42,162 nt of DNA from Deltaproteobacteria bacterium RIFOXYD12_FULL_57_12 (GTDB taxonomy: Bacteria; Desulfobacterota; Desulfobulbia; Desulfobulbales; BM004). The stretch spans positions 1 to 42,162 of the forward strand of contig MGTE01000047.1 of assembly GCA_001799275.1 (NCBI GenBank). Direction: 5' to 3'. A program made the translations under genes and the position numbers. This document shows, in pieces, positions 1 to 42,162 of this stretch (position 1 is the stretch's first letter; each line of letters opens with the position of its first letter). The notes under the pieces were generated by a model. It was not told the DNA's origin. It saw only the letters and a list, made by a program, of their open reading frames with translations, and ran no database searches.

Positions 1-60
1 CGCGGCAATTGATATCATCAAATCGCTCCGGCAATCAAGGCAAATAATATCGCCATCTCA

Positions 61-79
61 CTGAGTTGGCGCAACTCAG
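61..79. promoter_or_regulatory. Perfect 8-bp inverted repeat (operator-like)
   Basis: CTGAGTTG and CAACTCAG are separated by GCG, forming a perfect 19-bp palindrome with a 3-bp centre. No T-tract follows, so it is not an obvious terminator; an operator is possible. No convincing gene lies beside it in the first 460 bases: the short ORFs there lack ribosome binding sites and resemble no family I know. Confidence 0.3.
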
Positions 80-260
80 AAAGTTGAGGTCATATCCATC
101 GCCAAAATGGTCACTGACGTCCCAACCTGAAGTTGCAAGCCGGTACATTACTATTCCTTTCTGCATTATTTCCAGGGCGTTCTTTCTGCTTGATTCCATA
201 GGCGACTCATTTATTCGTCAAAAAATTACCATCCCTTGCGCCTGCTTGACGATCAACCGA

Positions 261-295
261 CAAGGCGATTCGTCGGTTAGACAATCGCGGTCATC
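261..295. repeat. 35-bp direct repeat, copy 1
   Basis: This sequence recurs at 1279-1313 in the same orientation with three mismatches (core GATTCGTC, GTTAGACAATCG, GGTCATC). The two copies bracket the NYN gene. Read on the minus strand, each copy contains the mini-ORF ATG ACC (G/A)CG ATT GTC TAA. In this copy the mini-ORF overlaps the stop of a possible 21-codon ORF as TGATG. Confidence 0.7.
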
Positions 296-460
296 ACTCA
301 GGCATGGTACCATCCTGCGAAGGTACGAAAGATATGATAAACAGAGAGTCAATGCGCATCTTTTCTCCTGACGAGCCTGCTGAAACTGAGGGCCTCCTTT
401 ATCTGCCGAACGAAGATCACCTGCGTAGCGACGCGGAGTCATGTGTATCTTCTGGTTGCT

Positions 461-1267
461 TCATGAGGAAGCCTTTTTTGTTTCCACTTTTCCCGCGTGA
501 ACATTGGCTTTGCTGACGTTTCTTGCATTTAATCGATTTTTTTGATCTTCCTCAATGGCAAACTCCAAAATGGTCTGCTGATTTTTCCATTCGACCATCG
601 TGGCCATAGTAACGGCTTCGCCGTTCTCTACCCGACAATGGTTGATGTGCAGGAAGACATCGTCTCTCATAAAAGATGCGGTTGGGCTACAGTAACAAGC
701 CAAGAACCCATAGCCCTTATCCTCGTAGATTGAGTGGAGTACACCGCGAAATCGGCCATTCTCAAGAGGGAGAATTCCCGGAACGAGGAAACCAGAATGA
801 AATCGATCTACCTCGTCCTGCAACACTCTGCTTACATTCTGGAAACCTAAAAGGTCCACCCTTTTGCCGTGACTCTGAAGGGTTCGTACCAGGGGCAGAA
901 AATCGCCATCGCCAGTTCCCAGCAAGATATAATCCAGGTTTGTACTCTGTTGGAGGGCATCGACGGCGAGATCGAGATCTGCATTGGCCTTGGTTATAAT
1001 TTCTCCGTCTTCGTCAGAGAAGCGTTGGACACGTTTAAGAACCAGACGAAATCCCTGCCGCCTGATCCAGGCCCGATTCTCTTTCCTTTTTATACGATAG
1101 GAGTAATCTTGTGCTTCCCTTTCGACGTCTTGAGCCATGTATGCATTGGCCAGGAAGGCCTTGGCGCCCTGCGCCTCGACAAACTTAATGATACTGGCAT
1201 AATTCATCCCTCTGCCGCCACAGCGGATAAGATTCTCGACATCAAGATAAATACCACATTTAATCAT
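461..1267 (-). CDS. NYN-domain (LabA/DUF88-like) protein with C-terminal cold-shock-like domain
   Basis: Residues 1-150 read as a NYN/PIN-like fold. The acidic positions expected for metal binding are visible at D9 (YLDVEN), D97/D99 (ANADLDL) and D120/D122 (GTGDGDF), followed by a LabA-like core strand ending VDLLGF. Residues about 170-250 resemble a cold-shock/S1-like OB fold (FRGVLHSIYEDKGYGFL, then DDVFLHINHC). The family is expected to be RNA-binding or RNA-cleaving; a nuclease guided by an OB fold is the inference. The ATG follows a GGAGG and lies next to direct repeat copy 2. It is transcribed away from the recombination cassette starting at 1559. Length 268 aa, apparently intact. The substrate is unknown. 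Confidence 0.8.
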   Translation of the reverse strand: MIKCGIYLDVENLIRCGGRGMNYASIIKFVEAQGAKAFLANAYMAQDVEREAQDYSYRIKRKENRAWIRRQGFRLVLKRVQRFSDEDGEIITKANADLDLAVDALQQSTNLDYILLGTGDGDFLPLVRTLQSHGKRVDLLGFQNVSRVLQDEVDRFHSGFLVPGILPLENGRFRGVLHSIYEDKGYGFLACYCSPTASFMRDDVFLHINHCRVENGEAVTMATMVEWKNQQTILEFAIEEDQKNRLNARNVSKANVHAGKVETKKASS

Positions 1268-1278
1268 GGCTATTCCTC

Positions 1279-1313
1279 CAAGACGATTCGTCAGTTAGAC
1301 AATCGTGGTCATC
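1279..1313. repeat. 35-bp direct repeat, copy 2, in the leader of the NYN gene
   Basis: Same 35-bp sequence as at 261-295 with three mismatches. Here it occupies the 5' untranslated leader of the minus-strand NYN gene, just before its GGAGG. The five-codon mini-ORF (M-T-T-I-V-stop) is kept, which would suit a leader peptide or a protein-binding RNA site. Confidence 0.7.
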
Positions 1314-1431
1314 GCCACCACCTGCCTGGAAAATGTGTAACAGGGTTCATGCTACCCAATCAGAGGACGGAACAAATAGCTTTTTTTTATAGCCCCCCAT
1401 ACCCCTATCTTTCTCTTTTTACCCCGAATCA

Positions 1432-1456
1432 TGAGGAGGTGATCATGCGTCAGTAG
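1432..1456 (+). promoter_or_regulatory. Three-codon mini-ORF behind an extended Shine-Dalgarno
   Basis: GAGGAGGTGATC runs directly into ATG CGT CAG TAG (1445-1456). The AGGAGGTGATC part is an 11-nt perfect complement of the usual 16S rRNA 3' end, far stronger than needed. Only three codons follow before the stop. A terminator-like hairpin lies 30 nt downstream and the Rad52-like gene starts at 1559, so a leader/attenuator role is plausible. It could also be the stump of a lost gene. Confidence 0.45.
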
Positions 1457-1487
1457 CGCCAGTATCGCAGCATAAGCAGTTTCAGCC

Positions 1488-1521
1488 AAGCCGTCGGTCT
1501 TCATTGATCGGCGGTTTTTTT
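1488..1521 (+). terminator. Hairpin plus T-run before the Rad52-like gene
   Basis: AAGCCGTCG pairs with CGGCGGTT with one bulged G, then a run of seven T. The stem is moderate. It ends 38 nt before the ATG at 1559, which has its own AAGGAGG. Confidence 0.5.
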
Positions 1522-1558
1522 CGTCTCATCACTCTATCAATCGCAAGGAGGAAACGCC

Positions 1559-2188
1559 ATGAAAAAAGAACTGTTGGAACAACCCTTCAGCGCCGAGGAA
1601 ATCAAACAACGTGACGGCAATTTCGGCCAGACCCTGGAGTACGTCCCCGGCCACATTGTCATCGAACGTCTGAACCAGGCATTCGAAAGCCTCTGGTCCT
1701 TTGAAATCGTCAGGCACGAAGTCCAGGAGGACGAGGTCATCGTCATCGGCAGGCTGTCCGCCGAGGGCATCGTTAAAACCCAGTTCGGCAGCAGCAGGAT
1801 TACACGCGCCAAAGAGACAGGGGAGATTATCAGCCTCGCCGACGACCTGAAATCCGCCGCCACGGATGCGCTCAAAAAGTGCGCCACTCTGTTGGGGGTC
1901 GGGCTTCATCTTTACGCCGACAAGCCCGCGTCCCGCAGCACCGAGACCGCTGGCCATAAAGGCAACGGTGACGATAAGAGCCAACCCGACAACGGAGGAA
2001 ATGGCGGCAATGGAAAAAACGGTCGCCTCAGCGCCAAACAGCACTCCTTCCTGATGCGTTTGGCAAACGAGAAGGGCATCACCCGCAAAGAGCTGAACGA
2101 TCAGTGCGTGAGCACCTACGGCTCGGTGATCGACTACCTGACCCGGCAGAATGCATCCGCCCTGATCGAGAACATGCTGGCGCAATGA
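1559..2188 (+). CDS. Rad52/Rad22-like single-strand annealing protein
   Basis: The 209-aa protein has a Rad52_Rad22-type N-terminal domain (about 1-120). Its most telling stretch is SLADDLKSAATDALKKCA followed by TLLGVGLHLY, which matches the family's conserved helix. A Gly/Asn/Asp-rich linker (about 135-155) leads to a small helical C-terminal domain. Such proteins coat ssDNA and anneal complementary strands, like phage Bet/Erf proteins. Immediately downstream is a Cas4/RecB-like nuclease, so the two probably form a Red-like recombination pair carried by the island. The start is fixed by AAGGAGG ahead of the ATG. It is flanked on both sides by hairpin-type terminators. Confidence 0.85.
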   Translation: MKKELLEQPFSAEEIKQRDGNFGQTLEYVPGHIVIERLNQAFESLWSFEIVRHEVQEDEVIVIGRLSAEGIVKTQFGSSRITRAKETGEIISLADDLKSAATDALKKCATLLGVGLHLYADKPASRSTETAGHKGNGDDKSQPDNGGNGGNGKNGRLSAKQHSFLMRLANEKGITRKELNDQCVSTYGSVIDYLTRQNASALIENMLAQ

Positions 2189-2216
2189 CCGGCAAAGCAC
2201 CGCACCAACCATATTG

Positions 2217-2250
2217 GAGGGGATGGCAGAAATGCCGTCCCCTCTTTTCG
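2217..2250 (+). terminator. Strong hairpin terminator between Rad52-like and nuclease genes
   Basis: GAGGGGATGGCA pairs with TGCCGTCCCCTC over 12 bp (one G-T pair) around a GAAA loop, followed by TTTTCGTTT. It ends 27 nt before the next ATG, leaving space for a Shine-Dalgarno but hardly for a promoter. Confidence 0.85.
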
Positions 2251-2276
2251 TTTAACCCGTAATCCGGAGGTACCCC

Positions 2277-3101
2277 ATGAAACAAGCCTTACAGCCATTT
2301 CAGGAAAATCTGCACATCTCGCACAGCCAGATCTTCTGCTATCTGGCCTGTAGCCTGAAATACAAACTCCAGTACGTGGAACAACGTCCAAAGGAGCGGA
2401 TCAGCCTGGCTCTTCCCTTTGGCCGTGCCATTCACCAGTCGATCGAGCGTTACTATCGCTCCCTGATGGACGATGGGACGATTGTTTCGCTCGCCCTCAT
2501 GGAAACCCTGTTCGAGGAAAGCCTGCTGCTGGAACTGGACAACTCCGAGGTGCCAGTCATCTTCAAGAACGAGGCGCCGGATACTGACAGCGCCATCGCC
2601 ATGGGCAAGGACATGCTCAAGGCCTTCCATGAAAACATCGACCTGGCCGGCATGGAGATCGTTGCTGTCGAGCTGCCCCTGTCCGCCCCGCTTTACACCG
2701 ATTGCGGCGAGAAGACGGATATCAATCTCATTGGTGTCATAGACCTGCTCCTGAAAGACGCTGCCGGCCATTATCTCGTGGTCGACAACAAAACCAGCAA
2801 ACAGAAGAAGTCGCAGGATGCGGTGGATGACGATCTGCAGATGACCGCCTACTCCTATTTGTTGGCTGCAAACGGTTATGTGTTTCCCCGCGCTGAGGTC
2901 AACTGCCGGTTCGACGTACTCCGGAAGCTGAAAACACCAACCCTGGAGCATTACTTCACCAGTCGAACCGCGGAGAGCCGGAGGCGCTTCGCTAAAATCG
3001 CCAACAGTGTGCTGGCCGCCATCGAGCAAAGAATCTTCATCCCGGTCAGAGGGTGGCTCTGTTCAGACTGTGGCTACTCTGACGCCTGCGCCAAGTGGTA
3101 G
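2277..3101 (+). CDS. Cas4/RecB-like PD-(D/E)XK nuclease with Fe-S cysteines
   Basis: 274 aa. Family marks in order: N-terminal cysteine(s) C21/C25 (FCYLACS); FGRAIHQSIERYY carrying the conserved H; GVIDLLL with the first catalytic Asp; VVDNKTSK with the D-x-K pair; then C262, C265 and C271 (WLCSDCGYSDACAKW). One N-terminal plus three C-terminal Cys is the typical [4Fe-4S] arrangement of Cas4/AddB-type nucleases. It is predicted to resect DNA ends and supply ssDNA to the Rad52-like partner encoded just before it. There are no cas1/cas2 genes or repeats nearby, so a CRISPR adaptation role is unlikely. A GGAGGT before the ATG fixes the start. Confidence 0.85.
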   Translation: MKQALQPFQENLHISHSQIFCYLACSLKYKLQYVEQRPKERISLALPFGRAIHQSIERYYRSLMDDGTIVSLALMETLFEESLLLELDNSEVPVIFKNEAPDTDSAIAMGKDMLKAFHENIDLAGMEIVAVELPLSAPLYTDCGEKTDINLIGVIDLLLKDAAGHYLVVDNKTSKQKKSQDAVDDDLQMTAYSYLLAANGYVFPRAEVNCRFDVLRKLKTPTLEHYFTSRTAESRRRFAKIANSVLAAIEQRIFIPVRGWLCSDCGYSDACAKW

Positions 3102-3129
3102 CAGCACCATTCAATCGCATTTATTCGGC

Positions 3130-3170
3130 CGCCATGACGCACTCCCGCGTTGCGGCGGCTTTTCTTTAAA
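3130..3170 (+). terminator. Strong hairpin terminator between nuclease and DUF932 genes
   Basis: GCCGCC...GACGC (3130-3142) pairs with GCGTTGCGGCGGC (3149-3161), with one mismatch and two G-T pairs and a 6-nt loop, followed by TTTTCTTT. It ends about 23 nt before the ATG of the next gene. Confidence 0.85.
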
Positions 3171-3192
3171 CCCATTCATAAGGAGAATTGTC

Positions 3193-3978
3193 ATGTCAAA
3201 CGCAACGCTTATCGGCAGCAACAAAGTATCAGAGGCAGAGGTTATCCAGGTCCCGGCGGTTCCTTTTACAAGGACATTCAAGCCGGTTCATCACCGGGAA
3301 GTTATCAACGCCATCAGGACCGGCATCAGTGCGATCGGCCTCGAAGTGGTCAAAAGCGAATACGTCCTAGCCCGTGAAGGGATGCAGATGTTTGGCGTCT
3401 GGGATCTTGCGACTGGAAATGACGAACTCTGCTGGTCCATCGGTCTGCGCAACTCTATGGACAAGTCTATGGCCTTGGGCATTACGGCTGGTACGCGCGT
3501 CTATGTCTGCTCGAACCTCGCCTTTGATGGGGAGTTTGTCGAATTGCGGCGCCATACCAAAGGGTTGACCCTAGAGGAACTGGAGTTCATGGCCTACCGT
3601 GCCATCCGCACCTTGGTAAACAGGCTGACCAGATTCCAGGCCTGGCACGAGGGATTGAAGCGTTTTGATCTGCCGGAGCCAGACGCCAAGGTTCTGCTGG
3701 TCGAGATGCTGACCCAGAGCGTATTCCCGGCCAGCAAATTCCCGATGTTCCAAAATCTCTATTTCGGCGGCGTTTACGATCAGACCCTCTGGGGATTGCA
3801 TGCGGCGACAACTCAGGTTCTGAAAGAGGCCAACCTGCTCACTCTGCCCAAGAAGAACAGGGTGCTGAATGCGATTCTCAACCAGCACATCGAGGGGATC
3901 AACGCGGAACTGCCGTCCTCCCTGGGTGATTTCTACGAAAGCCGCGCCCGGCTCGCCATCCCGGAAACGACGAACTGA
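3193..3978 (+). CDS. DUF932 family protein
   Basis: 261 aa. It resembles the DUF932 family of phage, plasmid and ICE proteins: an FTRTFKPVHH segment, a central IGLRNSMDKSMALG followed by a G-x-x-V-x-V-C-S-N motif (GTRVYVCSNLAF), and a helical C-terminal half. The biochemical function is not established. Its persistence beside annealase and exonuclease genes in mobile elements suggests a role in recombination or replication of the element. I chose the ATG at 3193, preceded by AAGGAGA, over upstream in-frame starts that would run through the hairpin at 3130. Confidence 0.7.
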   Translation: MSNATLIGSNKVSEAEVIQVPAVPFTRTFKPVHHREVINAIRTGISAIGLEVVKSEYVLAREGMQMFGVWDLATGNDELCWSIGLRNSMDKSMALGITAGTRVYVCSNLAFDGEFVELRRHTKGLTLEELEFMAYRAIRTLVNRLTRFQAWHEGLKRFDLPEPDAKVLLVEMLTQSVFPASKFPMFQNLYFGGVYDQTLWGLHAATTQVLKEANLLTLPKKNRVLNAILNQHIEGINAELPSSLGDFYESRARLAIPETTN

Positions 3979-4001
3979 AGCAATCAATCAACACTGTCAG
4001 G

Positions 4002-4036
4002 AAGCCCGCCGGATTGACCTCTGGCGGGCTTTCTGC
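4002..4036 (+). terminator. Hairpin after DUF932 gene
   Basis: AAGCCCGCC (4002-4010) pairs perfectly with GGCGGGCTT (4023-4031) across a 12-nt loop. The T-tract is short (TTTCTGCATTTT). It ends about 21 nt before the next ATG, repeating the hairpin-SD-gene layout of this cassette. Confidence 0.65.
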
Positions 4037-4056
4037 ATTTTATGGAGGGCAAGACC

Positions 4057-4248
4057 ATGACCAACAAGGAAAAGAGCAGATACGGCGAACCAGAGGTGTT
4101 AAAAGAAATACTGCGAAGGACGTTATGCGGCAAAAAATTCCGTTTAGACTGCGGTCACCACGTAACCTTTGGCCAGGTGCTCGGCAATGACGTGACTATC
4201 CGCAATGGCAAGAGATTCAAAATCATCTGCGCCCAGTGTGGCTATTAA
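4057..4248 (+). CDS. Small zinc-ribbon-like protein
   Basis: About 63 aa. Two cysteine motifs, DCGHHVTFG and ICAQCGY, give C, H, H and C-x-x-C ligands suitable for one zinc ion. The rest is basic. I start it at ATG 4057, because GGAGGG at 4044-4049 is correctly spaced for it; the ATG at 4042 overlaps that site. It lies 11 nt upstream of the acidic protein gene, so the two are probably co-translated. No family assigned. Confidence 0.65.
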   Translation: MTNKEKSRYGEPEVLKEILRRTLCGKKFRLDCGHHVTFGQVLGNDVTIRNGKRFKIICAQCGY

Positions 4249-4259
4249 GGAGGTGCGCC

Positions 4260-4571
4260 ATGTGTGGTTTCGACGAGTTTGATCCGGACGATCTGGACGA
4301 TCTGGACGATCCGGACGATGATTTTCAGGAGGATCTGTTCGAGGATATCGAGCCCGAGGTTGATGGGTTTGAGATGGATGACGAGGCGGAAGAACCCGCT
4401 ACGCCAGAACCAGATGCCCCTGAATCAGGACTGGATTTTCAGGAGATTTTCATCCTTGGCAGCATGATCGCCGGCCAGGCATACGAAGAGGCACTGGATG
4501 AAGCAGAGGAAAAGAAGAAAAAAGAGGAAGAGCCCGAGAACGGCTTCGGTTCAGAAGAAGACTTTGACTAA
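4260..4571 (+). CDS. Highly acidic small protein with internal repeats
   Basis: 103 aa, dominated by Asp and Glu. Its N-terminal third is built from a 9-bp tandem repeat encoding D-(P/L)-D. Residues about 60-75 (DFQEIFILGSMIAGQA) are the only hydrophobic stretch, possibly an amphipathic helix, and a Lys/Glu-rich coiled segment follows. AAGGAGGT precedes the ATG, so translation is likely strong. Charge and context (mobile element, near restriction-type genes) fit a DNA-mimic or anti-restriction protein, but that is only a guess from composition. Confidence 0.7.
   Translation: MCGFDEFDPDDLDDLDDPDDDFQEDLFEDIEPEVDGFEMDDEAEEPATPEPDAPESGLDFQEIFILGSMIAGQAYEEALDEAEEKKKKEEEPENGFGSEEDFD
4281..4319 (+). 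repeat. 9-bp tandem repeat (GATCYGGAC x4)
   Basis: Four consecutive GATCCGGAC/GATCTGGAC units plus a final GAT, in frame, encode the alternating D-P-D/D-L-D tract of the acidic protein. Copy number changes would keep the reading frame. Confidence 0.9.
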
Positions 4572-4742
4572 TCCCCAAGATGCCAGTGCCGCTGGCAGTC
4601 CAACCGCCAACAGGAAAACGCAGCAGCCGGAGTTTTTCCCGTTTCCACCTTTCTTGCGCTTTTTCTCCTCCTCATCAAGAATGGCAAGGTCAACGGCATC
4701 CGTATCGCCGTCTTTGTCAAAGTCTAATCCTTCAAGGGCCAT
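4551..4742 (-). CDS. Small membrane protein with EF-hand/dockerin-like loop
   Basis: 63 aa. The N-terminal segment FDKDGDTDAVDLAILDEE has Asp at the spacing of an EF-hand/dockerin calcium loop (D-x-D-x-D). A basic stretch (EEEKKRKKGGNGK) and a C-terminal hydrophobic helix of about 21 residues (CVFLLAVGLPAALASWGLV) follow, suggesting a tail-anchored protein with the loop in the cytoplasm. AAGGTGAT lies before the ATG. Its 3' end overlaps the convergent acidic-protein gene by about 20 bp. Function unknown. Confidence 0.6.
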   Translation of the reverse strand: MALEGLDFDKDGDTDAVDLAILDEEEKKRKKGGNGKNSGCCVFLLAVGLPAALASWGLVKVFF

Positions 4743-4875
4743 CGACTCATCACCTTAAAGATGATTCTGCTATAGATCAAAATCAGGCAGTTACCAGCAT
4801 ATTTAAAAAACGCAACTCACACTGCTACCCGTTGTCGTGCAGACTCACATTTTCCCAAGACGTGAAAGGCAATAA

Positions 4876-7608
4876 TTATGCCAAACCGGCCCAACTTTCC
4901 CCAAATTTTTCCCGAAGATTTTCCATGAGTGGAGGGAGTTTACCGTCGCAAGTAATTCCAAAATACGTCGCCGCTCGTGTCGCTCCAACATAGAGAAATT
5001 TCGTAAAAATATCTGGTTCCCGATTAGCAAGCCTATCTGCGCCAACAAAAAATACAGCCTCGAACTCTAATCCTTTAATATGCTGCACATCAAACACTCG
5101 TACAGCGCCATCCTGACCCATTACTCTCCCTTGAGGACAGCTGACGACTTGGATATTCTGTTTTTGTAAGACCTCGCTGAGATCCTTTGTTAATGGTTCT
5201 ACCGCTGGTTCACTATCAACAAAAATTGCGATAGACGGGACAGTACCAACGCATTGCTCCACTTCGCATATACGAGCCCCAAGCCAATTGGCCAAGTCTT
5301 TATCGGCTATGTTTTCCGCCAAAATTGGTAACTCCCCTTCATTGTCTTGATATGCGGGTGGGGAGGTCACCAAATCGATGACACCTCCTCCAAGAGTGGC
5401 AATACTCTTCGCCAATTTTGTAAGTCTTTGACTCTGGCGATAAGCGATAGCGACGGGGCGTAACTCAATCCCCTTAGAAACCCATTCAATCTGTGACTTG
5501 TCACGAAGGCCATGGCGAGTAACACGCTGCAGAAAATCTCCACACGCAAAAAAAGAGCGCATGCTTGGATGGGAAAGCTCCATCATGCAAGCGAGTTGCA
5601 CCGGGGAGAAATCAGAAGCCTCGTCGACCAAAACTTGGTGGCGATATTCCGCCCGTATCGTTTGCAAAATTGAGTATTTTACTTTTTCCTCAATCTCATC
5701 GCGTGGCAACCGTACAAGTAGTTCTCCTGCATGACGAAGCATCAACAAAACGAGGATGTCTAACTCGAAGCCTGTGATCACACGATTTTTGACCATTACC
5801 TCCATGGCAGGTTGGTCAAGGTACCAAATGCCCTCTTTCATTCGAACTTTTCGGAAATGGAGGTATCGTGATGGGATCTGTGCTAGGAAGATCTTAACCG
5901 GATTGATGAGCTCTCGAAGTCTGGTCTGAATTTCCAGCATTGATCCTGATTTAAGAAGATCACTTTCAGGAGGAAGGCGCTCACCTAACCACGATATTAT
6001 TCTGGACGCCTTGCTGTTGGGCGATAATGTTTTCCCTGCGTATTTGGCTCTTGCCCAACGGTTCATGGCTGCTGAATATTCACGATAGGCCTTCCTTCGT
6101 TTCAGACTGGCTATCCTCTGAGTTTGAAAAGAATCATCATCGCCTTCGTCACCTTCGTCATCCTCATCAAGGGGCTCATTTATTAATTCCCGTTGAAGAG
6201 AGTCAAGGACTCCCGCAAAATTATCGAGAAATTCCTTCTCCGTCTGAAGAATATTGGCAATCCAGCCATCACGAGTGCTGCGCAAAATATCGCCATAAGA
6301 TTGTAAGATGCTGCTTATTTCCTGCTCAAGAATACTTAATTGCCTGATGACGGCTATTGAGATTGCTTTTTTCTCTCCTGATCCGGTGGTTGCCAGTATC
6401 TTTTTTGCTCTTAATGCAAGATCTACAACCCGACTGTCGTCAGCTTCGATTAACCAATCGACCGCCTGCTGGAAACGCAATTGAATGTCGGCGAGGAAAA
6501 ATGCCCGGAAATCTTCAAACCAGCCAATGGCATCTTCTATGGCAGATGGACGGAGGACGGATTCGTTATCGCTCAGGGTAAGAACCCCCCCCATTCCGGA
6601 TTTCAATATCCCAAGAACATTACGAGCAAGATGCCTCCTCGTGTCTGTCCAAGTTCGAATGCGTTCCTCGGGGGCGGGGATACCTTCCCGGTTAAACGCC
6701 TCTTTTATATAAAGTTTGAGTAGCTCTGTCGGACTGAACATAACCCAGCTTTGCTCATGCGGGAGACTGTGTGTGGTTTGAACATGCTTTATAAGATCAC
6801 TTTCATCTTCCGAGAGAAAAGTTATATCTAATTTTTGCCCGAGGCGACGGATCAGCGTGGTGGTCTTGCCTGTTCCGGGAGGACCGAGAATCAAAAGTTG
6901 GCTATCCAGAGGCAGCCTGAATATTTCGTCCTGATATTGGTCAAGAATGGGTTGATCCCGCAGTTGCATCCTGTCAATGACGCTACGCCGTAACCCTTCT
7001 ATAATAGCCCCGCCCGCCTCTTCTTCCTCCAGCAGCATCTTCAATAGATCACGAGAATCAGCCTTAATCAGACTTTTGGCGAGAAAGTTTCTGAAGGATG
7101 GAATCGTTACAAGACCATTGTAATCCTCAACAGTGTTATTGCACGAATCCCACTCTTCATCAAATATTGGATGAAGTTTAGTACGCGCAAGCACTTCAAA
7201 ACTCTTCACCCGTTTTCCAATTTGTAAGGCAACGTCATCGCCGACAGGAATTGCGGCAAGACGGCCTATTGGTGCCCGGTAACTAGCGAACTTGGCTTGT
7301 GATCCTGGAATTTGCAATGGGGTTGATCGACTGATATAATAAATCTGCTGTTTGCCATCTTCCGTTGTGGCAACGACCCGAGCAATAACTGGCTCATTAG
7401 CAAGAATTTTCAAATTCTCTTTTTCTTGAAATTTTATTCTCGCTAAATTATCATGCGCAGTGTTGGGGCCAACAAAAACATCCCCGTGGGATGGATACTG
7501 CATTGACTTCAGTTGATTCTTAGCTCTCGTGGCGATGGTTACGATGGTGTCGATTGCCTCTTGAGCTAATTCGTTGAGAGGCTGTATTTTTTTTGGTTCT
7601 TGAGTCAT
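4876..7608 (-). CDS. UvrD-like superfamily 1 helicase
   Basis: About 910 aa. Walker A is LILGPPGTGKTTTLIRR (about residue 230). The Walker B-type motif is VLVDEASDFSP, followed by ACGDFLQRV (motif III, GD-x-x-Q type). The C-terminal core has HIKGLEFEAVFFVG and FLYVGATRA (motifs V/VI, UvrD_C_2 type). The N-terminal 220 residues are unassigned and may bind DNA or a partner. The start is ATG 7608, 10 nt after GGTGGAG; an upstream TTG at 7626 is less likely. It is the last gene of the minus-strand defence locus. The intervening 70 bp and the helicase stump beside it make an original membership in the DUF499 system uncertain. Confidence 0.8.
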   Translation of the reverse strand: MTQEPKKIQPLNELAQEAIDTIVTIATRAKNQLKSMQYPSHGDVFVGPNTAHDNLARIKFQEKENLKILANEPVIARVVATTEDGKQQIYYISRSTPLQIPGSQAKFASYRAPIGRLAAIPVGDDVALQIGKRVKSFEVLARTKLHPIFDEEWDSCNNTVEDYNGLVTIPSFRNFLAKSLIKADSRDLLKMLLEEEEAGGAIIEGLRRSVIDRMQLRDQPILDQYQDEIFRLPLDSQLLILGPPGTGKTTTLIRRLGQKLDITFLSEDESDLIKHVQTTHSLPHEQSWVMFSPTELLKLYIKEAFNREGIPAPEERIRTWTDTRRHLARNVLGILKSGMGGVLTLSDNESVLRPSAIEDAIGWFEDFRAFFLADIQLRFQQAVDWLIEADDSRVVDLALRAKKILATTGSGEKKAISIAVIRQLSILEQEISSILQSYGDILRSTRDGWIANILQTEKEFLDNFAGVLDSLQRELINEPLDEDDEGDEGDDDSFQTQRIASLKRRKAYREYSAAMNRWARAKYAGKTLSPNSKASRIISWLGERLPPESDLLKSGSMLEIQTRLRELINPVKIFLAQIPSRYLHFRKVRMKEGIWYLDQPAMEVMVKNRVITGFELDILVLLMLRHAGELLVRLPRDEIEEKVKYSILQTIRAEYRHQVLVDEASDFSPVQLACMMELSHPSMRSFFACGDFLQRVTRHGLRDKSQIEWVSKGIELRPVAIAYRQSQRLTKLAKSIATLGGGVIDLVTSPPAYQDNEGELPILAENIADKDLANWLGARICEVEQCVGTVPSIAIFVDSEPAVEPLTKDLSEVLQKQNIQVVSCPQGRVMGQDGAVRVFDVQHIKGLEFEAVFFVGADRLANREPDIFTKFLYVGATRAATYFGITCDGKLPPLMENLREKFGESWAGLA

Positions 7609-7680
7609 GGTTGCACACTCCACCAATTATTTGGCTACCGATATGTCAAAGAATATCTTTTCCAACAAAACTAGCCTTCC

Positions 7681-7905
7681 TCACAACTTGAAATAATAAT
7701 CCATCAGCCTCGGGCCATAAGTTTCCGGCAGGAGGCCCAAAAAAAAAGCGGAATACTCCAACGCGCCCAGCCGAACATTCTTTCCGCCGGCCTTCGAAAC
7801 GGATCGCCGTGGGGTTTGTCGGTCACCTCTGGTGCGGGATTTTCCGGTCGTTATCCCTCGGCGGCCGGGGTCGGATGTGAGTCTAACGAGGGTTCCTGGG
7901 TTCAT
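7681..7905 (-). pseudogene. N-terminal stump of a second SNF2-type defence helicase
   Basis: The first 27 codons (starting MNPGTLVRLTSDPGRRG, then ITTGKSRTRG) look like the N-terminus of large SNF2-type helicases associated with phage-defence loci, which typically start with a GTLVRL-x-SDPGR-x-G motif. The frame then loses similarity and stops at 74 codons. It starts 57 bp after the DUF499 stop, where related operons can carry a helicase. I read this as the remnant of a lost helicase gene whose role may now be filled by the different helicase at 19906-23487. Confidence 0.55.
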
Positions 7906-7961
7906 GTGTGACGCCCATTTACTTGGGATATCAAACCGAGGTCATGCGCGGGTTTGTCCAA

Positions 7962-11297
<3,336 letters not shown>

Positions 11298-11311
11298 GGT
11301 TCCTCCGTTAT

Positions 11312-11449
11312 TCAGTGATCCATATTCTCTGCCGGTAGCCATTCGCAGGCAGGCTGCACAATGATGCCAGGTGCAGCGGGCGCCAGCGAGGCATTGATTT
11401 TATAGAGCAGCACCAGGTGCAAAACCGGAATTTCGGCAGGGGGAATCAT
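11312..11449 (-). CDS. 45-codon ORF between DUF1156 and DUF499 genes
   Basis: Opens 12 bp after the DUF1156 stop, with GGAGG overlapping the end of that gene and spaced 8 nt from the ATG, and closes 14 bp before the DUF499 ATG. The peptide begins MIPPAEIPVLHLVLLYKIN, is half hydrophobic, and ends CEWLPAENMDH. Tight packing and a good ribosome site support translation. It could be a small subunit, a coupling ORF or a gene remnant. No family recognised. Confidence 0.5.
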   Translation of the reverse strand: MIPPAEIPVLHLVLLYKINASLAPAAPGIIVQPACEWLPAENMDH

Positions 11450-11461
11450 CGGCGTTGCCTC

Positions 11462-14365
11462 CTACCTCTTAAACAGTCCGGGCTGTTCGGGTTTGTGTGG
11501 CACCTCGACGTTTTGGCTCAGGCGGCCGATCTCCGGCCAGCTCTGCACCAGGCCGTTGTAGGCCATGGCCTCGTTGGCGCGCTTTTTACGCTCGCAAAGG
11601 GTATAGAGGCGGTAGCAAAGTTCGCGGGCCGTCTCGGCCTGACTGCCGAGCTTGGCCACCAGCGCTGCCGCTGCACTTTCGCCGCCGGTTTCAAGAACGC
11701 GGATCAGATGATGCACCATTTCCCAGACTGTAAGGCGGTTATCGGTGGTTGGGTCCCAGTCGATGGGTAGTTCGGCGGGTTTCAGAAGCCGCACCTTGCC
11801 GGCCTTGGAAACCAGAATGCCAGCCTCGACCAGACCAGCCACAGCGGTATTTTTAGACTTGGAAAGCTGCTCGGCAACACCGTAATCACCCTCGGCAAAA
11901 CCGGTCTGCTCGAACCAGGTCAACGCCCAGCGGGTGTCGGCGTCAAAGTCGCCTTCCTGCTCGGCCAGGGCTTCATCGAGGGTTTGATTGATCAGCGCCA
12001 GCGCGGCGCGCACCGAGAGCAGCTTACCGTCGGCATCGAGCACCTTGACGTAGCGAGTATAGACTGCCATGCCAGGGCCAATGGCCGCCTGAGCCAGGTC
12101 AACCGGCGCGATGTTGCCGGCTTGTAAATGCGCCAACGCCTGCGGCAACTCGGCTTTGAGAGCGGCAACGAGCTCACGACGAGTGGCAGTGGGCGCGTTG
12201 ATTGAACGCTTGCGGCAGACAAGAACGATGCTGGACGCGAGAGAATTAGTGCCAGAAGCAATCATGCGACCCGCACCTTCCGTCCGCATCGGCCAGGTTC
12301 CTGTAATAGCAAAGCCAGCGAGGACTACCGCGTCAAGAAAAGTATCCCATCCGGTGTTAGTAGTGCCGTCGGCTTCGTCGCTCTCGGACTGTTTAAAAGC
12401 GTAATAAATGGTAACCGGAAAGGCCGGATGCGATTGTTCGGCTAACCGTTGCATAGCCTTAGTCATACCGTCGAGAAAAAACGCCTCCGCCTTTTCCTTG
12501 CCGCCGTGACGGTGTGTAGTTGCTACCAGCTCCTCTGCCTTAGGCACAGCGAGCGTGGAAAAAAGATCCGGGAAAACCTGTCTCAATGAGCGTCGAAGCC
12601 AGACGTAAAAGAAATCGGAGAGGTCCGCGTATCCAATATTGTCGTAGTATGGCGGGTCAGTACTGAAAACAAAGGATTTGCCACCGTCCGAAGCAGTTTG
12701 CGCATCGTGCTGAGTCGCAAATCCTTTGGCACTTGGGGTAGCCACATCCAGATAGTTGCTAACCGAATTAGTACAAGTGAGTACATCACCGCTAGACTTA
12801 CCAAGGGGGTTACATTCAGCGAAGTCCCATGTCATCGCAAGTGCTTGGCGCGGCATACAGTCCCGAAGCGCATTATCTTTAGGAAGCCACGAGGTCAAAT
12901 TTGAACCGTAATAGACCATTCGATCAAGCACACAGGCTAGGTAAATACAAATCGCATCAGCATAAGCCGTGGCACCATTTCCCCCTTTATCTAAAGGTTT
13001 GCCATCGTCGTGGAGACCTAATTTAATGGCATCGGTCTTCACAAGCTCCCGCACTTCCTGCACCAGGTCGGAGAATGTAGTCAGTGACACAAGTTGGCGG
13101 GGGGTAAAGAGCTTGGCCCATGATGTAAGTCCGTAGGGCGTACAATTCCCACCAGTCATTCTGGTTGCAATATCTCCCTCTGGACACCATTTGGGTTTTT
13201 CCCCCAGCGCTACCGATTCATGTTCTGGCGTTGGCGCGATGTAAACTCGGCCACGTGCTCCTTCAGCCACAATGGCCATGAGCCGAGCCCCCATTCTCCC
13301 GGCCTTTCCCTCTGCTTTGATGTAGCCACCAGAGATGGGAGTGCCAGACATGAGGCAAGCGAAGTTCGCTCCCACCAGCTTTGTACCGGCCTTTACTATT
13401 GCTAAATCGTTTGGTTTGCCGACCTTTATTGTGAAACGATAGCTACCACCTTCAATTACTGGCACTACATAAGCCTCTTTGCCGACCTTACTCGAAAGCA
13501 TGAAGGTCGCGGCAAGCGGCACATCAATGCTGGCAAAGGCCGGGTTAGGGCTTTTCACGGTGCGCGCCCACAACCAGGCAATTACCGTCAGCTTCTGACC
13601 GACGTATTTCTCCAGATCAGGACGCTCCTGGGCCATTGCCGCCGTGACCTCAACCTTGGGGTAGAGATGACCGATACGTTTCTCGGCCTCGTCGCGCATC
13701 CAATGGCCGTAATGACGCACGTCCGTGGCCAATCCCTGGGCACCGTGCCATTCATGTTTGAATAAATCACCTGTACCCCGGCCTGCTTTATCGCCTGCTG
13801 GGGGAGTGGGATGTACCGGTGGTTTACCCGCGAACTTGGGAGGAATCTCGATCGTCGCCTTGTTGATCATTACCGCGACTGGGTTGAGGTCGCTGGCATG
13901 GCTTTCCAGACCTAACCACTGCGCAGAGAGCGGCAGACTGCCACTTCCAGCGAACGGATCACAGAATGCCGGCAGCTTATTCCGGTCGAAAAGATCCTTT
14001 GCCTGCGGATGGTCGGCAAACTCGGCACAAGCCCGCCTCCAGCTTTGCCAGATCTCGGTTCGTGCTTTCTCAAGCACTTCTTGGTTGCTTGTATTATCCC
14101 ACTTCACCAGCTCTTCGATGATTCCGAACAGCCGCTGGCGCTCTTTCTCTTGTTTCTTCTCAGTGGGAAACAAATCCGGCAAACTTGATGGGTCATCAAC
14201 CATCTGCGCAAAGATCACTGCCCTGGCAGCGGCAAGAGGTCGCTGCGCCCACCACTTATGGAACGAAGTCGGCCAACCCTTTGGCGCCTTCTGCTTACGA
14301 TGGAGCGATTCCTTATTTATCGCATCCAGCGGCAAAGCGACTTCGATGAGTTTCTTAACTGTCAT
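11462..14365 (-). CDS. DUF1156 adenine-specific DNA methyltransferase
   Basis: 967 aa. The N-terminal DUF1156 signature is clear (LIEVALPLDAINKES, then PTSFHKWWAQRPLAA). SAM-binding motif I is DPFAGSGSLPL (about 136), with LESHASDLNPVAV after it; catalytic motif IV is TDPPYYDNIGYADL (about 570). The DPPY motif predicts N6-adenine (or N4-cytosine) methylation, marking self DNA. Length and layout match complete family members. AGAAGGAAA precedes the ATG. It is part of one minus-strand run with the MBL gene (26 bp upstream) and DUF499 gene downstream. No separate specificity subunit is visible, so recognition must lie in this protein or its partners. Confidence 0.88.
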   Translation of the reverse strand: MTVKKLIEVALPLDAINKESLHRKQKAPKGWPTSFHKWWAQRPLAAARAVIFAQMVDDPSSLPDLFPTEKKQEKERQRLFGIIEELVKWDNTSNQEVLEKARTEIWQSWRRACAEFADHPQAKDLFDRNKLPAFCDPFAGSGSLPLSAQWLGLESHASDLNPVAVMINKATIEIPPKFAGKPPVHPTPPAGDKAGRGTGDLFKHEWHGAQGLATDVRHYGHWMRDEAEKRIGHLYPKVEVTAAMAQERPDLEKYVGQKLTVIAWLWARTVKSPNPAFASIDVPLAATFMLSSKVGKEAYVVPVIEGGSYRFTIKVGKPNDLAIVKAGTKLVGANFACLMSGTPISGGYIKAEGKAGRMGARLMAIVAEGARGRVYIAPTPEHESVALGEKPKWCPEGDIATRMTGGNCTPYGLTSWAKLFTPRQLVSLTTFSDLVQEVRELVKTDAIKLGLHDDGKPLDKGGNGATAYADAICIYLACVLDRMVYYGSNLTSWLPKDNALRDCMPRQALAMTWDFAECNPLGKSSGDVLTCTNSVSNYLDVATPSAKGFATQHDAQTASDGGKSFVFSTDPPYYDNIGYADLSDFFYVWLRRSLRQVFPDLFSTLAVPKAEELVATTHRHGGKEKAEAFFLDGMTKAMQRLAEQSHPAFPVTIYYAFKQSESDEADGTTNTGWDTFLDAVVLAGFAITGTWPMRTEGAGRMIASGTNSLASSIVLVCRKRSINAPTATRRELVAALKAELPQALAHLQAGNIAPVDLAQAAIGPGMAVYTRYVKVLDADGKLLSVRAALALINQTLDEALAEQEGDFDADTRWALTWFEQTGFAEGDYGVAEQLSKSKNTAVAGLVEAGILVSKAGKVRLLKPAELPIDWDPTTDNRLTVWEMVHHLIRVLETGGESAAAALVAKLGSQAETARELCYRLYTLCERKKRANEAMAYNGLVQSWPEIGRLSQNVEVPHKPEQPGLFKR

Positions 14366-14391
14366 TACAAATATTTCCTTCTCAACTTCTC

Positions 14392-15246
14392 TTAATCGGA
14401 GGTAACCGACAAATATTTCCCTGCCTGCCCCACACCAACCTCAATCTCAATATGCCCGTCAGATCGTGTGGTAAGGCAAGCTCTCGTTTTCTCGTTGCGA
14501 GCACAACGGCTGCTGATCGGCAATCCCTCGGCGTGATATGTATAACGGTTCCTCGCGTCTGTATCTTGCACTCGGGCGTCACTGATTACGCAAAGTCGTG
14601 GTGCCCCTTTGTTAAGGGCAGTAAAAAGCTCCGGACAATATCCTGATTCTCGCCCATGATGACTAGCCATGAAAACGTGTGCACCTGAAACCATGCGCAC
14701 AAAATCAGGTTGCTTCAGCAATTCCTTCCAAGAAGGTGGTTCATTATCGCCCGGAATAACAATGCGGACACCGAGATATTCAAAAACCACTACTCCGCTA
14801 TGGTTGTTGATATTTGATGTTCCGCAGTTCCTGGATGCGAATCTTTTTATGGTCACTCCCCCAGTGGCTTTGGGGTCACCAACAAGCTCCCCGTCCGGGA
14901 TTGGATGGATATACCGATCCGACAAATCGAAATAGGCACCTAAGTTTTCGTGATCCGCGACTTGATTGGCTGCATAAACATCAGATTCAGATAACCACTT
15001 TGGTCGCCAAAGTTGACGAACCTTGAAATTAAGATCGTTGACAAGAGGCATCTCGTCGATGTGATCACCGTGTGGGTGGGTTATCACCAATGAGTCGATC
15101 GTCTTAGTATGTTTAGCCAACCATTCCAGGGGTGAATGATCAGTTGAGGTGCCCAAATCAATCACAACAACTTTTCCATCCGGGGTAAAGGCATGCACTG
15201 CCTGGCCATGGCCAACGTTGTGAATGATGATTTTCAAAGGCGACAT
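14392..15246 (-). CDS. ComEC-like metallo-beta-lactamase fold hydrolase
   Basis: 284 aa. The metal motif is THPHGDHIDEM (H57, H59, D61, H62). Further ligands are probably in NNHSGVVVFEYLG, VIPGDNE and MASHHGRESGY. This H-x-H-x-D-H plus SHHG pattern is that of the ComEC/Rec2-type MBL group, many of which act on nucleic acids or phosphoesters. There is no signal peptide or membrane helix. The ATG lies 3 nt after the stop of the four-TM gene and follows AGAGGGATAA, so the two are translationally linked. A nuclease or phosphodiesterase acting with the membrane partner is likely but unproven. Confidence 0.8.
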   Translation of the reverse strand: MSPLKIIIHNVGHGQAVHAFTPDGKVVVIDLGTSTDHSPLEWLAKHTKTIDSLVITHPHGDHIDEMPLVNDLNFKVRQLWRPKWLSESDVYAANQVADHENLGAYFDLSDRYIHPIPDGELVGDPKATGGVTIKRFASRNCGTSNINNHSGVVVFEYLGVRIVIPGDNEPPSWKELLKQPDFVRMVSGAHVFMASHHGRESGYCPELFTALNKGAPRLCVISDARVQDTDARNRYTYHAEGLPISSRCARNEKTRACLTTRSDGHIEIEVGVGQAGKYLSVTSD

Positions 15247-15249
15247 CGA

Positions 15250-15858
15250 TTATCCCTCTTTCTGGTGAACCGCTTTATCCGGATGAAGCGAGCTCTTCTT
15301 GTGGAGGTACCGTGCAGACGTTAGAAATGCCGCAACCGCCACCGATATGGCCACATTAGTACCGATACAAATATTGGTTGCACTGGGCAGCGTCGTGACA
15401 TTCAAAGCGAATACGAACAGGCCTGCAAAAAGCCCCACCTGGAGCGCTACCATCGCTTGCTGGACGGTATGGCTGCTGTACAATTTGAAGGCGTTGAAAG
15501 TGGTATCCAGATACATTTGGTTATCAGTGAAACTTTGGGCCACGGTCCGAAGGAATTCGGCCCGAATCGCATTGAGCTGCCGTGCCGGGTAGACGAAATA
15601 AAGCCTCGTTTGGGTTATTGCAGCCAGAATGGATACCAGACCGAGCATGGTTATAATAAGACAGATGACGGCGGCGGCATTCCAAAATACCGGGGTGATA
15701 TTAGCCCCCAGCCCATAAATTCCGAGCAGCATAGTCGGTACTCCACTTGATATGCTGACCGCATACTTCATGAGCGCGTGATGGCGCTCGTCGTAATACT
15801 TAACGAGCCCCATGCATTGTTCATATTCCAGCTTCAAAAAATCATTCATCTGGTCCAC
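15250..15858 (-). CDS. Four-transmembrane protein of unknown function
   Basis: 202 aa with hydrophobic helices at about 30-50, 58-80, 135-155 and 163-182, and a long hydrophilic loop (about 82-132, containing YPARQLNAIRAEFL). The N-terminal 28 residues are charged. GTG 15858 follows CTGGAG; ATG 15849 is an alternative. It lies 35 bp after the DUF262 gene and almost touches the MBL gene. Small multi-TM proteins are common membrane-disrupting effectors in defence loci, and the loosely SLATT-like layout would fit, but I cannot assign a family. Confidence 0.65.
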   Translation of the reverse strand: MDQMNDFLKLEYEQCMGLVKYYDERHHALMKYAVSISSGVPTMLLGIYGLGANITPVFWNAAAVICLIITMLGLVSILAAITQTRLYFVYPARQLNAIRAEFLRTVAQSFTDNQMYLDTTFNAFKLYSSHTVQQAMVALQVGLFAGLFVFALNVTTLPSATNICIGTNVAISVAVAAFLTSARYLHKKSSLHPDKAVHQKEG

Positions 15859-15893
15859 AGTCGAGAACTCCAGCTTCTTGTCCCGCTAACCGA

Positions 15894-17597
15894 TTATCCC
15901 TCACCATTCAGGTCAGCCTCAAGGTCGGTGGCTTTCTTAACCCCGGTCACATTCTGAATCTCCTGCCATAATCTCTCCTGCCGCCAAACCAGGTATGGCT
16001 CGTAATCATTGGCGAGTAATGGCGAGTCAGCGCCGACCGGCAGGATGTGCGAGGTTAAGACGCTGTCATAAGGGAAACCGGAAGTCTTGCGAATATCGGC
16101 CAGATAGTCGGAAGGGGCGCGGTCACTGATCATCTGATTGGTAGTCCGGTCGATTAGGGTACGGTTGAGAATACAGTCGCGATTTCGGGACAGCGTGACC
16201 CCTTTGCGCTCAAGATAGGCTGCCGGGAATACATGGTGATCGTCGATACCTTCCTGGGTCATGATCTTGCCAGTAATGACCGCCTGGGTGTGGAAGTCGC
16301 GGGCGCCACCGCGCAGGATCAGGCAAATTGTCCCACGATATATCGACCGCTGCCGAGGTGTTACGTCCCGCAATGCCCGAGGATCGAACCTGAAAGTATC
16401 AACCGACTCCGGCAATCCGACGCCGATGATCCACTGGAGGATTTCCACAACATCCTTGGCCGATTTGCTGTTGGGTGAGCTTTCATAAACCTGACCAAAG
16501 ACCGCGCACCAGAACCAGCGCTTGATCTTCTCTCGCTGAGCGCCGGCCTCGGCCGTCTTCGGATTTCCGGCCTTGGCCATAACGGCGGCAAGTGGCGGCA
16601 GCATGGTTTGATAAGGCAACCATTTGGGCAGCATTACCTTGCAGTCATCCCGCAGGATTTCCAGGCCGGCGGCCAGTCCGACCACAACCTTGTCCCACCA
16701 TTCAGTGATGTCGGATGCCTTCATGTTAAGCACGTCGCTGCGCTTGCAAGACGGAGCCTTACGACAGGCCAAGGAGATCCCCTGGAGGACGTAATAGGGA
16801 TCAACCTCGAAATCTTCAATAATCGGATACTCGGCCAGAGCCTTGTCCCATAAGTCACGGAGTTTGATGTTCTGCGGCCAGAAGCGGGCGGTCAGAAGTT
16901 CGAACACGCTGAGCTTCACGCCAGTGCGGTTCAAGGTTTCAAATATGGTGCAGAGCGCGTCCGGCTCGGTCTCGTCGGACAGGGTAACCACCGGAAAGTG
17001 GTAGTCATCTATGGTATGGATCCACTTCTCCTCTACGCCCTCAAGTGCATCCTCAAGGGCAATGCGTTTCTTGTCATCCAACTGGCGGGCGACGTTGCGA
17101 CTCCATTTGCCGAATCCACCGGCGCCACCTTTCAGTACGGAAAGGGGCAAGAGAAGTTCCTTGGCCTGAGTCTCAAAATCCTCCCTGTCCTTGGCCCATT
17201 TGGTGGTCGCCCTGACGTGGAAGATTGCATCTTCAAAGTCATCTCCGTCGATGAGCTTGCCAATGCTCAGGTAGTAGCGGTGCTCGCCGACCCCGTAGAA
17301 GGCCTGATAGAGGGAAGTGAGCCGCTGCTGACCATCCAGAACCAGGAATGTGTGCTTGGCGTCACCGAGAATGGGTGCCCCTTCAAACTCTCGGGCGGCA
17401 AAAACCCGCTTGGCATCGCGCACCCGTAGGATGCTACCGGCAGGGTAGTTGTTGGCGATCGAAACGATCAGCTCCTGCGTGGCCCCTGGCTCCCAGACAA
17501 AGTCACGCTGAAAATCTGGCAGAACGGAGGTCCGGTTGTGGACCTCTGACAGGAGATCTTTGAGGGCGCGGGGGTTGGTGTCTTCAAAGATGTTCAT
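15894..17597 (-). CDS. DUF262-DUF1524 (GmrSD-like) nuclease
   Basis: 567 aa. The N-terminal DUF262 domain shows LPDFQRDFVW and FLVLDGQQRLTSL (about residue 86), the ParB-like nucleotide-hydrolysing motif. The C-terminal DUF1524 HNH-type nuclease shows DDHHVFPAAYL (about 451) and CILNRTLIDRTTNQ. The same pair makes up type IV enzymes such as GmrSD and SspE-like effectors, which cut modified or unmodified phage DNA. AAAGGAAT precedes the ATG. A degraded copy of the start of this gene survives at 19869-19915, on the far side of RloAB. Confidence 0.85.
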   Translation of the reverse strand: MNIFEDTNPRALKDLLSEVHNRTSVLPDFQRDFVWEPGATQELIVSIANNYPAGSILRVRDAKRVFAAREFEGAPILGDAKHTFLVLDGQQRLTSLYQAFYGVGEHRYYLSIGKLIDGDDFEDAIFHVRATTKWAKDREDFETQAKELLLPLSVLKGGAGGFGKWSRNVARQLDDKKRIALEDALEGVEEKWIHTIDDYHFPVVTLSDETEPDALCTIFETLNRTGVKLSVFELLTARFWPQNIKLRDLWDKALAEYPIIEDFEVDPYYVLQGISLACRKAPSCKRSDVLNMKASDITEWWDKVVVGLAAGLEILRDDCKVMLPKWLPYQTMLPPLAAVMAKAGNPKTAEAGAQREKIKRWFWCAVFGQVYESSPNSKSAKDVVEILQWIIGVGLPESVDTFRFDPRALRDVTPRQRSIYRGTICLILRGGARDFHTQAVITGKIMTQEGIDDHHVFPAAYLERKGVTLSRNRDCILNRTLIDRTTNQMISDRAPSDYLADIRKTSGFPYDSVLTSHILPVGADSPLLANDYEPYLVWRQERLWQEIQNVTGVKKATDLEADLNGEG

Positions 17598-17631
17598 GAT
17601 GATTCCTTTTCTTTGGGTATTCGATAGGAGG

Positions 17632-18315
17632 CTATATTCCTTGTGAAGACTTATTTTTCAGGTCGCGCAGATATTCGATCAGTTGATGCATCTTGGTGGA
17701 TGGATTGTCACTGCCTGAGACTGTCACATGTTTCTCAAGCCGGATGGCGTGGGTAATGGCGTCCGGCAGTTTCCCCAGGAGGGAAGGGAAAAGGCCGATC
17801 GCGCCCTTGTCGTAGCCGGGGATGTGTCGTTTGAGGGTTTTGATGACCGAGTCGCAGATGGAGCCCGACCTGCCGGTGGAACCGAACGCCTTGGTGGTAT
17901 AGCCAAAATGCAAAAGAAGCCATATCTCAAAACAGGGAACCGAGGTGATGGCCCGAATGGAATCACCCTTGCTCAATCTCGCAGTCCGGATTCTTTCCAG
18001 TGCCTCATTATAGGTTGGGTGCCGGTCACGGTCAAAAACGCAGAAAACCCGGTTGTATTTTTTCTCTTTCCGGTACTCGGCCAAGGCATACTCGATAACA
18101 TTGCGAGGAGAAGACCCGCAATCATCACCGACGATTCTGATATTGGCGGTGCTCAGCTTGAAGGCGTCGCGGAGTTCCTGCAAATAGTTCGGTTCCGTCT
18201 TGCCCCCTTCACAGACGATCAACACCAGATCGTAGGGCGCGCGCTTTTGTGCCTCCCGGCACAGGGCTGCGACTTTTTTTGCTTTTCTTCGATGGAAGAG
18301 ATTGTCGGAACCCAT
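17632..18315 (-). CDS. rloB: RloB-like TOPRIM-related protein
   Basis: 227 aa. VLIVCEGGKTEPNYLQEL (Glu at about 36) and VFCVFDRDRHP (Asp at 95 and 97) match the E and D-x-D positions of RloB/AbiLii proteins, which share a TOPRIM-type metal centre. It is probably a nuclease set off by its ATPase partner. Its ATG overlaps the RloA stop as TGATG, so the pair is co-translated in near-equal amounts. ATPase plus TOPRIM pairs of this kind (RloAB, AbiL, PARIS) act in abortive infection; for this copy the role is inferred. Confidence 0.82.
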   Translation of the reverse strand: MGSDNLFHRRKAKKVAALCREAQKRAPYDLVLIVCEGGKTEPNYLQELRDAFKLSTANIRIVGDDCGSSPRNVIEYALAEYRKEKKYNRVFCVFDRDRHPTYNEALERIRTARLSKGDSIRAITSVPCFEIWLLLHFGYTTKAFGSTGRSGSICDSVIKTLKRHIPGYDKGAIGLFPSLLGKLPDAITHAIRLEKHVTVSGSDNPSTKMHQLIEYLRDLKNKSSQGI

Positions 18316-19583
18316 CAGGGGCGGGCCTCGCTGGTATAAGGCAAGGCGCCGTAACGGCCGTTGAGATACCCCTTTTGCAGGGCTTCTCCTGCCCTGGGTT
18401 TGAAATCGGTGAGAGGATAAAGTTGGCTGGCGTTTGCCTGGTCTTTATCGACAAACCAGACCTGGTCCCGTCGTACTAAATCCTGGTCCAGAAGAGAGGT
18501 GTCGTGAGTGGTGAAGATAAGCTGCCCGTTTGCCTGGTTTGTTTTGTTGTTATGAAACATGGAAAGCAGAAATCGCATGATCTTCGGATGCAGGCTGGTA
18601 TCCAGTTCATCGGCAAAAAGGATTCGGCCTTGGGTCAGAATGTCGAGCCAGGGGCCGGCATAGGCAAAGAGTTTGCGGGTGCCGTCAGACTCTTCCTCAA
18701 GCGGAAGAATTACTGGAGATTCTTCTCCTTTCACTGGATGAAGAAACCCCACACGCATCATCTTTTTGCCATCCATTTTTTGACGGATATCATCCTTCAA
18801 CGCCTCCGGCATATCGGATGGCAGATCTTCCACAGAAAACTCCTTGGTTTCCATCAAGATATCGGAGATGCTGATATCCGCTTCATTCATAAAGGCGAGG
18901 ATGCGCTTTTTCTTTTCATCGTTCTGGCATAACTTGATGCTGAAACCAGGATCGATCAACGTGCCGTGACCGATAATGTAGAGCCTCTGAAACCAGGTGA
19001 AGACCGGCTTGAGTTGCTCACTGTTCCATTGAATCGCAGTGGAAAGGAACAGTGCGTTGTTTCGGGTCATCTCCTGCCACTGCTTCTTGCGGCCGATAAA
19101 ACGGCTGCCAAAATACCATTGATAGTCGTTGCTCTCTGGCTGAAAAGTCCTTTCAAACCAGCGCTGGGCTCGTCCTCCCGGATAGGCTATCAGCCATTCG
19201 TTGGTCACCCTTTCTTTGGTGGCGGCAAAACCATACTGATAGCGGACACCTTCCTGGATGAACTGCACCTCGAACTCACTGGGATGGGATGCCCCAAGTT
19301 GATTGAACAGGAAGGGATTGACCGCGATCCCTTCTCCTTCCTGGTGTTCCTTGGCCGAGGAGACGACAAACTGCTTCACAAACCACATGGCGCGGATAAA
19401 GTTACTTTTCCCCCCGGCATTAGGGCCGTAAACCACCGCCGAACGGAGGAGCCGGGGCAGGCCGGAAACCGGACTTTCAAATGTGTTGCTCTCCAGCAGG
19501 TCTTTTTGAGGAGTCGCAGTCAGAGAAAGTTTCCGAGGCTCCCAAAAGGACCGAAAATTAGCAACACTGAATTCGATGAGCAT
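18315..19583 (-). CDS. rloA: RloA-like AAA ATPase
   Basis: 422 aa. It starts MLIEFSVANFRSF, the usual start of SMC/RecF-like AAA_15/AAA_21 ATPases. Walker A is VYGPNAGGKSNF (about 52); Walker B is RILFADELDTSLHP (about 322); the H-loop region is LIFTTHDTSLLD. It probably senses infection and controls RloB. I start at ATG 19583 because CAGGAG lies 7 nt upstream; an in-frame start at 19643 has no such site. The pair sits between the helicase and DUF262 genes at a visible insertion scar. Confidence 0.82.
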   Translation of the reverse strand: MLIEFSVANFRSFWEPRKLSLTATPQKDLLESNTFESPVSGLPRLLRSAVVYGPNAGGKSNFIRAMWFVKQFVVSSAKEHQEGEGIAVNPFLFNQLGASHPSEFEVQFIQEGVRYQYGFAATKERVTNEWLIAYPGGRAQRWFERTFQPESNDYQWYFGSRFIGRKKQWQEMTRNNALFLSTAIQWNSEQLKPVFTWFQRLYIIGHGTLIDPGFSIKLCQNDEKKKRILAFMNEADISISDILMETKEFSVEDLPSDMPEALKDDIRQKMDGKKMMRVGFLHPVKGEESPVILPLEEESDGTRKLFAYAGPWLDILTQGRILFADELDTSLHPKIMRFLLSMFHNNKTNQANGQLIFTTHDTSLLDQDLVRRDQVWFVDKDQANASQLYPLTDFKPRAGEALQKGYLNGRYGALPYTSEARP

Positions 19584-19734
19584 GGCAACACTCCTGGAAA
19601 AATGAAGGGGAAAAGATAAAATCCGGTCAGCACCGAATATCATTTCTCAACCTTCATACCCTGGCTTGTGCTAACTTTTCAAGCATTAAATGCAGAAAAT
19701 ATGAAAAATATAGCTTAAAATTGATTTTATGGTG

Positions 19735-19915
19735 TCGATTGCTTTGCCATGCCAAGGAGACTGGCAATCTCGAAATTGATATTGGTCACACCGAATCCCG
19801 GCTCCCGACAAAGTAGCGTTGGAAATCCGACAACACCATGATACGCGAGTGGGCCTCGGTCAAGAGGTGTCCTTGAGGGCGCGGGGGTGGTATATCCAAA
19901 TATGCTCATGATGGT
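19735..19915 (-). pseudogene. Recombination scar: DUF262 gene start fused to helicase 3'-end remnant
   Basis: 19869-19915 is a decayed copy of the start of the DUF262 gene at 17556-17602: it shares the GAGGGCGCGGGGGT core and TCATGATG around the ATG, with a 1-bp deletion that shifts the frame. Its ATG overlaps the helicase stop as ATGA. The following part (19738-19845) encodes CREPGFGVTNINFEIASLL, resembling the helicase C-terminus at 19910-19970 (QREPDFGAASVNYHFAELL). So this spot holds a second, broken helicase end and a second, broken DUF262 start, as expected if RloAB came in with homologous flanks. Confidence 0.75.
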
Positions 19916-22900
19916 TCTCCGGCCCTCTGCAACAATTCTGCAAAGTGATAGTTTACACTCGCCGCTCCGAAATCCGGCTCGCGCTGAAAGGGTTGGCGCA
20001 GGTAGTGGGCGCGGTGACTATCGTTGCCGGTGAACTCCACAATAGCGAGGATGAAGTCGTCGGGCTTATTGAGTGAGTAGAGAATTTCATTTTTGGTCAC
20101 CGTGATGGTCTGCGCTCCGGTAACTCGCCCCTTGACCTCGATGAAGCGCAGCTTGCCAGTACCGGGAACGCGACTCTCGATGTCGTAGCCAAGCTTATCA
20201 AACTCCCGATCCACGGGCTCAAATCCGAGGTTGCGCTCGATTTCCATGACGATGGCGCGGGCCTTGGCTGCTACAGCCAGGGTGTCAACAGGAGGTGACA
20301 TATCCTCCAACTGCCGCCCTGCCATGATGGCGAGCAATCCCATAGGCACCACCACCAGCCCGCCAAGGATGACCGGCGGTAGCGGAGAAATTTGAGTCTC
20401 GAGCCTGAGTTCGTCCAGCCGCTTCTGCAAACGTGCCTGCAGAATATCGGCCCGCTTGCGGGCTTCACCCGAGTTGAGCCGGGCATTGGGCTTGCCGGCT
20501 TGCTCCTGGAGTTTGAGCTGCTCGGCGCGATGATCCCAATAGGTGATCTCCTTGGTAAGCCGTTCCTTGACTGCCGCCTCGGTCTTTGAGAGCAGCTCCA
20601 GCCGGGGTTCCCGCACTTCCTTAAGGTGTTCAGGAACGACGTGGGCCACTGCGTACCCTTGGGCCTTTTGTTCCAACGCTCGGGTGATCCAGGAACATTC
20701 AGTGCGCTCAAGAATGGCATCCACGTCAGGCTCGTCCTTTTTCAACGGCCGATAATCCAGATAAGGGGCATAGTGGACGTGGCGAGTGTTGCCGTCGGCG
20801 TCAAGTTCGATATAGAGCATTTTTTTCGAGATGACGCGGCGCTCACCAGTGCGGGTAAGGCCTGCGTCCTGGATGGCATGCTCCAGATAGAACAGGACAC
20901 GGGGCCGAGTGCCGTGATCGTGCTCATCCACCAAAATGGTGCCCCGTTTGAGCAGGTCGCGGTGGCGCTCAAGAATCAGGTCGATAGCAGCATCGAGCAG
21001 CGGGTGGCCTGGACAGACAAAGGCGGCGAGCGGCTGACCCTGCGGTGCAATCAACGATTTCTCGAAGGCGATACGCTCGTAACGCGGCAGTACCGGTTCG
21101 CCCACACCAATGAGCCGGTCACGGTTGCGAATGGAGGCCGGAACGTGTGTGACCTCGTAACGCCGGGGCTCACGCTGCCTGACCGACCCACCCAACCGCT
21201 GAAAGGCTTCCTGGAAAAATGATTCAATATAGTGCGGCTGCAGCCGGCGGGCCTCGGCGCGTTCCATATCTTCACGGATGCGGTAAACGCGGCTCACGTC
21301 CATGGTGTCGTGGGCCAGTGCCCGGTCGTCGAGCAAATCCTGGAGATGGCTTCGGTCGAGGGTTTGGTCGAGAACAGTGGTAAGGTAGGCTTCTACCTCG
21401 GGGCGCTCGCCGTACCGGATCGCCTCGATCAGCAGCTCACGCAATGATTTGCCCTCAAACTGGAGCCTACCCAGAACATCGAACACCTGCCCGCCAAGGG
21501 CTTTCCGGGCCTCCTCAAGTTTTTCGAGCAGCTTGCGGTAAACATCGCCCTCCCTGGTTTCTTCGGCAATCAGGTTCCACAGGTGGCAAACCTCGGTCTG
21601 GCCAATACGATGGATGCGGCCGAATCGCTGTTCCAGGCGGTTTGGATTCCACGGCAGGTCATAGTTCACCATCAGATGGGCACGCTGAAGGTTGATACCC
21701 TCTCCCGCTGCATCGGTAGCAAGCAGCACCTGTACCTTTGGGTCGTGCCTGAATGACTCCTGCACCTTCAGGCGCTCCTCGCGTCCCATACCGCCATGGA
21801 TCATAACCACGGACTCCTTGCGACCAAGCAGGGTGGTGACGCGGCTCTCGAGATAATTCAGGGTGTCGCGGTGCTCGGTGAACAATACGAGTTTCTGGTG
21901 CGATGAGGGCTTCGGCCTGGGAATTTCCCCAGAACCATAAGGCGCCTGGGATTCAGCGACCTGATTTGATATGGCCGAAGGGGTGAAGATTTCGGTCAAC
22001 AGGCTGGCCAGTTCCCGCCACTTGGTATCCATGCCGCTACGACGTACGCCAAGGGCGAGCGACTCCAGGATTTCCAGGGTGGCGATCTCGACTTTCAATT
22101 CGCTAATGGTGCTGGCGGCGGTTGCCTGATCGAGGATCTCCTCCTCGACGGCCTCGACCTCATGGTCCGGCGCCTCTTCGAGATCCTCGACATCCTCAGC
22201 ATCAAATGCGCGAACAGCGGGGATAAATATCGAGGCAGCCTGGCCACCGCGTTGGAGCAATTCCAGCTCACGCAGCCGGCTTTCCAGTCGCTCCCGGCGA
22301 CGACGTAGGGATTGGTAAATTGCCTCGGGTGAGGAGGCAAGGCGGCGTTGCAGGATTGTAAGAGCGAAACCGACAGTACCTGCACGTTTGTCATTCTCGA
22401 GAGCTTCAGCGCGGTTGAACTCCTCGCGCACGTAGTTGGTGACCGCCTTGTATAGATGGGCCTCGGACGGTGAGAGTTTATACGGCACGGTATAGGCGAT
22501 ACGCTCGGGAAACAACGGCGTACCATCGAACTTGAGCAGCCGTTCCTTCACCATGCGGCGCATCAGGTCCGAGACATCCGTCACATGGACCCCGTCACGG
22601 AAACGACCCTCGAAACGGTCTCCGTCGAGCAGCGCCATGAACAGCTGGAAATCTGCTTCTTTGCCGTTGTGCGGTGTTGCCGTCATCAATAGAAAGTGCC
22701 GGGTGAGGGTTGCGAGGAGCTGCCCGAGTCGGTAGCGTTTTGTGTACTTCGTCTCACCACCGAAGACCGTCGCTGACATCTTGTGAGCCTCGTCGCAGAC
22801 CACCAGGTCCCAACGGCAATCCGGTACTCGGAGCTTCTGCTGCACATCTTCGTTGCGTGAGAGCTTGTCGAGGCGGGCGATTATCAGATTGGTTTCCAGG

Positions 22901-23487
22901 AACCAGTTCCCGGTGCGGGCGGCTTCGAGTTTGTCGTTGGTAAGTATCTCGAAGGGCAGGTGAAAACGACGGTACAGTTCATCCTGCCATTGTTCAGCAA
23001 GGCTACCAGGGCAGACGATAAGGCAGCGCTGCAAGTCTCCCCTGGCAATGAGTTCCTTGATGAGGAGGCCGGCCATGATGGTTTTCCCGGCACCGGGGTC
23101 GTCAGCAAGAAGAAAGCGGAGCGGCTGCCGTGGCAGCATGGCCTCATAGACCGCTGTGATCTGGTGCGGGAGAGGATCGACGAGCGAAGTATGGACAGCC
23201 AGCACCGGATCGAACAGATGCGCCAGGTGAATGCGTTGCGCCTCGGACACCAGACGGAACAGCGCCCCATCTCCATCAAAACTCCAGGGCCGGCCTTGCT
23301 CCACAATTTCGAGTCGTGGTTCATCGTGGCGGTAAAGCAGTTCGTTGGCAACTTTTCCTGAAGAAGTTTTGTATGTGAGCTCGAGTGCCTCGGAACCAAA
23401 CCACTGCACACTGACAACAGTCACCAGTGAGTCTGAAACGATGCCACGCACGGTGGCATTGGTCTGAAGTTGTTCGAGATTGATCAT
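19906..23487 (-). CDS. SNF2-family helicase with C-terminal DUF3883 domain
   Basis: 1193 aa. DNA-dependent ATPase core: PLPHQITAVYEAML (Q-motif region), Walker A DDPGAGKT (about 128), DEAHK box (about 229), LLMTATPHNGKEADF (motif III), and the C-terminal helicase lobe with DAAGEGINLQ and EQRFGRIHRIGQ (motifs V/VI). A long helical middle and tail lead to a DUF3883-type domain (about 1089-1185; FIEVKGR resembles the E-x-K of PD-(D/E)XK folds). The shape recalls the DrmD helicase of DISARM, but drmA and drmB are absent here. It is the first gene of the minus-strand locus. No strong Shine-Dalgarno precedes the ATG. Confidence 0.85.
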   Translation of the reverse strand: MINLEQLQTNATVRGIVSDSLVTVVSVQWFGSEALELTYKTSSGKVANELLYRHDEPRLEIVEQGRPWSFDGDGALFRLVSEAQRIHLAHLFDPVLAVHTSLVDPLPHQITAVYEAMLPRQPLRFLLADDPGAGKTIMAGLLIKELIARGDLQRCLIVCPGSLAEQWQDELYRRFHLPFEILTNDKLEAARTGNWFLETNLIIARLDKLSRNEDVQQKLRVPDCRWDLVVCDEAHKMSATVFGGETKYTKRYRLGQLLATLTRHFLLMTATPHNGKEADFQLFMALLDGDRFEGRFRDGVHVTDVSDLMRRMVKERLLKFDGTPLFPERIAYTVPYKLSPSEAHLYKAVTNYVREEFNRAEALENDKRAGTVGFALTILQRRLASSPEAIYQSLRRRRERLESRLRELELLQRGGQAASIFIPAVRAFDAEDVEDLEEAPDHEVEAVEEEILDQATAASTISELKVEIATLEILESLALGVRRSGMDTKWRELASLLTEIFTPSAISNQVAESQAPYGSGEIPRPKPSSHQKLVLFTEHRDTLNYLESRVTTLLGRKESVVMIHGGMGREERLKVQESFRHDPKVQVLLATDAAGEGINLQRAHLMVNYDLPWNPNRLEQRFGRIHRIGQTEVCHLWNLIAEETREGDVYRKLLEKLEEARKALGGQVFDVLGRLQFEGKSLRELLIEAIRYGERPEVEAYLTTVLDQTLDRSHLQDLLDDRALAHDTMDVSRVYRIREDMERAEARRLQPHYIESFFQEAFQRLGGSVRQREPRRYEVTHVPASIRNRDRLIGVGEPVLPRYERIAFEKSLIAPQGQPLAAFVCPGHPLLDAAIDLILERHRDLLKRGTILVDEHDHGTRPRVLFYLEHAIQDAGLTRTGERRVISKKMLYIELDADGNTRHVHYAPYLDYRPLKKDEPDVDAILERTECSWITRALEQKAQGYAVAHVVPEHLKEVREPRLELLSKTEAAVKERLTKEITYWDHRAEQLKLQEQAGKPNARLNSGEARKRADILQARLQKRLDELRLETQISPLPPVILGGLVVVPMGLLAIMAGRQLEDMSPPVDTLAVAAKARAIVMEIERNLGFEPVDREFDKLGYDIESRVPGTGKLRFIEVKGRVTGAQTITVTKNEILYSLNKPDDFILAIVEFTGNDSHRAHYLRQPFQREPDFGAASVNYHFAELLQRAGEPS

Positions 23488-24018
23488 TTGATGCGTCTTT
23501 TATTTTTTAAAAATGTACCCTCTCGTCGGTGTTCATGACGCTACATGGTCGGAAAAGACATCTGTACTATGACACAAATTCCGGCAAGCCTGATGAAAAA
23601 ATGAATAACATATTCATAACTTTTTTGCTTAACCAGAAAAATCAAAGAATATCAACAGCAAAGAATACTAGTGCCGGTAGTAGGGTCGACCTAGCAATAT
23701 CGACCGTAACCCATTACGGGTACTGGAATTAAATGAAAGGGGATTTGTCAGGAAGTACTAGGTTTGGTTGTTTTTGGTGGTGCATTTTTTTTGAGCCTGT
23801 AAAGATATTGTTGAGGGCAACGAGCCAACGAGGCGACGCAATCATCATGACTGTAAATGCTTCGGGGAAGCAACGGAGAAGGCCCTTCAGCCCCGGCCGG
23901 TCAGAGCGGAAACCCGACAGTTGAACCGTCAAGTGAAAGAAGCCTGTTCAAACACGTTCAAATCTGAAGTCGAATAAATCCAGCGGTCCTCCTCTCACCA
24001 CGGTTCACCCCCCCTGCT
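23488..24018. other. Gene-free, AT-rich gap upstream of the helicase
   Basis: About 530 bases without a supported gene. It should hold the promoter of the minus-strand defence locus. A small perfect hairpin (CCGTAA, CCCA, TTACGG) lies at 23704-23719. At 23850-23978 an open stretch with Arg-rich coding potential (QPRPVRAETRQLNRQ, then VKEAC) ends in TAA and may be the tail of a lost mobile-element gene; it has no start and I could not assign it. Confidence 0.4.
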
Positions 24019-24180
24019 CCCCGAATTAACTAACCTCCGTATAGACAAGGAAGGTCCATTTCAGGTTGGCCCGGACAGGTCACGACCTCGGAATAAACTA
24101 ACCTCTCCAATATGTGAGGGGCAAGGTTGTCCTTCCAGGGTCAGCATCCGGAATTAACTGACCTGTCTAAAAGTAGGAGG
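24019..24180. repeat. Three imperfect direct repeats with internal dyads
   Basis: The core GAAT(T/A)AACT(A/G)ACCT(C/G) occurs at 24023, 24091 and 24151 (spacing 68 and 60 bp). In each copy ACCT is followed 10-12 nt later by AGG, making a spaced dyad of the kind MerR-family proteins bind. They end about 50 bp before the start of a truncated MerR-like gene, so an operator array for that regulator is the simplest reading; iterons are an alternative. Confidence 0.6.
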
Positions 24181-24227
24181 GGGCCACGACGGCCTGAAAG
24201 ATTAATTTCAACACAAGGAGAGAAGAG

Positions 24228-24344
24228 ATGATAGCAGTGGAAAAGTATCAAACGGTGAGCATCGGTGAGGCCTCACGGCTGACCGGCGCCAGTATCAAAC
24301 AGATCAGAAATTGGGCGGACACAGGATATGATATTTATAACTAA
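24228..24344 (+). pseudogene. Truncated MerR-like HTH regulator
   Basis: 38 codons after a good AAGGAGAGAAG site. Residues 9-32 (VSIGEASRLTGASIKQIRNW) form the winged-helix recognition segment of MerR-type regulators, where the family continues with the wing and an effector domain. Here the frame runs into unrelated sequence (DIYN, stop) at about 24,330, a clear break point. The dyad repeats upstream were probably its operators. Confidence 0.65.
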
Positions 24345-24352
24345 AGTTCGTA

Positions 24353-25201
24353 TTATTGCCATACGATCACACTTCTTTTGTAGTCAATTTGAAATGGGTG
24401 TTTTTTAAGAAATGCCATACCAAGAAGGCCGTTATGAGCTAGCTTTTCTTTGTTCTCAATATGACTTGTTTCAACCTGGATGTTCTTTTCTGAGTATGGC
24501 CCCACTTGGATAAGATCAACCGCGCATATTTCAGTGTCTACATGACGGCCATCCGCTACGATTGCTTTTCCGCGTCCGATCGTTCTCGGATTCACCAGAC
24601 CCGCCAAATCATCATGTAAAAAAAGCCCGCTACAGCCGGTATCAAGTAACAGTGTGGTTTTTACCAGTTTGCCGTTGTGGCCAATCATGACCGGCACTAA
24701 GACTTGATTTCTTTGTATGACAACGGCAGTTTCCTTTTGATTTGCACTGAGTTCGGCTTGCTCTCGAACATTTCGGTTTTCTGGGAATTTTGTATTGGAA
24801 AAATGTGTTATGCCGGAATCATCCGTCCAGGAATAAATTTTCCCCTGGCCTCGCAGCGGTTGTTTGGTTGTCGAATCTGATAATCCTGGATGTTCTTGTG
24901 CTGGTTGTCTGCCCGGCGCGATAGGAGATGTAACCTCTCGGTGGCGGATCACGATGAAAACAAGGGATAAGGCGATTAGGGCGGGTAGGACTCGTGTTAA
25001 GAAAAATTGACCAAGCTTGTATTTTATCACCATCTGATTGTATGCGGCGATTGCTTGCTGTCTTCTTTTTTCGTTTCGCTCGTGGATTCTTCGGAAAAAA
25101 TTTCTTTTTTTAGTCTCATGCCTGGCCGCGGCAACGACCATATGATAAACGATTAATAGTGTGACTGCTGCGATGAGGATTATAGAAAGTAATATTTCCA
25201 T
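24353..25201 (-). CDS. Membrane-anchored retropepsin-like aspartic protease with DUF4124 segment
   Basis: 282 aa. One hydrophobic helix at the N-terminus (about 3-25) and a second at about 68-86 place the rest outside the cytoplasm or in the periplasm. KIYSWTDDSGITHFSNTKFP is a DUF4124 motif. The C-terminal half is a single-domain clan AA protease: LLLDTGCSGLFL carries the catalytic D-T-G, and GLLGMAFLKKHPFQIDY is the usual closing motif. Such proteins probably work as dimers. It lies between broken island genes and may be island cargo. Only a weak ribosome site precedes the ATG. Confidence 0.75.
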   Translation of the reverse strand: MEILLSIILIAAVTLLIVYHMVVAAARHETKKRNFFRRIHERNEKRRQQAIAAYNQMVIKYKLGQFFLTRVLPALIALSLVFIVIRHREVTSPIAPGRQPAQEHPGLSDSTTKQPLRGQGKIYSWTDDSGITHFSNTKFPENRNVREQAELSANQKETAVVIQRNQVLVPVMIGHNGKLVKTTLLLDTGCSGLFLHDDLAGLVNPRTIGRGKAIVADGRHVDTEICAVDLIQVGPYSEKNIQVETSHIENKEKLAHNGLLGMAFLKKHPFQIDYKRSVIVWQ

Positions 25202-25431
25202 AAGGCATCACCAATGCACGGCAGACAGACGACAGGTTTTTTCTTGTGTCGGTCCTAGTATTACCTGACAAGCAAGTATCTTTTTTATTGTAATATATCT
25301 TGCTGGAAGTATTGCTTTTTCATTGAACTAATACTAATTTTGCACTTGGTAATAGCCGCACGAAAAACTAGTATTTAAATCTCTAGTTAAGTCAGGTACT
25401 AACAGATAGTTTGCCGAAAATCAACTTTAAA

Positions 25432-25653
25432 TTACGCAGTCTTCTTTTCTTCTTTCACGTCGTTGTCTCGCAGTTTCACCGTTAGTTCGAGTTCCGGGAA
25501 CAACTCGGAAAATTCCCGCATCCACGTCCTTAAATCTTTTTTCGGCAGTTCTTCAATCTTGTCCGGGTATTTCGGACCTTTTCCGATTGCGAGCCATAAA
25601 AAAATGTAGTCACAGAAGAAGAACTTAAGCTTGCCACCGGATATCGCCGGTGC
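25432..25653 (-). pseudogene. 3' fragment of an unidentified gene
   Basis: An open frame with no start codon after an in-frame TGA. It ends DLRTWMREFSELFPELEL, then TVKLRDNDVKEEKKTA and stop, which reads like genuine charged protein sequence. Its 5' part lies antisense to the DUF4224 remnant, so only the part below about 25,600 is likely genuine. The gene was probably cut by a rearrangement. Not identified. Confidence 0.35.
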
Positions 25654-25878
25654 TCAACACTTGAAAAGTGTTTACGCTCGGAGAAAATCCGATTTTATTA
25701 TGGCAGGAATGGTCTTATCCGGACCACACGAGAGGCTTTAAATATTGGCCTGGGCGTTAATTTGTTGCCCGAACCTCAAAGTGATTTTGACAATTTATGG
25801 GCCGGCCGCGAAAAGACAATGAAAGGTTGCCGCCGCACGCATATTTTCGCGCGGCCGTTATGTGTATCGGGTCGTTGA
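25606..25878 (+). pseudogene. DUF4224-like remnant upstream of integrase
   Basis: The frame reads VVTEEELKLATGYRR, then CSTLEKCLRSEKIRFYYGRNG and LIRTTREALNIGLG, matching the compact DUF4224 domain that commonly precedes tyrosine recombinases of prophages and islands. No ATG or GTG is in frame before it: a TAA lies at 25597, so the start has been lost. The frame overlaps the integrase start at 25797, as in intact pairs. Confidence 0.65.
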
Positions 25879-26324
25879 GCCTGGCTGGTTTGTTAAAGAG
25901 ATTCGTCTTTGTGGCCCGGGCGCGTTTATCGGAAGTATTGGACTTGAAGCGAGAGGATTTGTGGGAAGATGGTTTGTCGCTCCGTCGCAAGAAGGGCAGT
26001 AAGACGCAGGTTATTGAATGGTCTGACCGCTTACAAGCGGCGACAAACGCAGCGCGCAACTTGCCTGGGCTTCCGTGGCGCGGTTATGTGTTTCACCGGC
26101 CGGCTGGTCACCGGATCAATACATCATCCTTTCAATCAGCGTGGCAACGGCTCATGTTCCGGGCGCTGCAATCAGGGCTCGGTGAGCGGTTTTCATTTCA
26201 TGATTTGAAAGCCAAGGGCGTCTCGGATTTTGACGGTGACATGCGGCTTGCGTCAGGCCTTCTTTCCGAACAGATGGTTCATGTGTATGATCGGTTGCCG
26301 GGTAAAGTGTCCCCGACAAGATAG
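25797..26324 (+). pseudogene. Tyrosine recombinase (integrase) with internal deletion
   Basis: It begins MGRPRKDNERLPPHAYFR, a typical N-terminus of phage-type integrases, then jumps to the catalytic core. Visible are ARARLSEVLDLKREDL (first catalytic Arg), FHDLKAKGVSDFDGD (the H-x-L-K variant of the second box) and MVHVYDRLPGKVSPT (catalytic Tyr). At 175 aa it is about half the usual length: the arm-binding and core-binding domains are largely missing. It points at the 3' end of the tRNA-Lys gene 70 bp away, the usual position for an integrase beside its attachment site. Confidence 0.8.
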
Positions 26325-26344
26325 TTTTCGGAATAGTTTTCGGA

Positions 26345-26381
26345 AAACAAAGAAAAAGGGGTCACGGAAAATCCGTAACCC
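26345..26381 (-). terminator. Terminator of tRNA-Lys
   Basis: On the minus strand GGGTTACGGA pairs with TCCGTGACCC (one G-T pair, 3-nt TTT loop), followed by CTTTTTCTTTG. It lies 12 bp after the end of the tRNA gene. Confidence 0.8.
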
Positions 26382-26392
26382 ATTGATATTGT

Positions 26393-26468
26393 TGGTGGGC
26401 CGTGAAGGAATCGAACCTTCAACCTACTGATTAAGAGTCAGGTGCTCTGCCAGTTGAGCTAACGGCCC
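26393..26468 (-). tRNA. tRNA-Lys (anticodon CTT), CCA encoded
   Basis: Full cloverleaf: acceptor GGGCCGT/ACGGCCC, D-arm GCTC-GAGC, anticodon loop CTCTTAA with anticodon CTT, variable loop, T-arm with GGTTCGATTCC, discriminator A, and genomic CCA. It aligns closely with the bacterial tRNA-Lys pattern. The 3' end faces the island and the decayed integrase, so this is the probable attachment site. If the island used the 3' part of this gene, the second att copy lies to the left of this window. Confidence 0.97.
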
Positions 26469-26617
26469 CTTTGTCGTCGAAAAGAAGTGTGCTTTGTAGC
26501 ACAACTTGATTCGGCAGTCAAGAGGATAACTTGTATTGATGGGAACTCGCATTTGGGCGCAGTACTCTGGCCATTGCACCGCGCCGCTTATGGATTTGCC
26601 TTTGAGGAGTGAAGAGA

Positions 26618-27976
26618 ATGACCGCGGCAAAAACAAAAAATATTCCGAGGGACCCGGTCTGGTATCCGTTTACCCAGATGGCGGAGTTTCTGGAGGCATC
26701 GCCGCTGGCCATTGCCGCGGCTGAGGGCTGCTGGCTGATCGATGCGGCCGGCAACCGTTATCTGGACGGGGTTTCTTCCCTATGGGCCAATGTCCACGGC
26801 CACCGTCATCCGGTAATTGATGCGGCGGTGCGGGCCCAGCTCGACCGGGTCGCCCATTCCACCATGCTGGGGCTTAGCCATGCGGGCGGCATCGAGCTGG
26901 CCCGGCAATTGGCCGAACTGGCGCCGGCCGGGCTTTCCCGGGTCTTTTATTCCGATTCCGGGGCAACCGCCGTCGAGATCGCCCTGAAGATGGCCTATCA
27001 GTACTGGCAACTCAAGGGTGAACACCAGAAACGGCTCTTTCTGAAAATGGGCGAGGCCTACCACGGCGACACCATCGGCGCGGTCTCCCTGGGCGGCATG
27101 GATCTCTTTCATGAACGGTTCGGCGGGTTGCTGTTCGATTCCATCAAGATTCCGACGCCGCATCTGTACCGGCATCCCTTTGGTAACTGCAGCGAGGCCG
27201 AGGCCACGCAGCGCTTTTTTGACCAGAGCGCGGCGATCATCCGTCAGCATGCCGGCCAGGCCTGCGCCGTGGTGGTGGAGCCGATCATGCAGGGGGCGGC
27301 CGGCATGATCGTACACCCGGAAGGTTTTTTGCGGCATCTGCGTGAGTTAACCCGTGAGCACGGCCTGCTTCTGATTGCCGACGAGGTGGCGGTTGGGTTC
27401 GGCCGTACCGGCAGGATGTTCGCCTGCGAGTGGGAGGAGGTGGCGCCGGATCTCATGTGCCTGGGCAAGGGGATCACCGGCGGCTATCTGCCGCTTGCCG
27501 CCACCCTGGCCACCGAGGAGATTTTCTCGGCATTCCTCGGAGAATTCGCCGAGCTGAAAACCTTTTTCCACGGCCACACCTATACCGGCAACCCCCTGGC
27601 CTGCGTCGCGGCCTTGGCCTCGCTCGAAATCTTTCGCACGGAACGGACCCTGGCGCCGGATGTCTTCGGGCCAAAAGCCGCCGCCTATACGGCAGGCATG
27701 GCCAGGCTTGCCCGGCTGCCGCATGTGGGGTCGGCGCGGTTTCGCGGTCTCATGGGTGGTGTCGAGCTGGTCCGAAACCGGGAAAGCGGCGAGCCGTATC
27801 CCTTTGCCGAGCGGCGCGGCCATCAGGTTGCGCTTGCGGCTAGAAAACACGGGGTTCTTCTCCGGCCGCTTGGCGACGTGGTCGTGTTGCTGCCGCCGCT
27901 TGCCGTATCGCTGGCCGAATTGGAACATCTGTTCTACGGCGCGGAAAAGGCGATTGTTGCCGTTACTGGTTCCTGA
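26618..27976 (+). CDS. bioA: Adenosylmethionine-8-amino-7-oxononanoate aminotransferase
   Basis: 452 aa, the first ordinary chromosomal gene right of the island. It makes 7,8-diaminopelargonate in biotin synthesis using SAM as amino donor. Family marks: DGVSSLWANVHGHRHP, YSDSGATAVEIALKMAYQYW, AYHGDTIGAVSLGGMD, ADEVAVGFGRTGRMFACE, and LGKGITGGYLPLAA with the PLP lysine. GAGGAG precedes ATG 26618; an in-frame GTG at 26609 is less well placed. No other bio gene lies in the window. Confidence 0.93.
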   Translation: MTAAKTKNIPRDPVWYPFTQMAEFLEASPLAIAAAEGCWLIDAAGNRYLDGVSSLWANVHGHRHPVIDAAVRAQLDRVAHSTMLGLSHAGGIELARQLAELAPAGLSRVFYSDSGATAVEIALKMAYQYWQLKGEHQKRLFLKMGEAYHGDTIGAVSLGGMDLFHERFGGLLFDSIKIPTPHLYRHPFGNCSEAEATQRFFDQSAAIIRQHAGQACAVVVEPIMQGAAGMIVHPEGFLRHLRELTREHGLLLIADEVAVGFGRTGRMFACEWEEVAPDLMCLGKGITGGYLPLAATLATEEIFSAFLGEFAELKTFFHGHTYTGNPLACVAALASLEIFRTERTLAPDVFGPKAAAYTAGMARLARLPHVGSARFRGLMGGVELVRNRESGEPYPFAERRGHQVALAARKHGVLLRPLGDVVVLLPPLAVSLAELEHLFYGAEKAIVAVTGS

Positions 27977-28080
27977 CAGCAGTTTGGTGAGGGAAGTGTC
28001 TGGAAAGGAAAACGAAGGGGTGGCATTATTCGTGGTAACCGTTCACCAAGGGCACCAAAACGAATAGTTGTCCGGAAATC

Positions 28081-28233
28081 GTAAACGTTCATCAGGATGC
28101 GCGTGTCAATCGTCGGCAGTTTCGTATGCCGACAACAAGGCCTGCGAACTATAGCCCGCCTATGTGAGCAGGCCGATGATCCCCCGACAAGAGGGGGATA
28201 AACTCCGCAGATGCGGTGCTGATGAACGTTTAC
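28081..28233. repeat. Structured palindromic element, copy A (153 bp)
   Basis: Ends in perfect 15-bp inverted repeats, GTAAACGTTCATCAG and its complement. Inside are three smaller hairpins: GTCGGCA/TGCCGAC, GGCCTGC/GCAGGCC and ATCCCCC/GGGGGAT. It is about 90% identical to copy B at 36397 but inverted. Its last base lies in the stop codon of lolD. ACGAATAG occurs inverted on both sides of it. Confidence 0.9.
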
Positions 28234-28931
28234 TATTCGTGCAATCGGCCTTCGGCCAGGGTCAGGCAGCGGTCCATGCGCCGGGCCAGTTCCATGTTGT
28301 GGGTGACCATCACCGTGGCCAGCGAGTAGAGGGCACTCATCTCGCGGATCAGGTCGAAAACCTTGTTGCCGGTCTTGGCGTCCAGGTTACCGGTGGGCTC
28401 GTCGGCCAGAAGCAGGGCCGGTTTCATGATCAAGGCCCGGGCCAGGGCCACCCGCTGCTGTTCGCCGCCCGACAGTTCGCCCACTTTATGCAGGAGCCGG
28501 TTGGCCAGGCCGACGCGGTCCAGCACCGTTGCCGCCTCGATCTCCGCCTTCTCGGCCTGCTGCCTGGCGATCAATCCCGGCATCATCACATTCTCCAGGG
28601 CGGTGAATTCCGGCAGCAGGTGGTGGAACTGGAAGACAAAGCCGATCATTCGGTTGCGAAAGGCTGACAGCTCGATATCGTTCTTGGCGTAGACATCGGC
28701 GCCTTTATACGTCAGGCTGCCTTTGTCGGGCCGGTCCAGGGTGCCGAAGATGTGGAGCAGGGTGGTTTTGCCCGTGCCCGAGACGCCGACAATGGCCACC
28801 ATCTCGCCGTTTTTGAGTTGCAGGTCGACGCCCTGCAGCACCTCGATCCGATGGCCGCCGCCGTCATAGCTCTTTTCCAGCCCTTTGGCCAGAAAGCCGT
28901 TCTCATTGTCGTTCGTGTTGCCGGTGTTCAT
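28233..28931 (-). CDS. lolD: Lipoprotein-releasing ABC transporter ATPase LolD
   Basis: About 232 aa. Walker A is [13 protein letters not shown], signature [15 protein letters not shown], Walker [14 protein letters not shown], and the H-loop MVTHN. It powers extraction of outer-membrane lipoproteins from the inner membrane together with LolC/E. I use ATG 28931 (AGGAAG 6 nt upstream), only 7 bp after the lolC stop; the longer reading would overlap lolC. The gene ends at the palindromic element, which may help form its transcript end. Confidence 0.92.
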
Positions 28932-28938
28932 GAGCTTC

Positions 28939-30180
28939 CTATTCGTAGCGCAGGGCCACGGCCGGATCAATCCGCGAGGCCTGCCAGGATGGGTAGAGGG
29001 TGGCAATCAGGGTGATAAGCACGGCGGCGATTGCCACCAGGCTCACGTCCAACGGCAGAACCTGCACCGGCAGGGTGGTCATCGGATAGACGTCGCTCGG
29101 CAGCTTGATGAACTGGTAGCGGCTCAGGATCGCACAGAGGGCGAGCCCGCCGCCAACCCCGATCACGGTGCCGGACAGGCCGATGATCAGCCCTTCGTAG
29201 ATAAAGATCCGCATGATGCTGGATGAAGTGGCGCCCATGGATTTTAAAATTGCGATGTCCTTGCTTTTTTCCATGACCACCATGATCAAGGTGCTGATGA
29301 TGTTGAAGGCGGCCACCAGGACGATCAGGGTGAGGACGATGAACATGGCGGTTTTTTCCAGCTTCAGGGCCGAGAAGAGGTTCCGGTTCATGCTGATCCA
29401 GTCCCGGGCCACAAAGCCGGGACCGAGCCGGGTGCGGAGTTCGCCGGCAATCCGGCCGGCCTGGTAGATGTCGTCAACCCCCAGTTCAAGGCCGTGCACC
29501 GCATCGCCCAGGTCGAGAAAATTCTGGGCCGTGGCCAGGGCGACAAAGGCCAGAGACGAGTCGTATTCGAACATGCCCGACTCGAAGATGCCCGCCACCC
29601 GGCAGGTCTTGATCTTGGGGATGACGCCCATGGGGGTAAGCGGTCCCTCCGGCGAAAACAGCCGGACCTTGTCGTCCACAGTGACCCGCAGCTCCCTGGC
29701 CAGCTCCTTGCCGATGATGATGGCCGGCAGCTTGGTCGGGTCGGCAACCGGGTCGGCGGCCAGTGCATCAAGGCTGCCAGCGATCATCTGGCGGCTGAGA
29801 CTCAGGACGTTGGCGGCCGAGGCCGGGTCGATGCCGCGAACCACGGCGCCGCTGCCGCCCTCACCCCAACTGGTCAGCATGGTCTGGGCATAGATGTAGG
29901 GCGTAGCGGCCGTGACGCCCTTCACCTCCTTGGCCATTTCCATGAGGGGCCGGTAGTCCTGAATCGGCCCGGCGGTGTTCTGCAGGACGATGTGGGAGTT
30001 GATGCCCAGGATTTTTTCCCGCAAGCCCTCGGTAAAGCCGGTCATGACCGCCAACACGACAATAAGCGCCATGACGCCCACCGCCACCCCGGAAACCGAG
30101 ATCAGCGAGATCAGGGAGATGAAGCCGTGCCGCTGCTTGGCTTTCAAATACCGGCGGCTGACAAACCATTCGTAGCGCAA
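28939..30180 (-). CDS. lolC: Lipoprotein-releasing ABC transporter permease LolC/E
   Basis: 413 aa. Starts RYEWFVSRRYLKAK, has one N-terminal TM helix (about 22-48), a large periplasmic domain, and three TM helices near the C-terminus (FtsX/MacB type), ending DPAVALRYE. The start codon is TTG at 30180, with AAAGGAAC six nt upstream; no better ATG exists. It forms an operon with lolD. A single permease gene is present, so the transporter may be a homodimer, as in many deltaproteobacteria. Confidence 0.9.
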   Translation of the reverse strand: MRYEWFVSRRYLKAKQRHGFISLISLISVSGVAVGVMALIVVLAVMTGFTEGLREKILGINSHIVLQNTAGPIQDYRPLMEMAKEVKGVTAATPYIYAQTMLTSWGEGGSGAVVRGIDPASAANVLSLSRQMIAGSLDALAADPVADPTKLPAIIIGKELARELRVTVDDKVRLFSPEGPLTPMGVIPKIKTCRVAGIFESGMFEYDSSLAFVALATAQNFLDLGDAVHGLELGVDDIYQAGRIAGELRTRLGPGFVARDWISMNRNLFSALKLEKTAMFIVLTLIVLVAAFNIISTLIMVVMEKSKDIAILKSMGATSSSIMRIFIYEGLIIGLSGTVIGVGGGLALCAILSRYQFIKLPSDVYPMTTLPVQVLPLDVSLVAIAAVLITLIATLYPSWQASRIDPAVALRYE

Positions 30181-30230
30181 TGCAGTTCCTTTAAGAGATG
30201 GTGAATTCGTGAAAACCTTTCAGGATGTTT

Positions 30231-30301
30231 AGTCTGTAGTCTTTTAGTCTGTTAGCGTAAGTTCATTTCTTCTCTGCCTACTCACCTTAACACCTACAGA
30301 C
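30231..30301. repeat. Inverted repeat between lysS and lolC
   Basis: TAGTCTGTAG near 30231 and CTACAGACTA near 30292 are perfect complements about 50 bp apart; a second TAGTCTGT lies between them. It is the only structure in the 136-bp lysS-lolC gap. Without a T-tract I do not call it a terminator. Confidence 0.4.
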
Positions 30302-30316
30302 TATCCACCTGAGCAG

Positions 30317-31801
30317 TTACTTTTTTTCCGGTTTCAGGTGAGGGAACAGGATGACGTCGCGGATGGAGGGCGAGTCGGTGAGCAGCATGACCAGACGGTC
30401 AATACCGATGCCTTCGCCGGCGGCCGGCGGCATGCCGTATTCCAGAGCCCTGACAAAGTCTTCGTCCAGCACCGGGTGAATCTCTTCGTCGTCGCCGCGG
30501 TCGGCGATTTGTTTTTCAAAACGGTTCCGCTGGTCGACCGGATCGTTGAGTTCGCTGAAGGCGTTGGCGATCTCGCGGCCGGTGATGAACAGTTCGAAGC
30601 GGTCGGTCACGGCCGGATTTTTTTCGTTGCGGCGGGCCAGCGGTGAGACCTCGGTCGGGTAGGCGGTGATGAAGGTCGGGTTGATCAGCTTTTCCTCGAC
30701 CAGCAGCTCGAACAGTTCGGTCATGGCCTTGCCCGGCCCGGCCGTGGCGGCAAGCTGAATGCCTTTTGCCCGGGTCAGTTCCATAACCTTGACCGGGTCG
30801 GCCAGCACCGCGGGGTCAATATTGCCGATTTCCACCAGCGACTCTTCCAGGGTATAGCGTTGCCAGGGCGGGGCCAGATCCACGGTCTGGCCCTGGAATG
30901 TGATCTCCATGGAGCCGCAGACCTCATCGGCCAGCCAGGAGATCATCTCCTCGGTCAGATCCATCATGTCCCGGTAGGTGGCATAGGCCTGGTAGAACTC
31001 CAGCATGGTGAACTCGGGGTTGTGGCGGGTGGAGAGCCCCTCGTTCCGGAAGTTGCGGTTGACTTCAAAGACCCGCTCAAAGCCGCCCACCAGGAGCCGT
31101 TTGAGATAGAGCTCCGGCGCTACCCGCAGGTAGAGGTCCATGGCCAGGGAGTTGTGATAGGTCTTGAAGGGCCGGGCCGTGGCGCCACCGGGCACCGGCT
31201 GCATCATCGGGGTCTCCACCTCCAGGAAACCGTGGTTGGAGAGGAATTCCCGGAGCAGTCGGATAATTTCCACCCTTTTTTTGAAGGTCTCCCGGACCTG
31301 GGGGTTGACGATCAGATCGACGTAGCGCTGCCGGTAGCGGATCTCCACATCGGTGAGTCCGTGGAATTTTTCCGGCAGGGGCCGCAGGGACTTGGTAACC
31401 AGGGTGATGCTGTCGGCAAGGATGGTCAGCTCGCCGGTCTTGGTCTTGAAGAGTTTGCCGCGGAATCCGGCAATGTCGCCCAGATCCCATTTCTTGAACT
31501 GGGCATAGGCGGCCTCGCCGACCACGTCCCGGGCCAGGTAGACCTGGATGCGGCCGGAATCGTCCTGGATATGGACAAAAGATGCCTTGCCGAATTTACG
31601 CAGCGCCATGATCCGGCCAGCCACCTGACAGGTAAAGGTGTCTTCATTGGGCTCGCCGACGCGGATCTCTTCGCCGTGGGGCAGGACATCGGCGATATGG
31701 TCGGTGGGCCTGAAATCGTTGCCGTAGAGCGGCACGTTCATGGCAAGGAGTTCGTCCGCCTTCTGGCGACGTTGGGTCAGTATCTGATTTAATTCGTCCA
31801 T
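30317..31801 (-). CDS. lysS: Lysyl-tRNA synthetase, class II
   Basis: 494 aa. An OB-fold anticodon-binding domain (about 55-165; VAGRIMALRKFGKASFVHIQD) is followed by the class II catalytic core: motif 2 FRNEGLSTRHNPEFTMLEF and motif 3 GEGIGIDRLVMLLTD, then SIRDVILFPHLKPE. It charges tRNA-Lys; a tRNA-Lys gene lies about 4 kb away at the island junction. The likely operon is lysS-lolC-lolD. Confidence 0.95.
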   Translation of the reverse strand: MDELNQILTQRRQKADELLAMNVPLYGNDFRPTDHIADVLPHGEEIRVGEPNEDTFTCQVAGRIMALRKFGKASFVHIQDDSGRIQVYLARDVVGEAAYAQFKKWDLGDIAGFRGKLFKTKTGELTILADSITLVTKSLRPLPEKFHGLTDVEIRYRQRYVDLIVNPQVRETFKKRVEIIRLLREFLSNHGFLEVETPMMQPVPGGATARPFKTYHNSLAMDLYLRVAPELYLKRLLVGGFERVFEVNRNFRNEGLSTRHNPEFTMLEFYQAYATYRDMMDLTEEMISWLADEVCGSMEITFQGQTVDLAPPWQRYTLEESLVEIGNIDPAVLADPVKVMELTRAKGIQLAATAGPGKAMTELFELLVEEKLINPTFITAYPTEVSPLARRNEKNPAVTDRFELFITGREIANAFSELNDPVDQRNRFEKQIADRGDDEEIHPVLDEDFVRALEYGMPPAAGEGIGIDRLVMLLTDSPSIRDVILFPHLKPEKK

Positions 31802-31864
31802 CGTGTTTTCCTGTAATGTGGCCGGTGGCCACTGGGCGGGGAGTAAGCTAAACCGCTCGTCAAT

Positions 31865-32959
31865 TTAACAATATTTTTTCCGCAGGGCAGCGGCCACTTC
31901 GCTGGTCAGGGATAAAACCCGCCGGGCCAGTTCCGCGGGCAAGGAACCGGTGCCGCAGCTTGGGGTGATCAGCGTCTGCTGCAGCAGGGCGGGCAGATCC
32001 CAGTCCGGGCCTTGCAGCATGGCGGCCTGTTTTTCCCAGAGGGCCACCAGGGAGTCAGCGGTCTCCTGCCGGATATTTTTTTCATCGCCGGTAGGAACAA
32101 GGCCCCAGGCGATGATGCCGCCCCGGTCCAGAAAGCCATGAATTTCCTGGCGACAGGTGGCGAAGCGGTCAAAGAAATTATAGGCGTCGAAACTCAGGAT
32201 GTCGATGGCCGAGGCAAGGAGCAGGCTCCAGTCGGTGTTGGCGCAGACATGGACGCCAGCCAGGCCGCCTGCATCCTGCACGGCAATGATCAGTTCGGCC
32301 AGGTCCTGGGCCAGGTCGGCCAGGGAGACGCTGATAAAGGCCGAGGAACCCAGGCCGGCCAGGGCCGGTTCGTCAATGAATAAAAGCACTGGCAGGTCAG
32401 GGAAGTTTTTTTTATAAAAGCGCACCTGCCAGGCGGCCTTCATGGCCAGGCCTTTGACCACCAGATCCCGGATGGTCGCATCGTAATAACCCAGCCGGTT
32501 CTGCTGGTCATGGATGCCGGTCAGTTGGGTGAACGGTCCGGTGATCTGGGCCTTGATCGCTACCAGGCCGGTTTTGTTGCGGGCCGCCTCGGCCAGTTCG
32601 TAGATGCCGGCCGCCCGTGCGCGGCTGACCTGAAAGCGGGCGGAGGAAGAGAGCGTGGTCGGCTCTTCGCTGGCCAGCAGGTATTCCTCGTAGAATTTGA
32701 GCTGCTCCTCTTCAAAGGCAGGGGCTTCGGTGCTGTAATAGGTGCGGCCCGCCTCCTCGATGACACCGGGGATTCCCTCGACAAACTGGTTGAGCATGCC
32801 GCCGGCGGGTGCTACCGGCAACTGAGGCCAGATGGGAATCTCCGGGGTGTCGGCAAAGATCCAGCGCAAGGCCTCCTGGTAATCGGTCAGGGGCAGACTG
32901 CCGATCAGGGTCGGCCGGCCGGCCGGTCTGAATGTCTGGATCGTGTTGTTCTCTGCCAT
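31865..32959 (-). CDS. Single-domain MetE-like (cobalamin-independent methionine synthase family) protein
   Basis: 364 aa, matching only the C-terminal barrel of MetE (full length is about 750 aa). Family marks: RPTLIGSLPLTDYQEAL, IKAQITGPFTQLTG, LLFIDEPALAGLGS, VHVCANTDWSLLL (probable His/Cys zinc ligands) and ITPSCGTGSLP (zinc Cys). Short core-MetE proteins in anaerobes are thought to take the methyl group from a corrinoid carrier and not from folate. The donor here is inferred. The related UroD-like methyltransferases are the main alternative. ATG 32959. Confidence 0.75.
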   Translation of the reverse strand: MAENNTIQTFRPAGRPTLIGSLPLTDYQEALRWIFADTPEIPIWPQLPVAPAGGMLNQFVEGIPGVIEEAGRTYYSTEAPAFEEEQLKFYEEYLLASEEPTTLSSSARFQVSRARAAGIYELAEAARNKTGLVAIKAQITGPFTQLTGIHDQQNRLGYYDATIRDLVVKGLAMKAAWQVRFYKKNFPDLPVLLFIDEPALAGLGSSAFISVSLADLAQDLAELIIAVQDAGGLAGVHVCANTDWSLLLASAIDILSFDAYNFFDRFATCRQEIHGFLDRGGIIAWGLVPTGDEKNIRQETADSLVALWEKQAAMLQGPDWDLPALLQQTLITPSCGTGSLPAELARRVLSLTSEVAAALRKKYC

Positions 32960-33003
32960 GGCTTGCGAATGTCCGGGCTGGCGGTCTGCGGAATTGCAGA
33001 GGG

Positions 33004-33236
33004 GGCATTGGTCGGCAGAACATCTGCCGTTTACTTAAGGAAAGAATCTATTGCGATCTAATAGCGAATATCGAATATCGAACAAGGAATGTCGAATGTC
33101 GAAGTTTAACTACTTCATCATTGTCCTCTAACAAACCATCGGACAATTGACACTGCGGTTTCTTGTTCGATATTCTGCGGTCTAAAAAGATAAGATTCGC
33201 TTAAGTTAACGGCAATGGTCGGCAGAACATCTGCCG
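33004..33236. repeat. Composite intergenic inverted/direct repeat element
   Basis: A 26-bp direct repeat (GGCA(T/A)TGGTCGGCAGAACA...; itself containing GGCAGA-ACA-TCTGCC) lies at 33004-33029 and 33211-33236. Inside it, CGTTTACTTAAG and CTTAAGTTAACG are near-inverted. Further in, GAATATCGAACAAG (33073-33086) is exactly inverted at 33162-33175, next to tandem CGAATAT and GTCGAAT units. At the centre TTGTCC/GGACAA forms a hairpin (33121-33146). No protein is encoded. The nested symmetry suggests a non-autonomous mobile or structured element. Confidence 0.8.
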
Positions 33237-33308
33237 GGCGCCGGGTTCAGTTGGGCACTAACTAATCAATAATGATGGGCTCTGTCAATGTTTTTACGTT
33301 CTTTCCAG

Positions 33309-33417
33309 GTAAGCGGTCACAGGGCGGCGCATCTGCTTTGTCATCGGCCTGCCCGCATACCTGGTGTATAGCTGACAGGCCTCTTTCGCGCATCTGCACC
33401 ACCCTGTGATCGCTTAC
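33309..33417. repeat. Structured palindromic element, copy C (109 bp, short form)
   Basis: The ends GTAAGCGGTCACAGGG and CCCTGTGATCGCTTAC pair over more than 20 bp with a few mismatches. GCGCATCTGC occurs twice inside, around one hairpin GGCCTG/CAGGCC. It lacks the two other hairpins of copies A and B. It lies 45 bp from the rlmD stop. Confidence 0.85.
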
Positions 33418-33461
33418 GAATAGGACGCTGTCATCAACGCTTGTTCATGAACCGTGCGCGG

Positions 33462-34796
33462 TTACCTTTCCAGCAGGGTGAGGGTTTCGAGGTGGTGGGT
33501 GCTGGGAAACATGTCAATGGGCAGAAGTGCCTGGATCGTGAAGCCCTGCTGGCGGAGGCCGTTCAGGTCCCGGGCCAGGGTGGCCGGGTCGCAGGAGATC
33601 ATGAGCAGACGTTTGGCGCCTAGGCCCGGTAGCAAGGGGATGATTTCGGCGGCGCCCTGGCGGGGCGGGTCCAGCAGCACGAGATCGAAGGTGCGGCCTG
33701 CGGTCAGCAGCTGGCGGAGACCGGCCGGCACCGGCACTTTGGTAAAACGGCAGTTTGGCCGGCCAGCCTGAAGTGCATTGCGGGCGGCGCTGCGGATGGC
33801 GGCGCCCTGGCCGTCGAGGCCGGTGACCTCGCCGGCATGCAGGGAGAGGGGCAGGGCAAAATTACCCATGCCGCAGTAGAGGTCAAGCACCCGGTCGGCC
33901 GCCCCAACACGAGCCCAGGCGAGCACGGTCCGTAAGAGGTTCTCGTTCTGCTGCAGGTTCACCTGGCAGAAACCGCCGACTTCCCAGCTGAGCACCAAGG
34001 GGGTGGTGCCGGTCACTGCGGCCGGCAGGGTGAATGACAACTGGTGCTCGCCCGGCGCAGGCTGGCGGCCCTTGCGGTCGAATATCCCCTGGCCGGCCAC
34101 GGTGAAGAGGATGGGGTCCAGCTCGGGGCAGCTGTTGGCGACTTCCTTGGCCGCGGCCAGATCAGCGGGCCGGGGTTTGCGTTGGAAATGCAGGAGAAGG
34201 GCCACGGTCGCGCGGTCAGGGTTGAAAAAAAGTTCAAGCGTAGTACTTTGTTGCAGGAGGCGCGCATGGGCGGGCAGGGCCTGCAGGCAGCCGAGCACCT
34301 TGTTGATTTCCGGCCGGGCCAGCGGGCAGTGGCTTATGGGTTCTACCTCATGGGACTGGAAGCGGTGATAGCCCAGGCGGTTGCTGGTATCCGCATGCAG
34401 GCGGATGCGCTGCCGGTAGCCGAAGTGGTCGGGTGCGGCCAGGGGCGGCAGTAGCGCTATCGTTTCCTCCGGCAGGTTGCTGCGCAAGAGGTTTTCCTCC
34501 AGGGCCGCGCACTTGAGCCGCAACTGTGCCGCCGGCGTCATGTGCTGCAGGTCGCAGCCGCCGCAGCGTCCGTAAGCAGAACAACGGGGCGCGATCCGGT
34601 CGGTCGAGGCTTCCAGTACCTCAAGCAGCTCGGCAAACAGATGGTGTTTCTTCCGGGCCAGCGGCCGGATGCGGACCAGCTCGCCGGGCACTACCTGGCG
34701 GACCAGAACCACCATGCCGTCCGGCAGCCGGCCGAGCCCGTAGCCGCCGGGGACTATCTTGTCGATTCTGATGATGAAGGGTGTCGGGCTGGTCAT
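33462..34796 (-). CDS. rlmD: 23S rRNA (uracil-5-)-methyltransferase, RlmD/RumA family
   Basis: 444 aa. N-terminal TRAM domain (IDKIVPGGYGLGRL), then a [4Fe-4S] cysteine cluster (RCSAYGRCGGCDLQH), and a SAM fold with VLDLYCGMGNFALPLS, LVLLDPPRQGA and MISCDPATLARDL, the last carrying the nucleophilic Cys. It makes m5U in 23S rRNA; the exact target (1939 or 747) cannot be told from sequence here. GGAGTG precedes the ATG. It is divergent from the NtrC-type gene at 34944. Confidence 0.88.
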   Translation of the reverse strand: MTSPTPFIIRIDKIVPGGYGLGRLPDGMVVLVRQVVPGELVRIRPLARKKHHLFAELLEVLEASTDRIAPRCSAYGRCGGCDLQHMTPAAQLRLKCAALEENLLRSNLPEETIALLPPLAAPDHFGYRQRIRLHADTSNRLGYHRFQSHEVEPISHCPLARPEINKVLGCLQALPAHARLLQQSTTLELFFNPDRATVALLLHFQRKPRPADLAAAKEVANSCPELDPILFTVAGQGIFDRKGRQPAPGEHQLSFTLPAAVTGTTPLVLSWEVGGFCQVNLQQNENLLRTVLAWARVGAADRVLDLYCGMGNFALPLSLHAGEVTGLDGQGAAIRSAARNALQAGRPNCRFTKVPVPAGLRQLLTAGRTFDLVLLDPPRQGAAEIIPLLPGLGAKRLLMISCDPATLARDLNGLRQQGFTIQALLPIDMFPSTHHLETLTLLER

Positions 34797-34943
34797 AGTT
34801 CACTCCGCGCCGGCGGTTAAGGTGGGGCCTTTGCCGCCAACTGCGCTCGCAATTTTTTCAGCGGGCCAGTATACTGTTTTTTTTATAGATATCCTACTCG
34901 GAAGATAGGCAACAAAGGGAACGGCTTCGGAGGCCATGTCTGG

Positions 34944-36320
34944 ATGAAAAAACGTCAGCCCATATCAATCCTCGTGGTTGATGACGAGCACGCCCACCGT
35001 TTCATGCTCCGCTCCATGTTCGGAGAGTGGGGCTGGGAGGTGGAGGAGGCGGGCGACGGCGCCCTGGCCGTTGCCGCAGTGCGGGAGAGGCCGTTTGACG
35101 CTATCCTGATGGATGTGCGCATGGCACGGATGGACGGCATGGAGGCGTTGCGCCGGATTCACGCCTTCAATCCGGCCATCCCCGTGGTGATCATGACTGC
35201 GTATTCCTCGGTGGATTCGGCCGTGGAGGCGATCAAGAACGGCGCTCATGATTATCTGACCAAACCCCTGGATTTTACGCGGCTGCGGCTCACCATGGAC
35301 CGCGCCTTGGAGCACCGGCAGATCGTTGAGAAGAAAAGGGGGGCGGAGGAGGGGCAGAAGGAACCCCTCTCTCCCACCGGCATTATCGGCCGCTCGCAGC
35401 CCATTGTCGATCTGCTGGAGATGATCTCCTTTGTGGCGCCGACCGAGGCCACGGTGTTGATTACCGGCGAGTCCGGCACCGGCAAGGAGTTGATCGCCGC
35501 GGCGCTCCATCACAACAGCGGCCGGCAGGGCAAACCGTTTGTGACGGTGAACTGCGCGGCCCTGGTGGAGAACCTGCTGGAATCGGAACTGTTCGGCCAC
35601 GAGAAGGGGGCGTTTACCGGGGCGGAGCGCCGCCGGGAAGGCAAGTTCGTGCAGGCCGACGGCGGCACTTTATTCCTGGACGAGATCGGCGAGATGTCGC
35701 CGGCCATGCAGGTCAAACTGCTGCGCGCCCTGCAGGAACACGAGGTGCAGCGGGTCGGCGGCAGCGAGGATATCGAGGTGGATGTGCGGGTGCTGGCCGC
35801 CACCAACCGGGTGCTGGAAGAGGAGGTGCGCAAGGGCAGTTTTCGTGACGACCTCTACTACCGGTTGAACGTGGTTTCCATTCATGTCCCGCCCCTGCGG
35901 GAGCGACGGGCGGACATCCCGCTGCTTACCGAGTATTTTCTGCAGAAGTTCGCCGAGAAAAACCGGCGGAAAGTGACCGGGGTGACCCCCCGCTGCATGG
36001 ATATCCTTATCCATTATCCCTGGCCCGGCAATGTCCGAGAACTGGAAAATGTCATGGAGCGCGGCGTTATTCTGCTGCGTGGCGACTATCTGGATGAGGA
36101 GAACCTGCCACTCTCCATCAAGAAATGGGTGACGGAAAAGGGGGAGCAATTCGGGAGCCCGACCGGCGGTGTTCTACCTTCCTCGCTGGAGGAGGCGGAA
36201 AAAATGGTCATCCTCCGAACCCTGGACGAGGCGGGCGGCAACAAGAGTGAGGCGGCTCGGCGTCTGGGCATCACCCGCAAGACGCTGTTGAGCAAGCTGA
36301 ATAAGTATCTCGGGGAATAG
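34944..36320 (+). CDS. Sigma-54-dependent response regulator (NtrC family)
   Basis: 458 aa. Receiver domain 1-125 (ILVVDDEHAHRF, phospho-Asp in ILMDVRMARMDG, Lys in YLTKPLDF). The AAA+ sigma-54 activator domain has GESGTGKELIA (Walker A), GAFTGA (sigma-54 contact) and GGTLFLDEIGEM (Walker B). The C-terminal Fis-type HTH is KSEAARRLGITRKTLLSKL. It is complete. No histidine kinase lies next to it, so it is an orphan in this window. It should bind enhancer sites of sigma-54 promoters; its targets are unknown. Confidence 0.9.
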   Translation: MKKRQPISILVVDDEHAHRFMLRSMFGEWGWEVEEAGDGALAVAAVRERPFDAILMDVRMARMDGMEALRRIHAFNPAIPVVIMTAYSSVDSAVEAIKNGAHDYLTKPLDFTRLRLTMDRALEHRQIVEKKRGAEEGQKEPLSPTGIIGRSQPIVDLLEMISFVAPTEATVLITGESGTGKELIAAALHHNSGRQGKPFVTVNCAALVENLLESELFGHEKGAFTGAERRREGKFVQADGGTLFLDEIGEMSPAMQVKLLRALQEHEVQRVGGSEDIEVDVRVLAATNRVLEEEVRKGSFRDDLYYRLNVVSIHVPPLRERRADIPLLTEYFLQKFAEKNRRKVTGVTPRCMDILIHYPWPGNVRELENVMERGVILLRGDYLDEENLPLSIKKWVTEKGEQFGSPTGGVLPSSLEEAEKMVILRTLDEAGGNKSEAARRLGITRKTLLSKLNKYLGE

Positions 36321-36396
36321 CCGCGGTCGGGTCTGCGGGTATTACATTCTGTTGACGAGAGGCAAGGCCTGTGTTACTACAGTCGCCTGTTATTTT

Positions 36397-36557
36397 GTAA
36401 GCGTTCAGCAGCGCCACATCTGCGGAGTTTATCCCCCCTCTTGTCGGGGGATCATCGGCCTGCTTACATAGGCGGGCTATAGCTCGCAGGCCTCGTTGTC
36501 GGCATACGAAACTGCCGACGATTGACACGCGCATCTGCGGCACTGCTGAACGCTTAC
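36397..36557. repeat. Structured palindromic element, copy B (161 bp)
   Basis: Terminal 15-bp perfect inverted repeats GTAAGCGTTCAGCAG, extended with mismatches to about 22 bp. Inside: ATCCCCC/GGGGGAT, GGCCTGC/GCAGGCC and GTCGGCA/TGCCGAC hairpins, and CATCTGCGG twice. Compared with copy A, pairs 5 and 12 of the outer stem changed on both strands (A-T to G-C, T-A to G-C). A related GGTGAACGGTTAC lies at 36591; copy A has its inverse at 28035-28047. Confidence 0.9.
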
Positions 36558-36663
36558 AGTTCGAGGGTAACTGGACATTTTTACATACTCGGTGAACGGT
36601 TACTTTTCTTATCCATAAACAAGAAGAAAGACGTGAAAAAAATCTAGAAGGAGTTAGTTGGGA

Positions 36664-37968
36664 ATGCGTACGGATATCGTCCATATCGGCGCCGGCGAGT
36701 TGACCTATGAGATTCGCAATATCGTCATTGTCGGCGAAAAATTGCAAAAGCTGGGGATTAAGACCTACTGGGAGAACATCGGCGACCCGGTGGCCAAGGG
36801 TGAGGTAATTCCCGACTGGATGAAGGAGATCGTTGTCGATCTGGTCAGGGAGAATGCCTCCTACGGCTACAGCCCGACCCGGGGGGTCCTGGAGACCAGG
36901 GAGTTCATCGCCGCCGAGACCAACCGGCGGGGCAAGGTGCAGATCGAGCCCGATGATATTTTGTTTTTTAACGGCCTTGGCGATGCGATCAGCAAGGTCT
37001 TCGGGCTCTTGCGGCGAACCGCCCGGGTGGTGGTGCCCACGCCGAGCTATACAACCCATTCGTCAGCAGAGGCGGCCCATGCCGGCGACCGGCCGGTGAC
37101 CTATCTGCTTGATCCGAAAAACCAGTGGTATCCGGACTTGGATGATCTGGAGAAGCGGATCAAGTACAATCCGGCCGTGGCCGGTATTCTGATCATCAAC
37201 CCGGATAATCCGACCGGCGCGGTGTATCCCGAACATATCCTGTGCGGCATGATCGAGCTGGCCCGGCGTTACGACCTGTTCGTGATCTGCGACGAGATCT
37301 ACCATAATATCATCTACAACGGCCAGACGACCGTGCCGATTTCCGATATCATCGGCGAGGTGCCGGCCATTGTCATGCGCGGTATCTCCAAGGAAATGCC
37401 CTGGCCTGGTTCGCGCTGTGGCTGGATCGAGGTCTATAACGGCCATGCCGACCCCATGTTCGAAAAGTACATTCAATCGATTGTCAACTCCAAGATGGTG
37501 GAGGTGTGTTCCACGACCCTGCCCCAACGGGTCATGCCCCGGGTGGTGAAACATCCGGAGTACAAGAATTATCTCAACGAGCGAATCCGGCGTTACGAGC
37601 GGTATTCGAATATCGCCCACGATATCCTGAAGAAGGTGGACGGCCTGCTGGTCAATCGACCAAACGGCGCCTTCTACATGAGTGTCGTGTTTGCGGAGGG
37701 GCGGCTGAGCCGCCGGCAGTCCCTGGCCATCGCCACTCCCGAGGTCCGCAGTCACGTCGAGTCGCTGGTCAACCAACCGGGTGTTTCCCTGGACAAACGG
37801 TTTGTCTATTACCTGCTTGGCGCCACCGGTGTGTGTGTGGTGCCCCTTTCCTCATTCGCCACCGAGCTGCAGGGATTCAGGATGACGCTTCTGGAGCGGG
37901 ACGAGGCGAAATTCACCATGATCTGCGAAACCATGGCGCGGGCGGTCGAGCAGTATTTGGCAAGCTGA
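36664..37968 (+). CDS. PLP-dependent class I/II aminotransferase
   Basis: 434 aa. Fold type I marks: ENIGDPVAKGE, YGYSPTRGVLETREFI, NPDNPTGAVYPE, CDEIYHNIIYNG, and GISKEMPWPGSRCGWIE with the PLP lysine. The insertion near residues 340-380 (SLAIATPEVRSHVESLV) distinguishes it from standard AspC. The substrate is not predictable; aspartate, alanine or another amino acid is possible. AAGGAG lies 10 nt before ATG 36664; an upstream in-frame TTG (36658) is closer to it and could also be used. A strong terminator follows at 37991. Confidence 0.85.
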   Translation: MRTDIVHIGAGELTYEIRNIVIVGEKLQKLGIKTYWENIGDPVAKGEVIPDWMKEIVVDLVRENASYGYSPTRGVLETREFIAAETNRRGKVQIEPDDILFFNGLGDAISKVFGLLRRTARVVVPTPSYTTHSSAEAAHAGDRPVTYLLDPKNQWYPDLDDLEKRIKYNPAVAGILIINPDNPTGAVYPEHILCGMIELARRYDLFVICDEIYHNIIYNGQTTVPISDIIGEVPAIVMRGISKEMPWPGSRCGWIEVYNGHADPMFEKYIQSIVNSKMVEVCSTTLPQRVMPRVVKHPEYKNYLNERIRRYERYSNIAHDILKKVDGLLVNRPNGAFYMSVVFAEGRLSRRQSLAIATPEVRSHVESLVNQPGVSLDKRFVYYLLGATGVCVVPLSSFATELQGFRMTLLERDEAKFTMICETMARAVEQYLAS

Positions 37969-37990
37969 GTCGGTTGTCGGCAGCAACAGG

Positions 37991-38027
37991 ACCTTGTCCG
38001 GGAAAGCCCGGACAAGGTCTTTTTTTT
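37991..38027 (+). terminator. Perfect terminator after aminotransferase gene
   Basis: ACCTTGTCCGGG and CCCGGACAAGGT pair over 12 bp around AAAG, followed by C and eight T. Confidence 0.95.
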
Positions 38028-38322
38028 ATCCGGTTGCGTGCTTGACAAGGTCCGGGTGCATACTTAAAGTTCCCCACAACTTTGCGGCCGTATAAGCAGC
38101 CGGGTCTGGCACCCGTCAGGCGCGGCGCGGGCTGCCAGTCGTTGGTTTGTGCTGCCGTGCGCAGTCTTTATTCCCAGACTCAAGACATCGCCGGAGGAAT
38201 GGCGCGTAGCGGCCTTGGGCCTTGTGTTTTCGCGCGGCCGCCGCTGTTTCTGTCGTGGTTTTCTTTAGTAGGATAGTAAGGAGTTTTTTGTTTGTAACCT
38301 ATAAGGATCAAAGGGGGAATTG
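38028..38322 (+). promoter_or_regulatory. Upstream region of grpE, possible heat-shock promoter
   Basis: About 295 bases without a gene. CTTGACA at 38041 followed by GCATACTTAAA is a possible promoter; CTTGA-type -35 boxes are used by sigma-32, but the -10 match is poor and the spacing short. No CIRCE inverted repeat (TTAGCACTC type) is visible, so HrcA control is not supported. The rest holds nothing I recognise. Confidence 0.3.
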
Positions 38323-38901
38323 GTGTCTGCAAGGCGTGATGACAAGGAAGAGGTAAGATCAGAGGAAGGACGGCCAACGGCTTCGGACGAAGCTGCGGCC
38401 GATACGCCGGGCGGGTCCGCCGATTCCGACCTGGCTGGTCAGCTTGCCGAGGCCCGGAGGCAACTGCAGGAGAGCAATGAGCGTCTGTTGCGGTTGGCCG
38501 CCGATTTTGACAATACCAGAAAACGGTTGGAGCGGGAAAGGGAAACCGCCTTGAAATATGCCGAAGAAAGCCTGCTCAGAGAGCTGTTGCCAGGGATCGA
38601 CAATCTGGAGCGGGCCATGGCGCAGGGTCAGGAAACCGACAACGCATCGGTGCTGCTTGAGGGGGTGGAACTCACCTGGCGGGGTCTGCTGGCAACCCTG
38701 GAGAAAACCGGGGTGGCGCAGATTCACTGTGTCGGCGAACCGTTTGATCCAAACAGGCATGAGGCCCTGAGCATGGAGGCAAGTGCCACGATGCCTGCCA
38801 ATCATGTCCTGAAGGAGTTTCAGAAAGGGTATTTCTACAAGGACCGGCTGCTGCGGGCCGCGAAGGTCATTGTCTGCAGCGGCCTGCCCGCGAAGGGATA
38901 G
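38323..38901 (+). CDS. grpE: Nucleotide exchange factor GrpE
   Basis: 192 aa. Acidic disordered N-terminus, long coiled coil (about 45-100; QLQESNERLLRLAADFDNTRK), then the beta domain ending GYFYKDRLLRAAKVIVCSG. It releases ADP from DnaK, encoded 265 bp downstream. The GTG at 38323 follows AGGGGG by 5 nt; a TTG one codon earlier is less likely. Confidence 0.92.
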   Translation: MSARRDDKEEVRSEEGRPTASDEAAADTPGGSADSDLAGQLAEARRQLQESNERLLRLAADFDNTRKRLERERETALKYAEESLLRELLPGIDNLERAMAQGQETDNASVLLEGVELTWRGLLATLEKTGVAQIHCVGEPFDPNRHEALSMEASATMPANHVLKEFQKGYFYKDRLLRAAKVIVCSGLPAKG

Positions 38902-39166
38902 ACGGGCGGTTCCGTCTCTTGACATTCAGGGAAACGTACGCATTGTTACGTTAGTACATGAGGTTACATCGGGAGAGGCGATCTGCGGGCAGGTAATCTG
39001 CCGGTTGCGTGCCTCCCATATCTGGCAGAGAACTGGAAAATTCGAAGAATAAAGGCGGCGGCGACCCGGCGGAAGAAATCAGCTGGACCAGCCTGACGAC
39101 GCGGCCCGGTGCCTGTTGCGTGATGCATGGGCGTGCCGTATTGATTGCAATCAAGGAGAAAAGAGA

Positions 39167-41086
39167 ATGAGCAAGGTAATAGGAATTGATCTCGGAACTA
39201 CAAATTCATGCGTGGCCATTATGGAAGGTGGCGATCCCAAGGTTATCGCCAATGTGGAGGGCAACCGGACCACGCCTTCGGTGGTGGCCTTTACGGATAG
39301 CAACGAGCGGCCGGTCGGCCAGGTGGCCAAGCGCCAGGCCGTGACCAATCCCACCCGCACCCTGTATGCTATCAAGCGTCTGATTGGCCGGAAGTTTACC
39401 GACCCGGAGGTCACCAAGAGCATCCAGGTGAGCCCCTTCAAGATCGTGGAGGGCAAAAATGGCGATGCAGCCGTTGAGGTTGATGGCAAGGTTTATTCGC
39501 CGGCCGAGATTTCGGCCATGGTGCTCACCAAGATGAAGCAGACCGCCGAGGAGTACCTGGGCGAGAAGGTGACCGACGCGGTAGTGACGGTGCCGGCCTA
39601 CTTCAACGATAGCCAGCGGCAGGCCACCAAGGATGCCGGCCGGATCGCCGGTCTCAATGTGCTCAGGATCATCAACGAGCCGACCGCCGCCTCGCTGGCC
39701 TATGGTCTTGACAAGAAGGGCGAGGAGAAGATCGCGGTTTTCGACCTGGGCGGCGGCACCTTTGACATCTCTATCCTGGAGATCGGCGACGGCGTTTTCG
39801 AGGTGAAGTCGACTAACGGCGACACCTTCCTGGGCGGCGAGGATTTTGACATGCGGATCGTCCACTGGCTGGCCGACGAGTTCAAGCGGGACCAGGGCAT
39901 TGATCTGCGCCAGGACAAGATGGCCCTGCAGCGTTTGAAGGAAGAGGGTGAGAAGGCGAAGATGGAGTTGTCCACCACCATGGAGACAACCATCAACCTG
40001 CCCTTTATCACGGCGGACGCCTCCGGTCCCAAACATCTGAATATCAAGCTTACCCGGGCCAAGCTGGAAGGACTGGTAGCCGATCTGGTCGACCGCACCG
40101 AGGGTCCCTGCCGTACCGCGTTAAAGGATGCCGGACTCTCTCCCGGTGATATCGACGAGGTCATCCTGGTGGGCGGCATGACCAGAATGCCCATGGTCCA
40201 GGAGAAGGTGAAGGCGATTTTTGGCAAGGAGCCTCACAAGGGGGTCAACCCGGACGAGGTGGTGGCCATCGGCGCGGCTATTCAGGGCGGCGTGCTGCGC
40301 GGCGACGTGAAAGATGTGCTGCTCCTGGATGTCACCCCTCTTTCCTTGGGTATCGAGACCCTGGGCGGCGTCTTTACCAAACTGATCGAAAAGAACACCA
40401 CCGTGCCCACCAAGAAGAGCCAGATTTTCTCCACGGCCACCGACAACCAGCCGGCGGTTTCCATCCATGTCCTCCAGGGCGAGCGGGAGATGGCCTCTTA
40501 CAACAAGACCATCGGCCGTTTCGAACTGGCCGATATTCCGATGGCGCCGCGTGGCGTGCCGCAGGTTGAGGTGGCCTTTGACCTGGATGCCAACGGTATT
40601 CTGCATGTTTCGGCCAAGGACCTCGGCACCGGCAAGGAGCAGTCCATCCGGATCACCGCCTCAAGCGGCCTTTCCGAGGAGGAGATCAAGAAAATGCAGC
40701 GCGATGCTGAACTGCATGCCGAGGAGGACAAGAAGCGCAGGTCCCATGTGGAAACCAGGAACCAGGCGGATTCGCTGGTTTACGCCACCGAGAAGAGCCT
40801 GAAAGACCTAGGTGACAAGGTGGACGCTACGACCAAGGGCAATGTGGAAACTGAGATCGCCAATCTGAAGAAGGTGCTGGAAGGCGACGATACCGAGGCC
40901 ATCAAGAAGGGCATCGAGTCCCTGACCCAGGCCTCGCACAAGCTGGCGGAGATCATGTACTCGCAGGCGACCCGGGATCAGCAGGCGGGGGGCGGAGCGG
41001 GTCCGCAGGCCGATGCTGGTGCCGGCGCCACCGGCGGCAAGAAGGACGATGACGTGGTGGATGCCGACTTCGAGGAGGTCAAGTAA
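39167..41086 (+). CDS. dnaK: Hsp70 chaperone DnaK
   Basis: 639 aa, full length. Nucleotide-binding domain: [52 protein letters not shown] and [11 protein letters not shown]. Substrate-binding domain from about residue 385 ([16 protein letters not shown]), helical lid, Gly/Ala-rich tail and the conserved end [19 protein letters not shown] precedes ATG 39167. It works with the GrpE encoded just upstream; no dnaJ lies directly downstream. A strong terminator follows. Confidence 0.97.
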
Positions 41087-41156
41087 AGGATATGCTCGGC
41101 CGTTGCCGTCCGGTACAGCGGGGTTGGGCAATCGGTAGCTGAAAAGATTATTCCCG

Positions 41157-41199
41157 GGGGAGTGCGGAAATTTGTTGCCCGCACTCCCCTTTTTTTTTA
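41157..41199 (+). terminator. Terminator of dnaK
   Basis: GGGGAGTGCGG (41157-41167) pairs perfectly with CCGCACTCCCC (41179-41189), then nine to ten T. Confidence 0.95.
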
Positions 41200-41299
41200 A
41201 CATCTGCGCAATTTTCCCGCTGCCGGCCCGGTCTTGCAGAGGTCTTGAAAAACGTAAGCGGCGGTTGCGGCCGTCGCAAGCACCATAAGGAATTGCTTT

Positions 41300-42162
41300 A
41301 TGAAAATCCTCTCGGGTATCCAGCCTTCGGGCCATCTCCATATTGGTAACTATTTCGGCATGATGCAGACGATGATCCGCAATATGGAACAGAGCGAACT
41401 CTATGTCTTCATCGTCAACCTCCATGCCCTGACCACGGTTCATGATCGGGAGCTCCTGGCGCTCGGCACTCTGGAGGCGGCCGCCGATTTCATCGCCCTT
41501 GGCCTTGATCCGGACCGTTGCATTTTCTGGGTGCAGGGCGATGTGCCCGAGGTGACCGAGCTGACCTGGGTGCTCTCCACCCTCACCTCCATGGGGCTCC
41601 TGGAACGGTGCCATTCCTATAAGGATAAGGTCGCCAAGGGTATCGCGCCCAGCCACGGCCTTTTTTCCTACCCGGTACTGATGGCGGCGGATATTCTGCT
41701 CTACCAGGCCGAGATCGTGCCGGTTGGCAAGGACCAGAAACAGCACCTTGAGGTGGCCAGGGACATTGCGTTGAGGTTCAACAACGTTTTTGGCGAAACC
41801 TTTGTGGTGCCCGAACCGGCGATCGAGGCGTCCGTGGCAACGGTGCCCGGCCTCGACGGCCAAAAGATGTCCAAGTCCTACGGCAACACCATCCCCATTT
41901 TTCTGGATGAAAAGGCCCTGAAGAAGAAGGTGATGGCGATCACCACCGACGCAACGCCGGTGGAGCTGCCCAAGGACCCGGAGAAATGCAATCTGTTCAG
42001 TATTTTTAAATTATTCGCGCCGCCGGCCCGTTTAGCCGAGGTCCGGCAACTCTATGTGGAGGGCGGGGCGGCTTACGGCTATCTCAAGCAGGAACTGGCC
42101 GGGCTTATCTGGGAGTATTTTCGGGCGGCCCGGGAGAAAAGGGAGCGGCTGGTCAAGGACCC
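41300..42162 (+). CDS. trpS: Tryptophanyl-tRNA synthetase (partial, runs off the window)
   Basis: 287 codons visible. Class I marks: ILSGIQPSGHLHIGNYFG (HIGH-type box) and DGQKMSKSYGNT (KMSKS). LMAADILLYQAEIVPVGKDQ is the typical tryptophan-pocket region. ATG 41300 follows ATAAGGAA. About 40-50 C-terminal residues should lie beyond position 42,162. Confidence 0.93.
   Translation, partial: MKILSGIQPSGHLHIGNYFGMMQTMIRNMEQSELYVFIVNLHALTTVHDRELLALGTLEAAADFIALGLDPDRCIFWVQGDVPEVTELTWVLSTLTSMGLLERCHSYKDKVAKGIAPSHGLFSYPVLMAADILLYQAEIVPVGKDQKQHLEVARDIALRFNNVFGETFVVPEPAIEASVATVPGLDGQKMSKSYGNTIPIFLDEKALKKKVMAITTDATPVELPKDPEKCNLFSIFKLFAPPARLAEVRQLYVEGGAAYGYLKQELAGLIWEYFRAAREKRERLVKD

Follow-up and report, generated by a model that had tools for sequence, protein, structure and literature searches.

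Terminator-like hairpins before nearly every gene of an annealing protein-exonuclease cassette in Desulfobulbales

Genes and hairpins of the cassette

The stretch of DNA analysed here (the window, 42,162 nucleotides) makes up a complete contig (G000:C47) in a draft genome. Adjacent genes for a single-strand annealing protein (SSAP) and an exonuclease identify an SSAP-exonuclease cassette, which runs to the contig edge and comprises five genes, all oriented rightward:

1559-2188, + strand: ssap, Rad52-type single-strand annealing protein (Pfam PF04098, E=1e-16)
2277-3101, + strand: exo, PD-(D/E)XK nuclease (PF12705, E=2e-32)
3193-3978, + strand: p3, DUF932-like protein, 53-64% identical in seven loci
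4057-4248, + strand: sm63, small Cys/His-containing protein, present in all full cassettes
4260-4571, + strand: sm103, acidic protein, starting 11 nt past sm63, without a hairpin

The DUF932 match of p3 is weak (E=0.002, under the cut-off). Close relatives were found neither for ssap in species genome contigs or plasmids nor for exo in viral contigs. Four hairpins, each given with its d'Aubenton-Carafa-type terminator score (d), lie ahead of the first four genes:

1491-1521, + strand: T0, before ssap; hairpin 1491-1514 followed by T7; d=41.5
2217-2248, + strand: T1, before exo; hairpin 2217-2244 followed by T4; d=48.5; homologous junction in five other loci
3128-3166, + strand: T2, before the DUF932-like gene; hairpin 3128-3159 followed by TTTTCTTT (T4CT3); d=33; stem covarying in seven loci
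3998-4041, + strand: T3, before sm63; 16-bp hairpin 3998-4035 followed by an interrupted T-tract; d=32

Each has the make-up of an intrinsic terminator, a G+C-rich stem with a U-tract directly behind it and not ahead of it, and when the window gaps were shuffled (200 dinucleotide shuffles of each) the observed score was never reached. The ATG lies 44, 32, 33 and 21 nt past the hairpin end for T0 to T3, respectively, and approximately 37, 28, 26 and 17-21 nt past the T-tract. An earlier note on this DNA had placed hairpins with T-tracts 21-38 nt before the ATGs, with room left for a Shine-Dalgarno sequence (SD) only; our measurements agree (21-44 nt from the hairpin end, about 17-37 nt past the T-tract), and between hairpin and ATG there is just the SD, which can be read directly from the sequence at each cassette ATG behind a hairpin. 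The same note spoke of every cassette gene. This holds for four of the five, because the 11-nt sm63-sm103 junction has no hairpin and sm103 (4260-4571) thus stands without one.

Three further features lie upstream of ssap:

1279-1313, + strand: box of 35 nt with TGGTC at its end; a further copy, 91% identical, at 261-295
1388-1398, + strand: conserved TATAGCCCCCC motif, the presumed transcription start region
1434-1456, + strand: strong SD and three-codon ORF, ATG CGT CAG TAG (Met-Arg-Gln-stop), by direct reading

The two copies of the 35-nt direct repeat (261-295 and 1279-1313) flank an NYN-domain gene (461-1267), the second copy carrying the TGGTC box. Six cassettes have a TGGTC(GA) box followed 85-87 nt downstream by a TATAG(C)CCC motif, which itself lies approximately 150-260 nt ahead of ssap and may act as a promoter despite having no good -35 element. 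Three cassettes share a 14-nt CATNAAAAGCATAGTGGT motif ahead of ssap; with one mismatch at most, this motif has two further matches, apparently unrelated, in 253 genomes of the order. The upstream region is kept across cassettes even where these differ in their annealing protein: in a comparison of the window with L032-L036, the N-terminal domain of this protein has been swapped, being of Rad52 type in the window and G065 and different (Erf-like) in the others, and a C-terminal tail (RLSxKQ...) is common to the cassettes. The SD of the three-codon ORF is consensus-like (AGGAGGTGATC) and the ORF is located just upstream of the ssap terminator; it would represent a vestigial module or a leader peptide.

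The window cassette is bordered by an Hma-type defence system on the minus strand (7962-23487), in which GmrSD-like and AbiLi-like genes are interspersed; a tRNA-Lys gene is found at 26393. The Hma genes are:

7962-11342, - strand: HmaC
11462-14365, - strand: HmaB methylase
19906-23487, - strand: HmaA helicase

In three genomes, cassette-bearing islands adjoin tmRNA genes (L034, 1616-3502; L040, 14618-14793; L111, 1797-2158). In L034, a tyrosine integrase and an excisionase adjoin the cassette island. No transfer genes were noticed in an unsystematic look.

Conservation of the hairpin-gene order

The cassette belongs to marine bacteria of the sulfur cycle, and relatives of it occur in Desulfobulbales, for example in Desulfopila sp. 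IMCC35008 and Desulfogranum marinum, and the homologous cassettes compared were those of G065, G068, G103 (two), G217, G122 (two) and L047. The family order is ssap-exo-(sm74)-p3 (DUF932-like)-(sm120; DUF2958-like)-sm63-acidic gene, with whole modules gained or lost among relatives (sm74, sm120) and a swap of the DUF932-type module in L047. Looking for the hairpin-SD-gene order in these elements gave a positive answer: at 33 of 33 scored junctions in nine loci a terminator-like hairpin (d 13-49) was present, with its end 19-42 nt upstream of the ATG. Since G103 and G122 each hold two related copies, these junctions are not independent of one another. Scoring covered the junctions upstream of exo, sm74, p3, sm120 and sm63, leaving aside overlapping, gapless or post-sm63 junctions. 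In 400 kb of a Desulfopila genome the same layout was found in 3 of 228 codirectional gene pairs (Fisher p ~1e-38 against 33/33), or in 2 of 48 pairs with a gap of 50-120 (p ~1e-20). A mere host habit is rejected by this background, and such junctions are rare in the remaining parts of the same elements as well. The terminator-before-gene layout is conserved in the relatives.

Spacing between hairpin and ATG is very constant for a given downstream gene (22-27, 29-32 or 33-42 nt). The window is without sm74 and sm120, yet has exactly one hairpin at each junction that remains up to sm63. In one of the two G103 cassettes (G103b; L035), a frameshift or stop disrupts sm74, between exo and p3, but both flanking hairpins are intact; in G122 the sm63-type hairpin stayed with sm63 after the upstream gene had changed. 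The absence of hairpins from related cassettes, which the earlier note had named as evidence against its reading, is encountered in part: the ssap-exo hairpin is missing in G068, where the genes overlap, and in L048, where the gap is 14 nt, L040 has a weak stem at this position, and an outlying relative, the Desulfomonile plasmid pDESTI.01, has no hairpin. The window, G068, L040 and L049 alone have a true terminator in front of ssap, the others having a hairpin without a T-tract or none.

Terminator character and the passage of transcription

Over the family junctions, T residues occupy on average 6.2 of the 8 nt 3' of the stem, as against 2.1 of the 8 nt 5' of it. When the family hairpins were compared with terminators at convergent gene ends of the host genome, a small reference (n=10), neither score, stem energy nor U-tract differed (medians, family versus convergent ends: d, 34 and 33; nT, 4.99 and 4.97). 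Weak, non-terminating stems are not supported by this comparison, since the strength equals that of the convergent-end terminators. The stem downstream of exo has changed in a compensatory manner, as a conserved intrinsic terminator should: in seven loci 97.6% of the cells are paired and four pairs are changed on both sides, and none of 500 shuffles matches either the paired percentage or the covariation score. Covariation of the stem downstream of p3 is weakly positive (66/500 shuffles, with four sequences only). The window hairpins thus look like real terminators, not generic stems, and would be expected to terminate in vivo.

These data bear on the idea that the genes came singly, as SD-gene-terminator units, and that the terminators are passive remnants of this accretion with no regulatory role. 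Whole modules do come and go (sm74, sm120 and the DUF932-type swap in L047), but passive terminators within an operon should decay, and both the compensatory changes and the 33/33 retention speak against it; we hold this explanation to be highly improbable.

A search of 33 family junctions for a sigma-70-like promoter with its start past the hairpin yielded nothing above shuffles (mean p 0.76); only one of the 33 post-hairpin stretches had a promoter score greater than 6 (consensus = 16.7). With neither room nor signal for a promoter after the hairpin, an earlier promoter must cross it, and so transcription of each gene behind a hairpin must read through one or more predicted terminators. In this respect the earlier note, according to which transcription must read through, is upheld by the geometry. 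The genes in question appear to be in use. For sm63, which sits behind three to five hairpins, dN/dS is 0.03-0.06 (two paralog pairs), and values range from 0.03 to 0.15 over sm63, sm73/74, p3 and sm120, where measurable. This suggests that the downstream cassette genes are used; sm63, given its low dN/dS despite the preceding hairpins, is presumably expressed. Stops conserved directly before genes, with no room for a new start, mean that the cell must somehow override them.

The best explanation, to which we give about an even chance, is processive antitermination from the ssap leader. The hairpins would be genuine intrinsic terminators placed behind almost all genes of an SSAP-exonuclease cassette acquired by horizontal transfer, and a single promoter region upstream of ssap, around 1306-1398, would drive the whole. 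RNA polymerase would cross the terminators only if modified at or near the ssap promoter, and this requirement would leave stray transcription unable to turn on single genes. What would be a single transcription unit does contain several intrinsic terminators without later promoters, the arrangement expected for processive antitermination. Translational attenuation by a ribosome finishing the upstream gene was considered and set aside, as a stop-to-hairpin distance of about 20-55 nt would put the stem beyond the ribosome footprint.

The search for an antiterminator gene of the NusG, Q or Antiterm kind was negative. There is no NusG paralog in four relatives, G065, G103, G217 and G122 having one housekeeping NusG each; the window's draft genome returned not even the housekeeping NusG and is hence uninformative on paralogs. 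No homologue of the antiterminator proteins Antiterm and Phage_antitermQ was found. The sm63 product was rejected as an antiterminator, its AlphaFold model being of low confidence (pLDDT 62) and without a fold match. The leaders have no family match in Rfam and no consistent match to a boxA-like motif, and their folding is not unusually structured (z of -0.2 to -2.5 versus shuffles). The antitermination that the earlier note offered as one of two readings has on its side the terminators, the lack of inner promoters and the conserved layout, and against it the lack of a NusG paralog, of a Q or Antiterm homologue, of an Rfam leader and of unusual leader structure, as well as the relatives in which the ssap-exo hairpin is missing or weak. 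No trigger could be seen, and none of the findings relates to DNA damage. The factor for antitermination would have to be something other than a recognisable NusG paralog or a Q-type protein.

Simple leakiness could suffice, because several U-tracts are interrupted (TTTCTATTT, TTTTCTATTT, TTTGCTG and ATTTCTATTT). Each terminator would then stop part of the polymerases and, in series, they would make expression fall from ssap to the small genes with no antiterminator involved. Interruptions in many of the tracts (as in TTTTCTATTT, TTTGCTG and ATTTCTATTT) and the failure to find an antiterminator fit this explanation; however, the hairpin scores equal those of gene-end terminators in the host genome, and a succession of three to six such elements would leave the last genes almost silent, even though these are under strong purifying selection. 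We regard leakiness as rather doubtful.

It is also conceivable, if less probable still, that a long mRNA is cut between genes and that the hairpin protects the 3' end of a unit or insulates the next ribosome binding site. Such a role in processing or stability would accord with the very constant hairpin-to-ATG spacing of each downstream gene and with an SD whose pairing probability is slightly lower than when the upstream sequence is shuffled (0.59 versus 0.68), but it would have no need of a U-tract restricted to the 3' side, and no conserved cleavage motif was noticed in an informal look.

The proposed antitermination can be compared with several known systems. Like lambda Red and RecET-type cassettes, the window has an SSAP gene beside an exonuclease gene, here of Rad52-type and PD-(D/E)XK type, respectively. 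For the lambda red genes, N antitermination deals with a few terminators; there is no hairpin for each gene. On plasmid pLS20, the conAn system bypasses more than 20 intrinsic terminators (PMC8955417). The likeness lies in a mobile-element operon with many inner intrinsic terminators crossed from one promoter; the differences are that pLS20 is Gram-positive, has more than 20 terminators and uses a known protein, ConAn1, together with conAn2 RNA (PMC8955417), whereas no homologue or factor is recognised in the window, where a hairpin precedes nearly each gene of a recombination cassette. In Tn916, an integrative element, the cis-acting RNA canT lets transcription past inner terminators (PMC11658703). 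There, a 452-nt canT fragment showed activity, and tests were made of terminators T1-T3 (PMC11658703); the leader here, in contrast, is about 150-260 nt long and its structure is not beyond chance.

A sister cassette and per-gene RNA control

Hairpins of another kind stand before most genes of a sister SSAP-exo-SSB cassette, which comprises an Erf/Rad52-like SSAP, another exonuclease, SSB, DUF6094, RadC and others, and was found at L123-L133, L154-L161, L164 (pPRO1) and L165 (pSD), including the window's own genome (C81, L154). The sister element consists of a 5' hairpin closed by CCC..GGG, behind which lies an arm with complementarity to two partners, the 5' arm of that hairpin and the SD/start region (as in GTCTTGTCCC with GGAGACAAGATC). 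Pairing with own as opposed to swapped partners gave z=-10.3 for 42 non-redundant sister elements, z=-7.6 in an independent set from other taxa and z=-3.1 in plasmids pPRO1 and pSD, against z ~0 in the window family and in the host background. The element has no family match in Rfam. As judged from these pairings, it is likely an undescribed per-gene translational switch with two states, the 3' arm pairing with either the 5' arm or the SD/start.

That the window hairpins might likewise switch translation through SD sequestration is scarcely plausible. Such elements do exist in the sister cassettes (z=-10.3), but in the window family neither the 3' arm nor the upstream stretch shows a preference for its own SD over other SDs (z=+2.0 in one analysis and +0.5 in another), so that the upstream arm specific to its own SD, the mark of such a switch, is lacking; moreover, SD pairing is 0.59 as against 0.68 with shuffled sequence, and sequestration by these hairpins was rejected. 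Taken together, the two cassette types show that hairpins ahead of the SDs of individual genes are a recurrent feature of SSAP cassettes in Desulfobacterota, the window's kind being the terminator kind.

If the terminators work and are jointly bypassed, the window would represent processive antitermination at an unusual density, about one stop per gene; to our knowledge, no case of processive antitermination has been described in Desulfobacterota. With four hairpins within 3 kb, the window cassette is a compact test case. The stops, if this is true, would guard a recombination cassette whose misplaced expression could do harm. Judging by the sister elements, SSAP cassettes seem to have repeatedly been brought under per-gene RNA control. 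We tentatively propose, as a possibility and not as the probable case, that SSAP-exonuclease cassettes in integrative elements of Desulfobacterota have each gene controlled separately, through two unrelated RNA solutions: terminators at nearly every gene with an undescribed form of antitermination (no NusG paralog, Q or Rfam leader) in the window type, and bistable SD-sequestering elements before most genes in the sister type.
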